Below are positions 1 to 64,000 of a stretch of 64,000 nt of DNA, one piece after another. The notes under the pieces are model-generated. The model worked only from the letters and a program-made list of their open reading frames with translations. It had not been told where the DNA came from and did not search any database. The translations under genes and the position numbers were made by a program. Position 1 is the stretch's first letter. The number at the start of each line of letters is the position of its first letter. Source of the DNA: Kiloniellaceae bacterium (GTDB lineage: Bacteria; Pseudomonadota; Alphaproteobacteria; Kiloniellales; J153); assembly GCA_021776135.1 (NCBI GenBank), contig JAJFGL010000055.1, positions 62,001 through 126,000 on the forward strand, read 5' to 3'.

Positions 1-429
1 CCTAGCGAAAGCCGGCGCGATACTTGGATCAACCCGGCGATCGAATCTCTTTATGGCGATCTCTTCCGCGCCGGATTCGCCCACAGTGTGGAGTGTTGGC
101 GCGACGGCGCCCTGGTCGGCGGTTTGTACGGGGTTTCCCTAGGCGCCGCGTTCTTCGGCGAGAGCATGTTCAGCCGGGCTAGCGATGCCTCTAAGGTGGC
201 GCTCGCGCATCTCGCGCTGCGGCTTCGCCTGGGCGGCTACCGGCTTCTCGATACGCAATTCGTCACCGAGCATCTTCGCGGCTTTGGTGCCAGGGAGATT
301 TCCAGAGATACCTACCGCGGCCTTCTGGCCAAGGCGATCACCACGGCGGCGGTTTTCCCGCTCGAGGTAAGCCAAGAGGATATCGAGAAATTTATAGAGC
401 CTAGAGCGCCGGCGCCAGAAGACGCCTGA
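1..429 (+). CDS. aat: Leucyl/phenylalanyl-tRNA--protein transferase, 3' part
   Basis: This is the C-terminal part of the enzyme that transfers Leu or Phe from aminoacyl-tRNA to N-terminal Arg/Lys of proteins, marking them for ClpS/ClpAP degradation in the N-degron pathway. The frame is open from the first base, so the start lies outside the window. Visible family motifs are INPAIESLY near the cut end, [21 protein letters not shown], and [16 protein letters not shown]. About 142 codons remain of the usual 220-250. The stop region overlaps the 3' end of the convergent crcB by 29 bases. In alphaproteobacteria aat commonly sits beside DUF2155 and NDUFA12 genes, as it nearly does here. Identification is firm; only the N-terminus is missing. 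Confidence 0.95.
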
Positions 430-790
430 AAACCCACATACCGAAGAACAAAGCCCCAACCGAACACACGACCGAAGCGCCGACGTAAAGCGCGCACAGA
501 AGCAACCGCCCGCGTTCGTATAAAACCACGAAATCCAATGAAAAGGTGGAGAAGGTGGTGAAGGCGCCCAGGAAACCGACCACCAGGAACAGGCGGGTCT
601 GAGACGAGGCCGACCAGACCAGCGCCAAGATCTCAGTCAGCGCCCCCATGGCGAAAGACCCGGCAACGTTGACGATCAGGGTTCCGAAGGGAAAGGCAGC
701 GCCCAGGATATGACCGGCGGCGATGAAAACAAGATAACGCGCGACCGCGCCCAGGGCTCCACCGCCGGCCACGGCAAGCAGCGCCTTCAT
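401..790 (-). CDS. crcB: Fluoride efflux channel CrcB
   Basis: CrcB (Fluc) is a small inner-membrane dual-topology channel that exports fluoride. The 129-residue length fits the family. Four hydrophobic segments are visible, with the signatures [10 protein letters not shown] at the N-terminus, [14 protein letters not shown] in the second helix, and [12 protein letters not shown] in the third, which carries the Na+/F- pore residues. It converges on aat with a short 3' overlap. Fluoride riboswitches often precede crcB; I looked upstream and could not make the consensus fit. Identification is secure. Confidence 0.93.
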
Positions 791-915
791 GACCGCGCCG
801 GGGAAGATTTCGGGGTGAGGAGACTCATGGGCCTATGCGAAAACAACGAATGTCCCGGCACTGTAATGGAGTCGGCCCGCGTTTACACCCGCCCAAGGGC
901 AGCCTGGATAACGAT

Positions 916-1452
916 TTAGCCGTTTAGAATATCGTCGATCTCGGATTGATCCACGGTCACCTCGTCGCCGTGGATGATCGCACTGGCGACATCGACGAAT
1001 TTACGCAGGTTCCGGGTCGCGGTCGCGGCGGTGTCGGCGATCAAGTCCTCGTTTTGCGTCTCCAAGGCCGCTTGGATCTTCTCCAGGCCCCGGGCGACCA
1101 GGGCATCCATGGTCGCGACGGCGCTATCGAAGGGCTCGCGGAAACGGGGCGGCGAATTCTCATAGGCCAGGACCGCCAAATCCCGATCCGAGAAGGCGCT
1201 ATCCTGGAAATGATTCGCGTAACTCTTGGGGCGCCAATCCTTGGCGTCTTCCAGGCATTCCGGCATGCTGGGGATCATTTCGATGACCATAATGATCTCA
1301 TTGAAATGATTGAGGTAATCTGTAGCCAGCAAGCTGGTTTCGTTGATGTTCTTGCCCCTGACGAGACGCGCCAGGGTACGCGAGTGACTGGGCGCCACCG
1401 GCTGCGCGGCCTTCTCTTCCGTTTGTTTCCGTGTTCCCGTTTGATCGCTCAA
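916..1452 (-). CDS. Conserved hypothetical protein, 178 aa
   Basis: I do not recognise a named family. The protein is soluble, without signal peptide or membrane segment. The first 25 residues are polar and probably disordered. The remainder looks helical and acidic, with a motif around RLVRGKNINETSLLATDYLNHFNEI and an acidic C-terminus ending in EIDDILNG. Codon usage is typical of the neighbouring housekeeping genes, so this looks like a real chromosomal gene and not a shadow. It stands alone between crcB and the DUF2155 gene, with about 220 bases of upstream DNA before the next stop codon, enough for its own promoter. Confidence 0.75.
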   Translation of the reverse strand: MSDQTGTRKQTEEKAAQPVAPSHSRTLARLVRGKNINETSLLATDYLNHFNEIIMVIEMIPSMPECLEDAKDWRPKSYANHFQDSAFSDRDLAVLAYENSPPRFREPFDSAVATMDALVARGLEKIQAALETQNEDLIADTAATATRNLRKFVDVASAIIHGDEVTVDQSEIDDILNG

Positions 1453-1671
1453 AATCGACCGTCCCAGAGCTTCTGCAAATCGCGGCTAGTTATCGCCGCC
1501 CGTACAGCCGTGAGGAAACCCCGATCCGGCCACTGCCAATAAGGCGATATAATTCCTAATTTTCGGTGATAACGATGCCGGAATTACACGTACCATAACA
1601 AAAATAAATGAATTCTTCCCGCAATGGTTGTGCCCTTGGATGCTTAAACGGCACTTTCGCGCGGCTTGGCC

Positions 1672-2181
1672 CTAGTTCGGGGGCGGTTCCGGCGCGCCGC
1701 CGACCGCGACAGACGCGCAATCGATGACCCAGATGTCGTAAACCGGGTGCTCCAGGGCTGAGATGGCTGGCGAGGAGGCAAACATCCAGCCTGTGAAGAC
1801 CGCCACCGAGGGCGAGTCCGGCCGGACATCGACGATCTCGAGAAAGGCCGCGCTTTCCGGCGTTTCGGTCGGCGGCTTCTTTTCGCAGGCGCGCGCCGTG
1901 ATCTCCAAGGTGCCGAACCTGGCCACGGCGCCGATCGGGGCCTCGACGGTGGAGACCCGGGCCGTGGTCTTGTTGAGGCCCTGAAGAATAGCGGCCTGGA
2001 GGAGAGGCGCGGGCATAGGTGTGGCCTCAAGGGTTCGATCCAGAGGCGGGGTTTCGGCTTGGGCCCAGACCTCGCCAGCTTGGGTCCAGGCCAGGACAAG
2101 CGATCCCAGGGCGGCGGCCGCGAAACCGCCGCGCATCGTACGCGCGCGCCCCAAATTCAAGACCCTTCGTCTCATATCCAT
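1672..2181 (-). CDS. DUF2155 domain-containing exported protein
   Basis: The product is a secreted, probably periplasmic protein of unknown function. An arginine-rich start followed by a hydrophobic stretch (FAAAALGSLVLAW) ending in VWAQA resembles a cleavable signal peptide. The mature part holds the DUF2155 core: GLNKTTARVSTVEAPIGA, a single Cys in ITARACEKKPP, and the highly conserved VFTGWMFASSPAISALEHP followed by YDIWVIDC. The two cysteines could form a disulfide. The start is uncertain: an in-frame GTG at 2229 and ATGs at 2175 and 2136 are alternatives. In alphaproteobacteria this gene usually travels with the NDUFA12 and aat genes, as it does here. Family assignment is good; function is unknown. 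Confidence 0.85.
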   Translation of the reverse strand: MDMRRRVLNLGRARTMRGGFAAAALGSLVLAWTQAGEVWAQAETPPLDRTLEATPMPAPLLQAAILQGLNKTTARVSTVEAPIGAVARFGTLEITARACEKKPPTETPESAAFLEIVDVRPDSPSVAVFTGWMFASSPAISALEHPVYDIWVIDCASVAVGGAPEPPPN

Positions 2182-2264
2182 GGTATGCCGATAGCAGGTC
2201 TTTATGAGGCTTGGATTAAGGATGCCCACGCCGCTTTAGCTGGCCGGCCGCCATGCGGCGCCCT

Positions 2265-2726
2265 TTATTCCGGCTTGGTGGCGGATTCGGCGGCGCTGAA
2301 GATAAACCGGCCCAGCAAATCGACGACATTGATGGACCCCTGGGTAAAGGTTATCTGCTCGCCGGCCTTCAGGTTATCCAGTTCGCCGCCCGGCTCCAAG
2401 GCCACGAAGTTGGCGCCCAGCAAACCATCGGCCAGAATCCGGGCCGAGGTATCGCGAGGTAAAAGTACGGCATCGTCGATGGTCATGGTGATGACCGCGA
2501 AGAATGTTTTGGGATCCAGGGTCTGGGTTTCGACGATCCCGATCTTGACACCGGACATGCGGACCTCGGCGCCCGGCGACAGCCCGGAAGCGTTATCAAA
2601 CTCGGCGATCAGCCTGTAGCCAACACCGCTTTGCACCGTACCGCTTTGAAAAACCAAGTAGATAAAAAAGCCGGCGACCAGGAGAACCACGCCGCCCATC
2701 ACGGTTTCGATCACGCTACGGTTCAT
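2265..2726 (-). CDS. mlaD: MlaD-family outer-membrane lipid asymmetry protein
   Basis: MlaD is the inner-membrane-anchored MCE-domain component of the Mla phospholipid ABC transporter, which keeps phospholipids out of the outer-membrane outer leaflet. The 153-residue protein has one N-terminal transmembrane helix (about residues 8-27, GGVVLLVAGFFIYLVF) and one MCE domain (YRLIAEFDNASGLSPGAEVRMSGVKIG, then LLGANFVALEPGG). The ATG at 2726 is preferred over an earlier in-frame start because a GAGGGA ribosome-binding site lies about 10 bases upstream and the family starts just before its helix. It lies directly downstream of NDUFA12. The ATPase and permease genes (mlaF, mlaE) are not in the window. 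Confidence 0.88.
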   Translation of the reverse strand: MNRSVIETVMGGVVLLVAGFFIYLVFQSGTVQSGVGYRLIAEFDNASGLSPGAEVRMSGVKIGIVETQTLDPKTFFAVITMTIDDAVLLPRDTSARILADGLLGANFVALEPGGELDNLKAGEQITFTQGSINVVDLLGRFIFSAAESATKPE

Positions 2727-2730
2727 AATT

Positions 2731-3117
2731 TCACTTTCCCTCGGGGCGCCAAGCCTGGTAATCGCCGGTCCCCTTGGCGCGCTGTCCCGCCGCCAGGGTG
2801 TGGCCGGGCGGCCGGTAGGCACCGGCGGTGCCGGTGGCATTGGGTTTGTGGTCTTTTTGCCAGGGTTTCCGGGGCGCACCGCCGACGGGCGGCGCGGCCT
2901 CGACGGTGTGATGCAGCCAGGCGTGCCAATCCGGGGGCACGCGGCTGGCCTCGACCTCGCCGTTATAAATCACCCAGCGCCGCTCCTTGCGCAGCGAATC
3001 GTGGTGTACGTGCCCACCATTCTTCTCACGGTAATAGATATTGCCGTCTTGGTCGCGCCCGACCTCTTGCCCGCGAAGCCAGGTATAAAGCCGGGTTCCG
3101 ATATGGGTGCTGGACAT
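2731..3117 (-). CDS. NADH:ubiquinone oxidoreductase accessory subunit NDUFA12 (B17.2) family
   Basis: This is the bacterial homologue of the mitochondrial complex I accessory subunit NDUFA12/B17.2, a hallmark of alphaproteobacteria and mitochondria. It binds the peripheral arm of complex I. Typical motifs are visible: GTRLYTWLRGQEVGRDQDGN, YYREKNG, RRWVIYNGEVEASRVPPDWHAWLHHT, and a Pro-rich C-terminus with KPWQKDHKPNATGT. The length of 128 residues fits. It is first in the minus-strand cluster with mlaD (4-base gap) and DUF2155. Its main complex I partners are encoded elsewhere. Confidence 0.93.
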   Translation of the reverse strand: MSSTHIGTRLYTWLRGQEVGRDQDGNIYYREKNGGHVHHDSLRKERRWVIYNGEVEASRVPPDWHAWLHHTVEAAPPVGGAPRKPWQKDHKPNATGTAGAYRPPGHTLAAGQRAKGTGDYQAWRPEGK

Positions 3118-3291
3118 TATCTCGGCGATCCGTCCTGTCGGTCATAATGAAATCTGCGCCGAATCCAGAGGAATCGGCGGCGCGACTATGTCATCTCGCG
3201 CGCCTTGCGTCTAGAGGCGGGCGAGGCCTTGCGCCGAGAGGCGGTGGGGCCTTGCGCCCCAGGGCCCACCTTTGAAACACTGGAGGTCGCC

Positions 3292-3759
3292 ATGACCGCC
3301 AAACGCCTCTTGATCGTCGCCCACATCCCCTCGCCCAATACCGTGCGGCTGCGCGATGCCGTTCGGTCGGGGGCGGCCGCGCCGGAGATCGAAAATGTGG
3401 AGGTTCTCGTCAAGACCCCCTTCGAGACCGGGCCCGCCGACGTCCTGGCGGCGGGCGCGCTGATCCTGGGGACGACCGAAAACCTCGGCACCATGAGCGG
3501 CGCCCTGAAGGACTTTTTCGACCGCTGCTACTATCCCTGCCTGGAGGAAACCCAAGGCCTGCCCTACGCCCTCTACATACGCGCCGGCCATGACGGCACC
3601 GGCACCCGGCGCGCGGTCGAAAGCATTACCGGCGGCCTGCGCTGGCGCGCGGTTCAGGAACCCCTGATCCTGCGCGGGGACTGGCAAGACAGCTTCGCCA
3701 AGCAGTGCGAGGAACTCGGCATGGCCCTGGCGGCGGGCTTGGAAGCGGGGGTGTTTTAG
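3292..3759 (+). CDS. Flavodoxin-family / NAD(P)H-dependent oxidoreductase
   Basis: The protein has a flavodoxin-like fold predicted to bind FMN. It opens with a beta strand (RLLIVAHIPSPNTVRLRDAV) that replaces the usual phosphate-binding loop, followed by GALILGTTENLGTMSGALKDFFDRCYYPC, the typical second flavin-contact loop of flavodoxin-like reductases. The ATG at 3292 follows a GGAGG site by 6 bases, so the longer upstream frame is rejected. Five bases separate it from the racemase-family gene downstream, suggesting co-transcription. The substrate cannot be inferred. Confidence 0.8.
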   Translation: MTAKRLLIVAHIPSPNTVRLRDAVRSGAAAPEIENVEVLVKTPFETGPADVLAAGALILGTTENLGTMSGALKDFFDRCYYPCLEETQGLPYALYIRAGHDGTGTRRAVESITGGLRWRAVQEPLILRGDWQDSFAKQCEELGMALAAGLEAGVF

Positions 3760-3764
3760 CCGTC

Positions 3765-4454
3765 ATGCCTTCGCACATCGGTATCGTGGGCTGTTCCGCC
3801 GAGGGCGCCGCCCTTTGCTATAAAACCATTTGCACGCGAGGGCCTGAGATTTACGGCCCCCACGCGCATCCCGAAGTCTCCATGCATACGCCTTCCTTGG
3901 CCGACTACGTGACCTGTTGCGAGGCCGGGGATTGGCGGGGCGTCGGCGAAATCATGCTCGCCTCGGCGAGCAAGCTGGCCAAGCTTGGCGCCGACTTCCT
4001 GATCTGCCCCGACAACACCATCCACCGGGCCTTGCCTTACATAGAGGCCCAATCGCCCCTGCCCTGGCTGCACATCGCCGAGGTCGCCGCCGCCGAGGCC
4101 GCCGGACGCGGGTTCAAACGCCTCGGCCTACTCGGCACCCGCTGGCTGGTCGAGAGCGAAGTTTATCCGGAAAAACTCGCGGCGCGCGGACTGGAATACC
4201 AGTGTCCGGATTCCGCCGAACGAGAGGAGCTCAACCGCATAATCATGGAGGAACTGGTTTACGGCGTCTTCAAGCCCGAAGCGGTCGCCACGCACCAGCG
4301 GATCATCGAAAGCCTAAAAAACCAGGGCTGCGACGCTGTCGTGCTCGGCTGCACCGAGATACCCCTGATTATGAACGACGCGAATTCGCCGCTGCCAACG
4401 CTAGATTCCACGCGCCTACTCGCCCGCGCGGCGCTTCGCCGGGCAGGCAGCTAA
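3765..4454 (+). CDS. Aspartate/glutamate racemase family protein
   Basis: This is a cofactor-independent two-cysteine racemase of the Asp/Glu racemase superfamily. The N-terminus MPSHIGIVGCSAEGAALCY gives the first Rossmann-like strand. The two catalytic cysteines are visible as ICPDNTIH (about residue 84) and VVLGCTEIPLI (about residue 195). At 229 residues it matches aspartate racemases more than MurI (about 270). The start at 3765 is the conserved family start; a longer frame exists upstream but would overlap the preceding gene. The substrate could be aspartate, glutamate or another amino acid; the sequence does not decide. Confidence 0.85.
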   Translation: MPSHIGIVGCSAEGAALCYKTICTRGPEIYGPHAHPEVSMHTPSLADYVTCCEAGDWRGVGEIMLASASKLAKLGADFLICPDNTIHRALPYIEAQSPLPWLHIAEVAAAEAAGRGFKRLGLLGTRWLVESEVYPEKLAARGLEYQCPDSAEREELNRIIMEELVYGVFKPEAVATHQRIIESLKNQGCDAVVLGCTEIPLIMNDANSPLPTLDSTRLLARAALRRAGS

Positions 4455-4504
4455 GACTTCTATTTCAATCCTGATGAGTTTTTTTATTTTATTCTTGGCC
4501 CAAT

Positions 4505-5263
4505 CTACTTCTGATTGAGACTCCGAATGGTTTCATAGGTCACCCCTACAGAAAACCGGACGATATCCTCTCGGATGCTAGAGAAATCGGCTTCCGTGAT
4601 ATTATCGAAATTACCCGGATCGCTGTGGCCAAAGAAAGGCACACTGGGGATACGCAGCATTTCACCTAGTTTTTCGCCCTGCGCTAAGTCCACGAGTGGA
4701 TTGAGTACAAACACACCCCAATCTATGGCAGCGACAGAGTAGTAGTTGGTGAATCCAAAAAAGCTGCGCGTATATACTCCTGATGTCTGGGCTTTAAAAA
4801 ACGTACATCCATATGCACCGCATTCCATGGCGGCTGTTACGGGCGATTCTTTCAGAACGAATAGGGCGCGCAGCCCCATATCATCGCGCAGTTGTTGCAG
4901 GCGCTTTTCTTTTCCGGGCGCGATTTGCCACTTTCCCTCACTCGCTACAATTAGCTTAGCGACCTGGGGATACTGCAAGCCAGTGTCCTTGAGATTAACG
5001 GCGGTATATCCGGCGTTCTTCAGAGTCTTCGAGATGCCCTCGGTAAGGGCCGCCTCAAGTTGCCAGTCATAGGGGTATTCCTTGGCAAAATTATTGAAGA
5101 TGGTAGTCCCGATGTGCGTGTGCGTAGGACGCGGCCCAATTTCGACGAAGACACCGATGCGGTCGCCATATTTCGTCTCGAGCTGAGGTATCGGCGGCAC
5201 GCTGGCACACCCCGAAATAAGGAGAATACCCCCCCAAAAAATAGCGCGGGAAAGCAATCGCAT
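4505..5263 (-). CDS. Predicted lipoprotein, 252 aa
   Basis: This is an exported lipoprotein of unknown function. The N-terminus has basic residues, a hydrophobic core and the lipobox LISGC, with the lipidated cysteine at residue 19. The mature region looks globular with mixed alpha/beta predicted structure (IGVFVEIGPRPTHTHIGTT, AALTEGISKTLKNAGY, ALFVLKESPVTAAMECGAYGC). A GAGGAA ribosome-binding site precedes the ATG at 5263. The gene seems less GC-rich than its neighbours and has no obvious operon partner, so it may be a later acquisition. I recognise no family. Confidence 0.75.
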   Translation of the reverse strand: MRLLSRAIFWGGILLISGCASVPPIPQLETKYGDRIGVFVEIGPRPTHTHIGTTIFNNFAKEYPYDWQLEAALTEGISKTLKNAGYTAVNLKDTGLQYPQVAKLIVASEGKWQIAPGKEKRLQQLRDDMGLRALFVLKESPVTAAMECGAYGCTFFKAQTSGVYTRSFFGFTNYYSVAAIDWGVFVLNPLVDLAQGEKLGEMLRIPSVPFFGHSDPGNFDNITEADFSSIREDIVRFSVGVTYETIRSLNQK

Positions 5264-5404
5264 ATTTTCCTCTATGAATGATCTCGATTAGACATAATTC
5301 GCGTGTGGCTCACGCGACCGTTGCTACACGGGCTATACTGAGTGTGTAGCCGCCCGCAATGGCCGTCAAGAGTCTGAGAAATCCCCAGAAAGCGCGATTC
5401 GGGA

Positions 5405-5731
5405 TCATGTCTTAGCTTTCTTCGCCCGCCCCTTCTTCTTGAGCGCGGCGTTTAGCGCCTGGGCGGCTTTGGCTAGGGGGTCGCGGTGGGCTTCGTCGAG
5501 GGGCGGCATGGCCTTCATGGCGCCCGCCAACTCGCTTAGTATATCGGCGAGCAGATAGTAGTGCAGGTGCAGGCTCACCTCGCGCCGCTGCTCGCCCCGG
5601 CGCTGGAGCTTGAGCATGACCTCGTCCTCGTCGGCCTTGACCTCGAAGCCGGAGGCTTTCCCGAACGAGCCCATATAGACCTTCTCGGGGAACTCGATGG
5701 AGACCTCCGCCTTATCCGTGATGGATTTCAT
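5405..5731 (-). CDS. Conserved hypothetical protein, 108 aa
   Basis: This small soluble protein has a beta-rich N-terminal half (KAEVSIEFPEKVYMGSFG, FEVKADEDEVMLKLQRRGEQ) and a helical middle with LHLHYYLLADILSELAGAM. It ends in a Lys/Ala-rich basic tail (LNAALKKKGRAKKAKT). The start at 5731 is chosen over an ATG 114 bases upstream because an AGAGGA site lies about 10 bases before it. The function is unknown to me. It is transcribed away from the DUF6352-like gene at 5844 across a 112-base shared promoter region. Confidence 0.7.
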   Translation of the reverse strand: MKSITDKAEVSIEFPEKVYMGSFGKASGFEVKADEDEVMLKLQRRGEQRREVSLHLHYYLLADILSELAGAMKAMPPLDEAHRDPLAKAAQALNAALKKKGRAKKAKT

Positions 5732-5843
5732 CTTGTTCGTCCTCTGTTCGCCTTGCTGGGCGCTAATGTACGATGCCCGGCCCCGGCGCGATTTGATGCA
5801 CGTCACTTGCCCGCCTCCTTCCCCGCCCCTATAGACTTCAGCC

Positions 5844-6872
5844 ATGGCTGATTTTTGGCGCGACTCAGGCTATGGGCTGCTGGACGGGGACTCGCGCGGC
5901 CACCTGCGCGTGACCGGCGATTTCCTGCGCGCCTATTTCCAGCGGCCGGAGCTGCGTCCAGTCGAAGAATCCTGCCCGGCGGAGCGGGCCTTGCATGCGG
6001 CGCTGTTAAGAAACCCGCGCGAGGCGGTGCCGGAGGCGCGCCTGGGCGAGCTGACCGACCCGGACGCGGTTGAGAACTACCGCGTCGTACTCGGCTTCCG
6101 CGACCGCCTGCTGGCCGCCGGCACGATCGAGGAATGTTACCTGCGGTTGTTTCTTCCCGGCGATAAATCGGATCCGGGCGTGCCCGTGCCGCCGTTGTTC
6201 ATCGATCAGATGGCCCACGTCATCGCGCGCGCCGTGCTGGAGGGTTGCGAGGACGGCCTGCGGGCGCGGGCCGGTGAGCTCTTGTTCCGCGAGCAGACCG
6301 TCACGATCCAAGACGGCGCGATCATGGCCGCCGACGCGGAGACGGTCGATATGCACGCCAGTTCCGGCGGCTTCGGCGATCTAGGCCGCTTGATCGCCGA
6401 AGCCCAGACACCCTTGCGCACGCTGGAGCTGGATGTGCTGAGCGAGGCCAACGCAGGGCTCTACTGGGGCCGCGACCAGGCCCACGACACGGTGCTGGAT
6501 TTGTCCTTCGCCGGCGCCGGGCTGGATGCCCTCTCGCGCCTGCTGGAAGCCTGGATACGGCATTTCCTGGATGTCGAAGCCTCGATTCAGCCGGTCCAGC
6601 GAATCGCCGACGAGAAATGGGTTTGGCACATCGGCCTCGACGCCGAAGGCAGCGCCATTCTCAACGACCTTTATAACGGCGCCGAGGTCGGGGAAGAACG
6701 CCTGGCCCGTCTGTTATCCTTGTTCCGCCTGGACTTTGCCGATTCCAGCCTCATGCCCACCGCCATCGCTGGGCGCCCGGTCTATCTGGCCCTGGCCATG
6801 ACGGCGGAGGGGAGATTGCGCCTGAAGCCGCAAAACCTGCTGGTCAACTTGCCCCTCGCCGAACGGGCGTAA
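5844..6872 (+). CDS. DUF6352-like conserved hypothetical protein
   Basis: The product is a 342-residue soluble protein that I place, from memory of the N-terminus (ADFWRDSGYGLLDGDSRGHL, DFLRAYFQRPELRP), in the DUF6352 family found in alpha- and betaproteobacteria. No catalytic motif is evident. Conserved-looking segments include LRLFLPGDKSDPGVPVPPLF, DQMAHVIARAVL, ELLFREQTV and EKWVWHIGLDAEGSAILNDL. No signal peptide or membrane helix is seen. It is monocistronic, and about 260 bases follow before the nrdJ start. Function is unknown. Confidence 0.75.
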   Translation: MADFWRDSGYGLLDGDSRGHLRVTGDFLRAYFQRPELRPVEESCPAERALHAALLRNPREAVPEARLGELTDPDAVENYRVVLGFRDRLLAAGTIEECYLRLFLPGDKSDPGVPVPPLFIDQMAHVIARAVLEGCEDGLRARAGELLFREQTVTIQDGAIMAADAETVDMHASSGGFGDLGRLIAEAQTPLRTLELDVLSEANAGLYWGRDQAHDTVLDLSFAGAGLDALSRLLEAWIRHFLDVEASIQPVQRIADEKWVWHIGLDAEGSAILNDLYNGAEVGEERLARLLSLFRLDFADSSLMPTAIAGRPVYLALAMTAEGRLRLKPQNLLVNLPLAERA

Positions 6873-6945
6873 CGGCCACCAGAAAACCGCGGAAAACACG
6901 CGTTCCGGGATTCTTCCCCCAAATATTTCGATTCTCTTCTAGCGG

Positions 6946-6994
6946 ACCACAGTATGTTGTGGTTTAATCCATGCAGACCACAATACTTGCGCAT
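6946..6994 (+). promoter_or_regulatory. Two NrdR-type boxes upstream of nrdJ
   Basis: Two related 18-bp elements, at 6946-6963 (ACCACAGTATGTTGTGGT, nearly palindromic) and 6977-6994 (ACCACAATACTTGCGCAT), start exactly 31 bp apart, that is three helical turns. Paired 16-18 bp boxes with this phasing are the known operator layout of NrdR, the ATP/dATP-sensing repressor of ribonucleotide reductase genes. The second box is degenerate in its right half. They lie about 140-185 bases before the nrdJ start. nrdR itself is not in the window. Confidence 0.7.
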
Positions 6995-7020
6995 CCAGCT
7001 TTGGGAAGCTTGGCCAAGTG

Positions 7021-7101
7021 GCGGTTGGCCAGTGGCCCCACGGGGCCGATTCGGGTGCGAATCGGCGTATTACGGACGGGTATTGGCGCGGGGGCAATAC
7101 C
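7021..7101 (+). promoter_or_regulatory. Structured 5' leader of nrdJ with consecutive hairpins
   Basis: Three perfect stems lie in the leader. GGCCCC (7034-7039) pairs with GGGGCC (7042-7047). A 9-bp stem joins 7045-7053 to 7058-7066. A 7-bp stem joins 7079-7085 to 7095-7101. The first two share bases 7045-7047 and so compete. No T-run follows any of them, so they are not simple terminators. Whether they regulate nrdJ is inference. Confidence 0.4.
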
Positions 7102-7132
7102 GACACATCCTAACCGAGGGGCACCTAGAAGC

Positions 7133-10100
7133 ATGCGGATCGAACGCCGTTTCACCGAAGCCGGGCAAGACGTTTACGCGGATATCGAATTCCGCCGGAC
7201 CACCAGCGAAATCAAGAATCCCGATGGATCGGTCGTGTTCCAGGCCAAAGATATCATGGTCCCGGCATCCTGGAGCCAGGTCGCCTGCGACATCCTGGCG
7301 CAGAAGTATTTCCGCAAGCGCGGCATCCCCAAGATTTGCAAAAAAATCGAGGAGAACACGGTCCCGTCGTGGCTGTGGCGCTCCGTACCCGACGAGGACG
7401 CCTTGTCCGCCCTGCCGGAAGACGAGCGCACCGAGGGCGAACGCGACGCGCGCCAGGTCTTCGACCGCCTGGCCGGGGCCTGGACCTATTGGGGCTGGAA
7501 GGGCAGCTATTTCGATACCGAGGAGGACGCGAGCGCCTATCTCGACGAGCTGCGCTACATGCTCGCACGGCAGATGGCGGCGCCGAATTCGCCGCAGTGG
7601 TTCAACACCGGCCTGCACTGGGCCTATGGCCTCGACGGACCGAGCCAGGGTCACTACTTCGTCGATCACGTCAGCGGCGATACGGTGCGCTCGACCAGCG
7701 CCTATGAGCGGCCGCAGCCCCATGCCTGCTTCATACAGTCGGTCAACGACGACCTGGTCAACGAAAACGGCATCATGGATTTGTGGGTGCGCGAGGCGCG
7801 CCTGTTCAAGTATGGCTCCGGCACCGGCACCAACTTCTCGCGCCTGCGGGGCGAGAGCGAATCCCTTTCCGGCGGCGGCAAGTCCTCGGGCCTCATGAGC
7901 TTCCTGAAAATCGGCGACCGGGCAGCCGGGGCGATCAAGTCCGGCGGCACCACACGGCGCGCGGCCAAGATGGTCTCCGTCGATATCGACCATCCGGATA
8001 TCGAGGCCTTCATCGACTGGAAGGTGGTCGAGGAACAAAAGGTCGCCGCCATGGTGACCGGCTCCAAACTCTACCGGCGCCATCTGAACGCGGTCATGCA
8101 GGCCTGCCACGCCCAGGGCGCCGGCGAAGGCGAGGCCGCCTTCGATCCAAAACTCAACCGGGCCCTGAAGCTGGCAATCCGCGCCGCGCGCAAGGCCGAT
8201 GTTTCCGAGAACTATGTCCAGCGCGTGATTCACTTCGCGCGCCAGGGATTCGAAAAGATCGAGTTCCAGACCTACGACACCGACTGGGATTCCGATGCCT
8301 ACCTGACGGTCTCGGGCCAGAATTCCAATAACTCGGTCCGGGTCACCAACGACTTCGTGGAGGCGGTGCAAAAGGACGGCGATTGGGATTTGATCCGGCG
8401 CACCGACGGTAAGCGCGCGAAGACCGTGAAGGCGCGCGACCTCTGGGACCGGATCGGTTACGCGGCTTGGGCTTGCGCCGACCCGGGTCTGCAATACGAC
8501 AGCACCATCAACGATTGGCACACCTGCCCGCAATCGGGCCGCATCAATGCCTCGAATCCTTGTTCCGAATACATGTTCCTGGACGATACCGCGTGCAATC
8601 TGGCGTCCATGAACCTCATGGCCTTGCGCAAGGAAGACGGAGCCCTCGATATCGAGGCCTTGGAGCATGGCGCCCGCCTGTGGACCGTGGCGCTGGAAAT
8701 TTCGGTGCTCATGGCGCAGTTCCCATCCAAGGAAATTGCCCGGCTGTCTTATGAGTACCGCACCCTCGGTCTTGGCTACGCCAACATCGGCGGTCTGCTC
8801 ATGGCCGCCGGTCTGCCTTACGATTCCGACCAAGGCCGGGCCGTCTGCGCTTCCATCAGCGCCATACTGACCGGCACCGCCTACGCAACCTCGGCCGAAA
8901 TGGCGGCCGAGCTTGGCGCCTTTCCCGGCCACGGACCGAACCGCGAGGCCATGCTGCGGGTAGTGCGCAATCACCGCCGCGCGGCCCAGGGCGATTCCGA
9001 AGGCTACGAAGACCTCACGGTCAACCCGGTGCCCCTGGACCGCGCCGCCTGCCCCGATCCGGACTTGGCCGAGGCGGCGGTACGGGCCTGGGACCGCGCC
9101 CTGGCTCTGGGCGAAACCCACGGGTTCCGCAACGCCCAGGCCAGCGTGATCGCGCCCACGGGCACCATCGGCCTGGTCATGGATTGCGACACCACGGGGA
9201 TCGAGCCCGATTTCGCCCTGGTCAAGTTCAAGAAGCTGGCCGGCGGCGGGTACTTCAAGATCATCAACCGCACGGTGCCCGAGGCCCTGCGCACCCTCGG
9301 CTACGAAGAGGCCCAGATCCACGAGATCGTGCGCTATGCCGTCGGCACGGGCACCCTGGAGGACGCGCCCGGCGTTAATCACGAAGCCTTGCGCGCCAAA
9401 GGCTTCACCGACACCGCCCTGCAGTTGCTCGAGGCCGGCCTGGCCAGTGCCTTCGACATCAAGTTCGCGTTTTCCAAGTGGTCCCTGGGCGAAGATTTCT
9501 GCACCAAGGAACTGGGGCTGGACGTGGACAAGCTGAACGGGATGTCCTTCGACATGTTGAGCGCCCTCGGCTTTACGGCGCGCGAGATCGAAGCCGCCAA
9601 CACCTATTGCTGTGGCGCCATGACCCTGGAAGGCGCGCCGCACCTCATGGAGCGGCACTTGCCGGTCTTCGATTGCGCGACTCCTTGCGGGCGCAAGGGC
9701 ACCCGGTCGCTCAGCGCGGAAAGTCACATCCGCATGATGGCGGCGGCCCAGCCCTTTATCTCCGGCGCCATTTCCAAGACCATCAACATGCCGGGCGACG
9801 CCACGGTCGATGACTGCAAAGACGCCTACATGCTATCCTGGCGCCTGGGGCTAAAGGCCAACGCGCTCTACCGCGACGGCTCCAAGCTGTCGCAGCCCCT
9901 CGCCTCCAGTTTGCTCGAGGGAACCGAGGACGAGGCCGAAGACCTGGAGGAAACCTTCAGCGAGCGGGTCGCCGCCGCGCCGGCGCAAGCGCGCGCCGAA
10001 CTGGTCGCCGAGCGGGTGATCGAGCGTATCGAACGCCGGGTGGCGCGCGAGCGCCTGCCCTCGCGGCGCAAGGGCTATACGCAAAAGGCCGTAGTCGGCG

Positions 10101-10834
10101 GCCATAAGGTCTATCTGCGCACCGGCGAATACGAGGATGGTAAGCTCGGCGAAATTTTCATCGACATGCACAAGGAAGGCGCCGCCTTCCGCAGCTTGAT
10201 GAACAACTTCGCCATCGCCATTTCGATCGGCCTGCAATACGGCGTGCCCTTGGATGAATACGTCGAAGCCTTCACCTTCACCCGCTTCGAGCCTTCGGGC
10301 ATGGTCGAGGGCAACGACACCATCAAGATGGCGACCTCGATCATCGACTATCTGTTCCGGGAATTGGCGATCTCCTACCTGGGGCGCGACGACCTGGCCC
10401 ACGCGGAGCCGGAGGATATGCTGCCCGATTCCATCGGCCGCGGCGCAGTCGAGGGCGAGCTGCCCAAGACCGAGCGCGACACCATGGTCGAAACGGTCCG
10501 GCGCATGGCCTCCAAAGGTTACATACGCAACCGGCTCACGGTGGTGGATGGCGGGATCGGCACAGGCGTTTCCGGCAAGAGTGCCTCGAACCCAAGCGCG
10601 GGCGGCCCCGTGAGCCAAGCCGCCATAGCCACCGCCGAGGTTTTGGTAAGCGAATCCTTCAGCGTCGAGGAAACGGTCACCGAGCGCGCCGGCATCCAGA
10701 TCGAGCGCCGGCGTGAGGCGCGCATGAAAGGCTATGAAGGCGACGCCTGCGGCGAATGCGGCAACTTCACCCTGGTCCGCAACGGCACCTGCCTGAAATG
10801 CGACACCTGCGGCGGCACCAGCGGCTGTTCGTGA
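7133..10834 (+). CDS. nrdJ: Vitamin B12-dependent (class II) ribonucleoside-diphosphate reductase
   Basis: NrdJ reduces ribonucleotides to deoxyribonucleotides using an adenosylcobalamin-derived thiyl radical, so it works with or without oxygen. The 1233-residue protein is of the long alphaproteobacterial type. Visible landmarks are [15 protein letters not shown] (about residue 150), [15 protein letters not shown] (about 228), the catalytic finger-loop region [20 protein letters not shown] (about 473), [20 protein letters not shown] (about 670), and a C-terminal cysteine-rich tail with CGECGNF and [13 protein letters not shown] that supplies the redox or zinc-binding cysteines. The ATG at 7133 is chosen because homologous enzymes start near MRIERRFTE; an upstream in-frame ATG at 6971 falls inside the operator region. 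Paired NrdR boxes suggest repression by NrdR. No other reductase class is in the window. Confidence 0.96.
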
Positions 10835-10844
10835 GGGACTTTCG

Positions 10845-11756
10845 CTAAGTTAGGCAAGCGCGCAGGGAGCGCGCCAAGGCGCGCATCGTGGCGAAGTAGG
10901 CATCCGGGCCGGGTAGCAGAGCGGCGCCCAGGGGGTCGAGCACGGCGATTTTGGCCCCAGTTCCCTCGACTAGGTTGCTTGCCCGTGACGGCTCGAATTG
11001 CGGTTCCACGAAGACGCAAGCGGCGCCGGTTTCGCGCAGACGGGCGCGCATCAGCGCGATCCGTTTCGCGCCCGGCGCGCGTTCCGGGTCGAGGGCGACG
11101 GCGCCAATTTGCTTCATGGCGAAGCGCCGCACGAAGTATCCATAGGCGTCGTGATAAACCATAAAAGGCGCGGCCCTCACCGGCGCCAGTATCGCCGCTA
11201 GTTCCGTTTCCAAATCCCCCAGGCGCTCGCCCAAGACGGCGGCGTTTTCCGTATAGCGCGCGGCATTGGCCGGATCGATCCGCGCCAGGAATTCGGCTGC
11301 CGCGCGGGCTATCGCACTTGCGTTGCGCGGGTCCAGCCAGATGTGGCTGTCTGGGGCTTGCCCGGCCTCGCCTTTCAGCAACGCGACCCCCCCGGCCCCG
11401 CTGGCGGTCAGAACCGCGGTCTTCTTGGCCAAGACGGCAAGAGGTTTGGCCAGGGAGGTTTCCAGCCCCGCCCCGACCCAGATAACCAGATCGGCGCGGC
11501 TCAAGGCCCGGGCCTGGGCCGGGGTTAGGCTCCCGCCATGGGGCGAGCGGGCACCCTGGAACAGAAGCCCAGGCGCCCCCAGCCCCGCCATGACGGCGGA
11601 GACTAGGCTATGCAGGGGCTGGATAGAGGCCGCGACCCGCGGCGCCGGGGCCTCCGCCCCCTGGCCGGGACCGGACACAAGCAGCAAGGCCGCGAAAATC
11701 CAAGCGGCCCCCAGTTTCGGCGCTACAAGTCTCGGCAAAGTCATTTCCGGTTCCAT
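10845..11756 (-). CDS. znuA: Zinc ABC transporter substrate-binding protein
   Basis: ZnuA is the periplasmic zinc-capture protein of the ZnuABC importer. A signal peptide (AAWIFAALLLVSGPGQG) is followed by the cluster A-I SBP fold. Metal-ligand histidines are visible in SIQPLHSLVSAVM, DSHIWLDPRNAS and MVYHDAYGYFVRRF, with an acidic ligand likely in AVLDPLG. The His/Asp-rich flexible loop usual in ZnuA proteins, between the first and second ligands, is missing; that stretch reads ASGAGGVALLKGEAGQAPDS. A second in-frame ATG at 11744 is an alternative start. It is divergent from zur-znuC-znuB, with a perfect Zur box 12 bases upstream of the annotated start. Confidence 0.92.
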   Translation of the reverse strand: MEPEMTLPRLVAPKLGAAWIFAALLLVSGPGQGAEAPAPRVAASIQPLHSLVSAVMAGLGAPGLLFQGARSPHGGSLTPAQARALSRADLVIWVGAGLETSLAKPLAVLAKKTAVLTASGAGGVALLKGEAGQAPDSHIWLDPRNASAIARAAAEFLARIDPANAARYTENAAVLGERLGDLETELAAILAPVRAAPFMVYHDAYGYFVRRFAMKQIGAVALDPERAPGAKRIALMRARLRETGAACVFVEPQFEPSRASNLVEGTGAKIAVLDPLGAALLPGPDAYFATMRALARSLRACLT

Positions 11757-11767
11757 TTTTATAAGAT

Positions 11768-11784
11768 ATGTTATATTATAACAT
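11768..11784. promoter_or_regulatory. Zur box between znuA and zur
   Basis: A perfect 17-bp palindrome, ATGTTATATTATAACAT, matches the proteobacterial Zur consensus (GTTATANNATAAC type). It lies directly upstream of znuA and 121 bases before zur, in a position to block the znuA promoter and possibly the divergent one. Established knowledge: zinc-loaded Zur binds such boxes and represses znu genes. Confidence 0.85.
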
Positions 11785-11823
11785 TCTCAAACGAAAACCG
11801 GAGAGTCAAGATGCCGGAGCGGA

Positions 11824-11885
11824 CATGAGTATGCCGGACAGGACAGGACTGAGCTGGAGAGGCCATGAGTATGCCGGACAGGACA
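11824..11885 (+). repeat. 22-bp direct repeats in the zur leader
   Basis: Two identical 22-bp copies, at 11824-11845 and 11864-11885, are spaced 40 bp start to start. A decayed third copy begins near 11884. Each contains in-frame-looking ATGAG/ATGCC triplets, so several short upstream ATGs precede zur. The two spacer bases differ, which suggests an old tandem duplication. Confidence 0.7.
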
Positions 11886-11904
11886 TGACCATGCCGAGGA
11901 GACC

Positions 11905-12408
11905 ATGAACAAAACCATGACGGCGACCAAGGGCGCCTTCCCCGGCGTCCGGCACGATCACGGGGATTGCGTGGCCGGCGCCTTGCGCGCGGCGGAGGAG
12001 CTTTGCGCCCAGCGCGGCGCGCGCCTGACCAAGCTGCGCCGCCGGGTGTTCGAATTGGTCTGGTCCAGTCACGCGCCTGTTGGCGCCTACGATCTGCTGC
12101 GGCGATTGGCGCGCGAGCGCGATGGGGCCGCGCCGCCGACGGTTTACCGGGCCTTGGATTTTCTGCGCGGTCACGGCCTTATCCACCGCATCGAAAGCCT
12201 GAACGCCTTCGTCGGCTGCTGCGCCCCCGGCCTGGCCCACGCCGGCCAGTTCCTGATTTGCAGCGCTTGCGGCACGGCGGCGGAGATCGACGACCCGCGC
12301 CTCGACGCGGCCATCGAAAAGCGCGCCAAGGCCCTGGGTTTCGCCATCCAACGCAAGACCATCGAGGTCGAGGGCTTGTGCCCGCCGTGCCAGGCACGCC
12401 GGTCATGA
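11905..12408 (+). CDS. zur: Zinc uptake regulator, Fur family
   Basis: Zur is the zinc-sensing transcriptional repressor of zinc import. The 167-residue Fur-family protein has an N-terminal winged helix (RGARLTKLRRRVFELVW to PPTVYRALDFLRGHGLIHR) and a C-terminal dimerisation domain. Structural zinc cysteines are visible in LICSACGTAAEID and GLCPPCQARRS; sensory-site residues include H and C in NAFVGCCAPGLAHAGQF. Its stop overlaps the znuC start in ATGA, so it forms a tight operon zur-znuC-znuB. Linkage to znu genes and the Zur box favours Zur over Fur. Confidence 0.92.
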   Translation: MNKTMTATKGAFPGVRHDHGDCVAGALRAAEELCAQRGARLTKLRRRVFELVWSSHAPVGAYDLLRRLARERDGAAPPTVYRALDFLRGHGLIHRIESLNAFVGCCAPGLAHAGQFLICSACGTAAEIDDPRLDAAIEKRAKALGFAIQRKTIEVEGLCPPCQARRS

Positions 12409-13175
12409 GTCCTGAAGCAAGGGCACCCGGCCTGCTGATCGAGATCGAGGACTTGGCGGTGAAATTCGGAACCGCCACCGCCTTAAGCCACGTCGGCCTC
12501 AAACTTAGCGGCGGGGAGATCGTCAGCCTGATCGGCCCCAACGGCGCCGGCAAGACAACCCTGGTGCGTGTTGCCGCCGGGCTGATCGCGCCCACGGCGG
12601 GCACGCTTTGGCGCCGGCCCGGCCTGCGTTTGGGCTACGTGCCGCAACGGCTCAAGATCGACCGGGTGCTGCCCTTGAGCGTGCGCCGCTTCCTGGCCTT
12701 GGCCGGAAAAGCGAGCCGCGCCGAGGCCGAGACGGCCTTGGGCGAGGTCGAGGCGGCGGGCCTGATGGAGCATTCGATCCACGATCTTTCCGGCGGCGAG
12801 TTTCAGCGCGTCATGCTGGCCCGGGCCATGTTGCGCAAACCGGATCTGCTGTTGCTGGACGAGCCCTTGCAGGGCGTCGATCTGGGCGGCCAGGTGTCGC
12901 TCTACGATTTGATTGGCCGCTTGCGGGACCGCCATGGCCTGGGGGTCTTGCTGGTCTCCCACGATTTGCACATCGTCATGGCCGCGACCGACCGGGTGGT
13001 GTGCCTCAATCACCACGTCTGTTGTTCGGGCGCGCCTGAGGCCATCCGGCACCACCCGGAATACGTCGCCCTCTTCGGCCCCGAGGCGGCGCGCCGCCTG
13101 GCGGTCTATGCCCACGACCACGACCACGACCACGACCTGGCCGGAAACCCGGTCCCGCCGGAGCCCCGACCATGA
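12405..13175 (+). CDS. znuC: Zinc ABC transporter ATP-binding protein
   Basis: ZnuC is the ATPase of the zinc importer. Walker A (GPNGAGKTT, about residue 45), Q-loop, ABC signature LSGGEFQRV (about 130), Walker B (LLLLDEPLQGVD) and the switch His (LLVSHDLHIV) are all visible. The C-terminus ends in VYAHDHDHDHD, a His/Asp tail seen in other ZnuC proteins. The start at 12405 overlaps the zur stop by 4 bases; the longer open frame upstream merely runs through zur in another frame. The gene overlaps znuB by 4 bases. Confidence 0.94.
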   Translation: MSPEARAPGLLIEIEDLAVKFGTATALSHVGLKLSGGEIVSLIGPNGAGKTTLVRVAAGLIAPTAGTLWRRPGLRLGYVPQRLKIDRVLPLSVRRFLALAGKASRAEAETALGEVEAAGLMEHSIHDLSGGEFQRVMLARAMLRKPDLLLLDEPLQGVDLGGQVSLYDLIGRLRDRHGLGVLLVSHDLHIVMAATDRVVCLNHHVCCSGAPEAIRHHPEYVALFGPEAARRLAVYAHDHDHDHDLAGNPVPPEPRP

Positions 13176-13972
13176 TGGAGGAATTCTTCCTGCGGGCGCT
13201 GATCGCCGGCATCGGGGTCGCGGCGGTGGCCGCGCCCTTGGGCTGTTTCGTGGTCTGGCGGCGCATGGCCTATTTTGGCGCCACCCTGGCTCATGGTGCG
13301 CTCTTGGGCGTTGCACTGGGCTTACTGCTGGGGATCGATCCGGTGTTTGGGATCGCCGCCTCCTCGATTGTCATCGCCTTGATCGTCACCGGCCTGCAAC
13401 GCCAGCGCGCCCTGGGCGGCGATACCCTGCTCGGCATCCTGGCCCACGCGGGCCTGGCCCTGGGGCTGGTCGCCCTGGCCTTCCTGCCATCCGTGCGCTT
13501 CGACCTCATGGCCACCTTGTTCGGCGACGTGCTGGCCGTGACCTGGAGCGACATTTTCTGGATCTATCTCGGCGGCAGCGCCGTATTGGCGGTCCTGGCC
13601 CTCATATGGAACGCCCTGCTCGCGGTTACACTGAACGAGGACCTGGCGCGCGCCGAAGGCGTCCCGGCCGCCCCGGTCCAATTCGCCTTCATGCTGATCC
13701 TGGCAGTGGTCATCGCCATCGCCATGAAAGTAGTCGGGGTGTTGCTGATAGTCTCCCTGCTGATTATCCCGGCCGCCGCCGCCCGCCCCTATGCTCGCAC
13801 GCCGGAACGCATGGCCATCCTGGCCGCAGCCGCCGGTGCGCTCGCGGTCATCGGCGGACTTTTCGCTTCGCTGCAATGGGATACGCCGGCGGGCCCCTCC
13901 ATCGTCGCCGCGGCGACGGCGATATTCGCCGTGTCGTTTACGCTTGGCACACTCGGCAAACGGATTTCTTGA
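13172..13972 (+). CDS. znuB: Zinc ABC transporter permease
   Basis: ZnuB forms the inner-membrane channel of the zinc importer. The 266-residue protein carries about eight hydrophobic helices and family landmarks: GCFVVWRRMAYFGATLAHGALLGVALG, LGILAHAGLALGLV, MATLFGDVLAVTW, and VVGVLLIVSLLIIPAAAARPYAR. It follows znuC with a 4-base overlap. The Zur box upstream of the locus suggests zinc repression. Confidence 0.94.
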   Translation: MMEEFFLRALIAGIGVAAVAAPLGCFVVWRRMAYFGATLAHGALLGVALGLLLGIDPVFGIAASSIVIALIVTGLQRQRALGGDTLLGILAHAGLALGLVALAFLPSVRFDLMATLFGDVLAVTWSDIFWIYLGGSAVLAVLALIWNALLAVTLNEDLARAEGVPAAPVQFAFMLILAVVIAIAMKVVGVLLIVSLLIIPAAAARPYARTPERMAILAAAAGALAVIGGLFASLQWDTPAGPSIVAAATAIFAVSFTLGTLGKRIS

Positions 13973-13987
13973 AGGGAACCGCGAACC

Positions 13988-14740
13988 ATGGACTATGACA
14001 AGACCGATATCGCCGCCGTCTACGACTCCGCGCGCGGTTTCGATCCGGATATTCTGCAAGAATGGCTGACGCTTCTTTCAGCCCAGGTGCCTAAGGATGG
14101 CGTTTCGCGCATCGTCGATCTGGGGTGCGGCACCGGCCGCTTCACCGAAGCGCTCTCTCTCCATTTCGATGCCGATGTGGTGGGAATCGATCCCTCGGCA
14201 ACAATGCTCCAGAGGGCCCGCGAGAAAAACTCCCGGAACCCGGTTTCCTTCAAGCAAGGAACCGGAGAATCGCTACCCCTGGAAGACAGTTCGGCCGATA
14301 TGGTGTTTATGTCGATGGTTTATCACCACCTGCCCGACCCGCAAGGCACGGCGCGGGAATGCCACCGCGTCTTGCGCAAGGGCGGCCATGTCTGCATAAG
14401 AAACAGCACACTGGATCAGATTGAGACCTATCCCTATTTGAGATTCTTCGACGGCATCCGGGCCATCATCGAAGAGCAATCGATTCCCCGTGGCCAGATA
14501 GAAAGTGATTTCAGCACCGCCGGATTTAAAGCCGTAATTCACAAGGCCATACCCCACCGTATCGCGCCCGATTGGGCCAGCTACGCGGACAAACAGGCAA
14601 AGGGCGCGGATTCCTTCTTGGCCCGGCTTCCCGAGGGTGACTTTCAGGCCGGCATAACCGCCCTGCGCGCCCATGCGGAACAAGCGGACCCTGAAGAATC
14701 CGTGAGGATGAATATCGATCTTTTCGTGTTCCAAAGATGA
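13988..14740 (+). CDS. Class I SAM-dependent methyltransferase
   Basis: This is a soluble methyltransferase of the UbiE/Methyltransf_11 type. The SAM-binding motif I is RIVDLGCGTGRFTEAL (about residues 41-56), followed by VVGIDPSATMLQRARE, the acidic loop SLPLEDSSADMVFMSMVYHHLPDP, and RVLRKGGHVCIRNST. The C-terminal 100 residues have no recognisable substrate signature. An AAGGGA site precedes the ATG, and it begins 15 bases after znuB, so it may be read through from the zinc operon; a role in zinc handling is not supported. Substrate unknown. Confidence 0.82.
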   Translation: MDYDKTDIAAVYDSARGFDPDILQEWLTLLSAQVPKDGVSRIVDLGCGTGRFTEALSLHFDADVVGIDPSATMLQRAREKNSRNPVSFKQGTGESLPLEDSSADMVFMSMVYHHLPDPQGTARECHRVLRKGGHVCIRNSTLDQIETYPYLRFFDGIRAIIEEQSIPRGQIESDFSTAGFKAVIHKAIPHRIAPDWASYADKQAKGADSFLARLPEGDFQAGITALRAHAEQADPEESVRMNIDLFVFQR

Positions 14741-14759
14741 AGCTCTAGTCAGGTGAAAG

Positions 14760-15683
14760 ATGACGACCCTTCCCTTCGCCCTCTACGATGCCTTTTCCGA
14801 TACCGCTTTCGGCGGTAGCCAAGCGGGCGTGGTTTCCGGCGCCGCGGGACTCGATGCCGAGACCAGAGCGCGGATCGCGCGGGAGCTAGGCGCGCCGGCT
14901 TGCGGTTTCATCGCCGCTTGCGAAGGCCGCTCGGTCAGCGCGCGTTTCGTGTCGCCGCTGGCCGAATTGCCCATGTGCGGTCATGGCACTCTCGGCCTGG
15001 TGACCCGGCTGGTCGAGCAAGGCGCGATAAGCTGGAACGGCGGTGACCGGATCGAGCTTGAGTTGCGCCTGCCCACGGCCATGGCGACGGTGGAAATCAG
15101 CCGCCGCGCCGATGGCCGCCCCCTGGTCATGCTCGACGTTCAAACGCCCCGGTTTCGCCAAGACGGCCTGGACATGGAGGAACTGGCGGCGCTGCTGGGA
15201 CTTGGCAAGCAGGACTACAACCGGGAGCGGCCCATGGAAACAGCCTCCGCCGACTTCGTTCATCTCGTGGTGCCGGTCAAGGACTTGGCGGCCATGGGCC
15301 GCATCGAGCCCGATTTTCCTGGATTGACCCGGTTCTGCCAAGCCCATGGGCTGCAAACCGTCGCCGTCTTCTGCACCGAAGTTGAGCAGCCGGACCATGA
15401 CCTTCATGTGCGCGATTTTTGCCCCGCCGTCGGGGTCGCGGAATCGGCGGCGGCGGGCACCACCAACGGCGCCCTGACCAGCTACCTAATCCGCCATGGC
15501 ATGGTGACGGCAAACAGCGATGGAATGATCGCGGTTCAGGCGGAACAGGGCCACGAGATCGGCCGGCCAAGCTCCATACGCTCGCTCGTCACCCTGAACG
15601 CCGGCGCCATCGCCCGCCTGCAGGTCGGCGGCGTCGCGGCTAAGGTTCTGGACGGTCAATTGCATCTGCCGTCCGCGCCTTAG
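14760..15683 (+). CDS. PhzF-family isomerase-like protein
   Basis: The protein has the two-lobed diaminopimelate-epimerase-like fold of PhzF. Family landmarks include FALYDAFSDTAFGGSQAGVV at the N-terminus and LPMCGHGTLGLVTRL. The segment that normally carries the catalytic Glu (usually read as SET) is instead GAPACGFIA, and the second-lobe EDPxTG motif reads VAESAAAGTTNGAL. It may therefore have changed chemistry or none. Its 3' end overlaps the convergent pbfA stop by 4 bases. There are no other phenazine genes here. The family call is good; the function is unknown. Confidence 0.75.
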   Translation: MTTLPFALYDAFSDTAFGGSQAGVVSGAAGLDAETRARIARELGAPACGFIAACEGRSVSARFVSPLAELPMCGHGTLGLVTRLVEQGAISWNGGDRIELELRLPTAMATVEISRRADGRPLVMLDVQTPRFRQDGLDMEELAALLGLGKQDYNRERPMETASADFVHLVVPVKDLAAMGRIEPDFPGLTRFCQAHGLQTVAVFCTEVEQPDHDLHVRDFCPAVGVAESAAAGTTNGALTSYLIRHGMVTANSDGMIAVQAEQGHEIGRPSSIRSLVTLNAGAIARLQVGGVAAKVLDGQLHLPSAP

Positions 15684-17074
15684 ATCGACTCCTCCGCCGC
15701 GATACAGTCTTCCAAGATATCGAGCGCACGGTCGAGGTCCGCTTCGCCGATGGTCAGCGGCGGGCTTAGGTTGATGACGCTGCCCATGCTGACCTTGAAG
15801 CTGAGACCCTTGTCGAGGGCGCGGTAGAGCACGCTCTCGGCGGCCTCGGGCGCCGGATCCTTGGTGTCGCGGTCCGCCACCAGTTCGATACCGAGCAGGA
15901 GGCCCTGTCCGCGCACGTCGCCGATCAGAGGGTGGCGCGATTTCATGTCTTGCAGCCGCGCCAGCGCCCGCGCGCCCAGGGTGGCGGATCTCTCGACCAG
16001 GCCCTCGTCCTCGATGATTTGCAGCGTGGTCAAGGCGGCGCGGGCAGTGACCGGGTTCTTCTCGTGGGTGTAGTGTCCGAAGGCGTAGGCCCCTCCCACA
16101 TCCAGGCCCGGCCGCGCGACCGCCGCCGCGATGGGCAAGACGCCGCCGCCCAAGCCCTTGCCGAGTACCAGGATGTCCGGCGTCACGCCGTCGTGCTCGC
16201 AGGCAAAGAGCCGCCCGGTGCGCCCCAGGCCGGTGGGAATCTCGTCGAAGATGAGCAAGGCCCCGGCGTCGTCGCAAGCCTGGCGCACGGCCTGCCAGAA
16301 TCCGGGCGGCGGGATGCTCGGCACGGCGCGTATCGGCTCCGCCACCACGGCGGCGACATCGCCTTCTTTTTCAAGAACATAGCGCACGAACTTCGCGCAT
16401 GTCATGTGGCAAACGTCGAGCCGGGGCGCGCCGTTCTCGTCGCATTCATAGCCGTAGGGACAGCGGTAACAGCTTGGGGGCGCGACGTGCTCGCTTCCGG
16501 CCAGGAGCGGGCCGATGGCGCCGGAGCGGAACAACTGCTCCCCGCCCAAGGAGGCGGCGGCGAAACCGGCGCCGTGAAAGGCGTCCCAGAAAGACACCGT
16601 CTTGAATCGCCCGGTCGCCGCGCGGGCGAGCTTGAGCGCGACCTCGATGGCGGCCGAGCCGCCGGTGGTCAGTAACACCTTGGAGAGATCGCCCGGCGTC
16701 ACCTCCCCCAGTTTGGCGGCGAGGGTCATGGCCGGATCGCTGGTGAAGCGCCGTGGCGTGAAGGGCAAGTCGTCGAGTTGATCTTTGATGGCGGCAATCA
16801 GGCGCGGGTGGCCGTAGCCGATCTGGTGGACGTTGTTGCCGTGGAAATCCATATAGCGGCGGCCCTGGACATCCTCGATCCAGATGCCCTCGGCCTTGCG
16901 GATCGCGGTCAGGCAGGGTGTGGAGACCGCCTGATGGAGAAAGTGCCGCGCATCCATATCGACCAGCGCCTGGGCTTTGACGTCCAGGCTGCGCGCCGCC
17001 CAATCGCGCCGCTGCGGCGACAGGTTGGTCTCGCCCTCCGACTGGCGCGGCGCGAAATCGTCCTGAACGGTCAC
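15680..17074 (-). CDS. pbfA: Probable (R)-1-hydroxy-2-aminoethylphosphonate ammonia-lyase (class III PLP enzyme)
   Basis: This is a class III aminotransferase-fold PLP enzyme of 464 residues. Visible features are GRRYMDFHGNNVHQIGYGHP, LLTTGGSAAIEVALKLARAA, the PLP-contacting LLIFDEIPTGLGRTG, and the catalytic Lys in LVLGKGLGGG (about 305). A cysteine cluster, CYRCPYGYEC then CHMTC (about 200-222), suggests a metal or disulfide site. The GTG at 17074 overlaps the phnW stop by 4 bases, so the pair is translationally coupled. Known PbfA enzymes in phnW clusters deaminate R-1-hydroxy-2-aminoethylphosphonate to phosphonoacetaldehyde; this role is inferred mainly from linkage. A generic aminotransferase remains possible. 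Confidence 0.7.
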   Translation of the reverse strand: MTVQDDFAPRQSEGETNLSPQRRDWAARSLDVKAQALVDMDARHFLHQAVSTPCLTAIRKAEGIWIEDVQGRRYMDFHGNNVHQIGYGHPRLIAAIKDQLDDLPFTPRRFTSDPAMTLAAKLGEVTPGDLSKVLLTTGGSAAIEVALKLARAATGRFKTVSFWDAFHGAGFAAASLGGEQLFRSGAIGPLLAGSEHVAPPSCYRCPYGYECDENGAPRLDVCHMTCAKFVRYVLEKEGDVAAVVAEPIRAVPSIPPPGFWQAVRQACDDAGALLIFDEIPTGLGRTGRLFACEHDGVTPDILVLGKGLGGGVLPIAAAVARPGLDVGGAYAFGHYTHEKNPVTARAALTTLQIIEDEGLVERSATLGARALARLQDMKSRHPLIGDVRGQGLLLGIELVADRDTKDPAPEAAESVLYRALDKGLSFKVSMGSVINLSPPLTIGEADLDRALDILEDCIAAEESI

Positions 17075-18243
17075 GCGGCGGCCGGAACGCCGGTCTTCAC
17101 GCCCATCCCGGCCAGGGTTTCCTTGATCGCGTTCAGGGCGCCCTGCATCTGCTCCGCCCCCAGGCGCCCGATGCACCCAATGCGGAAGGAATCCGCGACC
17201 GTCAACTTGCCCGGATAGATGACGTAGCCCTTGGCGCGCAGGGAGTCGTAAAACGTCTCGAAGGCGAAGGCCGGGTCGCTAGGCATGTGAAAGGTCACGA
17301 TAATCGGGGCCTGCAAATCGTCCGGCAGTAGAGTCTTGAACCCAAGTCCACGCATGCCGTCGATCAGGATCTTGCAATTGGCGCGGTAGCGCCCGCCACG
17401 CCCGGCGACGCCGCCCTCATCCAAGAACTCGCTCAATGCTTGATCGAAGGCCAGTATGCAGTGGGTCGGCGGGGTGAAGCGCCACTGGCCATTCTTTTCC
17501 ATGGCTACCCATTGATCATGAAGATCGAGCGCGAGCGACGGCGAGTTACCCTTGGCCGCTTCCAGGGCCGCCGTGCGGGCAAGGCAGAAGCCCATGCCGG
17601 GTGAGCCTTCCAGGCACTTGTTGGAGGAGGCGACCAGGGCGTCGTAGGGCACCTCGCGGGCATCCAGGGCGATGGCCCCGAAGGCGCTCATGGCGTCGAT
17701 CAGCAGGGCGCGTCCGTGCTTGACCACCACCTCGGCGATGGCGGCAATGGGATTGAGAATGCCCGAGGTTGTCTCGCAATGAACCGCCGCCACATGGGTA
17801 ATGCCGGGATCGGCCGCCAGGGCGGTATCCAGCGCAATGGGGTCGGCGGGCACGTCCTCCGGGGTTTCCTGGATGACCGTGGCCCGGCCATAGTATTCGC
17901 AGATTTTGGCCATGCGCTTGCCGTAGGCGCCATTGACCAGGATCAAGAGCTTGCCGTCCCGGGGCACGAAATTGCCCAGCATGGCCTCGACTACAAACGT
18001 GCCGCTGCCTTGCAGGGGCACGCAGACGTGGGTTCCCTCGCCGCCCGCGATGGCCACCAGGCGCGCGCGCATGCGCCGGTTGATCTCGATGAACCCGGTG
18101 TCCCGCGAGCCCAGATCGTGGAGCATGGCCTCCTTGACGCTGGGCGAGGTGGTCAGGGGGCCGGGGGTCAAGAGCCAGGGGTCGCCGGTCGGGCTGGCTG
18201 CGGCGCTGGCATCGCGCGATCCGGCGGAAGGTTTCGAGGTCAT
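17071..18243 (-). CDS. phnW: 2-aminoethylphosphonate--pyruvate transaminase
   Basis: PhnW converts 2-aminoethylphosphonate and pyruvate to phosphonoacetaldehyde and alanine, the first step in ciliatine use. The 390-residue class V PLP enzyme has LLTPGPLTTSPSVKEAML at its start, VPLQGSGTFVVEAML, LLIDAMSAFGAIALD with the PLP-binding Asp, and the catalytic Lys in ASSNKCLEGSPGMGF (about 207). The ATG at 18243 is preceded by AAGGAG 7 bases away; an ATG 27 bases upstream lacks one. It leads an operon with pbfA and faces a LysR regulator. The downstream step (phnX, or phnY/phnA) is not found in the window. Confidence 0.88.
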   Translation of the reverse strand: MTSKPSAGSRDASAAASPTGDPWLLTPGPLTTSPSVKEAMLHDLGSRDTGFIEINRRMRARLVAIAGGEGTHVCVPLQGSGTFVVEAMLGNFVPRDGKLLILVNGAYGKRMAKICEYYGRATVIQETPEDVPADPIALDTALAADPGITHVAAVHCETTSGILNPIAAIAEVVVKHGRALLIDAMSAFGAIALDAREVPYDALVASSNKCLEGSPGMGFCLARTAALEAAKGNSPSLALDLHDQWVAMEKNGQWRFTPPTHCILAFDQALSEFLDEGGVAGRGGRYRANCKILIDGMRGLGFKTLLPDDLQAPIIVTFHMPSDPAFAFETFYDSLRAKGYVIYPGKLTVADSFRIGCIGRLGAEQMQGALNAIKETLAGMGVKTGVPAAA

Positions 18244-18300
18244 GCCGTGCTCCTTGGTATATTTTTGCATCGCTGCTTCGAGAAGGCTTGGACCGAAAGG

Positions 18301-18385
18301 GTGCGTCCTTCGACAGGCTCAGGATGAGGACTTTTCTTTATGCCACACATAATCACCCTCATCCTGAGCCTGTCGAAGGGCGCAC
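18301..18385. repeat. Palindromic dispersed repeat, copy 1
   Basis: Arms GTGCGTCCTTCGACAGGCTC (18301-18320, continuing into AGGATGAGG) and the complementary right arm ending at 18385 form a stem of about 28 bp. The loop contains TTTCTTTATGCC. Copies 2 (24327-24413, inverted) and 3 (34610-34694, same orientation) share both arms and loop. It lies between phnW and its LysR regulator. Confidence 0.85.
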
Positions 18386-18422
18386 AGGTTGAACTGCGGC
18401 GCTAAATGCCATTTCCCTTCAA

Positions 18423-18496
18423 ATAACGCCCTATAGCTTCCTTTTTCGGCCAGGACGAGCCATAATTCAAATCCATAATGTTTATAGGCGTTATAG
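18423..18496. promoter_or_regulatory. Inverted repeat in phnW-lysR intergenic region, possible LysR operator
   Basis: ATAACGCCCTATAG at 18423-18436 is matched by its near-complement TATAGGCGTTATAG at 18483-18496, one base different in length, about 60 bp apart. The second half lies immediately before the lysR start. Spaced half-sites bracketing a divergent promoter fit LysR-type auto-regulation. This is inference. Confidence 0.4.
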
Positions 18497-18499
18497 GCC

Positions 18500-19378
18500 A
18501 TGACGATAAATCACATCCATCTGCGCGCCTTTCACGTGGTCGCCGCCGAGGGCGGCTTCAGCCGCGCCGCCGCCGCCCGCCATGTCAGCCAGCCGACCCT
18601 GTCGGGCCAGGTCCGGGCCTTGGAGGAACGCTATGGCGTCAAGCTGTTCGAGCGCCGGGGCCGCGGAGTTGAGCTGACCGACCTGGGCCGCGCCTTGTTC
18701 GACGTCACCCGCCGGGTTTTCGCCCAGGAGTTGGAGGCGGAGCAGCTTCTGGCCGCCGCGCGCGGCTTGACCGGCGGTATGCTGCGGGTTGGCGCCGATG
18801 CGCCCTATAACGTCATTCCCATGCTCGCGGCCCTGAACCGGCGCTATCCGGGGGTCCGGCTTTCGCTCACCTTCGGCAACACCGAACAGGTTCTGGACGA
18901 CCTTCTGCGCCGGCGCTGCGACGTGGCCGTACTGCCCGACCTGGCGCCGGACGAGCGCCTGCACGCTGTGCCCTTCCGCCGCGACCGCCTGGTCGCCTTC
19001 GTCGAGCGCGGCCACCCTTGGGCGGCTCGGCGCTCCATCCGCCTGACGGAGCTATCCGGGCAAAGGCTGATCCTGCGCGAACCCGGATCGAACACCCGCG
19101 CGGTCTTCGAGCGGTCCCTGAAGGACGCGGGCGCGACCCTGGGCGAAACCATGGAAATAGGCAGCCGGGAAGCGGCGCGAGAAGCGGTCGCCACGGGCCT
19201 AGGCGTCGGCGTGGTCTTCGAAAGCGAATTCGGCCACGACGATCGTCTGCATCAGTTAAGCCTGCGCGACACCGACCTGGAAGCGGTCGAATACGCCGCC
19301 TGCCTGGAAGACCGGCGCGCGGTCCGCACCGTGCGCGCCTTCTTCGAATTGCTTAAGGAGCAGACGACAGGGGTATGA
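18500..19378 (+). CDS. LysR-family transcriptional regulator, probable regulator of phnW-pbfA
   Basis: This is a typical LysR regulator of 292 residues. The N-terminal winged HTH is clear (HLRAFHVVAAEGGFSRAAAA, SQPTLSGQVRALEERYG, LFERRGRGVELTDLG), and a periplasmic-binding-protein-like effector domain follows from about residue 90 (LRVGADAPYNVIPMLAALNRRYPGV). It is divergent from phnW, and LysR regulators of 2-aminoethylphosphonate genes are known, so the effector may be that compound or a breakdown product. That link rests on context only. It converges with the DMT transporter gene. Confidence 0.85.
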   Translation: MTINHIHLRAFHVVAAEGGFSRAAAARHVSQPTLSGQVRALEERYGVKLFERRGRGVELTDLGRALFDVTRRVFAQELEAEQLLAAARGLTGGMLRVGADAPYNVIPMLAALNRRYPGVRLSLTFGNTEQVLDDLLRRRCDVAVLPDLAPDERLHAVPFRRDRLVAFVERGHPWAARRSIRLTELSGQRLILREPGSNTRAVFERSLKDAGATLGETMEIGSREAAREAVATGLGVGVVFESEFGHDDRLHQLSLRDTDLEAVEYAACLEDRRAVRTVRAFFELLKEQTTGV

Positions 19379-19385
19379 GTTTCCG

Positions 19386-20369
19386 TCACCTGAGCGCGCG
19401 GTTCATATCGGCGCGTTGCAGACGGCTTTCTTGGCGTTCGCGCCAGGCGACGTAGCATCCCGAGGCCGCGATCATGGCCATGCCCAGAAGCGACAAGGAA
19501 TCGGGGAAATGCCCCCACATGACCGCGCCCCAGAAGGTAGCGAAGATTAGGTATGAATAATCGAAGGGTGCGAGCCAGCTCGATTCGGCGCTTTGATAGG
19601 CCTTGGCTAGGCCGATGTTGGAAATGAGGTTGAGCGCCGAGCAAGCCAGGATTATGCCCATGACCCACAAAGCCAAGTCATGCCAGCCGGTGAATAGATA
19701 CGGCCATTGCTCGGCAAGCGCCCCTGGCTCCATGATCGTCGTAGCGGCAAGACCGATAACGCCGGCGGTTATGTACATAAAGGAGACGCCCAGGGCTAGC
19801 GTCGCCGGGCTTTCCTCGCGGCACAGCTTACGCGTGGTTAGGATCGTCGCCGCATAGAACAAACCGGCGGCCACGGGCATGAGCGCGACCCACTGAAAAG
19901 ACTCGGTGCCGGGCTTCAGGATCAGAAGCGTACCGGCGAAACCCGTCAGGATCGCCCCGATGCGGCGCGGACCGACATGCTCCCCCAGCAGCAGGGCGGA
20001 AAGAACCGCCACGAAAAGTGGAAATACATAGAGTCCGGCCGCGATCTCCGCCAAGCTCAAAAAGGGGACGCCGCCGAAGAAGGTTATCATGGCGCCGACA
20101 AGAAACAGGCTGCGGAGCGCCACCGCCCAGAGCCGCTTCGGGACTGGGCTGACGTTTCGCCAAGCAATCCGCGACAGCAGCATCAGGAGCCCGACATTGC
20201 AGGATGCGCGCAGCAACTGGAACTGCCACAGGGAAACATCCGAAGACGCCAACTTAACCAGCGAATCCTGCAAACCCAGCAACCACAAGGAACCGACCAT
20301 CAACAAGGCCGCCAGCGAAGGCCGGTCCTGACCGGGATTTCCCAAGATGTCGGTGCTCGCGCCCTTCAT
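19386..20369 (-). CDS. DMT-superfamily (EamA) transporter
   Basis: This is an inner-membrane drug/metabolite exporter with ten predicted helices in two EamA halves. Landmarks are SLWLLGLQDSLVKLASSDVSLWQFQLLRA at the start of repeat one, ALLLGEHVGPRRIGAILTGFAGTLLILKPG at its end, and WLAPFDYSYLIFATFWGAVMWGHFPDSLSLLGMAMI in repeat two. A basic C-terminal tail (RERQESRLQR) is cytoplasmic. Substrate unknown. The remnant just upstream (20459-20569) looks like the tail of a second EamA gene. Confidence 0.88.
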   Translation of the reverse strand: MKGASTDILGNPGQDRPSLAALLMVGSLWLLGLQDSLVKLASSDVSLWQFQLLRASCNVGLLMLLSRIAWRNVSPVPKRLWAVALRSLFLVGAMITFFGGVPFLSLAEIAAGLYVFPLFVAVLSALLLGEHVGPRRIGAILTGFAGTLLILKPGTESFQWVALMPVAAGLFYAATILTTRKLCREESPATLALGVSFMYITAGVIGLAATTIMEPGALAEQWPYLFTGWHDLALWVMGIILACSALNLISNIGLAKAYQSAESSWLAPFDYSYLIFATFWGAVMWGHFPDSLSLLGMAMIAASGCYVAWRERQESRLQRADMNRALR

Positions 20370-20458
20370 GACTTCCCTCGGCGATCCGATTGCAACGGCG
20401 AATGGGACACTCTGGGCGGACTAAGCGCAAGCTCGCTCGCGGGGAGCTAGTCATTTTT

Positions 20459-20569
20459 TTATTGTCCGGATTTCATCCCGGCTAGCATGTACGTCCCAGC
20501 CGCAACGAAAACGATGAGGCCGCCGGTCAGGGTAACGCCATCGGGTGTTTCAGCGAAGGCCATCCACAC
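20459..20569 (-). pseudogene. C-terminal remnant of an EamA/DMT transporter
   Basis: Read on the minus strand from 20569, the frame gives VWMAFAETPDGVTLTGGLIV then FVAAGTYMLAGMKSGQ and a stop. The pattern of aromatic residue, E-TPD, LTGG and a hydrophobic helix is the usual last repeat of EamA proteins. A TGA in frame immediately precedes codon 20569, so nothing upstream continues it. It abuts the kinase-like remnant on the other strand, implying a deletion or inversion junction near 20570. Confidence 0.5.
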
Positions 20570-20575
20570 TCAAAT

Positions 20576-20752
20576 CGGCGCCAGGGGCGCGTCGAGGGAG
20601 CCGATCAACCCGGCCACATCTTGCCGACATGGCAAGAGGTCCTCGATCGCGGCTACAGCCCCTGGGACCGGGACCGAATCGCGATCGATACCGCCGGCAA
20701 ATCCGTCCAGAAATGCCTGGATGAACTATTGAAGCGCTTGCCCTGCCCATAG
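20576..20752 (+). pseudogene. C-terminal remnant of a P-loop kinase-like gene
   Basis: The plus-strand frame ending at TAG 20750-20752 reads GHILPTWQEVLDRGYSPWDR then DRIAIDTAGKSVQKCLDELL. The IDTAG-x-SVxxCLxEL ending resembles AAA/adenylylsulfate-kinase-like small kinases. About 59 codons survive; there is no P-loop and no start. Family identity is tentative, but the coherent coding-like pattern beside another truncated gene supports a remnant. Confidence 0.4.
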
Positions 20753-20933
20753 CCCCGGTCAGGGGATCAGCGCAAGAAAAGTTCCTGTTCTTAAGCATCT
20801 TGACCGCGTGCCAAACTCCTTTCACCGGCAGTGGCGCAGTCTTACGATAACAACCGAAACTAAGGTTATCTGGAAGATGCCGGAAAGACATTGCCTTACT
20901 TCTTGAAATATCAGGGTTAGGTAAATTTCTACT

Positions 20934-21874
20934 TTGTTTTTTATTCTTGAAGTTGTTACCCCTGTTTTTGCCCTCATGGGATTGGGCTTTATTGCCGCGA
21001 AGTTTGGTTGGTTTTCCGGCCGATCGACGGAGGGCCTATCGCGCTTCGTCAACGACTATGCCGTTCCCGCGCTGCTGTTTCATTCCATCGCGACGACCGC
21101 GATCCCCGGGCAATTGCCTTGGGGGCTTTGGGGCAGTTTTTTTATCGCCTCAGGCACCATTTACGCTATCGGAATATTCCTTGGCCGTGCGCTCTTTGGC
21201 CGCAACTTATCAGGTGCGACTATCACCGGTATGGGATGCTGTTACGGCAATACGGTATTGTTGGGAATTCCGATTGTCTGGCGGGCCCTTGGCGATGAAG
21301 GCATGTTGCCGGTTTTTTTAATTATCGGTGTTCATGCCCTGGTTCTTATGACCGCCACGACGGTGCTTCTTGAGGCTGGTAAAAACGGCGATAAATCACT
21401 GGCCGGTTTACCATTGCAGGTTCTGACCGGCTTGATAAAAAATCCCATCTTGATGGGAGTTCTATCCGGCATGATCTGGAATTTTTCTGGGCTTCCGATT
21501 CCAGCGGTAGCCAATGAAATACTGGTCATCTTAAAAGGCGCCGTCGTCCCCTGCGCGCTTTTTGCCCTGGGCGCGACCTGTCCCAATATGGCATAAAGGG
21601 ACGCTTGGTTCAGTCGGCCATCGTCTTGAGCTTGAAGCTACTGATCATGCCCCTGGGTGTCTGGATCTTGGCGAGCCAGGTGTTCGATCTTTCGCCCCTT
21701 TGGATCGCCGCCGCGGTGCTGCTGGCGGCCCAGCCGACGGGTATCAATATGTATCTCTTTTCTGCCAGGTACGACACGGGTCAGGCCATCGCCTCAACGA
21801 CGATCTTCCTCTCGGCTATCGGCTCTATTTTCACCTTGCCTCTTGTTCTCTGGTTCCTAGGCCTGGGCCAATAG
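20934..21874 (+). pseudogene. AEC-family transporter interrupted by a frameshift
   Basis: Two consecutive frames together encode one auxin-efflux-carrier (AEC) family membrane transporter of about 312 residues. The first (from a TTG at 20934) covers helices 1 to 7 and ends LFALGATCPNMA at 21596. The second resumes in another frame with QYGIKGRLVQSAIVLSLKLL and ends at 21874. The reading switches near 21577-21585; restoring one base after GCGACC gives a continuous ALGATLSQYGIKGRL. This is either a true one-base deletion or a sequencing error. The start is also weak, with no clear ribosome-binding site. Function in the family: carboxylate or amino-acid export. Confidence 0.75.
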
Positions 21875-21923
21875 GAATTAAAGAGTTCCGCCGGTGTATC
21901 CCTTTTATGTTGGCATGCACCGT

Positions 21924-22319
21924 TCAGGTTTCGATGCCGCCGCCCGCCGCCTGCCACGCCTGAATGCCCCCGGCCAGGGAGGCAACCCTGGGGAACCCCA
22001 TGTCCTTAAGGGTCTTGGCCGCTAGGGCTGAGCGGCCGCCGGTGCCGCAATAAATCACGATGCGCTTGTCAGGGGTTAGAAGAAGGTTGTGCATGGGCCC
22101 TTCGGGATCGGCGATGAATTCCAGGAAGCCGCGCGTGGCGTGTATCGATCCGGGGATAAAGCCCTGCTGCCGTTCCAGCGCCTCGCGCACATCCAGCATG
22201 ACAACGCCGGAATCCCCCAGCAGCCCCAAACCCTCCATGGCCGAGACAATCTCGATCTCAGCATTGGCTTCGGCTAGAAGTTTCTTAAAACCCTTCTTCA
22301 GCATATCGATATCCCCCAT
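21924..22319 (-). CDS. Rhodanese-like domain protein
   Basis: This is a single-domain rhodanese of 131 residues. The active-site loop is VIYCGTGGRSALAA with the persulfide-forming Cys (about residue 91). DVREALERQQGFIPGSIHA and the C-terminal FPRVASLAGGIQAWQAAGG are standard. A helical N-terminal 30 residues precede the domain. It could transfer sulfane sulfur; the acceptor is unknown. It is followed on the same strand by DNA from the frameshifted AEC gene. Confidence 0.88.
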   Translation of the reverse strand: MGDIDMLKKGFKKLLAEANAEIEIVSAMEGLGLLGDSGVVMLDVREALERQQGFIPGSIHATRGFLEFIADPEGPMHNLLLTPDKRIVIYCGTGGRSALAAKTLKDMGFPRVASLAGGIQAWQAAGGGIET

Positions 22320-22430
22320 GAACTCACGGCCTGACGTCCCTGTATATGGGCGCGGACTCCGAGGTTTCCAGACTATAGGCCCTTTGCCGGCCGGTAGCGA
22401 ATTGTCCCGGCGGCAGGCGGGAGGGGGGCG

Positions 22431-23246
22431 CTAGAGAATCGCGCCGGGGCTTTCCAGGGAATAAACCTTGAGCTGCTCGGTAATGTAGTCGTAGGCCTCG
22501 TCGATCGAATCGGTGCGGAAGAAAAGCTCCAGGTCGGCGGCGTCGATGGTGCCGTATTTCACCAAGGCTTTCATATCGATAACCTCGGACCAGTAGCGGC
22601 TGCCGAAGAGCACGATCGGCAGGTGCTTACGGACCTTGTGGGTCTGGATCAGGGTCAGGAGTTCGAACAATTCGTCCAGGGTGCCGAAACCGCCCGGCAT
22701 CACAACGACCGCCTTGGCAAGATAAGTAAACCAAAACTTTCTCATAAAGAAGTAATGGAACTCGAACGACAGTTCCCGGCTGATGTGGGGATTCTCTACT
22801 TGCTCGAATGGCAGGGAAATATTCAGGCCAACGTTGAGGCCCTTGGCTTCGGAGGCGCCGCGGTTGGCGGCTTCCATGATGCCGGGGCCGCCGCCGCTGC
22901 AGACGACGAAACGGCGGCTGCCTTCACCCAAGCTCTTGGACCACACGGTCAGGCGGTGAGCCAGCTCACGGGTTGCTTCGTAGTACTCGGACATGTCCAG
23001 ATCGCTTTGGGCTTTCTCGAGGTTACCGCCTTGTTTTTTCACATCTTTCAGCGCCGCCGCGGCCTCGTCGCGGGGCAGGATCCGGGCCGAGCCGAAGAAG
23101 ATAATCGTGTCTTCGATATTACACGACTTGAAGCGGCTGTTGGGCTCCAAGTACTCGGACAGGATACGCAGGGCCCGGGCGTCGGGGCTGTGCAGAAATT
23201 CGGAATCTTCATAGGCGCGGGCGCGCTTCTCGGAACTTTCGGCCAT
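22431..23246 (-). CDS. LOG-family (TIGR00730) nucleotide 5'-monophosphate phosphoribohydrolase
   Basis: LOG-family enzymes cleave the N-glycosidic bond of nucleoside monophosphates, including cytokinin ribotides. The two signature motifs are present: CSGGGPGIMEAANRGA (about residue 125) and VVMPGGFGTLDELFELLTLIQTHK (about 195). At 271 residues it is longer than the short LOG type (about 190), with an N-terminal helical extension before the Rossmann fold. It is monocistronic or loosely linked to the fumarylacetoacetase gene 52 bases upstream on the same strand. Confidence 0.88.
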   Translation of the reverse strand: MAESSEKRARAYEDSEFLHSPDARALRILSEYLEPNSRFKSCNIEDTIIFFGSARILPRDEAAAALKDVKKQGGNLEKAQSDLDMSEYYEATRELAHRLTVWSKSLGEGSRRFVVCSGGGPGIMEAANRGASEAKGLNVGLNISLPFEQVENPHISRELSFEFHYFFMRKFWFTYLAKAVVVMPGGFGTLDELFELLTLIQTHKVRKHLPIVLFGSRYWSEVIDMKALVKYGTIDAADLELFFRTDSIDEAYDYITEQLKVYSLESPGAIL

Positions 23247-23298
23247 GCTTTTCCTTATGTCTCTTGTATAGAAATCTATGTCATGCGTGCTGTGAGTA

Positions 23299-24282
23299 TC
23301 ATGGGAAACGTATAATTTTTTGCTCGATTCGGCCGAATACCGTCATGCCGTTTTCATCCAGCACCTCGATACGCACCACGTCGCCATAGCGCAAGTACGG
23401 CGTGCGCGCTTCGCCATGGTCCAGGGTTTCGATCGCCCGCACCTCCGCCAGACAGGCCGAGCCCACGTCTGGATCGTCGTTGGAGACGGTGCCGGACCCA
23501 ATGATGGACCCAGCCGGCAAAGACCGGGTCCGGGCCGCGTGGGCGATCAGGCGCCCGAAATCGAAAACCATGCCCTCGCCGGCCTTGGGCCGCCCGATGG
23601 TTTCGCCATTGACGCCGCAGTGCAGAGGCAGGTGCAAGCGGCCCCCATCCCAGGCGGCGCCGAGGCCGCCGGGGGTAACCGCCACCGGGGCGAAGCTACT
23701 GGCCGGCTTGGAGTGAAAGAAGCCGAAGCCCTTGCGCATCTCATCGGGAATCAGCGCCCGCAGGCTGATATCGTTCAAGAGCATGACCAGCTTGATATGG
23801 GCGCCGGCGGCCTCGGCGGCGATGCCCTGGGGCACGTCGTCCAAGACCACGGCGAGTTCGCCTTCTAAATCCAGACCCCAGGTTTCGTCTTGAAGCGCGA
23901 TGCCGTCGCGGGGGCCGAGGAAACCGCCGGACAAGCCCTGGTACATGAGCGGCTCAGTCCAAAAGCTGTCCGGCATCCCGGCGCCGCGCGCCTGGCGCAA
24001 CAATTTCATGTGATGGACATAGGCGGAACCATCGGCGAAGAGGTGGCTGCGCGGCAAGGGCGCGGCGCAGGCCTGGGCATCGAAGAGCATGGCGTCGCCG
24101 CGCTCCCCCGCTTCCAGCGTCCTGGCGATGTCGGCCAGCTTGGGCGCCGTCTCGTCCCAAGTCTCCAAGGCCTCTTGCAGGGTCGCCGCCACCGGCGCCG
24201 CACTTACGCAGCGCGCCAAGGCCCGGTCAACGACAACCAGCGCGCCGTCGCGCCCGCCGTCCTTAAGGCTCGCCAGTTTCAC
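23299..24282 (-). CDS. Fumarylacetoacetate hydrolase family protein (fumarylacetoacetase)
   Basis: The protein probably hydrolyses fumarylacetoacetate to fumarate and acetoacetate, the last step of homogentisate breakdown. The FAH C-terminal domain is clear: YQGLSGGFLGPRDGIALQ, the metal-binding Glu in WGLDLEGELAVVLDDVP, LLNDISLRALIPDEM, FFHSKPASSFAPVAVTP, IGSGTVSNDDPDVGSACLAE. The metal ligands (two Glu and one Asp) are identifiable. Its length, 327 residues, fits the bacterial form. It is downstream of hmgA, separated by a palindromic repeat. Linkage makes the tyrosine-pathway role likely. Confidence 0.88.
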   Translation of the reverse strand: MKLASLKDGGRDGALVVVDRALARCVSAAPVAATLQEALETWDETAPKLADIARTLEAGERGDAMLFDAQACAAPLPRSHLFADGSAYVHHMKLLRQARGAGMPDSFWTEPLMYQGLSGGFLGPRDGIALQDETWGLDLEGELAVVLDDVPQGIAAEAAGAHIKLVMLLNDISLRALIPDEMRKGFGFFHSKPASSFAPVAVTPGGLGAAWDGGRLHLPLHCGVNGETIGRPKAGEGMVFDFGRLIAHAARTRSLPAGSIIGSGTVSNDDPDVGSACLAEVRAIETLDHGEARTPYLRYGDVVRIEVLDENGMTVFGRIEQKIIRFP

Positions 24283-24326
24283 CCGCCGGACTCCGTTATT
24301 GTGCCGGCATGCATGGCCGTTCCACC

Positions 24327-24413
24327 AGTGCGTCCTTCGACAAGCTCAGGATGAGGAAGATCGTCTGTGGCATAAAGAAAAGACCTCATCCTGAGCTTGC
24401 CGAAGGACGCACT
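24327..24413. repeat. Palindromic dispersed repeat, copy 2 (inverted orientation)
   Basis: Arms AGTGCGTCCTTCGACAAGCT and its complement ending near 24413 flank a loop with GGCATAAAGAAA, which is the reverse complement of the TTTCTTTATGCC loop in copies 1 and 3. It therefore has a definable orientation, opposite to the other two. It sits between hmgA and the fumarylacetoacetase gene. Confidence 0.85.
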
Positions 24414-24435
24414 GTGCCGGTCCAAGGCGCGGCCC

Positions 24436-25593
24436 CTAACCCGGAGTCTTGGCATCGCCGGGCGCCCGCCAGGACCGCGCGTAGTCGGGCAACTCGACGC
24501 CTTCCGGCAGCGCGCCCACCTCCAGAGGATCGCGGGTGTCGAGCATGACCGCGTATTCGTCGGTCCCGGCCTTCTTGGGCGCGAAGGCACCGGTCAGGGC
24601 CTTGGGGTGCGGCCCGTGGGTGAAGCCGCTGGGGTGAAAGGTCATCATGCCGGCATCGATATTGTCGCGGCTGAAGAAGTCGCCGCGATGATAGAAAATC
24701 GCTTCGTCGTAATCGTCATTGTTGTGAAAGAACGGCACCTTGAGCGCGCCGGGATCGGTCTCGAAGGGCCGGGGCGCGAAGGTGCAGACGACAAAGCGGT
24801 TCGCCACGAAGGTCGTGTGGGCGCTGGGCGGCAAGTGATAGCGGTGGCTCATCAAGGGCCGGATATGGCGCACATTGATGCGCACCGGCGCCAGGTCGCC
24901 GTGCCAGCCGACCGCGTCCAGGGGATTGAAGGGATAGGTGACGGTGGAAATTTCGCCGCGCCGCTTGATGCGCACCCGCCAGATTTCCTCCTCGCCTTCC
25001 GGCGTCTGCTGAGCGCGGAAGGCGTCGTCGATGCGCGGGGTATCGAGCATGGCCGGATCGAAAATGGCGTGAGGCCCCACCAGGCCCTTGTCCGGCAGCT
25101 TGTAGGCGCCGCCGGTCGCCTCGATCAGCAAGACCTCCGCCGGGCCGTCGAAGGCGGTGCGCCACAGGGTGCCGCGCGGCACGACAATGTAATCCCCGGC
25201 CTCGATCTCCAGATGGCCGTAGTCGCAAAACAGATGGCCGACGCCGTTATGAATGAACAGCAAGTCGTCGCCGTCGGCGTTGCGCGCGAGCGTTTCCATG
25301 GCCCCTTGCGTGCGCCAGAAGCGAACCCCCACATGGGCGTTGTGCAGAACCAGGATCGCGCCCCAGGGATCTCCCGTCCCCGCCGCGACGCGGTTAAGGT
25401 CGAAGGCGCGCGGCCGCAAGGGCCCTTCCCAATCCGTCCAGCCGGTCGGCGGATGGGTGTGATACATCTGCGTCGCCGGCCCAAAAAACCCCTCGCGCCC
25501 CAATTCGCGCTCATAGGTGCCCTCGGGCAAGTCCGCATGTGCCTGACGCGAAGACTTCCCCTCGATACGCGGCAAGGCGATCCAGTTCTTCAT
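24436..25593 (-). CDS. hmgA: Homogentisate 1,2-dioxygenase
   Basis: HmgA is the non-haem Fe(II) enzyme that opens the ring of homogentisate to maleylacetoacetate. The 385-residue length is the short bacterial type. A cupin core is seen in LLFIHNGVGHLFCDYGHLEI and YIVVPRGTLWRT. The metal-binding region reads FFHNNDDYDEAIFYHRGDF followed by MMTFHPSGFTHGPHPKAL, supplying the His/Glu/His ligands. A GGAGG ribosome-binding site lies 6 bases before the ATG. It belongs with phhA, hppD and fumarylacetoacetase, though separated from phhA by a repeat-rich island. Confidence 0.93.
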   Translation of the reverse strand: MKNWIALPRIEGKSSRQAHADLPEGTYERELGREGFFGPATQMYHTHPPTGWTDWEGPLRPRAFDLNRVAAGTGDPWGAILVLHNAHVGVRFWRTQGAMETLARNADGDDLLFIHNGVGHLFCDYGHLEIEAGDYIVVPRGTLWRTAFDGPAEVLLIEATGGAYKLPDKGLVGPHAIFDPAMLDTPRIDDAFRAQQTPEGEEEIWRVRIKRRGEISTVTYPFNPLDAVGWHGDLAPVRINVRHIRPLMSHRYHLPPSAHTTFVANRFVVCTFAPRPFETDPGALKVPFFHNNDDYDEAIFYHRGDFFSRDNIDAGMMTFHPSGFTHGPHPKALTGAFAPKKAGTDEYAVMLDTRDPLEVGALPEGVELPDYARSWRAPGDAKTPG

Positions 25594-25909
25594 GGGGCCT
25601 CCATGGGTTGCGGGTTGGCGTGGTTTTACTAAGACGCAAAGTTCGTCAAGAAATCGTTATTAACGGCGCGCGACGTCTTGTCCAATAGGACGCCTGTCCC
25701 GGCTACACATGGTTCAGTTCGGGGCCAAATTCCATTCTCTTATTCGTCACCCTTGGGCTTGACCCGAGGGTCCATCCATGACCGAGACTCGGATCGCACA
25801 TGACATTCCCGCTCTAGCGGTAAGTTTCTAACATATGGCCCCCCTGCGACCAAACTTGGGGAAGCGGATTTTTGGAGTGCGGTTCAGCGTCAGCCAATTA
25901 ATTTGAGCG
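25594..25909. other. Intergenic region upstream of hmgA
   Basis: This stretch has no credible gene. It probably holds the hmgA promoter; a TTGACG at about 25648 (minus strand) could be a -35 but no convincing -10 follows. Around 25745-25780 is a segment (CACCCTTGGGCTTGACCCGA) that resembles a common interspersed alphaproteobacterial sequence. The repeat island begins at 25910. Confidence 0.5.
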
Positions 25910-26005
25910 GTGTCACCGTATCGTATCTCTAATTAGTGGAGTGTCACCGTAATTACACCGTAATTAAGAGTGCAGTGTCATCGTAATTAAGTATCACCGT
26001 AATTA
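25910..26005. repeat. Cluster of degenerate GTGTCACCGTAATTA repeats
   Basis: Five related units start near 25910, 25941, 25954, 25975 and 25991 (GTGTCACCGTA, GTGTCACCGTAATTA, CACCGTAATTAA, GTGTCATCGTAATTAA, GTATCACCGTAATTA). An inverted copy, TTTACGGTGACACTGCACTA, lies at 26217-26240, so the set brackets a small ORF. From memory, such units resemble REP-type elements associated with RAYT transposases, none of which is present. Confidence 0.7.
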
Positions 26006-26205
26006 CGTATAACCCTTACCCCCTCGTTAGCGACCATGCCGAGGGCCGCGCCGCCGCCATAAGTCAGGCCAGCCCATAGGGACCGTGGGATGTTCTCAGG
26101 TGCCTGCGGGATAATATCCATGGCCGATAATACCCCAACGACGAATATCCCAGCTATCGCGGCCGCGAGCTGTGCGAGCGTTGCTTTTTTTGTCGTCATC
26201 ACCAA
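25987..26205 (-). CDS. Small predicted membrane protein, 72 aa
   Basis: The product has two hydrophobic segments, LAAAIAGIFVVGVLSAM (about 13-29) and LWAGLTYGGGAALGMV (about 43-58), separated by a Pro-rich loop, and a basic start. It could be a small inner-membrane or holin-like protein, but no family is recognised. The last codons (NYGDT and stop) are supplied by one of the GTATCACCGTAATTA repeats, so the C-terminus is repeat-derived. It sits inside the repeat bracket and may be a passenger or chance ORF. Confidence 0.45.
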   Translation of the reverse strand: MVMTTKKATLAQLAAAIAGIFVVGVLSAMDIIPQAPENIPRSLWAGLTYGGGAALGMVANEGVRVIRNYGDT

Positions 26206-26216
26206 CCCATCTGTAT

Positions 26217-26240
26217 TTACGGTGACACTGCACTAATTAT
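26217..26240. repeat. Inverted copy of the GTGTCACCGTAATTA repeat
   Basis: TTTACGGTGACACTGCACTA at 26217-26236, followed by ATTA, is the reverse complement of the 25960-25985 unit with few changes. With the left cluster it flanks the small membrane ORF as inverted repeats. Confidence 0.65.
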
Positions 26241-26311
26241 GTAGCTAAAGGCCAGGTTGGAGTTTCAGTCAATAGCGCAGTCGCTCAACCGCCTCGTGCG
26301 ATATTATGGGA

Positions 26312-26356
26312 AAAGGGGACGCTACCCTTTTAGGAGGAAAAGGGTGCGTCCCCTTT
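26312..26356. repeat. REP-like hairpin
   Basis: AAAGGGGACGCTACCCTTTT (26312-26331) pairs with AAAAGGGTGCGTCCCCTTT (26338-26356) across a short AGGAGG loop. Such near-perfect GGGGACGCACCC palindromes are typical REP elements. Its right end is 19 bases from the stop of the LRV-repeat gene and it could also act as that gene's terminator, although no T-run follows on the minus strand. Confidence 0.7.
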
Positions 26357-26374
26357 AGTTCTTTAGTTCTTTAT

Positions 26375-27346
26375 TCAACGGTTAGAATGTTTCTTCTCAC
26401 TGAGTTTGTATTCGACGAGAGACCTAACACGTTCGTCAGGATCGTCACTGAGACTCTCTATTGTTCTGCTAGGGGTATGTGGATTTGAGACGACATCACG
26501 CCTGACGTGCCAGACAGGGTCTTTGGCAAGGCGCGCTAATGTTTCGATTGGCGTGCCGCTGTTGCGGGCAACGGATGATCGCGCATACTGGTCGCCAGTT
26601 TCCGCCAGTTTCTTGAGGATATCGGCAGGTGCGTTAGGATTGACTGCGAGGCCCCACTGCGCGAGATAGCCGCCTTTATCAGAGAGCTCGCGGATGATCG
26701 TGACTGGGGTTTTCGGATTTGCGGCTACCGCGTTGAGTACGTATTCATCTGGGCTTCTTGACAGCTTGACCAGCGTTGCCTCAGAAACATTCTTGTGCAT
26801 GGCAACGAGGCGCATGACGGCCAACCCCTTTCCATTTTCTCCCATCACGGGCCATACGGACCCCATCCGATGATGCAGTTCCGGGTTCGGCATCAGCGCG
26901 ACCCGATCGAGGACTGGGGTTCGTGCATTCGGGTTCTGCGCCAGAGCACCCAGCGCATATTTATTGTTCCTGAACATTGAGCCTTCGAGAAACTTGTTGA
27001 GTCCCGGCTCGTCTAATGTCTGAACCTGGTTAACCGTAATGGTGAGAAGGATGCCGTAAATTGCATATGAAATTCCGGAAATCAGCAAGATTACCGCAAC
27101 CACTGTACGCAGCTTCACCAAAACGGAAAGTTCAGTGGTTTTTCCTTTCCGCCAATTGACCAGATCCGGAAGGCAATAACCGAAGACAAAAAACAACGCC
27201 GCGAAGGGGGCGGCGTATAAAGGGATATAAATGATTCCGATCGCCGCCGTGGATGAAGTGGACCTGAAAATGGAAATAAAGAATACTGCCGCGACCCCAA
27301 CGAATCCAAATGCCGTCCAAAGAAACGCTATTTGACGCCGAGTCAT
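26375..27346 (-). CDS. Membrane protein with C-terminal LRV (leucine-rich repeat variant) units
   Basis: The 323-residue protein has three N-terminal membrane helices (about 9-28, 36-57 and 80-105). Its C-terminal part, from about residue 180, contains five to six units of about 24 residues of the form xNPxTPxxxLxxLxxDxxxxVRxxVA (for example VAANPKTPVTIIRELSDKGG and SNPHTPSRTIESLSDDPDER). This is the LRV/HEAT-like alpha-solenoid pattern, suited to protein contacts in the cytoplasm. No enzymatic motif is seen. It sits in the repeat island between hmgA and phhA, and its base composition is visibly lower in GC than its neighbours. Function unknown. Confidence 0.75.
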   Translation of the reverse strand: MTRRQIAFLWTAFGFVGVAAVFFISIFRSTSSTAAIGIIYIPLYAAPFAALFFVFGYCLPDLVNWRKGKTTELSVLVKLRTVVAVILLISGISYAIYGILLTITVNQVQTLDEPGLNKFLEGSMFRNNKYALGALAQNPNARTPVLDRVALMPNPELHHRMGSVWPVMGENGKGLAVMRLVAMHKNVSEATLVKLSRSPDEYVLNAVAANPKTPVTIIRELSDKGGYLAQWGLAVNPNAPADILKKLAETGDQYARSSVARNSGTPIETLARLAKDPVWHVRRDVVSNPHTPSRTIESLSDDPDERVRSLVEYKLSEKKHSNR

Positions 27347-27459
27347 GGATCAAGATGCTTTAAAAAATTCACAAGACGCCTAACCCGACATTCCCCAGAT
27401 GAACCCCGATTTGTGAGGATAAGATACGCAACGTTCGAGCCGGAACACTTGCTTCTGGC

Positions 27460-28263
27460 TTAGATCAGTCTGTCCCCGTCCACGCCCGCGCCCGGCGCGA
27501 TGTCGGGCATTGATTTTAGCCGCGCGTAGTAGGGCGTGAAATCTGGCCCGGTGGCGTCGAACAATTGATCGAAATTTTCGATTACGAAGTAGGCGTCCTG
27601 AAAGGCGTCGATGCGGTACTGGGTGCGCATGATGCGCAACAGGTCGAAGGCGATGCGTTTGGGCTTGGGGCTTTCCAGGCTGTAGACGCTCTCGCCGTGG
27701 GAGGAGACGATGCCGGCGCCGTAGATGCGCAGGCCCTCGGGCGTCGCGATCAGGCCGAACTCCACCGTGTACCAGTAGAGCCGCGCCAGCTTGGGCAAGG
27801 CGCCTAGGCTCAGAGCTTTCAACCCGCCCCGGCCGTAGGCTTGCAGGTAATCGGCGAAGACCGGGTTCATGAGGATCGGCACATGGCCGAAAACATCGTG
27901 GAAGACGTCCGGCTCCTGCAGGTAATCCATTTGCGCGGGGCTGCGTATCCAGTTGGTGGCCGGGAAACGCCGGGCCGCCAAGTGGGCGAAGAAGACATCG
28001 TCGGGCACTAGGCCGGGGACCGCGACGATGCGCCAGCCGGTCGCGCGCTCCATGATATCGGACAGGCGCGCGAAATCCGGTATGCCCTCGGCGGCCACGC
28101 CCAGGTCTTGCAGACCGGCGAGGTATTCCGCGCAAGCGCGGCCCGGCAGCAGCTTCGACTGGCGCTCGAACAGCGCGCGCCAGATGGCGTGGTCCTCGCC
28201 GGTGTAGGCGGACCAGTCTTGATCGATGGTGAAATCGTCGCCGGGGTTTTGGATGACGCCCAT
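27460..28263 (-). CDS. phhA: Phenylalanine 4-monooxygenase
   Basis: PhhA hydroxylates phenylalanine to tyrosine using tetrahydrobiopterin and Fe(II). The iron ligands are visible in VFHDVFGHVPIL (two His) and YWYTVEFGLI (Glu), at about residues 121-126 and 168. Further landmarks are LVPDDVFFAHLAARRFPATNWIR and IVSSHGESVYSLESP. Its 267 residues match the bacterial monodomain enzyme. It follows hppD on the same strand after 9 bases, forming an operon that feeds phenylalanine into the homogentisate route. Confidence 0.95.
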   Translation of the reverse strand: MGVIQNPGDDFTIDQDWSAYTGEDHAIWRALFERQSKLLPGRACAEYLAGLQDLGVAAEGIPDFARLSDIMERATGWRIVAVPGLVPDDVFFAHLAARRFPATNWIRSPAQMDYLQEPDVFHDVFGHVPILMNPVFADYLQAYGRGGLKALSLGALPKLARLYWYTVEFGLIATPEGLRIYGAGIVSSHGESVYSLESPKPKRIAFDLLRIMRTQYRIDAFQDAYFVIENFDQLFDATGPDFTPYYARLKSMPDIAPGAGVDGDRLI

Positions 28264-28272
28264 GGCCCGGCC

Positions 28273-29367
28273 TCACGCCTTGAGGGTGCCGCGGCGGATT
28301 TGGTCTTGCTCCATGGCCTCGAAAAGGGCCTTGAAGTTGCCTTCGCCGAAGCCCTCGTCGCCCTTGCGCTGGATGATCTCGAAAAAGATCGGGCCGATGA
28401 CCGTGCGGGTGAAGATTTGCAGCAGGCGGCCGCCGTCCTTGGTCGGCGCGCCGTCCATGAGAATTCCGTTGGCGCGCAGGCGCGCCAGGTCCTCGCCGTG
28501 GCCGGGCAGGCGTTCGTCGAGGGCTTGGTAGTAGGACTCGGGCGGCGGTTCCATGAACACCAGGCCGCGCGCGCGTAGGGCTTCGACCGTCTGGTAAATG
28601 TCGCCGGTCGAGAGCGCGATGTGTTGAATCCCCTCGCCCCGGTAGGCTTGCAGGTATTCCTCGATCTGCGATTTGCTGTCGGAGGATTCGTTAATGGGAA
28701 TGCGGATCTTGCCGCAGGGGCTGGTCATGGCCTTGCTGCGCAGGCCGGTCAGCTTGCCTTCGATATCGAAGTAGCGGATTTCCCGGAAATTGAACAAGCG
28801 CTCGTAGAACTCAGCCCACAAGGACATGCGGCCTTGAAACACGTTGTGGGTCAGGTGGTCGACCTCGCCCAGTCCCACGCCGGGATCGGGCGGCAAGCCC
28901 TCGAGGGGCTTGAAATCGACATCGTAGATGCTCGAATTTTCGGCCCGGTCCACCAGGTAGATCAGGCTGCCGCCGATGCCCCGGATCGCCGGGATGTTGA
29001 GCTCCATGGGGCCGACCCGGCCGTGATGAGGCTCGGCGCCCAGGTCCAGCGCCCGCTCGAAGGCGCGCGCCGCGTCCTCGACCCGGAAGGCGATCGCGCA
29101 CACGCCGGGGCCGTGAACCTGGGCGAAAGACTGGGCGAAGCTTCTCGGCTCCGCGTTGACGATGAAGTTGATGCCGCCCTGGCGGTAATGGGTGACCGCC
29201 TTGGAGCGGTGGCGGGCGACGGCGCGCAGACCCATGGTCTCGAAGAGATCGCCGAGGGCGCTCGGATCCTCGGCCGTGTACTCGACGAACTCGAAACCGC
29301 GCGTCCCCATGGGGTTGTCCCAGAGGCCGGTCACCGGGCCGCCGCTAGATTTCCGCTTGCGTGCCAT
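28273..29367 (-). CDS. hppD: 4-hydroxyphenylpyruvate dioxygenase
   Basis: The Fe(II) enzyme converts 4-hydroxyphenylpyruvate to homogentisate. The three metal ligands are visible: VDHLTHNVF, GIQHIALSTGDI and GPIFFEIIQRKGD near the C-terminus. FIVNAEPRSFAQSFAQVHGPGV is the typical N-terminal domain strand. The ATG at 29367 is preferred (GGAG about 8 bases upstream); an in-frame ATG 24 bases earlier is an alternative. It heads the hppD-phhA operon. The upstream 300 bases include repeated CCCTA motifs and the candidate small RNA. Confidence 0.95.
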   Translation of the reverse strand: MARKRKSSGGPVTGLWDNPMGTRGFEFVEYTAEDPSALGDLFETMGLRAVARHRSKAVTHYRQGGINFIVNAEPRSFAQSFAQVHGPGVCAIAFRVEDAARAFERALDLGAEPHHGRVGPMELNIPAIRGIGGSLIYLVDRAENSSIYDVDFKPLEGLPPDPGVGLGEVDHLTHNVFQGRMSLWAEFYERLFNFREIRYFDIEGKLTGLRSKAMTSPCGKIRIPINESSDSKSQIEEYLQAYRGEGIQHIALSTGDIYQTVEALRARGLVFMEPPPESYYQALDERLPGHGEDLARLRANGILMDGAPTKDGGRLLQIFTRTVIGPIFFEIIQRKGDEGFGEGNFKALFEAMEQDQIRRGTLKA

Positions 29368-29634
29368 GGCTGAATCTCCGGTATCCAGCATTTAGGGTGG
29401 CCGGACATGGTTAACAATCCCTTCACGCCAAGGGCGGCGCGGATCAAGCCCGCGCATGACCCGTTCGAAAGAGTGTCGGGAAATGCTTTAAGCGCGAAGC
29501 GGCATTCGGTAATTATGCCCTAATAAATCTGGGACAAAATACCCTATAGAGCGCCGATTAGGGCACTTTACCCTAGTTTTACAAGGTAAAGCTAATACAG
29601 TTCAGAAAAAAATTGCCTATATCGAAAATAAGGC
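29368..29634. other. Upstream region of hppD with clustered CCCTA/TAGGG motifs
   Basis: This stretch holds no gene. CCCTA occurs at 29518, 29542 and 29571 and as TAGGG at 29559, all within about 60 bases. They could be operator half-sites for hppD-phhA or belong to the sRNA promoter region. No named regulator motif is recognised. Confidence 0.4.
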
Positions 29635-29663
29635 TTGCTATTACATCCGAAACTGAATATAGT
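29635..29663 (+). promoter_or_regulatory. Sigma70-like promoter of candidate small RNA
   Basis: TTGCTA (29635-29640) and TATAGT (29658-29663) are separated by exactly 17 bases, close to the -35/-10 consensus. Transcription would begin near A29671. No ORF with a ribosome-binding site follows before the terminator. Confidence 0.55.
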
Positions 29664-29670
29664 CATTCTC

Positions 29671-29809
29671 ATACAGGGCGATCAATTCGGTTTTACCAAG
29701 TCGTTCCCCTGTTCGTGTATGGGAAGTATCGCACTTTCGAACTGCCCTGCACCGTATTGCACGCACATCGCACAGACACCTTAGGGGGCCGTTTCGGCCC
29801 CCTCTTTCT
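29671..29809 (+). ncRNA. Candidate small RNA, about 139 nt, unknown family
   Basis: The segment between a good promoter (29635-29663) and an intrinsic terminator (29783-29809) has no protein-coding signal. Inside it, about 29726-29752, GGGAAGTATCGCACTTTCGA followed by ACTGCCC folds into a bulged hairpin (GGG, AGT, TCG with CGA, ACT, CCC), and the 5' ACAGGG can pair with a downstream CCCTGT. I do not recognise the 6S, SRP, tmRNA or known riboswitch consensus. It lies between divergent hppD and the EF-hand gene. An alternative is a leader for a downstream gene, but the terminator argues against this. Confidence 0.5.
29783..29809 (+). terminator. Rho-independent terminator of candidate sRNA
   Basis: AGGGGGCCG (29783-29791) and CGGCCCCCT (29795-29803) form a perfect 9-bp GC stem with a TTT loop, followed by CTTTCT. 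This is the strongest intrinsic terminator in the region. Confidence 0.8.
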
Positions 29810-30046
29810 GTGGCCGGGGTGCATATGCCAAGGTGGCGTATTGCGTCCTCTCCGAATCGCTTGACCGCGAATCTGGCATAGGCGAGCGGGAATCCGGGGT
29901 CAACGGCAAAGCCGGGACCGGCCCGCGGTTTAGCTGCGGGTGTGACATGAAAGACTCATTGTTCGCTTTATGTTCTAATCTTGCCCCGCAACCGGCGCCG
30001 CCAAGGCCCCTGTTCCGGGCGGCCGGGGCGCGATAGACTCACGGCC

Positions 30047-30733
30047 ATGGATACTGCCTCCCCTAGGCGCGTCCCGCGCCGCTTTACCTCCCTGACGCGC
30101 GTCCCGCGCCGCTTTGCCTCCCTCAGGCGCGCCTTGCGCCGGGTTTTCCTGGCCGGCCTGTGCCTGGGCCTCCTGACGCCGCCCCTGGCCGCGCAGCAGG
30201 CCCAAACCACCACCGCGCAGCAGTCCCAAACCACCACCGCGCAGCAAGCCCAAGCCGCCGCCGCGCCCAGCGCCAGGGTGCGGGATTTCGCGCGCTTTCT
30301 GGCCTTGGCCAGTCCCCTGTGCCAGCACCAGGCCGCGCGGTCATGCGTGGACGTGGGCTGGCGCTTCGCCGACCGGGACCGGGACGGGCGTATCGCCGTG
30401 GCCGAGCTGGAGGAAATCCGAAGCGAACTCCGCGACTGGCTGGCCTGGCCGGACAACGGCATCCGGGCCTCCGAAAAGCGTGGCGTGCTGCTTGGCCTCC
30501 TGATTGTCGATGCCCTCGGCCTGGAGCGCCTGCTGGCCAGTTACGATACCGGCGCGGACGGGCTCCTGAGCCGCGAGGAACTGCTTAGCGACCTGCGCCT
30601 GGACGGCCGCCCCCTGGGCGAAATCTTCGCCGATTCCCAGGCCGTCGATTGGGAGGCCCTGCGCGGCCGCCTAGGCGCCATGGCCGGGGCCCTGGGCGCC
30701 CTGGTCCCCGGCGCCGACCCGCCCGCCGAATAG
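30047..30733 (+). CDS. EF-hand domain protein with internal repeats
   Basis: The 228-residue protein is probably exported: a very basic N-terminus leads into VFLAGLCLGLLTPPLAAQQ, a signal-peptide-like segment ending near residue 49. Two EF-hands follow. The first is DRDRDGRIAVAELEEI, a canonical DxDxDGxIxxxE loop. The second, YDTGADGLLSREEL, keeps D at positions 1 and 5 and E at 12 but is less regular. The N-terminal 30 residues are three units of RVPRRFxSLx, encoded by 30-bp DNA repeats (30067-30147), and the Gln-rich linker AQQAQTTTAQQSQTTTAQQ is three 24-bp repeats (30191-30262). It converges with recO. Calcium binding is inferred; partner unknown. Confidence 0.72.
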   Translation: MDTASPRRVPRRFTSLTRVPRRFASLRRALRRVFLAGLCLGLLTPPLAAQQAQTTTAQQSQTTTAQQAQAAAAPSARVRDFARFLALASPLCQHQAARSCVDVGWRFADRDRDGRIAVAELEEIRSELRDWLAWPDNGIRASEKRGVLLGLLIVDALGLERLLASYDTGADGLLSREELLSDLRLDGRPLGEIFADSQAVDWEALRGRLGAMAGALGALVPGADPPAE

Positions 30734-30747
30734 TCAAGCCAGCGTCG

Positions 30748-31461
30748 TCATCCCGGAAAGCGGCCGCTCAGGCGCTGGCGGGCGGGGGGAAGCGGTTTAT
30801 GGTGGGGGGCGAAGACGAAACGCTCCAGGAAAAAGCCGGTCACCGCCAGGCCCTGGCCGACTTCCTCCGGCCCGCCGCCGCCGCGCCCGGCCAGGAACCC
30901 CGGCAGGGGCAGCAGCTTTTCCCGGTAGGGCTCGCCGGCCGCGAGGGAGACCGCGCGGCCCGATTTAGGCGAGACATAGGCCAAGTGATCGTTGCCGCCC
31001 CCAGCCGCGCAAGTGGCGAGATCGAGCCCGAAACCGAGTTCGGCCAGGAGCGCCAGTTCCCAGTGCACGTAAACCTCGGCCCAGTGATCGCCGGGCAGGG
31101 CCTCCAGCAGGGCGAGCAGGCCGTCGAAGCAGGCCGGGTGGGCTTCGCGTTCCGGCAAGGCGCCCTCGCTGACCGCCGCCGCCGCGCTGAGCGCCGCCAA
31201 GCGCGCGGGGTCGTCCAGCACCCGGGCGGCGTAGCCGGTCACGGGCTCGCAGGCATAGCTGCCCAGATGCTCGGGCAGGCGGCCGCTCCACTGGGCGGCG
31301 ACCAGGTTGCCCGGCTGCAAGACACCGCGCGCGCGCCGCCCCTGCCCGCCCCGCACCAGGCCGGCGTGACGCCCCTGGGTGCGGGTCAGAAGCTGGACAA
31401 TGGTCCCGTTCTCGCCATGGGCGCGGGCCGAGAGCACGATGCCGTCATCGCTCCAATGCAT
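30748..31461 (-). CDS. recO: DNA repair protein RecO
   Basis: RecO acts in the RecFOR pathway, loading RecA on SSB-coated gapped DNA. The N-terminal OB-fold starts MHWSDDGIVLSARAHGENGT and runs to RGVLQPGNLVAAQWSGR; the C-terminal helical domain includes HWAEVYVHWELALLAELGFGLDL and YVSPKSGRAVS. The usual zinc-finger cysteines of some RecO are not obvious. The start at 31461 matches homologues (MEWxDxGIVL); a longer frame would run into the MITE-like element. It is normally the last gene of the lepB-rnc-era-recO run, as here. Confidence 0.9.
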   Translation of the reverse strand: MHWSDDGIVLSARAHGENGTIVQLLTRTQGRHAGLVRGGQGRRARGVLQPGNLVAAQWSGRLPEHLGSYACEPVTGYAARVLDDPARLAALSAAAAVSEGALPEREAHPACFDGLLALLEALPGDHWAEVYVHWELALLAELGFGLDLATCAAGGGNDHLAYVSPKSGRAVSLAAGEPYREKLLPLPGFLAGRGGGGPEEVGQGLAVTGFFLERFVFAPHHKPLPPARQRLSGRFPG

Positions 31462-31477
31462 GTGTCTTAAGGTCCTT

Positions 31478-31740
31478 ATACCAAGGAGCATTGATAATGA
31501 CCCATAGAGATCGCCTAGGCGGCCCGCCGGGCAGGAGGGAAGCCGCAGGCGATGTCGGACATCGTCAAGGCTTTCCGACGCCCTCCGGCGGACCGCCTAG
31601 GCGACCGGAACGGCGGTTTACCAAGGCTTTCGGACGGCGTCGCGCGCGCCTCGCGTTGCCCCGCATCGCCACGCCGCGCGCTCCTGGCCGAAAACCTTGG
31701 TAAGCCGTCTCTATAGGTCATTATCAACGCTCCTTGGTAT
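31478..31740. mobile_element. MITE-like element with 33-bp terminal inverted repeats
   Basis: Left end 31478-31510 and right end 31708-31740 are inverted repeats identical at 31 of 33 positions (core CCAAGGAGCATTGATAATGA against CCAAGGAGCGTTGATAATGA on the other strand). Both ends are flanked by TA, consistent with the TA target duplication of IS630/mariner-type elements if the element starts at CCAAGG. Internal smaller palindromes include a CGCCTAGGCG pair and a TTTACCAAGG/CCTTGGTAA pair. Short ORFs on both strands begin with the same MIMT residues only because of the inverted repeat. No transposase. Insertion lies between era and recO. Confidence 0.7.
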
Positions 31741-31744
31741 TACC

Positions 31745-32659
31745 TCACGCCTCGAAGTCGAGGCCCCAGTCGCGGTAGTGGGCGGCGTCCTCGCTCCATT
31801 TTTCGCGCACCTTGACGTGCAGGAACAAATGCACGCCGCGTTCCATCATGTCTTCCAGGTCTTTCTGCGCCGCCTCGCGCACGGCCTTGATAGTCGCCCC
31901 GCCCTTGCCGAGGCAGATGCCCTTGTGGGAGTCGCGGCCGACGTAAACGACCTGGGCGATGCGCACATCGCCGTTGTCGAACTCCTGCCAATCCTCGGTC
32001 TCCACGGTCAGGGAATAGGGCAGCTCCTGATGCAGGCGCAGGAACAGCTTTTCGCGGGTCACCTCGGCGGCGATCAGGCGCATGGGCATGTCTGAGACCT
32101 GATCTTCGGGATAGTGCCAGGGGCCGGGCGGCATGCGTTCCGCCAGAAAGCTACGCAAATCCTCCATGCCGTCGCCATTGAGGGCCGAGATCATGAAGAT
32201 GCGCGCGAAGACACCCAGGGCCTCGAAGTCCGCCGCCAGGGCCAGCAGCTTCTCGCGCTTCACCGCGTCGATCTTATTGAGGGCCAGGATGGCTTGCTTG
32301 CCGCGCCGTTTCAGGCCCGCCACGATCAGGCGGGTATCGGCATCGATCCCGCCCCGGCTGGCGTCGTAGAGGACCACGGTTTCCTCGGCGTCGTCGATGG
32401 CCGACCAGGCGGCGGCCACCATGGCCCGCTCGAGGCGTTTCTTGGGCGTGAATATTCCCGGCGTGTCCACGAAAATCAGTTGCGCGCGGCCCAGAATCGC
32501 GATGCCGCGCACCCGCGCGCGGGTGGTCTGGACCTTGTGGGTGACGATGGAAATCTTGGTCCCGACCATGGCGTTGAGCAGGGTCGATTTACCGGCGTTG
32601 GGGGCCCCCACCAAGGCGACGAAACCGCAGTGCCGCTTGGTGCTTTTACCGGCGTTCAT
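31745..32659 (-). CDS. era: GTPase Era
   Basis: Era is an essential GTPase that binds 16S rRNA near its 3' end and assists 30S assembly. The G1 motif GAPNAGKSTLL, G2 around TTRARVRG, G3 FVDTPGIF and G4 LNKIDAV are visible in the N-terminal half. The KH domain follows, with VYVGRDSHKGICLGKGGATIKAVREAAQ. Its start overlaps the rnc stop by 4 bases. 304 residues is normal. Confidence 0.96.
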   Translation of the reverse strand: MNAGKSTKRHCGFVALVGAPNAGKSTLLNAMVGTKISIVTHKVQTTRARVRGIAILGRAQLIFVDTPGIFTPKKRLERAMVAAAWSAIDDAEETVVLYDASRGGIDADTRLIVAGLKRRGKQAILALNKIDAVKREKLLALAADFEALGVFARIFMISALNGDGMEDLRSFLAERMPPGPWHYPEDQVSDMPMRLIAAEVTREKLFLRLHQELPYSLTVETEDWQEFDNGDVRIAQVVYVGRDSHKGICLGKGGATIKAVREAAQKDLEDMMERGVHLFLHVKVREKWSEDAAHYRDWGLDFEA

Positions 32660-33339
32660 CCGGCACCGCGCAGACGCGCGAGCAAGCTCTCCGCCGCCAC
32701 CTGTTCGGCCAGGCGTTTGGAGCGCCCCTGCCCTGTCTCTCCCCCGTGGTCTTGGACCGAGACCTCGATGGTGAACAGCGGCTGGTGATCGGGCCCGCTG
32801 CGCGCCATCTCAAGATAATCGGGCAGTGGCAAGCCGCGTGCCTGCGCCCATTCCTGCAAGGCCGTCTTGGCGTCCTGGGGCGGGCTCACGGCCTGTTCCA
32901 GATACGGGGTCAGCCAGGCTTCGATGGCGGCGCGGGCCACGGACAGGCCGCCGTCCAGATACAAGGCGCCGATCAGCGCCTCGCAGGCATCGGACAGGAT
33001 CGCGGGGTTCGCCCGCTCGCCGGCCGCGTCCTCGCCCTTGGCCAGGCGCAGGGCCGCGCCCAGATCGAGTTCCTCCGCGACCCTGGCCAGGGTTTCGCGG
33101 CGCACCAGCTCGGCCAAACGTTGGGCCAGGGGGCCTTCGGCCTCGTCCGGGAACCGCCGCAGCAGCATATCGGCGACCACCAGGCCCAGAACCCGGTCGC
33201 CCAGAAATTCCAGGCGTTCGTAATTCGCGCCATCGCGCCCGCCGGCGCTGGGATGGGTGAGAGCTTCGCTTAACAGGTTTTGTTGTTTGAAGTCGTAGCC
33301 CAGGCGCGCGGTCAGGCTTTCCGAGTTCCCTTCACTCAA
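32656..33339 (-). CDS. rnc: Ribonuclease III
   Basis: RNase III cleaves double-stranded RNA, including rRNA precursors. The catalytic signature is NYERLEFLGDRVLGLVVADML (about residues 39-59) with further acidic residues in ILSDACEALIGALYLDGG. The C-terminal double-stranded RNA-binding domain starts near TALQEWAQARGLPLPDYL. It overlaps lepB by 8 bases upstream and era by 4 bases downstream: a tight operon. Confidence 0.96.
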   Translation of the reverse strand: MSEGNSESLTARLGYDFKQQNLLSEALTHPSAGGRDGANYERLEFLGDRVLGLVVADMLLRRFPDEAEGPLAQRLAELVRRETLARVAEELDLGAALRLAKGEDAAGERANPAILSDACEALIGALYLDGGLSVARAAIEAWLTPYLEQAVSPPQDAKTALQEWAQARGLPLPDYLEMARSGPDHQPLFTIEVSVQDHGGETGQGRSKRLAEQVAAESLLARLRGAG

Positions 33340-34084
33340 TGCCGTCGCCTATCCGGCCGAAACGGATGGCGCCCGGCCACTTCCAAAACTCCCAGATGGC
33401 GGCGCTGCCGTCGTGGGAGAAAAACAGAAACTGCGCCTCCCCAACCAGATTCTCGTAAGGCACATAACCGACGGCGGAAAGAACCCGGCTGTCCTGGCTG
33501 CTATCCCGGTTATCGCCCATGGCGAAGAAGTGTTCCGGCGGAACCGTATAAACCGGCGTGTCGTCCAGGATATCGCGGTCGCTGCGTTCCCAAATCCGGT
33601 GCTTGCGCCCATTGGGCAAGGTTTCGATGTATGCCTTCGCCCTAACCGGATAGCCCGTGTAGCTGGTGCCCGCGATTTCACCGGCGAAATCGCGTTTCAC
33701 GGCGACGCCGTTAATGTGCAGGATGCCGCCGGTCACCTGAATTCTGTCGCCGGGCAAGCCGACGATCCGCTTGATGTAGTCGGTGCTGTTGTCCTTGGGC
33801 AGTTTGAAGACCACGACATCGCCGCGCTCCGGCTCGTCCCCGAAAATACGGCCCTCGAAAAGCGGCAGACCCAAGGGCAGCGAGTAGCGGCTGTAGCCGT
33901 AGGAGAACTTCGACACGAAGAGATAATCGCCGATCAGCAAGGTGGGTATCATCGAGCCGGAAGGAATGTTGAAGGGCTCGTAGGCGAATATCCGTATCCC
34001 CAGCGCGATCAAGACCGCGTAAAAGACAGTGCGGAAAGTTTCGCCGAGAACGCTCGACTGCTTTTTCGTCATCGAAGAATCCAT
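33332..34084 (-). CDS. lepB: Signal peptidase I
   Basis: LepB removes signal peptides from exported proteins at the inner membrane. The N-terminal helix is VFYAVLIALGIRIFAYEPF. The catalytic Ser is in IPSGSMIPTLLIGD (about 44) and the catalytic Lys in DYIKRIVGLPGD (about 104); the C-terminal box E motif is MGDNRDSSQDSR. An ATG at 34072 is an alternative start. It leads the lepB-rnc-era run. Confidence 0.95.
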   Translation of the reverse strand: MDSSMTKKQSSVLGETFRTVFYAVLIALGIRIFAYEPFNIPSGSMIPTLLIGDYLFVSKFSYGYSRYSLPLGLPLFEGRIFGDEPERGDVVVFKLPKDNSTDYIKRIVGLPGDRIQVTGGILHINGVAVKRDFAGEIAGTSYTGYPVRAKAYIETLPNGRKHRIWERSDRDILDDTPVYTVPPEHFFAMGDNRDSSQDSRVLSAVGYVPYENLVGEAQFLFFSHDGSAAIWEFWKWPGAIRFGRIGDGIE

Positions 34085-34129
34085 TCGGGTAATATGCTTT
34101 CTTGGGTGCTTGCGCGGCGTTAAGGGGAT

Positions 34130-34543
34130 TTAGTCCACAGGCCCTGTGGGTAAAGCGGAAATTATCACAATCGCCTGGGCCAGGGGAAAATCGTCGGTGA
34201 TGGTCAGATCGATCTGGGCGGTCATACCCTCCGGGGTAATTTCCCGCAAGCGCCGGGCCGCGCCATTAGCCAGCTTCATGGTCGGCTTGCCGCTGGGCAG
34301 GTTGACCACGCCCAGGTCGCGCCAGTGCACGCCGCGCCGGGGCACGCCGGTGCCCAGGGCCTTGGCGCAGGCCTCCTTGGCGGCGAAGCGCTTGGCGTAG
34401 CTGGCCGCGCGTTGCATCCGGCGGTCCGATTTGGCTTGCTCGACATCGGTGAAGACCCGGGCGATGAAACGGGGCCCGAAACGTTCCAGGGTTTTCTCGA
34501 CCCGTCGGATATCGATCAAATCGTTGCCGATTCCCAGGATCAT
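34130..34543 (-). CDS. acpS: Holo-[acyl-carrier-protein] synthase
   Basis: AcpS transfers 4'-phosphopantetheine from CoA to acyl carrier protein. The family motifs [19 protein letters not shown] (Mg2+-binding Asp) and [18 protein letters not shown] (Glu, Lys) are both present. The 137-residue length is typical. It sits 45 bases upstream of lepB on the same strand, in the conserved pdxJ-acpS-lepB order. Confidence 0.95.
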
Positions 34544-34609
34544 CAGGCGCGCCGCCAGGGCAAGCTGGAGAAGAAATATCTTACCCGATCCATGGTTGGG
34601 ATTATCGCC

Positions 34610-34694
34610 GTGCGTCCTTCGACAAGCTCAGGATGAGGACATTTCTTTATGCCAGAAGCGATCTTCCTCATCCTGAGCTTGTCGAAGGATGCAC
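34610..34694. repeat. Palindromic dispersed repeat, copy 3
   Basis: Arms GTGCGTCCTTCGACAAGCTC and its complement ending at 34694 flank a loop with TTTCTTTATGCC, in the same orientation as copy 1. It lies between acpS and pdxJ, which in related genomes are often adjacent. Confidence 0.85.
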
Positions 34695-34808
34695 CCGAGG
34701 TCGTGCCGGCGGCGCCATGGATACGCGCTTTCGCGGGCATGACGAGCGGTGCTTTAGGAAGCCATTCCATCACCCTAATCCCCTAGACAAGCCGCGCGTC
34801 GATAGCCA

Positions 34809-35582
34809 TCAGGCGCGCCGCGCGCCGAGCGCATCTGCGCGGGCCTGGTTCATGATCGCGCGCATGCGCATGATCGCGCTTTCCAAACCAACGTAAATCG
34901 CCTCGCCGATCAGGAAATGGCCGATATTGAGTTCCACCAGGCTGGCGATCGCGGCCACCGGTTTCACCGAATCGTAGGTCAGACCGTGGCCGGCATGGCA
35001 TTCCAAGCCCAGATCCTCGGCCACGGCGGCGGCGCGTTGAAGGCGGGCCAATTCATCGGCCGCGCTGGCCCCGGCGCGGTCGGCGATATAGGCCGCGCAA
35101 TAGGCCCCGGTGTGAAGCTCAACCACCGGCGCGCCCAGGGCGTGCGCGGCTTCGAGCTGGCGCGGATCGGGATCGATAAACAGGCTGACCCTTATCCCGG
35201 CGTCCCTAAGCCGGTCGCAATAGTTCTTCAGGGAATTGTGGCCGCCGGCGGCGTCCAGGCCGCCTTCGGTGGTCACCTCCTCGCGTTTCTCGGGCACGAT
35301 ACAGGCCGCGTGGGGCGTGTGCCGAAGGGCGATGTCCAGCATCTCCGGGGTCGCCGCCATCTCGAAGTTCAAGGGCAGTTCGATGGTCGCCAAAAGGCGC
35401 TGAATATCGTCGTCGGAGATATGCCGGCGGTCCTCGCGCAAGTGGGCGGTAATACCGTCGGCGCCCGCCGCGGCGGCCGTGCGCGCCGCGCGAACCGGAT
35501 CGGGGTGGCCGCCGCCGCGCGCGTTGCGGATGGTCGCCACATGATCGATGTTAACCCCAAGGCGTAAATTTCTCGGCGTCAT
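34809..35582 (-). CDS. pdxJ: Pyridoxine 5'-phosphate synthase
   Basis: PdxJ condenses 1-deoxyxylulose 5-phosphate with 3-amino-1-hydroxyacetone phosphate to pyridoxine 5'-phosphate. Signatures are [19 protein letters not shown] at the start, [47 protein letters not shown], and [13 protein letters not shown]. The ATG at 35582 has a GGAGGAG site 4 bases upstream and overlaps the DUF2062 stop by 4 bases; a longer open frame upstream runs through that gene out of frame. 257 residues. Confidence 0.95.
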
Positions 35583-36160
35583 GACTCCTCCAAACTTCGA
35601 TCGACCGCTTCCTTGGCCGTCCGGCGTAATCTCCGGGCCCGCCGCAGCATACGCCTTCGGCGGGCAAGCTGATAGCGCGCGACCGTGCCCCGTACCGGCC
35701 AAAAGAAAAAGAACCACGCCGCGATGGCCGTGGGTATGCCGCCCACGGTCATGGGCCAGAAAACCTCCATGGGACGGTCGAAAATGTAACTGAAGCTCAG
35801 CGACTCTGGAAGCGCCGTTTGGGCCTCGCCGCCAAGCAACCAGACCCCAAAGGCATAAATCCAGGCCCAAATGAAGGGAAACGTCCAAGGATTGCCGACC
35901 ACGGTGCCAATCGCCGAGGCCATCAAGCTGCCACGCATGATCATGGCTAGAAGCGCGCCGCCGACGAAATGAAAGCCAATGAAGGGGGTGAAGGATATCG
36001 CCGCCCCGGTCGCGAAACCGGCGGCGATCCGGTAGGGCGTGCCGGGCAGGCGGCGCACCCGGTGAGCGATATAGCTGGGGGTTCGATGCCACCCCTTGCG
36101 GGGCCAAAGAAAACCGCGCATCTGGGCATGGAGCGGCAAGGGATCGCGGCGCTTGAACAT
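35579..36160 (-). CDS. DUF2062 domain-containing membrane protein
   Basis: The 193-residue protein holds a DUF2062 domain with two or three hydrophobic segments: [51 protein letters not shown], and [21 protein letters not shown]. The N-terminus is basic and the C-terminus is very Arg-rich ([18 protein letters not shown]). Function unknown. Its stop overlaps the pdxJ start, so they are co-translated. This pairing with pdxJ or acpS is common in alphaproteobacteria. Confidence 0.85.
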
Positions 36161-36261
36161 GCGGTTAAATATCCATTCGTCCGGTCATGACCCGCTTGGA
36201 CCCAGCGGAGTCCGGTTTAACTTCACGGACCCGCCCGAAGAGGTTCTTGGCACCGCAAGTC

Positions 36262-36358
36262 CCCCCACCCCGGCCCTCTCCATCAAGGGGGGAGGGAGGA
36301 AAATGGGGCTCTTTCTCTTACTCCCTCCCCCTTCGACCGGGGCGGGCCGGGGTGGGGG
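36262..36358. repeat. GC-rich palindromic repeat
   Basis: CCCCCACCCCGGCCC (36262-36276) pairs with GGGCCGGGGTGGGGG (36344-36358); inside, AAGGGGGGAGGGAG (36285-36298) pairs with CTCCCTCCCCCTT (36321-36333). This type of C/G-rich hairpin is a common dispersed repeat in proteobacteria. It lies between rsh and DUF2062 and may work as a terminator or transcription barrier. Confidence 0.7.
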
Positions 36359-36402
36359 TGACAGCCTCGCCAAGTATCCTCCGTATCCGATGACGTGCGG
36401 GT

Positions 36403-38544
36403 TCACCGGCGGGCCTTTTCCACCGAGATTACCACCGGGGCCGCGCGCAGGGCCGCCATGATATCGGTCAGGTGTTTCGCGTCCTGCACCTCGACATCGA
36501 CCAGCATCTCGAAAAAATCGAGCGAGCGGTTGGTGATCTTAAGGTTGCTGATGTTGCCCAGGTTTTTACCGATGATGGTCGAGAGGTCGCCGAGGCTGCC
36601 GGGCTCATTGGCCACCACCACATGCAGCCGGCCGGTGTGGGTTTCCTCGCTATCGGCGAGATCCCAGGCCAGGTCGATCCAACGCTCGGGCGTATCCTCG
36701 AAGGACGCCAAGGTCTCGCAGTCTATGGTGTGGACGGTCACGCCCTTGCCGGTGGTGACGATGCCGACAATGCGCTCCCCCGGCAAGGGATGGCAGCAGC
36801 GCGCGTAATGAACCGCCATGCCGGGGATCAGGCCCTTGATCGGCAAGGCCGTGGACTTTGCCTTATTGGCGCGGGAGCGGCCCCGGAAGGGCCAAAGTTG
36901 CCGGCGCTTAGCGGTATCGCGCACCCCCGGATAGACGGCGATCAGCACCTCGCGGGCCGCCGTATTGCCTTTACCGACCGCCGCGTATAGATCGTCCAAG
37001 GTATCGGCCTTGAATTTCTTCAAGGTTCCGCCCAGGGCCTTGTCGGAAAGTTCGTAGCCTTCCTCGCGAAACGATTTCAGCAATATCTGACGCCCCAGTT
37101 CCGAATACTGCTCGCGTTCCTTCATATGGACGAAGCGGCGGATGCGCGCCTTGGCCTTGCCGGAGACGACGAACTGCTCCCAATCCGGTGACGGGGTTTG
37201 GGTTCGCGATGTCAGGATCTCGACCTGATCGCCGTTCTCCAACCCGGCGCGCAAGGGAATGATCCGGCCGTTGACCTTGGCGCCGACACAGGTATCGCCA
37301 ACTTCGGAGTGGACCGCGTAGGCGAAATCCACGGCCGTCGCGCCGCGCGGCAAGGCAATCAGATCGCCCTTGGGGGTAAAGCAGAAGACCTGATCCTGGA
37401 ACATTTCAAGCTTGGTATGCTCGAGAAATTCTTCCGGGTTCGCCGTGTGTTCCAGGATGTCCAGAAGCTCGCGCAGCCAACGGTACTGGCGGCCGTCGAT
37501 CTTGATTTCGGATTGTTTGTATTTCCAATGGGCCGCGACCCCCAGCTCGGCCACATCGTGCATGTCGCGGGTGCGAATCTGAACTTCGATGCGATGGCGC
37601 TCCGGCCCGATCAAGCCGGTATGCAGGGAGCGGTAGCCGTTCGGTTTCGGGGTCGAGATGTAATCCTTGAAACGCCCAGGCACCACCGAATAGTGGGCGT
37701 GGAGCGTGCCCAGGGCGCGGTAGCAGTCCTCGACCGTGCCGACCACGATGCGAAACGCCATGATGTCGGAAAGCTGCTCGAAGGCGATATTCTTGTGCTG
37801 CATTTTCGTCCAGATGGAATACGGCGTTTTCCGGCGCCCCGATACACAGGCCTCGACCCCATCCTTCGCCAGGCTGCGTTTCAAATCCTCGACGATCAGG
37901 TTCGAAAGGTCGTCGCCTTGGGATTGCAGAAATTCCAAGCGGGTCAAGATCGACGCGCGGCCTTCCGGATTCAATTCGGTGAACGACAGGTCCAGTAATT
38001 CGTCCTTGAATCCCTGCATGCCGATCCGTTCGGCCAGGGGGGCGTAGATATCCATGGTCTCGCGCGCGATGCGCCGGCGCTTGTCCGCCGATTCGATGTA
38101 TTTCAAGGTCCGCATGTTGTGGACCCGGTCGGCCAGCTTGACCAACAACACGCGGATGTCTTCCGACATGGCCAGCAGCAGCTTGCGGAAATTTTCCGCG
38201 TGCTGCGTCTGCTCGGATTGCAATTCAAGCCGCGTCAACTTGGTGACGCCATCGACCAGGCGCGAGATGTCGCGGCCGAACATGGATTCGATCTGGTCGA
38301 GGGTCACATCCGTGTCCTCGACCAGATCGTGCAACAACGCGGTGATGATGGAAGAATGGTCGAGCTTGAGCTCGGTCAGAATTCCGGCGACCTCGATGGG
38401 GTGGGAAAAGTACGGATCGCCCGAGGCGCGGGTCTGGGACCCGTGCATCTTCATGGCATAGACATAAGCCCGGTTGAGCGCGTCCTCGTCGGCGTTGGCG
38501 TCGTAGCCTTTAACCCGCTCGACTAATTCGACTTGCCGCATCAT
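36403..38544 (-). CDS. rsh: Bifunctional (p)ppGpp synthetase/hydrolase (RelA/SpoT)
   Basis: This enzyme makes and degrades the stringent alarmone (p)ppGpp. The N-terminal HD hydrolase domain has LLHDLVEDTD with the HD at residues 72-73. The synthetase domain carries AFRIVVGTVEDCYRALG and YISTPKPNGYRSLHTGLIG. A TGS domain (FCFTPKGDLIALPRGATAVDF), a zinc-finger/helical region with HYARCCHPLPGE, and a C-terminal ACT domain follow. Both catalytic centres look intact, as expected for a single alphaproteobacterial Rsh. The start is placed at MMRQVELVERV, matching homologues. About 710 residues. rpoZ lies upstream on the same strand. Confidence 0.95.
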   Translation of the reverse strand: MMRQVELVERVKGYDANADEDALNRAYVYAMKMHGSQTRASGDPYFSHPIEVAGILTELKLDHSSIITALLHDLVEDTDVTLDQIESMFGRDISRLVDGVTKLTRLELQSEQTQHAENFRKLLLAMSEDIRVLLVKLADRVHNMRTLKYIESADKRRRIARETMDIYAPLAERIGMQGFKDELLDLSFTELNPEGRASILTRLEFLQSQGDDLSNLIVEDLKRSLAKDGVEACVSGRRKTPYSIWTKMQHKNIAFEQLSDIMAFRIVVGTVEDCYRALGTLHAHYSVVPGRFKDYISTPKPNGYRSLHTGLIGPERHRIEVQIRTRDMHDVAELGVAAHWKYKQSEIKIDGRQYRWLRELLDILEHTANPEEFLEHTKLEMFQDQVFCFTPKGDLIALPRGATAVDFAYAVHSEVGDTCVGAKVNGRIIPLRAGLENGDQVEILTSRTQTPSPDWEQFVVSGKAKARIRRFVHMKEREQYSELGRQILLKSFREEGYELSDKALGGTLKKFKADTLDDLYAAVGKGNTAAREVLIAVYPGVRDTAKRRQLWPFRGRSRANKAKSTALPIKGLIPGMAVHYARCCHPLPGERIVGIVTTGKGVTVHTIDCETLASFEDTPERWIDLAWDLADSEETHTGRLHVVVANEPGSLGDLSTIIGKNLGNISNLKITNRSLDFFEMLVDVEVQDAKHLTDIMAALRAAPVVISVEKARR

Positions 38545-38658
38545 GGCAGGACGCCGTGGCGGCAAAGCGGTCCCGCCATTTTGTTAGTCGGCCGATTCCC
38601 GCCGCGCGCGCCTTGGGGCGCTCCACCCCTGCCCAAGGGAGCGTGGACCGGGACGCGG

Positions 38659-39021
38659 TCAGGCCGTCGGTTCTTCGCTCCCGTCTCCTTCGCCTTGATC
38701 GCTTTGAGGCTCGGGGGCGGCTTCGGCCCCTTCGGCGCCGATGGTCATGTCGGAAAGGTCGAACTCGACCGTTTCTTCCTCTTCCTCATCCATCTCTACG
38801 TGCTTTTGCAGGCCTTGCACGATGCTGTCCTGCAAGGGCTCGAGCTCGACGGTTTCATCTGCGATCTCGCGCAGGGCGACCACCGGGTTCTTGTCGTTAT
38901 CGCGCTCCAGGGTCAGGGGCGCGCCGGCCACGATCTCGCGGGCCCGCTGCGCGGCCACCATGACCAAATCGAAGCGATTGGGGATTTTAACGATGCAATC
39001 TTCTACGGTAACGCGCGCCAT
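38659..39021 (-). CDS. rpoZ: RNA polymerase omega subunit
   Basis: Omega stabilises the beta' subunit of RNA polymerase and, with Rsh, links to the stringent response. The conserved N-terminus [30 protein letters not shown] is unmistakable, followed by [14 protein letters not shown]. The C-terminal half is long and acidic ([12 protein letters not shown]) as in alphaproteobacteria. It is upstream of rsh, the usual neighbour. Confidence 0.96.
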
Positions 39022-39149
39022 TCAGACCAATACTCCTGGAATATCCATAGGTCCCGCGTATTTTACGCCGGAATCGCTTGAAATATATGAATCGAAGCCG
39101 GGCTTAGCAAGGCGAATGGCGGTTCAGGGAACTATTTCGCTGGCCTGGG

Positions 39150-39644
39150 TTAATTCAGCGGTTCCGCGTCCGGGCCGCCGGGCAGGCGCGCCGCCAGTTC
39201 CAGGGCGCTGAGCCCGCTCACCGGGTGGCGCCAATCGGGGACCAGCTCAGCCAGGGGCCGGACCACGAAGGCCCGCTCCGCCAGGCGCGGATGGGGCAGG
39301 ACCGGAAGCTCGCCGGGGCCGCTGATGCGCCGGCCATGGGCCAGAAGGTCCAGGTCGAGGATCCGGGCCTCGTTCCGGGTTCCGCGGATACGGCCGAAAT
39401 CGCGCTCGATACCCTGCAGGACGGCGAGCAAGGCCGCCGGCGTCAAGGCCGTCTCAACCACGGCCACGCCATTGACGAACCATGGCTGATCGGAGGCCGG
39501 AACCGGCGCGCTGCGGTACCAGCGCGAGGCCCGCGACGGCGCTACCCCCGCCGCTTTCAAGGCCTCCAAGGCGGCGGCGCAATTCGCCTCCGGCGCGCCG
39601 AAACGCCGGCTCGGCAGATTGGACCCCAAGGCAATCAGGATCAT
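39150..39644 (-). CDS. folK: 2-amino-4-hydroxy-6-hydroxymethyldihydropteridine diphosphokinase
   Basis: FolK transfers pyrophosphate from ATP to 6-hydroxymethyldihydropterin in folate synthesis. Landmarks are ILIALGSNLPSR at the start, SRWYRSAPVPASDQPWFVNG, the Mg2+-binding ILDLDLLAHG (two Asp), and LPHPRLAERAFVVRPLAEL. 164 residues fits. It is first of the folK-rpoZ-rsh run on the minus strand and is divergent from the NYN-domain gene. Confidence 0.94.
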   Translation of the reverse strand: MILIALGSNLPSRRFGAPEANCAAALEALKAAGVAPSRASRWYRSAPVPASDQPWFVNGVAVVETALTPAALLAVLQGIERDFGRIRGTRNEARILDLDLLAHGRRISGPGELPVLPHPRLAERAFVVRPLAELVPDWRHPVSGLSALELAARLPGGPDAEPLN

Positions 39645-39786
39645 CGCGTATTCTCCCCGCTTCCGGCCTTGCGCGGCCCGGCCGCATTCTTAAGTATAAG
39701 GCTAGGAAAACGCAGCGGCATGCCACGCCATAGTACCGCGTGAGCCAGTTCCAAAATAGTTTTAGTACTTATATTCGAGGTTGGAC

Positions 39787-40434
39787 ATGAAGTTTTACGC
39801 GCAGGAGCGGGTCGCCCTCTTCATTGACGGGGCCAATCTGCACGCCACCGCCAGGACACTGAATTTCGATATAGATTACAAGAAACTACAAGTATTTTTT
39901 GAGGGGAAATGTAATCTGATACGGGCTTTCTACTACACCGCCCTGATCGAGGATCAGGAGTATTCCCCGATCCGGCCCCTGGTGGATTGGCTGGACTACA
40001 ACGGCTACACCATGGTGACCAAGCCGGCCAAGGAATTCACCGACGCCGCCGGGCGGCGCAAGATCAAGGGCAACATGGATGTCGAGCTGGCCATCGATGT
40101 CATGGAGATGGCCCAGCACCTGGATCACATCGTGCTGTTTTCCGGCGACGGCGACTTCCGGCGCTTGGTCGAGGCGGTCCAGCGCAAGGGGGTGCGGGTG
40201 ACCGTCATATCCACGGTCAAGACCCAGCCCTCCATGATCGCCGACGAGCTGCGCCGTCAAGCCGATCACTTTGTCGACCTGACGGACCTGCGCCCCGAGA
40301 TCGAACGCGGCCATGGCGACGACCGCCCGCGCGGCCGGGACCGCGGCGAGCCGCTGGACGAGGGCCCGCAGGACGATGACGAGGAGGATTTCGAAGACGA
40401 AGACGAGGACTATTACGAGCCGCAGCCGGCTTGA
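39787..40434 (+). CDS. NYN-domain (LabA/DUF88-like) protein
   Basis: This is a PIN-like NYN nuclease domain protein of 215 residues. The acidic catalytic residues are seen in VALFIDGANLHATAR, KGNMDVELAIDVMEMA and IVLFSGDGDFRRLVEAVQRKG. The C-terminus is a long acidic low-complexity tail (DEEDFEDEDEDYYE). The ATG at 39787 follows GAGG by 7 bases. Its stop overlaps the UDG start by 4 bases. It probably acts on RNA; the substrate is unknown. The neighbourhood with folK and rpoZ is common in alphaproteobacteria. Confidence 0.88.
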   Translation: MKFYAQERVALFIDGANLHATARTLNFDIDYKKLQVFFEGKCNLIRAFYYTALIEDQEYSPIRPLVDWLDYNGYTMVTKPAKEFTDAAGRRKIKGNMDVELAIDVMEMAQHLDHIVLFSGDGDFRRLVEAVQRKGVRVTVISTVKTQPSMIADELRRQADHFVDLTDLRPEIERGHGDDRPRGRDRGEPLDEGPQDDDEEDFEDEDEDYYEPQPA

Positions 40435-41075
40435 CCCAGCCAAGTTTTTGCGGCCCGCCGCTCGATTGCGCCCTATGCCCGCGCCTGGCCGCCTTCCATG
40501 ACGCCAACCGCATCGCCTATCCCAGTTTTCACAACGCCCGGGTGGCGCCCTTCGGCGCCGTCGGCGCGCCCCTGCTCATCGTCGGCCTGGCGCCGGGGCT
40601 GAAGGGCGCCAACCAGACCGGCCGCCCCTTCACCGGCGACTATGCCGGGGATCTTCTGTACCCGACCCTGATCAAGTTCGGCTTCGCCCGCGGCCGCTTC
40701 GGCCGCCGCCCCGACGACGGCCTGGAACTGACCGGCTGCCGGGTCACCAACGCGGTGCGCTGCGTGCCGCCGCAAAACAAGCCGACGACCGAGGAAATCC
40801 GCACCTGCGGCCAATTTCTGAAGTCCGAGATCGAGAGCATGACCAATTTGCGCGCGGTCCTGGCCCTGGGCGGCATCGCCCACGGCGCGGTCCTGAGCGC
40901 CCTGGGCCAGCGCAAAAGCGCCTACAAGTTCAGCCACGGCGCCCAGCACGGCCTGCCCGGCGGCCTGCTCCTGGCCGACAGCTACCACTGCTCACGCTAC
41001 AACACCAACACCAAGCGCCTAAGCACCGAGATGTTCGAAAACGTCTTCGCGGAACTGCGGGCGCGGTTGAGTTAG
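40431..41075 (+). CDS. Family 5-like uracil-DNA glycosylase (UDGb type)
   Basis: The enzyme should excise uracil and related deaminated bases from DNA. The active-site region reads LLIVGLAPGLKGANQTGRPFTGD and the second motif is DSYHCSRYNTNTKRLS, matching UDGb (family 5) motifs GLAPAxxGANRTGRxFTGD and HPSxxN with Pro changed to Cys. Four cysteines likely bind a [4Fe-4S] cluster: DCALCPRL near the start, and CRVTNAVRC and EIRTCGQFL in the middle. 214 residues. It overlaps the NYN gene by 4 bases. Confidence 0.85.
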   Translation: MTQPSFCGPPLDCALCPRLAAFHDANRIAYPSFHNARVAPFGAVGAPLLIVGLAPGLKGANQTGRPFTGDYAGDLLYPTLIKFGFARGRFGRRPDDGLELTGCRVTNAVRCVPPQNKPTTEEIRTCGQFLKSEIESMTNLRAVLALGGIAHGAVLSALGQRKSAYKFSHGAQHGLPGGLLLADSYHCSRYNTNTKRLSTEMFENVFAELRARLS

Positions 41076-41140
41076 GCGCTCAATCGGCTATAGTGGCGCT
41101 TGGCCATGGCGAGTCCCGCCGCGCCGAGACGGAGAGACAC

Positions 41141-41170
41141 ATGATGGATTCCATTTACACCTCCATCTGA
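41141..41170 (+). CDS. Possible leader peptide MMDSIYTSI upstream of ABC exporter
   Basis: A 9-codon ORF has a good GGAGAG ribosome-binding site (41131-41136) at correct spacing. It is followed by a palindrome, AAGCATCGATGCTT (41184-41197), inside a larger CCCC/GGGG stem, and then by the exporter start at 41244. The layout resembles a leader-peptide/attenuator but the T-run after the stem is weak. Purely inferred from position. Confidence 0.3.
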   Translation: MMDSIYTSI

Positions 41171-41243
41171 CCCCCAGCCCCGCAAGCATCGATGCTTCAC
41201 CCGGCCGGGGAATGACTTTTCCTTTGTGCCAGGACTGAAGTTC

Positions 41244-43118
41244 ATGTTTGCCTTCTTTGAAAATCTCGTCGATCCCTTCCCCGCCGCCGTGCCGGACCAG
41301 CCGCCGCGAAATTTACGTGGATTTCTTTGGCACTATGCCAAGCCGTTCGCCCCGCACCTGCTGATCGTGGCGCTGACCGCCTCGGTCTTCGCCGTGCTCG
41401 AGGTCGCGCTGTTCGGTTTGCTTGGCAATCTGGTCGATTTCTTCGCCGCCGCCGAGCGGGAAACCTTCTGGCCGGACCACGCGGGGTGGCTGATTGGCGT
41501 CGGCCTGCTGGTCCTTGTGGTCCTGCCCGCCGCCGATCTGCTGCACGAAGTCGTCACCAATCAGGCCGTCATGGGCGTTTTTCCTATGCGCATCCGTTGG
41601 CTTGCCCATCGCTACGTGCTGCGCCAGTCCATGACCTTCTTTCAGGACGATTTCGCCGGCCGGGTCGCGACCAAGGTCATGCAGACGGCCATGGCCGCGA
41701 AACAGGTGGTCGCCCTCAGCGCCGAGGTCTTCGTCTACGTATCGGTCTATTTCATCGGCGCGCTGGTCCTCTTCGCCCAGAGCGACTGGCGCATCATGGC
41801 GCCCCTGGCCCTGTGGTTCGCCGCCTATGCCTTGGCCATGCGTTTTTTCGTTCCCAGGATGCGGCGGCTGGCCAAGGAACAGGCGGACGCGCGTTCCGCC
41901 CTCACCGGGCGCATCGTCGATTCCTATACCAATATCCAGACGGTCAAGCTGTTCGCGCACGCGGCCCAAGAAGAAAACTACGCCCGGGAGTCCATGACTC
42001 CCTTCATGGACAACGTGCACCGGCAGAACCGGCTGATCACTTGGCTCAACCTTACCCTCGAGTGGCTGAACGGCCTGCTGCTGGTGTCCGCCGGCTTGAT
42101 CGGAATCTGGCTCTGGACCGAGAGCGCGGTAACCGCCGGGGCGGTGGCTCTGACTGTCGGGTTGATCTTGCGCTTGAAGGGCATGTCTCACTGGATCATG
42201 TGGGAGGTCGCTTCGCTATTCGAGAATATCGGCACGGTCCAGGACGGGCTGGAGACCATCGCGCGCGACTATGACTTGCGCGACCGGCCTACGGCCCAAG
42301 CGCTGCAGCTTGGCCAGGGCGGCATCGCCTTCGAGCAGGTGCGCTTTCACTACGGCAAGGAAAGCGGCGTTCTGGACGAGCTGTCCCTGACCATCGCGCC
42401 CGGCGAGAAGGTTGGGCTTGTCGGCCCCTCGGGCGCCGGTAAATCGACCGTCGTGAACCTTCTGCTGCGGTTCTACGATACCGAATCAGGCCGGATACTG
42501 ATCGACGGCCAGGATATCGCCCACGTCACCCAAGATAGCTTGCGCGCCGCCATCGGCCTGGTGTCCCAGGATACCTCTCTGCTGCACCGCTCGGTCCGCG
42601 ATAACATTCGCTATGGCCGGCCGGAAGCCGGCGAAGCGGCGATCGGCGAGGCGGTGAAAGCGGCCAAGGCCGACGACTTTATTCTCGGTTTGGCCGACAG
42701 AAAAGGCCGGACCGGCCTGGACGCCCAGGTCGGCGAGCGCGGCGTCAAACTCTCGGGCGGCCAGCGTCAGAGGATTGCCATAGCCCGTGTGATCCTGAAA
42801 GACGCACCGATCCTGATTCTGGACGAGGCGACCTCGGCCCTGGATTCCGAAGTCGAGGCCGCGATCCAGGACGCGCTCAGCGACCTCATGGCCGGCAAGA
42901 CCGTGATCGCCATCGCCCACCGGCTTTCGACCATCGCCGCCATGGACCGCCTGATCGTCATGGATTTCGGGCGCATCGTCGAACAAGGCACCCATGAAGA
43001 ATTGCTGGCCCTAGGCGGCCTCTACGCCCGCCTCTGGGCCCGCCAGTCCGGCGGCTTCCTGGATGCAGGAACGGATACGGCAACGCGGGTGCCCTTGGCG
43101 CGGAGAGAGCATCCATAA
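41244..43118 (+). CDS. ABC transporter, fused permease and ATPase (exporter type)
   Basis: This half-size exporter joins a six-helix transmembrane domain (about 1-330) to an ATPase domain. Visible motifs are Walker A GPSGAGKSTVVN (about 395), Q-loop LVSQDTSLLHRSV, signature LSGGQRQRIAIARV, Walker B ILILDEATSALDSE, and the switch His IAIAHRLSTIAAMD. The N-terminus MFAFFENLVDPFPA matches a conserved alphaproteobacterial subfamily, so the ATG at 41244 is chosen over a GTG at 41226. It probably acts as a homodimer; substrate unknown. A candidate leader peptide precedes it. Confidence 0.9.
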   Translation: MFAFFENLVDPFPAAVPDQPPRNLRGFLWHYAKPFAPHLLIVALTASVFAVLEVALFGLLGNLVDFFAAAERETFWPDHAGWLIGVGLLVLVVLPAADLLHEVVTNQAVMGVFPMRIRWLAHRYVLRQSMTFFQDDFAGRVATKVMQTAMAAKQVVALSAEVFVYVSVYFIGALVLFAQSDWRIMAPLALWFAAYALAMRFFVPRMRRLAKEQADARSALTGRIVDSYTNIQTVKLFAHAAQEENYARESMTPFMDNVHRQNRLITWLNLTLEWLNGLLLVSAGLIGIWLWTESAVTAGAVALTVGLILRLKGMSHWIMWEVASLFENIGTVQDGLETIARDYDLRDRPTAQALQLGQGGIAFEQVRFHYGKESGVLDELSLTIAPGEKVGLVGPSGAGKSTVVNLLLRFYDTESGRILIDGQDIAHVTQDSLRAAIGLVSQDTSLLHRSVRDNIRYGRPEAGEAAIGEAVKAAKADDFILGLADRKGRTGLDAQVGERGVKLSGGQRQRIAIARVILKDAPILILDEATSALDSEVEAAIQDALSDLMAGKTVIAIAHRLSTIAAMDRLIVMDFGRIVEQGTHEELLALGGLYARLWARQSGGFLDAGTDTATRVPLARREHP

Positions 43119-43146
43119 CAGTCGATTGGGTAAGAACCTCCCGCCT

Positions 43147-43677
43147 TCAGTCTATTTCTGGTAACGCTCTCGGAGTAGCAATAGAGGCAAGCTGTTTATA
43201 CAGAGATTTAGCACTCTCAAGCCGCCCGTCTTTCGCTTTTCCAGATTTCCGCGTCGCAGTCTCTGCCCACGGGTCGCTTTCACCACTAAGAGAAAGAAAC
43301 GCAGCCGTTGCAGCCAACTCTAACTCTATTGGATCGGCTTCCGTAGATATTGCGATCAGCTCCTTTCGCGCAGTCGATTCCATGTCATCCGACGCCTCCT
43401 GCGTCGTAAAGACAGAATAAAAACCGCCCCAAGAAGCTGGCTTCTCTTCTTCATCAATCAAATCGTGCAAGTTCGCATACCGAATAGCGTTGGCAAGCTC
43501 CTCGCTATAAGGCCCATAGTGGCGATACTCAAACGAAAATCCACCGCCAACCCCGGCAAGCTCGAGTAGAAAAGCTGTCTTTTGAAAGCGCGTGCGTCCA
43601 ACCAGCCGGCCGCCAGCGTCGCATACGATGCTTGCTGCTTTCTCAGCAGCAAGTCGGCCCTCTAAATTTTGCGACAT
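43147..43677 (-). CDS. YwgA-like protein paired with HD phosphohydrolase
   Basis: The 176-residue protein has the pattern RTRFQKTAFLLELAG (residues 28-42) followed by FEYRHYGPYSEELANAI (49-65). The QKxxxLL and YGPYSxxL motifs recall B. subtilis YwgA and, more distantly, the Panacea (DUF4065) antitoxin-like fold. The C-terminal half is helical. It starts 8 bases after the HD gene stop, so they form a two-gene operon. In B. subtilis ywfO (an HD dNTPase homologue) and ywgA are also neighbours, which supports a functional pair. Base composition is clearly lower in GC than the flanks. Role: possible regulator or antitoxin of the HD enzyme (inferred). Confidence 0.65.
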   Translation of the reverse strand: MSQNLEGRLAAEKAASIVCDAGGRLVGRTRFQKTAFLLELAGVGGGFSFEYRHYGPYSEELANAIRYANLHDLIDEEEKPASWGGFYSVFTTQEASDDMESTARKELIAISTEADPIELELAATAAFLSLSGESDPWAETATRKSGKAKDGRLESAKSLYKQLASIATPRALPEID

Positions 43678-43685
43678 GATCTGAC

Positions 43686-45068
43686 CTATCCATCTAGAAG
43701 TTGTTTGATAAATTTCTGAGCTTGCTCATCCTCTTCTCGCACGTAGAGTCGGTGAACCTTAAATGGCTCAATAGCTTTCACGACTTTCGATCTCTCACCA
43801 AGATCAACCAATTCGCCAGTCGGCGTTTTAATCCTGATTTGGTTAAGTGGACCTTTCGATTCCTGAGACTGTTTGTAAGGCTCCCGTATCGCCCGATCCG
43901 AAAGTATGCGTATCGCAGTTGTGCTATGGTCTGATACCCACTCTTTGACCTTGTCACTGATGGAGTCGCTCATTTGGTCAACTTTTGCCTCTTGATCCGC
44001 CGATTCGTCAAATTCGATATTGCGCTTCACACGTTCGCGGACATTAATCGATTTATATAATTTTCGATCACGGAGGCGAATTGCCAGATCCCTGATTACG
44101 TCATCCTTCGCATCACCGAGTAGCGCTAACGCACCCCACACCAAAGTATCATCAAGCGGCAAAACAGATTCGGCGCTGTCAGGCGATTCAGAAAATTGAA
44201 CAAGTGGATGATTCGCCGGCAAACCTGTGCTGGCTTGAGAGCCGTCCCGAACCAAATTAATCACTCTAACTAGAAGTTCAGTGAATAATTTTTCAGCACC
44301 GCGCGTTGCCTTATGATAGAAAACAGTCGGATATAGCTGAAACAACCCTAAGACATAGGCTTCAGCTGCATAAACAGCCTTTGGGCCCAACACAAACGTC
44401 TCTATACTCCCAATCTGGCGATCATCTACTCCATATGGAAGATCACCAACTTCGATGTTTGCTATTAGCCACGGAAAATCTATCGCACTATGTTGAGTTC
44501 CAGTCATCAGGCGGTCTCGCCGAATATAGTCAAGCCGATCAGCGTCAAATTGGCTTGAAACGACGGCGCCATAAATTGTGGTAGGACCATCAGCTTTAAT
44601 GATATCCGCTACGTCGTTCGCAAATCCGCTGCCCAAGACTTGTAAAACTTCGGCTACTTCCCCGTCTCTAATCAGGGCATCACTTACATTTTCGTGATTT
44701 GCCATTTTCAATTTCAGCCGCTTGCCAACTTCTTCGAACGAGTGACTAAAAGGACCATGACCAAGGTCGTGCACCAGGGCCGCTGCAAGTGCCACATAGG
44801 CTTGAGTCGATTCGAATTGGTCCCGCCCCATGTGCGCCTCGATAATCTTCATGAGTTGACGAGCGGTGTGAAATACCCCCACGCTATGGGCAAACCGCGA
44901 ATGGGTCGCACCTGGAAATACAAAATCTGAAAATCCTAGTTGTTTAACCCGACGGAGTCGTTGGAAAGGTCGGGTTTGGATCACGTTCCACAAAGTGCTT
45001 TCGAATTGCTCCGCAGAGAACTCGATAAGGTCATGGACCGGGTCGCGTATACGTTGTGGTTTACGCAT
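43686..45068 (-). CDS. HD-domain phosphohydrolase, SAMHD1/YwfO-like (probable dNTPase)
   Basis: The 460-residue protein has the metal-binding HD signature: THSRFAHSVGVFHTARQL (His at 56), LVHDLGHGPFSHSFEEV (H100, D101), and QFDADRLDYIRRDRLMTGTQ (Asp at 175). This arrangement is that of SAMHD1-like dNTP triphosphohydrolases, such as the characterised E. faecalis EF1143. The N-terminus RIRDPVHDLIEFS is typical of this group. The C-terminal 200 residues are helical and basic. A promoter with TTGACA at 45097-45102 and TAAGAA at 45074-45079 (17-base spacer) would start transcription near the ATG, so the mRNA may be almost leaderless. Low GC suggests horizontal acquisition. Likely reaction: dNTP to deoxynucleoside plus triphosphate (inferred). 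Confidence 0.8.
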   Translation of the reverse strand: MRKPQRIRDPVHDLIEFSAEQFESTLWNVIQTRPFQRLRRVKQLGFSDFVFPGATHSRFAHSVGVFHTARQLMKIIEAHMGRDQFESTQAYVALAAALVHDLGHGPFSHSFEEVGKRLKLKMANHENVSDALIRDGEVAEVLQVLGSGFANDVADIIKADGPTTIYGAVVSSQFDADRLDYIRRDRLMTGTQHSAIDFPWLIANIEVGDLPYGVDDRQIGSIETFVLGPKAVYAAEAYVLGLFQLYPTVFYHKATRGAEKLFTELLVRVINLVRDGSQASTGLPANHPLVQFSESPDSAESVLPLDDTLVWGALALLGDAKDDVIRDLAIRLRDRKLYKSINVRERVKRNIEFDESADQEAKVDQMSDSISDKVKEWVSDHSTTAIRILSDRAIREPYKQSQESKGPLNQIRIKTPTGELVDLGERSKVVKAIEPFKVHRLYVREEDEQAQKFIKQLLDG

Positions 45069-45073
45069 AAATG

Positions 45074-45102
45074 TTCTTAGTTTGTTCTTGTTCTCATGTC
45101 AA
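45074..45102 (-). promoter_or_regulatory. Promoter of HD/YwgA-like cassette
   Basis: On the minus strand TTGACA (45102-45097) is followed after 17 bases by TAAGAA (45079-45074), five bases before the start codon. Repeated AGAACA-type words (AGAACAAGAACA) occupy the spacer and could be an operator. The transcript would be nearly leaderless. Inference from sequence. Confidence 0.45.
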
Positions 45103-45213
45103 GGGTTAGCCAGCAGCTGATGTAGCCAAGATTCGGGCTTTTGCAAATGCTCCCACCTGATTGGGGTATAATATTACTTCGCCACTTATCCTTCATTTCG
45201 TGAAAACTAGACT

Positions 45214-45678
45214 TCATCCCTTCTCCCGCATGAGGCGGGCCTTGTCGCGTTGCCAGTCGCGTTTTTTATCGGCTTCGCGTTTGTCGGCTTTTTTCTTACC
45301 GCGCGCCAGGCCCAGTTCGGTCTTGGCGATGCCGCGCTCGTTGAAATAGATCGAGAGCGCGACCAGGGTGTAACCGCCGCGCCCGATCAGGCCAAGGAGC
45401 TTGTCCCTTTCGCGCCGGTGCACCAGCAGCTTACGCGGGCGCTTGGGTTCGTGGTTGAATTGGCTGGCGGGGTCGTAGGTCGGGATGTGGGCGTTCATCA
45501 GGAACAACTCGCCGCCGCGCTCCGCCGCGTAGGCATCGACCAGGGAACAGCGGCCCAGACGCAGGGACTTGACCTCGGTCCCGGTCAGCATCAGGCCCGC
45601 CTCCAGGGTGTCTTCGATCAGGTAATTGTGGCGCGCCTTGCGGTTCTGCGCGACCAGCTTTTTCGCGCCGTCGGACAT
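45214..45678 (-). CDS. smpB: SsrA-binding protein
   Basis: SmpB binds tmRNA and delivers it to stalled ribosomes in trans-translation. Signatures are [20 protein letters not shown] at the start, [38 protein letters not shown], and the basic C-terminal tail ([19 protein letters not shown]). 154 residues. It is 12 bases downstream of dapA on the same strand, a common alphaproteobacterial pair. The tmRNA gene is not in the window. Confidence 0.96.
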
Positions 45679-45689
45679 AAAGTTTGACG

Positions 45690-46577
45690 CTAGTTTATCA
45701 AGCCGGCGTGAGCCATGGCGTCGCGCACCCTGGTCTCAGTCTGCGGCGTAATACAGACCAGCGGTAAGCGCAGACGGTTCTCGCACAGGCCGAGCAAGCT
45801 GGCGCCGAACTTGACCGGGCCGGGGCTGGCCTCGACGAAGAGGGCGAGGTGCAGGGGCATGAGGCGGTCGTTGATGGCGCTGACCGTGGCCATGTCGCCG
45901 CGTTGCCAAGCCTCGTGCAGATCGGCGCACTGGCGCGGCGCGATATTGGCGGTGACCGAGATGCAGCCGTGGCCACCTTGGGCCAGGAAAGGCACTACGG
46001 TGCCGTCCTCGCCCGACATCTGGCAGAAATCGCCATCGATGGCGGCGCGGGTCAGGGCCGGGCGCATGAGATCGGCGGTCGCGTCCTTGACCCCGGCGAT
46101 GTTCGGCAGCTTGGCCAGGCGGGCCATGGTCTCGACCGTCATGTCGATCACGCTGCGGCCCGGAATGTTATAAATCAGGATCGGGATATCGGCGGCGTCA
46201 TGGACCGCCTTGAAATGCTGGTATAAGCCTTCCTGGGTCGGCTTGTTGTAGTAGGGCGTGACCACCAGGGCGGCATCGGCCCCGGCCTTCTTGGCGTGCC
46301 GGGCCAGGTGGATCGCCTCGTCGGTTGAGTTCGAGCCGGCGCCGGCGATCACCGGCACCCGGCCCTTGGCGACCTCGATGCACAACTCGGTCACCCGCAT
46401 GTGTTCGGCGTGACTCAAGGTTGGCGATTCGCCGGTGGTGCCGCAGGGCACCAGCCCGTGGCTGCCCTGGCCGATCTGCCACTGCACGAATTCCTGAAAC
46501 GCCCCCTCGTCCACATGGCCGTTCTTGAACAGCGTGATAAGGGCGGGCATGGAGCCCTTGAACATGGCTTCGGTCAT
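45690..46577 (-). CDS. dapA: 4-hydroxy-tetrahydrodipicolinate synthase
   Basis: DapA condenses pyruvate and aspartate semialdehyde in lysine and diaminopimelate synthesis. The class I aldolase features are [33 protein letters not shown] (active-site Tyr, about 137), and the Schiff-base Lys in [12 protein letters not shown] (about 165). GGGGAG lies 8 bases before the ATG at 46577, supporting this start. 295 residues. Confidence 0.95.
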
Positions 46578-46787
46578 GATATCTCCCCAAGCGTTTGAAC
46601 TTGGCGCGGTATTGTTTGGTTCACGGGACGATAACCCTTGGCTTGCGGCCCGGCAAGAGCGGCCCCCTTTCTAACCATGTCAATCGCATATGGAGATTTC
46701 GTAGCCGCCACGCCATACGCGATAGCCCTCCGGTCACTTAGGTGTGTAATCCTCCGGAAACTTCCGCCGCCTATGTTAGCTTGGGAC

Positions 46788-48842
46788 ATGATCGGAAATA
46801 TGAAAGCGATTCGGATACTTGTCCGCGCCCTGACGGTCGCGGTGCTGGCTTGGCTGACCGCCGGTGTGCCCGGCGTCCTGGCCGGGGACGGGGTCCGGCT
46901 CTCGGCGGCGGACAAGGCCATCTATGCCCAGGCCTTCCGCCTGGCCGAAACCCGGCGCTTCGATAAGGCGCGCAAGCTCGCCCTCACGGCGAGCGATCCG
47001 CGCCTGAGCAAGGTCATTCTGTGGCGCGGCTTCAGCACCGAGCGTCAGGAAGCCGGCGATTTCGCCGCCATCGCGGCCTTTCTGGCCCACAACCCCGAAT
47101 GGCCGGGCCGGGGCGCCATGCGCCTGCGCGCGGAAAAGGCCATGGCGGACGGCCTGGACGACGCCGCGGTCCTATCCTGGTTCGAAACCCAAGCGGCCTT
47201 GACCTTGGAAGGCGCCGCCCGCCATGGCGAGGCCCTGCTGCGCGCGGGCCTGGAGGAACAAGCCATCGCGGCGATCCGCGCCGCCTGGGTGGAACGGGAT
47301 TCCGCGACGGGCCGGGAAGCCCCCTTTCTGAAACGCTTCGGCGATTTTATCCGGCAAGAGGATCATACCGCGCGCTTGGAGCGTCTGCTTTGGGCCCGTT
47401 CCGACCGTGCGGCCCGGCGCCAGGCCCGGCGTCTGGGCAAGGGCTATGCCGCCCTGGCGGAGGCGCGGCTGCGCCTGGCCCGCAACCGGCCCGGCGTCGA
47501 TTCGGCCATCGAGAGCGTACCGGCGGCCCTGCGCGGCGATCCCGGCCTGCGCTTCGAACGGGCGCGCTGGCGCCAGAGCCGGCGCCGCGCCAACGACACC
47601 CTGGCCCTGCTCGACCCGCCCCTGCCCGGCGCCCCGCAAGCGGAACGCTGGTGGCGTCTGCGCCATTGGGGGGTGCGCAAGGCCCTGGCCCTGGGCGAAA
47701 TCTCGGCGGCCTACCGGATCGCCAGCGGCCACGGCCTGACCGCCGGCCTGGGCTTCGCCCAGGGCGAGTGGCTGGCCGGATGGATCGCCTTAAGGTTCCT
47801 CGACATGCCGCGCGAGGCCTTTGCCCATTTCACCCGCCTCCATGGCGGCGTGTCGTCATCGGTCAGCCTGGGCCGGGGCGCCTTCTGGGCCGGCGAGGCG
47901 GCGCGCGGCCTGGCCAAGCGGGCCAAGTCCGACGAGGTATTTTGGCGCCAGCGCGCCCGTCAGTGGTATATCGTCGCCGCCATTCACGACACCAGCTACT
48001 ACGGTCAACTGGCGAGCCGCCGCCTGGGCCTCGACCCCGGCATCGTCATGCGGGCCCACGCCGTGCCGGACGAGGGCGACCGCCAGGCGTTCCAAGACCG
48101 GGAGCTGGTTCAAGTCGTCGCGCTTCTGGCCGAGTTGGGCGAGAGGAAGCTGATGGAGCGTTTCATGGCCCGCTTGCGAAGCCTGGCCATGACCGGCAAG
48201 GACTATGTGCTGATCGCCGAACTGGCCGTGAGCGTTGCGCGCCCCGATCTGGCCCTGCGCGCGGCCCGCGCGGCGCGCGGCCAGGGCATCGTTCTGCCCG
48301 ATGTCCTGTTTCCCCCCAAACCCCCGCCGAACCCGGCCGCGCCCAAGACCGGCCAGCCGGAAGCCGCCCTGGTGCTCGCCCTGATCCGGCAGGAAAGTGG
48401 GTTTTATCCCCAGGCGGTCAGCGGCTCCGGGGCCCGGGGCCTGATGCAAATCATGCCGGCCACGGCCCGCCAGGTGGCCCGGAAAGTCGCGCTTCGCTAC
48501 AGCAAGACCCGGCTGCTGGACGACCCGGACTACAATCTCCTGCTGGGAACGACCTATCTGTCCGGCCTGCTTGAGCGCTACGGCGGCTCCTATGCCTTGG
48601 CCCTGGCGGCGTATAACGCCGGGCCGGCGCGGGCCAACCGCTGGATCGATACCTACGGCGACCCGCGCGAAACCGATGTCGATGCCATCGACTGGATCGA
48701 AAGCATTCCCATCGACGAAACCCGCAATTACGTGCAGCGCATTCTCGAAAGCCTGACCGCCTACCGCCAACACCTGGGAATCGCGCAAGCGGGCCGTGCG
48801 GGCTTGCCAAAACTGAGCGCTTTCGTATCGTTCGGGCAGTAA
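46788..48842 (+). CDS. Soluble lytic murein transglycosylase (SLT)
   Basis: The periplasmic enzyme cleaves peptidoglycan glycan strands with formation of 1,6-anhydromuramic acid. A signal peptide (ILVRALTVAVLAWLTAGVPGVLA) precedes a long helical superhelix domain (about 40-530) and a C-terminal lysozyme-like catalytic domain. The catalytic Glu is in LALIRQESGFYPQAVSGSGARG, followed by LMQIMPATARQVARKVAL and GTTYLSGLLERYGGSYALAL AAYNAGP-type helices. Start chosen at the ATG just before the signal peptide; a second ATG at 46800 is possible. It is divergent from dapA. Confidence 0.9.
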   Translation: MIGNMKAIRILVRALTVAVLAWLTAGVPGVLAGDGVRLSAADKAIYAQAFRLAETRRFDKARKLALTASDPRLSKVILWRGFSTERQEAGDFAAIAAFLAHNPEWPGRGAMRLRAEKAMADGLDDAAVLSWFETQAALTLEGAARHGEALLRAGLEEQAIAAIRAAWVERDSATGREAPFLKRFGDFIRQEDHTARLERLLWARSDRAARRQARRLGKGYAALAEARLRLARNRPGVDSAIESVPAALRGDPGLRFERARWRQSRRRANDTLALLDPPLPGAPQAERWWRLRHWGVRKALALGEISAAYRIASGHGLTAGLGFAQGEWLAGWIALRFLDMPREAFAHFTRLHGGVSSSVSLGRGAFWAGEAARGLAKRAKSDEVFWRQRARQWYIVAAIHDTSYYGQLASRRLGLDPGIVMRAHAVPDEGDRQAFQDRELVQVVALLAELGERKLMERFMARLRSLAMTGKDYVLIAELAVSVARPDLALRAARAARGQGIVLPDVLFPPKPPPNPAAPKTGQPEAALVLALIRQESGFYPQAVSGSGARGLMQIMPATARQVARKVALRYSKTRLLDDPDYNLLLGTTYLSGLLERYGGSYALALAAYNAGPARANRWIDTYGDPRETDVDAIDWIESIPIDETRNYVQRILESLTAYRQHLGIAQAGRAGLPKLSAFVSFGQ

Positions 48843-48860
48843 TCCTAAGGAGACATTAGA

Positions 48861-49547
48861 ATGACCCATCCCGCCTTCGCCGATATCGGCGCCTGTGTTT
48901 TCGATGCCTATGGAACCTTGTTCGACGTGCACTCCGCGGTTGGCCGCGCCGGGGCGGCCTTGGGCGGCAAGGCCGATGGCGTGTCCGCCCTGTGGCGGCA
49001 GAAACAACTTGAATACACCTGGCTTCGCAGCCTCATGGACGCGCACGCCGATTTCTGGCAGGTGACAAGCGACGGGCTGAGCTATGCTCTGGCGTCCCAT
49101 GGCGTGGAGGATCCGGCCCTGCACGCGCGGCTTATGAATCAATATCTCGGCCTCGATGCCTACCCCGATGTCGCCGCGTGCCTGGGGCGCTTGCAAGGCG
49201 GCGGCAAGAAAACCGCGATCCTATCCAACGGCACCCCGAAAATGCTGCAAGCGGCCATGGAATCGGCCAAGCTCAACGACCTTCTCGACCATGCGTTTTC
49301 AATCGAGGACGTGGGCATCTACAAACCCGACAGCCGCGTTTATCAGCACGCCGTCGATAGTTTGGGGATCGGGCGGGAACGTATCTGCTTCGTCTCGACA
49401 AATGCCTGGGACGCCAGCGCCGCCGCCAATTTCGGCTTCAAAGTCGCCTGGATGAACCGCTTCGGCAAGGAACCGGAACGCCTGCCGGGCCCGCTATCCG
49501 CGGTCATGACCTCCTTGGAGGAACTGCCGGGGCTGCTGGGCCTGTGA
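48861..49547 (+). CDS. Haloacid dehalogenase, type II
   Basis: The HAD-superfamily hydrolase of 228 residues has the nucleophile Asp in VFDAYGTLFDVHSAV (about 13), the motif II Ser/Thr in AILSNGTPKML, a Lys in DVGIYKPDSRVYQHA, and FVSTNAWDASAAANFGFKVAWMNR, the type II haloacid dehalogenase fingerprint. It probably releases halide from 2-haloalkanoic acids. It follows the transglycosylase by 18 bases with its own AAGGAG, and the alpha/beta hydrolase follows 4 bases later. Confidence 0.88.
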   Translation: MTHPAFADIGACVFDAYGTLFDVHSAVGRAGAALGGKADGVSALWRQKQLEYTWLRSLMDAHADFWQVTSDGLSYALASHGVEDPALHARLMNQYLGLDAYPDVAACLGRLQGGGKKTAILSNGTPKMLQAAMESAKLNDLLDHAFSIEDVGIYKPDSRVYQHAVDSLGIGRERICFVSTNAWDASAAANFGFKVAWMNRFGKEPERLPGPLSAVMTSLEELPGLLGL

Positions 49548-49551
49548 AACC

Positions 49552-50403
49552 GTGACGTTCCAGGAGCGCCACTACAGCGCCCAGGACGGCCGGCGCCTTT
49601 ATTACCGGGATTACGGCGATCCCCTAAGCGCGCCCCCGCCCCTGCTGTGCCTGCCCGGCCTGACCCGCAACGCCAAGGATTTCGACGTCATGGCCCGGCG
49701 CCTGTGCGGGCAACGGCGAGTCGTGTGCCCGGACTACCGGGGCCGGGGCCGCTCGGAGTACGATCCCGACTGGCGCAAATACGCACCCCGCGAAACCCTG
49801 AGCGACGTGCGTCACCTGACCATCGCCGCCGGCCTGCACCGGGTTATTATCTGCGGCGTTTCCTTCGGCGGCTTGCTGGCCATGGCCTTGAGCGTCGCCG
49901 CGCCCACGATACTGGCCGGGGTTATCCTCAATGACGTCGGACCGGACCTGAACCCCGAGGGCACCGCTCGAATACTGGACTACATCGGCCGCGACCACCC
50001 GCAACCGGATTGGGAAACCGCGACCGTGACCATGCGCCAGACTTTCCCATATCTGTCTTATAAGACCGAAGAAGACTGGCGGCGTTTCACGGAGGCGAGC
50101 TTTCGCGAAGGCGCGGACGGCCTCCTGCACGTCGATTACGACACCGATCTCGTGCGGCCCTTGCGCGAGACCCGTGAAGAGGAGGATATTTGGCCTCTCT
50201 TCGCGGCCTTGCGCCGGGTTCCGGTCCTGGTCCTGCGGGGTGGCGTATCGGATGTGCTGAGCGCCGGGACGCTGGAAAAAATGCAAAGGGTTAAACCCGA
50301 TTTGACCCAGGTGACCCTGGCCGGGGTCGGTCACGTGCCGTCCCTGAACGAACCCGAATCGGAACAGGCAATAGATGACTTCCTCAAGCGTATCGACGGC
50401 TGA
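49552..50403 (+). CDS. Alpha/beta hydrolase
   Basis: This is a single-domain alpha/beta hydrolase of 283 residues. The nucleophile elbow is ICGVSFGGLLAMALS (Ser at about 104), the acid is likely in VLRGGVSDVLS, and the catalytic His in LAGVGHVPSLNEPE. The oxyanion-hole segment is LLCLPGLTRNAKDFDVMA. The start is a GTG at 49552, 4 bases after the dehalogenase stop. Substrate unknown. It shares 29 bases at its 3' end with the dehydratase gene. Confidence 0.87.
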   Translation: MTFQERHYSAQDGRRLYYRDYGDPLSAPPPLLCLPGLTRNAKDFDVMARRLCGQRRVVCPDYRGRGRSEYDPDWRKYAPRETLSDVRHLTIAAGLHRVIICGVSFGGLLAMALSVAAPTILAGVILNDVGPDLNPEGTARILDYIGRDHPQPDWETATVTMRQTFPYLSYKTEEDWRRFTEASFREGADGLLHVDYDTDLVRPLRETREEEDIWPLFAALRRVPVLVLRGGVSDVLSAGTLEKMQRVKPDLTQVTLAGVGHVPSLNEPESEQAIDDFLKRIDG

Positions 50404-51385
50404 GACGCCGCCCGGCTATAGCGATATTCTTGCGGCCGCCAAGCGACTGGCCGGCAAGGCGGTGGTGACGCCGCTGCTGGAATCTCATGCTCTGAACGCG
50501 CGCGCGGGCGGGCGGATTCTTATAAAACCCGAAATCTTGCAGCGCACGGGATCGTTCAAGTTTCGCGGCGCCTATAACCGCCTCGGCCTGATACCTGCTG
50601 AAGATCGGGCCGCCGGCGTTGTCGCTTTTTCCTCGGGCAATCACGCCCAAGGGGTCGCGGCGGCGGCGGCGCTTTACGGTATGCCCGCGACCATCGTCAT
50701 GCCCGCCGACGCACCGGCGATCAAGATCGCCAACACCCGCGGTTATGGCGCGGCGGTGGAGTTGTACGAGCGCGGCAGCGCATCCCGCGAAGCGCGGGCC
50801 GAGGCCATCGCGGCCAAGCTGGGCGCCACGGTCGTGCGCCCTTACGACGATCCGGGTATCGTGGCCGGGCAAGGCACCTGCGGCTTGGAGATCGCCGCCC
50901 AAGCGGACGCTCTGGGCGCCCAGTTGGATACCTTGCTGGTGTGTTGCGGCGGCGGCGGGCTGGCGTCGGGCTGCGCCATAGCTTTCGCGGAAGTATCTCC
51001 GGCTACGAAAATCTACACCGTGGAACCGGCGGGTTTCGACGATACCCGGCGCTCGCTCACGGCCGGGGAAAGACTCGCCAATGCGCCGGGACAGGCATCT
51101 TTTTGCGACGCGCTGCTAGCGCCCACGCCCGGCGCGCTCACGTTTTCGATCAACCAGCGGCTGCTCGCCGGCGGCTTTGCGGTCAGCGACGCCGAGGTCG
51201 CGGCCGCCATGGCTTATGCTTTTTCGGTGCTGAAGCTGGTGGTCGAACCGGGCGGCGCCGTCTGCCTCGCGGCCGTGTTGGCGGGAAAGCTAGACACGCG
51301 CGGCAAGACGGTCGCCCTGACCCTTTCCGGCGGTAACGTCGATCCGGAAACCCACGCGAAAGCAGTCGCCGCCGGTTCGGTTTAA
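50375..51385 (+). CDS. Threonine/serine dehydratase-like PLP enzyme
   Basis: This is a fold-type II PLP enzyme of 336 residues related to catabolic threonine ammonia-lyase and serine racemase. The PLP Lys lies in RTGSFKFRGAYNRLGLI (about residue 54), VVAFSSGNHAQGVAAAAALYG contacts the cofactor carboxylate, and the glycine loop is LLVCCGGGGLASGCAIAF. It lacks the C-terminal regulatory ACT domain of biosynthetic IlvA. The ATG used overlaps the upstream gene by 29 bases, implying translational coupling. Its end overlaps the convergent bactofilin stop by 4 bases. Confidence 0.87.
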   Translation: MTSSSVSTAETPPGYSDILAAAKRLAGKAVVTPLLESHALNARAGGRILIKPEILQRTGSFKFRGAYNRLGLIPAEDRAAGVVAFSSGNHAQGVAAAAALYGMPATIVMPADAPAIKIANTRGYGAAVELYERGSASREARAEAIAAKLGATVVRPYDDPGIVAGQGTCGLEIAAQADALGAQLDTLLVCCGGGGLASGCAIAFAEVSPATKIYTVEPAGFDDTRRSLTAGERLANAPGQASFCDALLAPTPGALTFSINQRLLAGGFAVSDAEVAAAMAYAFSVLKLVVEPGGAVCLAAVLAGKLDTRGKTVALTLSGGNVDPETHAKAVAAGSV

Positions 51386-51882
51386 GCGCGGTAACCGCTG
51401 TAGTTTTGCGAGGAGCCCGTGCCGGCGCCGGCGCTGGAAGACGCCGTGGCGCCGCTAGCCGCCGGCTTGTCGGCGGCCTTCTTCTCAATCGCGGCGACCG
51501 GCTTTTCAAGGCGGGTCAATCTGCCGCTGACCGAAGCCCCCGCCTCCATGGCGATCGAGGCATGGCCGATGTCGCCATCGACGCGCGCGCTTTTCGCCAG
51601 GGTTACATCGTTGGCCTTGATCTCACCCGTCACGGTTCCGTAAATGCGAACCGCATTGGCCAGGATCGCACCCTGCACAAGGGCGCCCTCGCCGACCGTC
51701 GCCGTGCGGCAGGTGATATCGCCTTCGACGGTGCCGTCGATTTGCAGGTCGCCCTCGCTCGCCAAGTTCCCGGTGATCTTGAGATCGGCGCTGATGATCG
51801 ATGGCGCCGCGGGGGCGGCGGATGAAGTTCCCGATCCGGCTTGGGTTGGGCCGGTGGAAGACTTGTTACCCTTTGAAAACAT
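51382..51882 (-). CDS. Bactofilin family cytoskeletal protein
   Basis: Bactofilins self-assemble into non-polar filaments that scaffold cell-wall and shape functions. A central beta-helical DUF583 core is visible: SIISADLKITGNLASEGDLQIDG, TVEGDITCRTATVGEGALVQG, and KANDVTLAKSARVDGDIGHASIAMEAGASVSG. Proline/alanine-rich flexible ends lack signal or membrane segments. 166 residues. Its start overlaps the M23 peptidase stop by 17 bases; this bactofilin/M23 pairing is widespread and implies joint action at the cell wall. Confidence 0.92.
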   Translation of the reverse strand: MFSKGNKSSTGPTQAGSGTSSAAPAAPSIISADLKITGNLASEGDLQIDGTVEGDITCRTATVGEGALVQGAILANAVRIYGTVTGEIKANDVTLAKSARVDGDIGHASIAMEAGASVSGRLTRLEKPVAAIEKKAADKPAASGATASSSAGAGTGSSQNYSGYRA

Positions 51883-53476
51883 AGTTGCCTGCCTTTAGGA
51901 ATTTCATGGGGTTTTGGGCGCGGCCTTGATAGCGCACTTCGTAGTGAACGTGGGGGCCCGTGGAGCGCCCGGAACTGCCGACCAAGCCGATCTTTTCGCG
52001 GTTTTCCACTTCCTGGCCGACCTTGACCAGTATCTTACGCAGATGGGCGTAGCGGGTGCGAATGCCATATCCGTGATCGACTTCGATCGTGCGCCCGAAG
52101 CGCCCGCGCCGGCCGGCGTAAACCACCTTGCCCGGCGCCGTCACATAGATGGAGGTTCCCGGGGGCGCGGCCAGATCGGTGCCCGAGTGCCTGGCCTTGC
52201 GCCCATTCACCGGATCCCGCCGCGAGCCGTAGCGGCTGGAGATGCGGTACTGGCTAAGCGGCATGGTCAGGGGCAGGCTGCGAACGATATCCTGCAGCAC
52301 GGTCCAGCGGTCGAGCTGTTGATCGAGGGTGGTGACCGTGGCCTCGAGTTGAAGGCTGGGCTCGAAGGCCGCGGGATCGTTCTCGACCGGGACGAAGGGA
52401 CCGCCCTGGCCCAGGGCGCCATGGGGCGACGATTTCAGCAAGGCTTCGGTGTCCAGGCCCGTCATCTCGACGGTCTTTTCGATCATATCCAAGCTGAGTT
52501 GGGTTTGCTGGCTCAGGCGGCCGATAACGCTTTGCCCCGCGTCGCGCAGATCGACCAGGCGCTGCTCCAGCCCGCCGACCCGGCGTTCGAGATAGTCGCG
52601 CTTATCGTTCAAGTCGGTGTTCGTGTCGATAGCCTTCGAAAGCGCCTCGTCCAGGGCCGCGACACGGTTTTTGAGCTCTTCCTGGCGGCGCGAGTCTTGT
52701 TCGATTTCGCTCTTCAATCCGGCGATATTGTTTTCAAGCCGCGCCTTGGTCTCGGCCAGGCCGTTTCTTTCGCCCTGAGTCGTCTCGAAGCGTTCGCTCA
52801 ATCCGGCCATGCGGTTATCGGCGGCGCGCTTCGCCGTTAAAGCCTCAGCCAGTTCGCGCTCGACATCCACCAGGCGCTGGCTCAGGCGCTCGCGCGCGGC
52901 CGCGACCTGGTCTCTTTCGGCCTGGGAGGCATCGATAAGAGACCGCATCTTGGCGACCTGGGTTTGCAGGGTGATATTGCGGTCCGCGATTTGACGCAGA
53001 TCGTTTTCGAAGCGCCGCATCTTGGTGCGAAGCCCATCCCGGGCGACCACGACACGCGCCTGTTCGGTCCCGGTTTCCTTAAGCTGGTCCTTGGCTTTCG
53101 CCAATTCCTTGCGTCCCCCGGGACTGCTTTTCAGGACCGAGAGCAGATAGGCCTGATTTTCCTCCAAGCCCTGGGTAATGCGGGAGAACTGATCGTGATA
53201 CTCGCCGACCTCGGACAGGAGGTCGAAGTAGGCGAGTTGCTGGCGTTCGATCTTCGCGTCCTTGGATGAAAGGATGTAATGCTGGACCACGAAGCTGCCG
53301 CTCGCGAACAGGGTCCAACCCAGGGCGACGACGCCCGCCATGGCCGCGAACCCTTGGGCCCGCACGGTAATCGGGAAATGGTGGAAACGATCGCCGGAGC
53401 GGAAGAACACTTCCCGCGGGACGAAAGAATCCTGAAGAAACTTCCGAAGAGTTTGTTGTAAGTCTCCGAACTTCAA
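51866..53476 (-). CDS. M23 family (LytM) metallopeptidase with coiled coil
   Basis: This envelope protein probably cuts peptidoglycan cross-links or activates amidases. An N-terminal cytoplasmic stretch, one membrane helix (about 41-62, GFAAMAGVVALGWTLFASGSF), and a long periplasmic coiled coil (about 85-330; REQ-, heptad-rich with many Leu/Glu/Arg) precede a C-terminal LytM domain. The zinc ligands are HSGTDLAAPPGTSIYV and the HVHYEV near the end. 536 residues. It is operonic with bactofilin (17-base overlap). Intact ligands imply active zinc enzyme. Confidence 0.9.
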   Translation of the reverse strand: MKFGDLQQTLRKFLQDSFVPREVFFRSGDRFHHFPITVRAQGFAAMAGVVALGWTLFASGSFVVQHYILSSKDAKIERQQLAYFDLLSEVGEYHDQFSRITQGLEENQAYLLSVLKSSPGGRKELAKAKDQLKETGTEQARVVVARDGLRTKMRRFENDLRQIADRNITLQTQVAKMRSLIDASQAERDQVAAARERLSQRLVDVERELAEALTAKRAADNRMAGLSERFETTQGERNGLAETKARLENNIAGLKSEIEQDSRRQEELKNRVAALDEALSKAIDTNTDLNDKRDYLERRVGGLEQRLVDLRDAGQSVIGRLSQQTQLSLDMIEKTVEMTGLDTEALLKSSPHGALGQGGPFVPVENDPAAFEPSLQLEATVTTLDQQLDRWTVLQDIVRSLPLTMPLSQYRISSRYGSRRDPVNGRKARHSGTDLAAPPGTSIYVTAPGKVVYAGRRGRFGRTIEVDHGYGIRTRYAHLRKILVKVGQEVENREKIGLVGSSGRSTGPHVHYEVRYQGRAQNPMKFLKAGNYVFKG

Positions 53477-53801
53477 TCTATTTCCCCCTCTTTAACCCCA
53501 TGACTGAACGGCGAATACAGCGACCCACCGTCAAGTGAACTTCCAGGGCTGGCGCGGCTGCCCGCCCTTATGAGGTTAAGATTTCCCTCCAGGCCCCCGG
53601 CTCCGGTAACCCCGGCCAGCTTGCCGCCAGCCGCAATTCGCCGTCCCTTCGGGCGAAAATCCTAACGGTCACAATATACCTAGACAAGTCTTAACTGTTT
53701 CCAAAAGACGCCAGGACGCGCCATGTATCTTTGTAGATAGCTTTATTATTTCTTATAGTTTACAGATAGTTATCACATATTTCTCATTTTCTGCCACAAA
53801 A
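53477..53801. other. Intergenic region upstream of the M23 gene
   Basis: No credible ORF or RNA. The M23 promoter presumably lies here; around 53672-53690 TATATT occurs on the minus strand without a good -35. The right third (53690-53800) is markedly AT-rich with TTATTATTTCTTATAG-like runs. A weak 6-bp stem (TTCGCC/GGCGAA) occurs near 53635-53660. Confidence 0.5.
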
Positions 53802-55414
<1,613 letters not shown>

Positions 55415-55418
<4 letters not shown>

Positions 55419-56572
55419 ACGGCGGCCGCCAGTTTACGCCGCGCGAAGCGTTCCGGCCCGAAGCCGCGCGCCTCGGGCAGGGTTTCGCCGTCCAGGATCA
55501 GCCGCGCCATGGCCTCGGCGGTGACCGGCGCCAAGAGGATGCCGTTGCGGTGATGGCCCGTGGCCAGGATCAAGCCCGGAAGCGCGCTGGCGCCCAGGAT
55601 CGGCGCGTCGTCCCGGCTGGTGGGCCGGAAGCCGACGCAGGTTTCCAGAATCGGCAGTTCCTCGATCGCCGGCAAGGGCCGCCAGGCCGCATCCAGCAAC
55701 TCGTAAACGCCGCCGGCGGTCAGGGTCTCGTCGAAGCCCTTTTCCTCGACCGTGGCGCCAACCAGCAAACGCCCGTCGCGGCGCGGCACCAAGTATATCT
55801 TCGGCGCCCAGAGAACATGAGTCAGAAGCGGCGCTAGCGGGTCCATGCCCAGGGTCAAGACCTGCCCCTTGACCGGGCGCACCGGCGCCCGCGCCGCCGC
55901 CGGTAGCCAATCGAGCGCGCCGGTCCAGGGCCCGGCCGCCAGCACCACGGTTTCGGCGCGGTGACGTTCCTCCCCCACCCAAAGGCCGCGCACGGCCCCG
56001 GCTTCCATATCCAGGCCGGTGACCTCGCAATGCTCATGCAAAATACCGCCGGCGCGCAGGAAGGCGGTTTTCAGGGCCAGGGCAAGCTGCCGGTTATCGA
56101 CCTGATGGTCGGCGGCGCTATAGACGGCGCCCGCAATCCCGGCCCGCAAATGCGGTTCGCGCGCCCGCGCCCCGGCGCCGTTCAGCCAGGCGAGATCGAG
56201 GCCCAGGCCGCGCTGAAACTCATAGGTGAAACGCAGTTGCTCGGCGTCGTCGCGGGTCGGGGCGACCACCAGCGTACCCTCGTCCCGGTAGCCGAGATCG
56301 ATACCGGAAGCCGCCTCCAAGTCGCGTACGAAATCGGGCCAGAGGCGCCGCGCCGCCAGGTTCAGGGCCAGGAGCGCTTGTTCCCCCGGCTCGGTCTCGA
56401 CCCCGCTGGCCAGCATCCCGGCCGCCGCCCAGGTCGCGCCGCGCCCGGCCTCACCCTTGTCAAAAACCTCGACCGCGCGCCCGGCTTGCGCCAGGCGCCA
56501 GGCAATGCCCAGCCCGCACACCCCGGCGCCGATAACGGCGACGCTTGCTTTGTTACTTGTCTTGTCCGGCAT
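55415..56572 (-). CDS. thiO: Glycine oxidase ThiO
   Basis: ThiO is the FAD enzyme that oxidises glycine to dehydroglycine for thiazole synthesis under aerobic conditions. The dinucleotide-binding motif is SVAVIGAGVCGLGIAWRLAQ (about residue 9), then GRGATWAAAGMLAS, and the C-terminal CVGFRPTSRDDAPILGAS and ATGHHRNGILLAP. 385 residues. The ATG at 56572 is chosen because the sequence upstream is the TPP riboswitch, not protein. Its Shine-Dalgarno (AAGGGAG) is part of the riboswitch 3' end. First gene of thiOSGE. Confidence 0.94.
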
Positions 56573-56579
56573 GGCGCTG

Positions 56580-56657
56580 CTCCCTTCGCTGGCATAACCC
56601 AGATCAGGTTCCATGGGTGTGTTCTCAGCCGGCGCATAGCGCGCCGGCACCCCAGCT
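56580..56657 (-). promoter_or_regulatory. TPP (THI-box) riboswitch
   Basis: On the minus strand the conserved core is clear: GGGGTGCC then a GC stem, GGCTGAGAACACACCC, GGAACCTGATCTGGGTTATG and CCAGCGAAGGGAGC. All invariant TPP riboswitch blocks (CUGAGA, ACCC, GAACCUGAUCUGG, GCCAGCGNAGGGA) are present. The final AAGGGAG is also the ribosome-binding site of thiO, so control is probably translational. Confidence 0.96.
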
Positions 56658-56699
56658 CAATCCTATATGTAGTCTACGTCATTTCCGGTGCAAGTGGCT

Positions 56700-56757
56700 A
56701 GGGCCTGTGTACACTTAGGATCCCGCCTCGGCGGCATCCTAAGTGTACACAGGCCCT
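56700..56757. repeat. Perfect 22-bp inverted repeat
   Basis: AGGGCCTGTGTACACTTAGG (and AT; 56700-56721) is perfectly matched by the reverse complement at 56736-56757, with a 14-base loop that itself can form a CCGCC/GGCGG stem. The inner TGTGTACAC is also palindromic. It is not a terminator for a known gene: no T-run. A REP-like mobile unit or an integration scar is possible. Confidence 0.75.
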
Positions 56758-56779
56758 GGGGCGCGTTGCGGAAACACGA

Positions 56780-56802
56780 ACGGCGGCCCACCGGGCCGCC
56801 GT
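56780..56802 (-). terminator. Probable terminator of DEAD-box helicase gene
   Basis: A perfect 10-bp stem (ACGGCGGCCC against GGGCCGCCGT) with a 3-base loop lies about 40 bases downstream of the helicase stop. On the minus strand it is followed by TCGTGTTT, a modest T-rich tail. Confidence 0.6.
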
Positions 56803-56842
56803 TCGCTGTTCGCTGTTCAGCCGTTCTATGAATGCACGCCGG

Positions 56843-58111
56843 TCAGGCCGCGCGGCGGCTGCGCCTTGAGACGGGCGCCTTGCCCTGCTTGGCGCCGGAG
56901 GAACGCGGCCGGTTCTGTTTGTGCCAAGGCTTGCCGCCTTGGGGTTTCTTGGGCTTGGCGCTGTCGATCGAGGTTACAGTAGGCTCCTCCCCGACCACCG
57001 TCAGGCGGCGCTTGATGAGCCGTTCGATATCGCGCAGGTAAGCGCGCTCGGTCGGGTCGCAGAAAGAGATGGCGATACCGCTCGATCCCGCCCGGGCCGT
57101 GCGCCCGATGCGGTGGACATAGCTTTCGGGCTCGTTGGGAAGCTCGAAGTTGATGACATGGCTGATGGCGTCCACGTCGATGCCCCGGGCCGCGATATCG
57201 GTCGCCACCAGAACCCGCACCTGACCGTCGCGGAAGGCCTTGAGGGCGCGCTGCCGGGCGGCTTGGGACTTGTTGCCGTGGATCGCATCGCTGGAGATAC
57301 CGCAGCGCTCAAGCCGCTCGGCGACCCGGTTGGCGCGGTGCTTGGTGCGCATGAAGACGATCACCCGGCTCAGGGCGGATTCGGCCAGGATATCGGTAAG
57401 CAAGGTTAGCTTGTCGGCGGCGCCGGTGTGATAGACCCTCTGCTCGATACGCTCGATCGGGGTCGCCTGGGGCGATACCTCGATACGCACCGGGTCGCGC
57501 AGGATTTCGCCCGAAAGGCGGGTCACCTCCCCCGGCATGGTGGCCGAGAACAACAGGGATTGCCGGGTCTTGGGCACTGTCGCGAGGATTTTGCGGACAT
57601 CGCGCACGAAGCCCATGTCGAGCATCCTGTCGGCCTCGTCGAGGACCAGGAACTCAACCGAACCGAGTCCGAGTTGGCGCTGGTTCATAAGGTCGAGCAA
57701 GCGCCCCGGCGTGGCGATGACGATATCGACGCCCCGGGCCAAGGCGGTCACCTGTGGTTTCTGGCTGACGCCGCCGAAGATCACGGTCTGGCGCAGGTGC
57801 ATGAACTTGCCATAGGCGCGGAACTCGTCGGCGATCTGGATCGCCAGTTCGCGGGTCGGCGCCAGGATCAGGGCGCGCGGGCTGCGCGGCTTGGCCTTCT
57901 CCCCCATGAGGGATAGCGCGTTGATAATGGGCAGCGCGAAGGCCGCCGTCTTGCCGGTGCCGGTCTGGGCGATGCCCAGGACATCCCGGCCTTCGAGAAG
58001 CTTGGGAATGGCCCGCGCCTGGATCGGCGTCGGGACTGAATAGTTCTTTGCCGTCAAGGCACGTTGGATGGGCTCGGCCAGGCCGAGCTCCGAAAAGCTA
58101 GTGTTAGTCAC
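56843..58111 (-). CDS. DEAD-box RNA helicase, RhlE-like
   Basis: This is an ATP-dependent RNA helicase of 422 residues. All motifs are present: Q motif FSELGLAEPIQRALTAKNYSVPTPIQ, motif I AQTGTGKTAAF, Ia PTRELAIQI, II VLDEADRMLD, III SATMP, IV VIVFMRTKHRA, V VATDIAARGIDVD, VI HRIGRTARAG. The C-terminal tail is basic and disordered-looking (PKKPQGGKPWHKQNRPRSSG). It probably helps ribosome assembly, RNA decay or cold adaptation. The long upstream region (about 350 bases) fits cold-shock-type leader control. Confidence 0.93.
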   Translation of the reverse strand: MTNTSFSELGLAEPIQRALTAKNYSVPTPIQARAIPKLLEGRDVLGIAQTGTGKTAAFALPIINALSLMGEKAKPRSPRALILAPTRELAIQIADEFRAYGKFMHLRQTVIFGGVSQKPQVTALARGVDIVIATPGRLLDLMNQRQLGLGSVEFLVLDEADRMLDMGFVRDVRKILATVPKTRQSLLFSATMPGEVTRLSGEILRDPVRIEVSPQATPIERIEQRVYHTGAADKLTLLTDILAESALSRVIVFMRTKHRANRVAERLERCGISSDAIHGNKSQAARQRALKAFRDGQVRVLVATDIAARGIDVDAISHVINFELPNEPESYVHRIGRTARAGSSGIAISFCDPTERAYLRDIERLIKRRLTVVGEEPTVTSIDSAKPKKPQGGKPWHKQNRPRSSGAKQGKAPVSRRSRRAA

Positions 58112-58432
58112 GTAAGATTCCTTATGCGCCTAGAGCCCACGGGCGGCGTTCTCAACGCGGCCGGGCCCCGGCGTTTACCCTGCCCCAGGCGCGGCTGGGG
58201 TGGATATATTCTTGATTATTGTTCCCGGGAATTGCGCCACCGGTCGGCGGCGCTTCGCGCAGTCGCGAGACAATCTAGAAACCGTTACATGCCCCCCCGC
58301 ACCCGAAATGTCAAGGGTTTCAATTATTAAGGCCAGCGGGAGGCAAGAAAGAGTTAACCATGCCGGCCTCGATTGAGGCCAATAACTTAGAGGGGCAGCG
58401 GGAAGATAATTAGGATTTGCGCTCATGCTCGT
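58112..58432. other. Upstream region of the helicase and higB genes
   Basis: Without a gene. A minus-strand TTGACA at 58314-58309 and TGTAAC at 58289-58284 (19-base spacer) could be the helicase promoter, giving a leader of about 165 bases. A GC-rich hairpin region lies at 58165-58200. The right part approaches the higB promoter. Confidence 0.4.
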
Positions 58433-58467
58433 TTGATTTTTGACCCATGAGGTGGTACATTGGGTCA
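58433..58467 (+). promoter_or_regulatory. higBA promoter with overlapping inverted-repeat operator
   Basis: TTGATT (58433-58438) and TACATT (58456-58461) have a 17-base spacer. TGACCCA (58441-58447) and TGGGTCA (58461-58467) form a 7-bp inverted repeat overlapping the spacer and -10. This is the expected position for HigA/HigBA autorepression. Confidence 0.6.
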
Positions 58468-58483
58468 CTATCGAGGCGATGAA

Positions 58484-58780
58484 ATGATTGTTGGATTTAG
58501 GGATGGCTGGCTGCGGGCGTTTTTTGTCGAGGATGTCCCGTCACGCAGGATTCCGTCCGACCTTGAAAACCGGTTGTTCAGAAAACTCCAGATGATCGAC
58601 GACGCGACGACAGATCAAGATTTGCGTATACCGCCCAGCAATCATTTCGAAAAATTGCGTGGGCGTCTCAAAGAGTTCCATTCGGTCCGTGTCAACAAAC
58701 AATGGCGGCTAATCTTCCAATGGGACAACAGCCGGGGCGAGGCATCGGGCCTCTATCTCGATAACCACAGTTACACATGA
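58484..58780 (+). CDS. higB: Toxin HigB (RelE superfamily)
   Basis: HigB is a ribosome-dependent mRNA-cleaving toxin. The 98-residue protein has the family start MIVGFRDGWLRAFF, the central LENRLFRKLQMIDDATTDQD, the PPSNHFEKLRGRLKEFHSVRVNKQWRLIFQW core with basic catalytic residues, and the C-terminal DNHSYT. The ATG at 58484 follows GAGGCG; an earlier in-frame ATG lies in the operator. It is upstream of higA by 8 bases, the toxin-first order typical of higBA. Confidence 0.92.
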   Translation: MIVGFRDGWLRAFFVEDVPSRRIPSDLENRLFRKLQMIDDATTDQDLRIPPSNHFEKLRGRLKEFHSVRVNKQWRLIFQWDNSRGEASGLYLDNHSYT

Positions 58781-58788
58781 GGTAAGCC

Positions 58789-59097
58789 ATGCTGGCGACG
58801 AAGCGCAAACCGGCGACCATCGGCGAGATATTGGTGGAAGAGTTCTTGCGGCCCATGGGGCTGACACAGATCGCCTTGGCCGAGGCCATGGGTGTGTCGC
58901 GCAAACACGTCAACGAGCTTTGCAATGACCGCAGGTCCGTAACCGCGCCGACCGCGCTCATACTTGCGCGCGTCCTCGGCAACAGCCCCGAATTCTGGCT
59001 GAACGTACAGCGGCGTAGCGATTTGTGGGAGGCAATGCACTCCCCCCGCCAACGCGCCCGAATCAAACGCGCCAAGCCCTTGCCAAGCGCGGCATGA
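58789..59097 (+). CDS. higA: Antitoxin HigA (XRE family)
   Basis: HigA neutralises HigB and represses the operon. The 102-residue protein begins KRKPATIGEILVEEFLRPMG and has a clear HTH, LTQIALAEAMGVSRKHVNELCNDRRSVTAPTALILARVLG, followed by NSPEFWLNVQRRSDLWEA. All hallmarks of HigA/VapI-type antitoxins are present. It is 8 bases from higB. Confidence 0.93.
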   Translation: MLATKRKPATIGEILVEEFLRPMGLTQIALAEAMGVSRKHVNELCNDRRSVTAPTALILARVLGNSPEFWLNVQRRSDLWEAMHSPRQRARIKRAKPLPSAA

Positions 59098-59104
59098 GAT
59101 CCGC

Positions 59105-59653
59105 ATGCCGGGACGCCCAAAAGGACCGCATATTAATCCCACTCGGGAAGAAATGATAGAGCGCGAACCACTCTTGGTGTTTTCCTTCTACCTCTCAGGA
59201 CGCGTAAACGTACTACTCGGGATCGCCGATGAAATAGTAGAACACCTTAATCAAGGAATGTCGGATGAAGTTATCGACGGTGATCGCGTTGGACGAGCGA
59301 GCACCTTAATGTGGCTATGGACGCTCGGAGCCTATGAAGTCGTGCGGACGCTGTGCCAGGCCTCCTCGTGCTTCTCGCCTTCAGCACAAGTAAAATTTCA
59401 ACGCCTCAAGAAGAGACTTTCAGTCGCTCGTATACCTGCCGCTAAGATGGAGGTACCCGGCAAGAAAATCCCTGTAGCCAGCAATAGAAGTTCGGATGGC
59501 TGGGATTTCCGCAACAAGGATTTATTTGTTGGCGATCCAGAATCGCCATCGGATATTTCCGTTCGCCTATTGATTAAAGAATTTTCCAACGTGTTTGCAA
59601 CGCTTAGCAAGGACGACGTTTTCAGCCAACACGAAGACGCCTATACACCTTAG
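59105..59653 (+). CDS. Hypothetical protein downstream of higBA, 182 aa
   Basis: I do not recognise this protein. It starts 7 bases after higA, so it is probably the third gene of the operon. It is soluble and mostly helical: REEMIEREPLLVFSFYLSGRV, VNVLLGIADEIVEHL, LMWLWTLGAYEVVRTLCQ. There is no catalytic motif and no membrane segment. Base composition is lower in GC than flanking genes, like the rest of the cassette. Its start could be a weak ribosome-binding site (GAGATCCGC). Confidence 0.6.
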   Translation: MPGRPKGPHINPTREEMIEREPLLVFSFYLSGRVNVLLGIADEIVEHLNQGMSDEVIDGDRVGRASTLMWLWTLGAYEVVRTLCQASSCFSPSAQVKFQRLKKRLSVARIPAAKMEVPGKKIPVASNRSSDGWDFRNKDLFVGDPESPSDISVRLLIKEFSNVFATLSKDDVFSQHEDAYTP

Positions 59654-59701
59654 ATTGTCAGCCCACTTCGTGGCCTGCCACCCGAAGCCGAAGGCGTAGG
59701 G

Positions 59702-59793
59702 TGGCGGAGAGGGAGGGATTCGAACCCTCGAAGGAGTGTTAGCCCCTTACTCCCTTAGCAGGGGAGCGCCTTCAGCCACTCGGCCACCTCTCC
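59702..59793 (-). tRNA. tRNA-Ser(GCT)
   Basis: A 92-nt class II tRNA on the minus strand, CCA included in the DNA. The acceptor 5' strand is GGAGAGG (59793-59787), matched by CCTCTCC at the 3' end; the T arm is GAGGGTTCGAATCCCTC. The anticodon loop CTGCTAA gives anticodon GCT, decoding AGC/AGU. The long variable arm fits serine. Decoding of other Ser codons is elsewhere. Confidence 0.97.
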
Positions 59794-59829
59794 AGGCGCG
59801 GGCGCGGCGTAGCGGTTGCGCCCACGGCT

Positions 59830-59859
59830 TTTCTAGCGGTCGCGGCCGGGGACTGTCAA
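59830..59859 (-). promoter_or_regulatory. Probable tRNA-Ser promoter
   Basis: On the minus strand TTGACA (59859-59854) and TAGAAA (59835-59830) are separated by 18 bases, about 35 bases upstream of the mature tRNA 5' end at 59793. Confidence 0.5.
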
Positions 59860-59875
59860 CGAAATGGCTGGCGCC

Positions 59876-60238
59876 CTAGCTATCGCTCCAGCGGCGATAG
59901 GCGTCCAGCATTTCGCGGCTGGTGCGGTCCAGTTCCTCGGCGTTGCCGGGATTGCGGCTGGCGGCGGATTTGTAGGCTTTGCGGGCATCGACGAATTCGA
60001 TCAGCAGGTCGGCAGATTCCAGGGCGGTGCTGACGCGCCGTTCCGGGTGGGCGGCGGCGGCGCTTTGCTCCGCCTCCACCAAGGCCCGGCGCAGGCGCGC
60101 CGCGACGCCGTGCTCCCCGGCCTCGTAGGCATGGGCGAAGGCCGCCAGGATCTTGTCGGACAAACGCCGGTCATACTTGGGCACCGGGTTCGCGACCAGG
60201 ATGTCGGAGATCAACGGAAGAACGATGGAATGTCGCAT
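59876..60238 (-). CDS. Conserved hypothetical protein, 120 aa
   Basis: The soluble, helical protein starts MRHSIVLPLISDILVANPVPKYD and continues with DKILAAFAHAYEAGEHGVAARLRRALVEAEQ. It has no signal, helix or motif with known function. The start at 60238 is chosen over a longer frame that would include atypical basic sequence; its beginning resembles conserved Rhodospirillales proteins. Orientation and codon use agree with a real gene. Confidence 0.7.
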   Translation of the reverse strand: MRHSIVLPLISDILVANPVPKYDRRLSDKILAAFAHAYEAGEHGVAARLRRALVEAEQSAAAAHPERRVSTALESADLLIEFVDARKAYKSAASRNPGNAEELDRTSREMLDAYRRWSDS

Positions 60239-60474
60239 GGGGAGCCCTAGGCTTTTGACGGCAGCGCGACCGCCGCGGCGCGGATCGCGTTCCGAAGAGG
60301 CGAAAAAAATACGCCAAGGTCCCTTTAGGGCCAGTAAAGACATAACAAAAAATCTATTATTTTGTTTGTATTCAATTAGATAACGTCTGATTTTTTCTGA
60401 CCCCTCTTGACTGCTTGTTAAGAAAAGGGCGGGCAAGCTTGCTTTACCGAAACAATGAATTGCAGGGGTGCACC

Positions 60475-60699
60475 ATGGCCTTGTCCAGGCGCGTTATAGA
60501 GACCTTACTCGACCTCGTTGAGATAAAGTTGAGCTTGATGGAAGTTCACGACCGCGAGGATACGCGCGAGGCCTCGTGCCTGGAAGCGTGCCGCCAAGAA
60601 CTGAAATCCCTGACATCCGGCGGCGCATCGGCGGCCGAGGGCGGAACGGTCGCGGCCTTCGCCAAGGGCGGCAAGGGCCGGCGCCGGGCCATGGCCTAG
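60475..60699 (+). CDS. Small conserved hypothetical protein, 74 aa
   Basis: MALSRRVIETLLDLVEIKLSLM and EVHDREDTREASCLEACRQELKSL form a helical hairpin-like protein, followed by a Gly/Ala-rich and basic tail (GGKGRRRAMA). From memory, similar small proteins occur across Rhodospirillales. Function unknown. The start at 60475 is preferred over an in-frame ATG 60 bases upstream that adds unrelated sequence. Confidence 0.65.
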   Translation: MALSRRVIETLLDLVEIKLSLMEVHDREDTREASCLEACRQELKSLTSGGASAAEGGTVAAFAKGGKGRRRAMA

Positions 60700-60720
60700 A
60701 ACATCGCGCTAGAACATGTT

Positions 60721-61374
60721 CTAGGGATCGGGCGGCGTCCAGCCGGACGCCATGCCCTCGGGTACGGCCATGCCGCGCTGCACGGCGGGGCGCGCGGCTT
60801 GGGCATCGTTCCAGCGCTTCACGTTGGGAAATTCATCTAACTCTATGCCTTGCCAGGGATGGCGCGCGACCCAGGGCAGGGTCGCCATGTCGGCGATGGA
60901 ATAATCGCCGGCCAGGTATTCAACCTCGCCCAGGCGTTTGTCCATGACCCCGTAAAGGCGCTTGGCCTCGTTGGAATAGCGCTCGATCGCATAAGGCAGC
61001 TTATCCTTGGCGAAGCGCCGGAAATGATGGGCCTGGCCCAGCATGGGGCCGAAATTACCCTTCTGAAACATCAACCATTCCATGACCGCCGTGCGGGCGC
61101 GCGGCGCGGTGGGGAAAAATTTACCCGTCTTTTCCGCCAGGTAGAACAGGATCGCGCCGCTTTCGAAAACGCCGATGGGCGCGCCATCGGGCCCGTCCCG
61201 GTCCAGGATCGCCGGGATCTTGTTGTTGGGGCTGATTTTCAGGAAATCCGGCGCGAATTGCTCGTCCTTGGTAATGTTTATGGGATGAACCGTGTAGGCG
61301 AGGTCCATCTCCTCCAAGGCGATGGAGACCTTGCGGCCGTTGGGCGTGCTCCAGGTGTAAAGCTCGATGGTCAT
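60721..61374 (-). CDS. Glutathione S-transferase (YfcG/YghU-like), paralog 1
   Basis: A 217-residue GST of the nu class-like (YfcG/YghU) group: thioredoxin-fold N-terminus ([54 protein letters not shown]) and an alpha-helical C-terminus ([25 protein letters not shown]). The Thr/Asn after W-S-TPNG replaces the usual Tyr/Ser active residue. It is very similar to the GST at 62551-63246, and the two flank metC. The gene starts 15 bases after the metC stop (minus strand). Confidence 0.9.
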
Positions 61375-61389
61375 GGCGTTCCCTATCCC

Positions 61390-62541
61390 CTATATCCCGG
61401 CTAGTGCCTGTTCCAGATCGGCGATCAGGTCGCCGGCGTCTTCGATACCGATGGCGAGGCGCAGCAGGTTCGCCGGCACCGGCGTGTTGCCGCCCTCGGT
61501 GCTGGCGCGATGCTCGATCAGGCTTTCGGTGCCGCCCAGGGAGGTCGCCCGCACAACAAGTTGGCAGCGGCCGGCCACGGTCATGGCCTCGGCGGCGCCA
61601 CCCTTCACGCAAAAGCTGAGCATGGAACCGAAGCCGCCCTGCATCTGTTTCCGTGCGATGTCATGGCCGGGATGCTTTTCCAGACCCGGATAGAGCACGG
61701 ATGCGAGCTTCGCGTGGCCCTCGAAGTGCCGGGCGATGGCCAGGGCATTGGCGCTCGCCCGCTCGACCCGCAGGTGCAGGCTGCGTAGGCCCCGGTGCAG
61801 CAGCCAGGTCTCGAAGGGGCCCAGCACCGCGCCGCCCAGGGCCCGGTTGGCGCGCACCCGGTCCCAGAAATCGTCGGCCTTGGCGGTAACCAGCACCCCG
61901 GCGACGGCATCGCCGTGGCCGTTCAAAGACTTGGTCGCCGAGTGCATGACAATGTCGGCGCCGTGTTCGATGGGCCGGGTGTGGACCGGCGTCGCCACGG
62001 TCGAATCGACGGCCAGGTACGCGCCCGCCCCATGGGCGATGCCGGCGGCCGCGGCGATATCGGCCAGATCCCAGGTCGGATTGCAGGGGGTCTCGATCCA
62101 GACCAGCTTGGTCCGCCCCGGCTTGACCGCGCCCGCCAGGGCCGCCGGGTCGGCGGTGTCGATCAAATCGAGGTCCAAACCCCAATCGGCGCAGAAGCCG
62201 GTCAGCCAGGCGCGCACGCCCCAGTACATGACTTTTTGCGCGACGATATGGTCGCCGGGCCGCAGGGCCTGAATAACGGCGGCCACCGCCGCCATGCCCG
62301 AGGCCAACAACATGGCGTCCGCGCCCCCTTCCAGGCGCGCCAGCAGATTTTCGACCGGCGGGTAGGCCGGATTGGCATCGCGGCTGTAACTGGTTTCCGC
62401 TTTGATCAGGCCGTAGTCTTCGCCGCGCGCGTAGTTGGTCGAGGGATGGATCGGCGGCGATACGTCGCCGCCGTCGTCCTCGGGCCGGCGGCCGCCGTGA
62501 GCCAGCAGGGTCGCGGGCTTAAGGTTTGGAATTACAGCCAT
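61390..62541 (-). CDS. metC: Cystathionine beta-lyase / trans-sulfuration PLP enzyme
   Basis: This is a Cys/Met-metabolism fold-type I PLP enzyme, most likely cystathionine beta-lyase, making homocysteine for methionine synthesis. Motifs are SYSRDANPAYPPVENLLARLEGG, LLASGMAAVAAVIQALRPGD, VWIETPCNPTWDLADI (PLP Asp nearby), the Schiff-base Lys in MHSATKSLNGHGDAVAG, and the C-terminal SLGGTESLIEHRAS. 383 residues. Its position between two GSTs suggests a linked sulfur-thiol function. A gamma-synthase or related activity cannot be excluded. Confidence 0.88.
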   Translation of the reverse strand: MAVIPNLKPATLLAHGGRRPEDDGGDVSPPIHPSTNYARGEDYGLIKAETSYSRDANPAYPPVENLLARLEGGADAMLLASGMAAVAAVIQALRPGDHIVAQKVMYWGVRAWLTGFCADWGLDLDLIDTADPAALAGAVKPGRTKLVWIETPCNPTWDLADIAAAAGIAHGAGAYLAVDSTVATPVHTRPIEHGADIVMHSATKSLNGHGDAVAGVLVTAKADDFWDRVRANRALGGAVLGPFETWLLHRGLRSLHLRVERASANALAIARHFEGHAKLASVLYPGLEKHPGHDIARKQMQGGFGSMLSFCVKGGAAEAMTVAGRCQLVVRATSLGGTESLIEHRASTEGGNTPVPANLLRLAIGIEDAGDLIADLEQALAGI

Positions 62542-62550
62542 GAAAAAACC

Positions 62551-63246
62551 TCAGCGCTTCTGATATTGCGTCGCGCCGAACATCGCCTCTCGCGCCTTGT
62601 CGTCTATCGGTCCCTGGCGCCGGCGCTCGGCCAGCACGGCGACGCCGCGCACCACCGCCGGGCGGGCGGCGATGCCCTCGAACCACTGCTTCACATTGGG
62701 AAAATCGCCAAGGTCGACGCCCTGGTTTTCATGGCTGCGCAGCCAGGGAAAGGTCGCGATGTCGGCGATGGTGTAATCGTCCCCGGCCAGGTAAGCCGCC
62801 TCCCCCAGGCGCCGGTCGAGGACGCCGTAAAGCCGCTTGGCCTCGTTGGTGTAGCGGTCATAGGCGTAATCAAGTTTCTCCGGCGCATAGATGCGGAAAT
62901 GATGCGCCTGGCCGAGCATGGGCCCGACGCCGCCCATCTGAAACATGAGCCATTGCAAGGTCGTGTAACGGGCGCGGGGATCGCTGGACAAAAACTGCCC
63001 GGTCTTATCCGCCAGATAGATCAGAATCGCGCCGGATTCGAACAGGGATATGGGCTTACCGTCCGGCCCATCGGAATCGACTATCGCGGGCATCTTGTTA
63101 TTGGGACTGATTTTCAGGAAGTCCGGGTCGAACTGATCCCCGGCGCCGATATCGACCGGGATGACCTTGTAGGGGAGCTCGGTTTCCTCCAGCATGATAT
63201 GAATTTTGTGGCCGTTGGGGGTCGGCCAAGTGTAGAGATCGATCAT
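62551..63246 (-). CDS. Glutathione S-transferase (YfcG/YghU-like), paralog 2
   Basis: Paralog of the GST at 60721-61374: MIDLYTWPTPNGHKIHIMLE, then ISPNNKMPAIVDSDGPDGKP and LFESGAILIYLADKTGQFL align almost residue for residue. The C-terminal helical domain differs more and has a longer tail ending ATQYQKR. 231 residues. It starts the three-gene run GST-metC-GST on the minus strand. Specific substrate unknown. Confidence 0.9.
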   Translation of the reverse strand: MIDLYTWPTPNGHKIHIMLEETELPYKVIPVDIGAGDQFDPDFLKISPNNKMPAIVDSDGPDGKPISLFESGAILIYLADKTGQFLSSDPRARYTTLQWLMFQMGGVGPMLGQAHHFRIYAPEKLDYAYDRYTNEAKRLYGVLDRRLGEAAYLAGDDYTIADIATFPWLRSHENQGVDLGDFPNVKQWFEGIAARPAVVRGVAVLAERRRQGPIDDKAREAMFGATQYQKR

Positions 63247-63358
63247 TCGTATTGCCTCCTTGCGTGGCCCGGTAAAAAAAACCAGGCTGTGCGATCCGTC
63301 GCCGGTTCTTCACACACTGCCACTAGACAGATGGCCCGCGCCACGTTTATCTGAAGAC

Positions 63359-64000
63359 ATGGATAAAGCTCTCAACGCCGACCTCGAACGCCCCGCCCAG
63401 GCGGATACCGCCGCCATGGATTGGCAGCCGAGCCCGAGCCCGAGCGTATGGCGCAAGCGTCTCGATTTGTTCGGGGGCGAGAAAAGCCGGGTCACCTCGA
63501 TCGTGCGCTACGACGCGAAATCGGCGTTTCCCGAACACGCCCATCCGGAAGGCGAGGAAATCCTGGTGCTGAAAGGGATATTCTCCGACGAACACGGCGA
63601 CTACCCGGCGGGCACATACCTGCTCAACCCGCCCGGTTTCCGTCACGCGCCGCACTCGCACAAGGGCTGCATAATCTTTGTCAAGCTGCGTCAATACGGC
63701 GGCGAGCGGCGCCAGCACATCGTTATAGAAACCGGCAAGACCAAGTGGCAGCCGGGCCCGGTCCCCGGCATCGATATCCTGTCCCTCTACCGGCATAACG
63801 CCCATCCGGAGACCATGGATCTGATCCACCTGTCCGCCGGCGCCGCCCTACCGCGCCAAGCTTATCCCGGCGGAGTCGAGATTTACGTGTCCAAGGGCGG
63901 TTTCAAGTTCGACGGCAAGGAGTTTAAGGAAGGCTGCTGGCTGCGCATCCCGGGCGGTGGGGAATTCGGCGCCCGCGCGGCCAAACCCTGCACGCTCTAT
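63359..64000 (+). CDS. ChrR-like cupin-domain protein, 5' part (runs off the window)
   Basis: The open frame runs from ATG 63359 to the window end without a stop; the C-terminus is missing. The visible 214 codons include two cupin-like repeats: RVTSIVRYDAKSAFPEHAHP and EGEEILVLKGIFSDEHGDYP then TYLLNPPGFRHAPHSHKGC, and later DLIHLSAGAALPRQAYPGGVEIYV. This resembles the C-terminal cupin domain of the anti-sigma factor ChrR, but the N-terminal zinc anti-sigma domain is absent, so it may be a stand-alone ChrR-type cupin protein. Metal-binding His residues (HAHP, HAPHSH) are visible. Confidence 0.75.
   Translation, partial: MDKALNADLERPAQADTAAMDWQPSPSPSVWRKRLDLFGGEKSRVTSIVRYDAKSAFPEHAHPEGEEILVLKGIFSDEHGDYPAGTYLLNPPGFRHAPHSHKGCIIFVKLRQYGGERRQHIVIETGKTKWQPGPVPGIDILSLYRHNAHPETMDLIHLSAGAALPRQAYPGGVEIYVSKGGFKFDGKEFKEGCWLRIPGGGEFGARAAKPCTLY

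Follow-up and report, generated by a model that had tools for sequence, protein, structure and literature searches.

The window, the whole 64,000-nucleotide stretch of Kiloniellaceae bacterium DNA that was analysed, carries on its minus strand an HD-domain gene followed, after a gap of 8 nt, by a downstream gene for a YwgA-like protein (Table 1), as the earlier note had read the two open reading frames. The pair differs sharply from its surroundings in base composition: GC is 0.476 in the HD gene and 0.516 in the YwgA-like gene, which gives 0.487 for the pair against 0.643 for the flank, and GC3 is 0.44 and 0.47, respectively, against 0.77–0.89 in ten neighbouring genes. Comparison with the flanks thus bears out the low GC already remarked on in the earlier note, as well as its statement that no mobility genes flank the pair within the window. 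A search of positions 42800–45700 shows no Rfam RNA.

Table 1. Features of the HD/YwgA-like locus, in window coordinates.
Feature	Position	Strand	Description
Variable insertion	41061–45213		Between uracil-DNA glycosylase gene and smpB; contains an ABC transporter gene (41226–43118) and the pair
YwgA-like partner gene	43147–43677	−	176 aa; predicted DarG C-terminal domain fold (winged helix plus helices)
HD-domain dNTPase gene, SAMHD1/EF1143/YwfO type (by sequence and model)	43686–45068	−	460 aa; all metal and catalytic residues
LexA (SOS) box, ATGTTC-N6-TGTTC	45071–45087		GTTC-N7-GTTC at 45073–45087; ends 4 nt before HD start codon
Putative promoter	45074–45102	−	TTGACA 45097–45102, 17-nt spacer, TAAGAA 45074–45079; overlapped by LexA box

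The insertion site is empty in a relative from the same genus (G002), where only 38 bp separate the uracil-DNA glycosylase gene from smpB, compared with 4.2 kb here, and homology to the corresponding locus of this relative (L097) resumes at window positions 41060 and 45224 (tblastn/blastn). Of the four genus genomes, one contains the pair, which was found in none of five other genomes of the family; an adjacent pair with 68% and 59% identity is present in a genome from another family of the order (G033). Together with the low GC, the empty site and the patchy occurrence within the genus sustain a foreign origin of the two genes. The ABC transporter gene has normal GC and shares with the pair the insertion that is empty in G002, so that the pair may have arrived either alone or together with it.

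The HD protein matches PF01966 (HD) and PF19276 (HD_assoc_2), and the solved structures closest to it are those of Enterococcus faecalis EF1143 (PDB 2o6i/4lrl, E=8e-44) and SAMHD1. Its AF2 model (pLDDT 93) aligns with 4lrl with a Z score of 38.1 across 414 of 460 residues, a full-length fold that extends beyond the HD core, and with SAMHD1 with a Z score of about 31; the kinship with SAMHD1-type dNTPases claimed in the earlier note is upheld by these matches. Across 37 relatives (24 mobile and 13 Bacilli sequences), H56, H100, D101 and H104 are invariant and H125/E126 nearly so. Three of the four metal residues named previously, H56, H100 and D101, are therefore correct, but the fourth, D175, has to be replaced, since alignment with SAMHD1 gives D177 as the ligand; D175 and D177 are both invariant. 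In SAMHD1 numbering, the invariant Q43–L44 aligns with Q149/L150, and Q36 and R39, which are kept, with Q142 and R145.

As judged from sequence and model, the HD protein is a full-length relative of the SAMHD1/EF1143-type dNTPases, and the fold matches together with the conserved active-site residues make dNTPase activity likely. It shares with EF1143 (PDB 2o6i/3irh/4lrl) and SAMHD1 the full-length fold, the HD metal site, the catalytic histidine, the Q–L pair and much sequence, but differs from them in having Q31 at the position of SAMHD1 D137, in the first allosteric site, and in that its gene shares an operon, headed by a LexA box, with that of a YwgA-like protein. Because the PADLOC/NCBIfam dGTPase models match only weakly, the HD protein was not labelled an anti-phage dGTPase.

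The small protein matches no Pfam family, and its weak matches to DarG (PADLOC/NCBIfam) fall only at positions 178–290 of the DarG model, that is, in the C-terminal region. Its AF2 model (pLDDT 96) finds the DarG chain of the Mycobacterium tuberculosis DarTG complex (7yk3) as Foldseek rank 1, with a Z score of 10.2 over 152 residues compared with 5.4 for the second-best structure, and the family profile finds the same chain with E=3e-5. This toxin-bound inhibitor domain is the sole full-length structural match, and with an identity of 14% to the DarG C-terminal domain (CTD) the kinship lies at the level of the fold. The structure and profile matches argue that the DarT-neutralizing domain of DarG has a free-standing relative in the small protein. 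They agree with the antitoxin-like fold that the earlier note had suspected from the QK (32–33) and YGPYS (54–58) motifs, both of which are present and nearly invariant. The N-terminal part of the model resembles winged-helix DNA-binding regulators (Z about 5), and the ligand of this winged helix could be DNA rather than the HD protein. None of the papers found that name YwgA or YwfO gives a function for YwgA.

The two genes are one inherited unit, which was acquired horizontally here. A scan of species-representative genomes shows relatives in Alphaproteobacteria and, singly, in other phyla; additional ones, in the same order, are present in Bacilli. Wherever the upstream sequence reaches far enough, the HD gene almost always comes directly before the YwgA-like gene, and the two frequently overlap by 4 bp; the exceptions are three archaeal loci (L048, L052 and L065) whose YwgA-like genes have no adjacent HD gene, and in one further locus (L115) the gene order is reversed. 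Distances among HD proteins and among partners are correlated in 24 mobile loci (r=0.86; 0 of 5,000 permutations). When 385 genomes were drawn evenly from the class, the HD profile matched 18 and the partner profile 8, HD being present in 7 of the 8 partner-positive genomes versus 11 of the 377 others. Two outcomes had been set against the earlier reading, rare co-occurrence and a fixed core pair with normal GC; in this lineage neither is found, the co-occurrence check instead favouring the pair, whereas in Bacilli the GC is near normal. Variations in copy number also occur, with a single HD gene followed by three tandem YwgA-like copies in L029 (1818–3986) and two YwgA-like copies in the archaeal L065.

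In every one of the 25 mobile loci the pair has a lower GC than its flanks (mean −11.5 points), whereas the GC of the Bacilli pairs differs from that of their flanks by a mean of −0.9 points (48 loci), so that settings other than mobile, defence-like ones also harbour the pair. Families and phyla are intermingled in the HD tree, which indicates that the mobile form has moved horizontally, although some loci come from metagenome bins whose taxon labels may be wrong (for example, Burkholderiaceae for L018); the Bacilli pairs form a separate clade. The latter (L043–L094), which we take to be orthologues of Bacillus subtilis ywfO-ywgA, contain the same two families, adjacent and in the same order, but differ from the pair described here in their near-host GC, in their separate clade and in lacking a LexA/DinR box (0/48). 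Searches of plasmid and phage collections return no relative of the small protein, so that carriage of the close pair on plasmids or phages is not supported there. On one viral contig (IMGVR_UViG_2887773926_000001; L014/L095) the pair immediately adjoins a gene for a tyrosine integrase. tRNA-targeted integration as a general route was rejected, since most pairs adjoin no tRNA gene; a single tRNA-Pro gene lies beside L033.

The sequence AATGTTCTTAGTTTGTTC sits between the putative −35 element and the HD start codon (ATG, 45066–45068) and includes GTTC-N7-GTTC, the reported LexA motif of Alphaproteobacteria (PMC8565304). The box also fits perfectly the stricter, experimentally defined Caulobacter consensus (T/A)TGTTC-N6-TGTTC (PMC13384398). 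The strict pattern occurs 12 times in the 3.96-Mb genome and 0 times when reversed; another copy is found where a gene for a Y-family DNA polymerase begins (L133), and the host recA and lexA genes each have GTTC-N7-GTTC upstream. The putative promoter is graded weak because a consensus promoter scan called none for the HD gene. The earlier note had described the mRNA as almost leaderless, with which the spacing between TAAGAA and the ATG agrees and which the scan leaves without a promoter call; it had missed the LexA box in this same promoter. A second strict LexA-type box is present elsewhere in the window (29959–29975), just 5′ of an open reading frame (29981–30733) that resembles a secreted EF-hand-like protein.

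The box recurs well beyond this locus. Among the discovery loci, 8 of 27 have one no more than 130 bp from where the conserved HD region begins, compared with 0.15 expected (P=6e-12), and the evenly drawn class sample adds four more (L102, L103, L104 and L112). In total, the box precedes 12 of 39 HD genes and 5 of 318 control genes from the same loci (Fisher 2e-9), while patterns with spacers of 5, 6, 8 or 9 and the reversed pattern give 0. Boxes are found only at paired HD genes (12/33 paired versus 0/9 unpaired, P=0.03). They are spread over several separate clades of the HD tree, so that their recurrence does not reflect one recent copy, although related sequences are not fully independent. 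Judged from these patterns, SOS control of the HD/YwgA-like operon by LexA is well supported, and the box points to DNA damage as the trigger. Such control would not be universal to the pair, since roughly two thirds of the paired loci have no exact box and neither DinR nor GTTC-N7-GTTC boxes are found in the 48 Bacilli loci; these counts use the alphaproteobacterial motif, with DinR tried in Bacilli, and hosts outside Alphaproteobacteria have other LexA motifs. That a mobile dNTPase of the SAMHD1 type, paired with a DarG-CTD-like protein, is probably under SOS control is the best-supported new point of this analysis.

A comparable arrangement has been described in the Caulobacter higBA operon, a recent arrival in its lineage, which is toxin-first, translationally coupled and repressed by LexA just upstream of higB (PMC13384398). 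Both are effector-first, tightly coupled pairs with a LexA box right before the first start codon, but HigB is an mRNA-cutting toxin and HigA a DNA-binding antitoxin, and neither is related to the proteins studied here. As higBA illustrates, an effector-first, coupled pair under LexA repression can take part in the DNA-damage response (PMC13384398).

The explanation that we consider best, at roughly even odds, is a mobile, LexA-repressed dNTPase operon whose enzyme is restrained by its partner and whose trigger is damaged DNA, an induced prophage or infection. LexA, the SOS repressor of the host, would keep the operon off; once RecA is activated by such damage, by prophage induction or by an attacking phage, LexA would be cleaved and the operon switched on. 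The HD dNTPase, with the chemistry expected from its family, would then hydrolyse dNTPs and thereby slow or stop replication, be it the cell's own or that of an invading element. The DarG-CTD-like partner, made from the same message, would bind and restrain the enzyme or set its threshold, by analogy with the way the DarG CTD restrains DarT. The benefit might be the arrest of phage, prophage or damaged replication, as suggested by analogy with the anti-phage system Clover and by scattered defence neighbours. A bolder form of this proposal, which we hold only tentatively, is that the operon represents an SOS-triggered conflict module of an undescribed kind, in which a mobile, LexA-repressed SAMHD1-type dNTPase with a DarG-CTD-fold inhibitor deprives replication of dNTPs upon sensing DNA damage, prophage induction or phage attack, and that DarG-CTD/YwgA proteins form a broad class whose members inhibit toxins acting on nucleotides or DNA.

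The pair could instead serve housekeeping control of dNTPs, as a YwfO-YwgA-like pool regulator that is SOS-inducible in some hosts and, once damage has occurred, trims or rebalances dNTPs in favour of repair and fidelity, being neither toxic nor a defence. The Bacilli pairs, with their normal GC and identical gene order, suit such a role, as does the fact that EF1143 and SAMHD1 are regulated dNTPases. We nevertheless regard it as unlikely: the pair is rare in Alphaproteobacteria, patchy and foreign in composition, and a damage-induced dNTPase would deplete the very dNTPs that SOS polymerases need.

Rather less probable still is infection sensing of the Clover type, in which the partner would hold the HD enzyme off until a phage-altered nucleotide or a phage protein switches it on, LexA setting the dose only. 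Clover (CloA dGTPase plus CloB) shows that a bacterial dNTPase coupled to an accessory regulator can protect against phage and that loss of the regulator is toxic, and it resembles the pair in being a short operon of dNTPase and accessory regulator (PMC12265719). Some loci, moreover, adjoin defence genes or an integrase, including the copy on the viral contig. However, the accessory protein here has a predicted DarG-CTD fold rather than that of a CloB-type nucleotidyltransferase, defence neighbours are a minority, and the recurrent LexA box is not explained by this alternative alone. A further difference from Clover is that dGTPase-family profiles match the HD protein only weakly. Membership in Clover itself was rejected on the identity of the partner and of the flanking genes, an ABC transporter gene and smpB. 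Membership in DarTG was likewise rejected: the small protein shares the DarG-CTD fold and the LQK...YGPYS region, but the pair contains neither a macrodomain nor a DarT gene, and the neighbouring gene encodes an HD dNTPase.

The DarG CTD is reported to work by imitating single-stranded DNA, which places its fold close to DNA recognition. The small protein might accordingly be imagined as a sensor or activator that recognizes damaged or single-stranded DNA through its winged-helix part and turns the HD enzyme on where and when it is needed, but this is improbable, as the resemblance of its N-terminal part to DNA-binding regulators falls well below its match to the inhibitor domain of 7yk3.

If the partner-restrained, LexA-repressed operon is the correct reading, it would tie a SAMHD1-like dNTPase of bacteria to the SOS response and would suggest, for the uncharacterized YwgA family, a role open to testing, namely that of restraining a dNTPase, through its kinship with the DarT-neutralizing domain. 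SOS-controlled destruction of dNTPs would run contrary to the usual view, in which SOS supports DNA synthesis and repair, and the operon would act as a damage-triggered replication brake passed between bacteria, comparable to Caulobacter higBA and Clover.

An anti-phage defence role of the pair, argued by analogy, is plausible, SOS regulation being the stronger result. Most mobile loci lie beside ordinary genes, outside defence islands, and a minority adjoin defence genes or an integrase, namely Gabija (L030), a type I restriction–modification specificity gene (L042), a reverse transcriptase (L039), a DrmB-like gene (L027) and the integrase of L014, as a raw tally of neighbours. In L038 (10640–14470), a gene that by eye resembles an adenosylcobalamin-dependent ribonucleotide reductase adjoins the pair, and a gene similar to it, again by eye, lies in the window at 6971–10834, about 33 kb from the pair. 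A related HD gene also closes a conserved four-gene row on alphaproteobacterial plasmids (L007, 3622–7407; L008, 267–3886; L009, 3622–7413; L010, 3626–7413), which has neither a YwgA-like gene nor a LexA box. In this row the HD gene is preceded, in order, by genes for a radical SAM protein that has no Pfam match, an RNase T-like exonuclease and an AAA_28 kinase-like protein. The row lies near Shedu, HEPN/Toprim, CBASS-like and ABC-three-component genes and is possibly an undescribed defence system.
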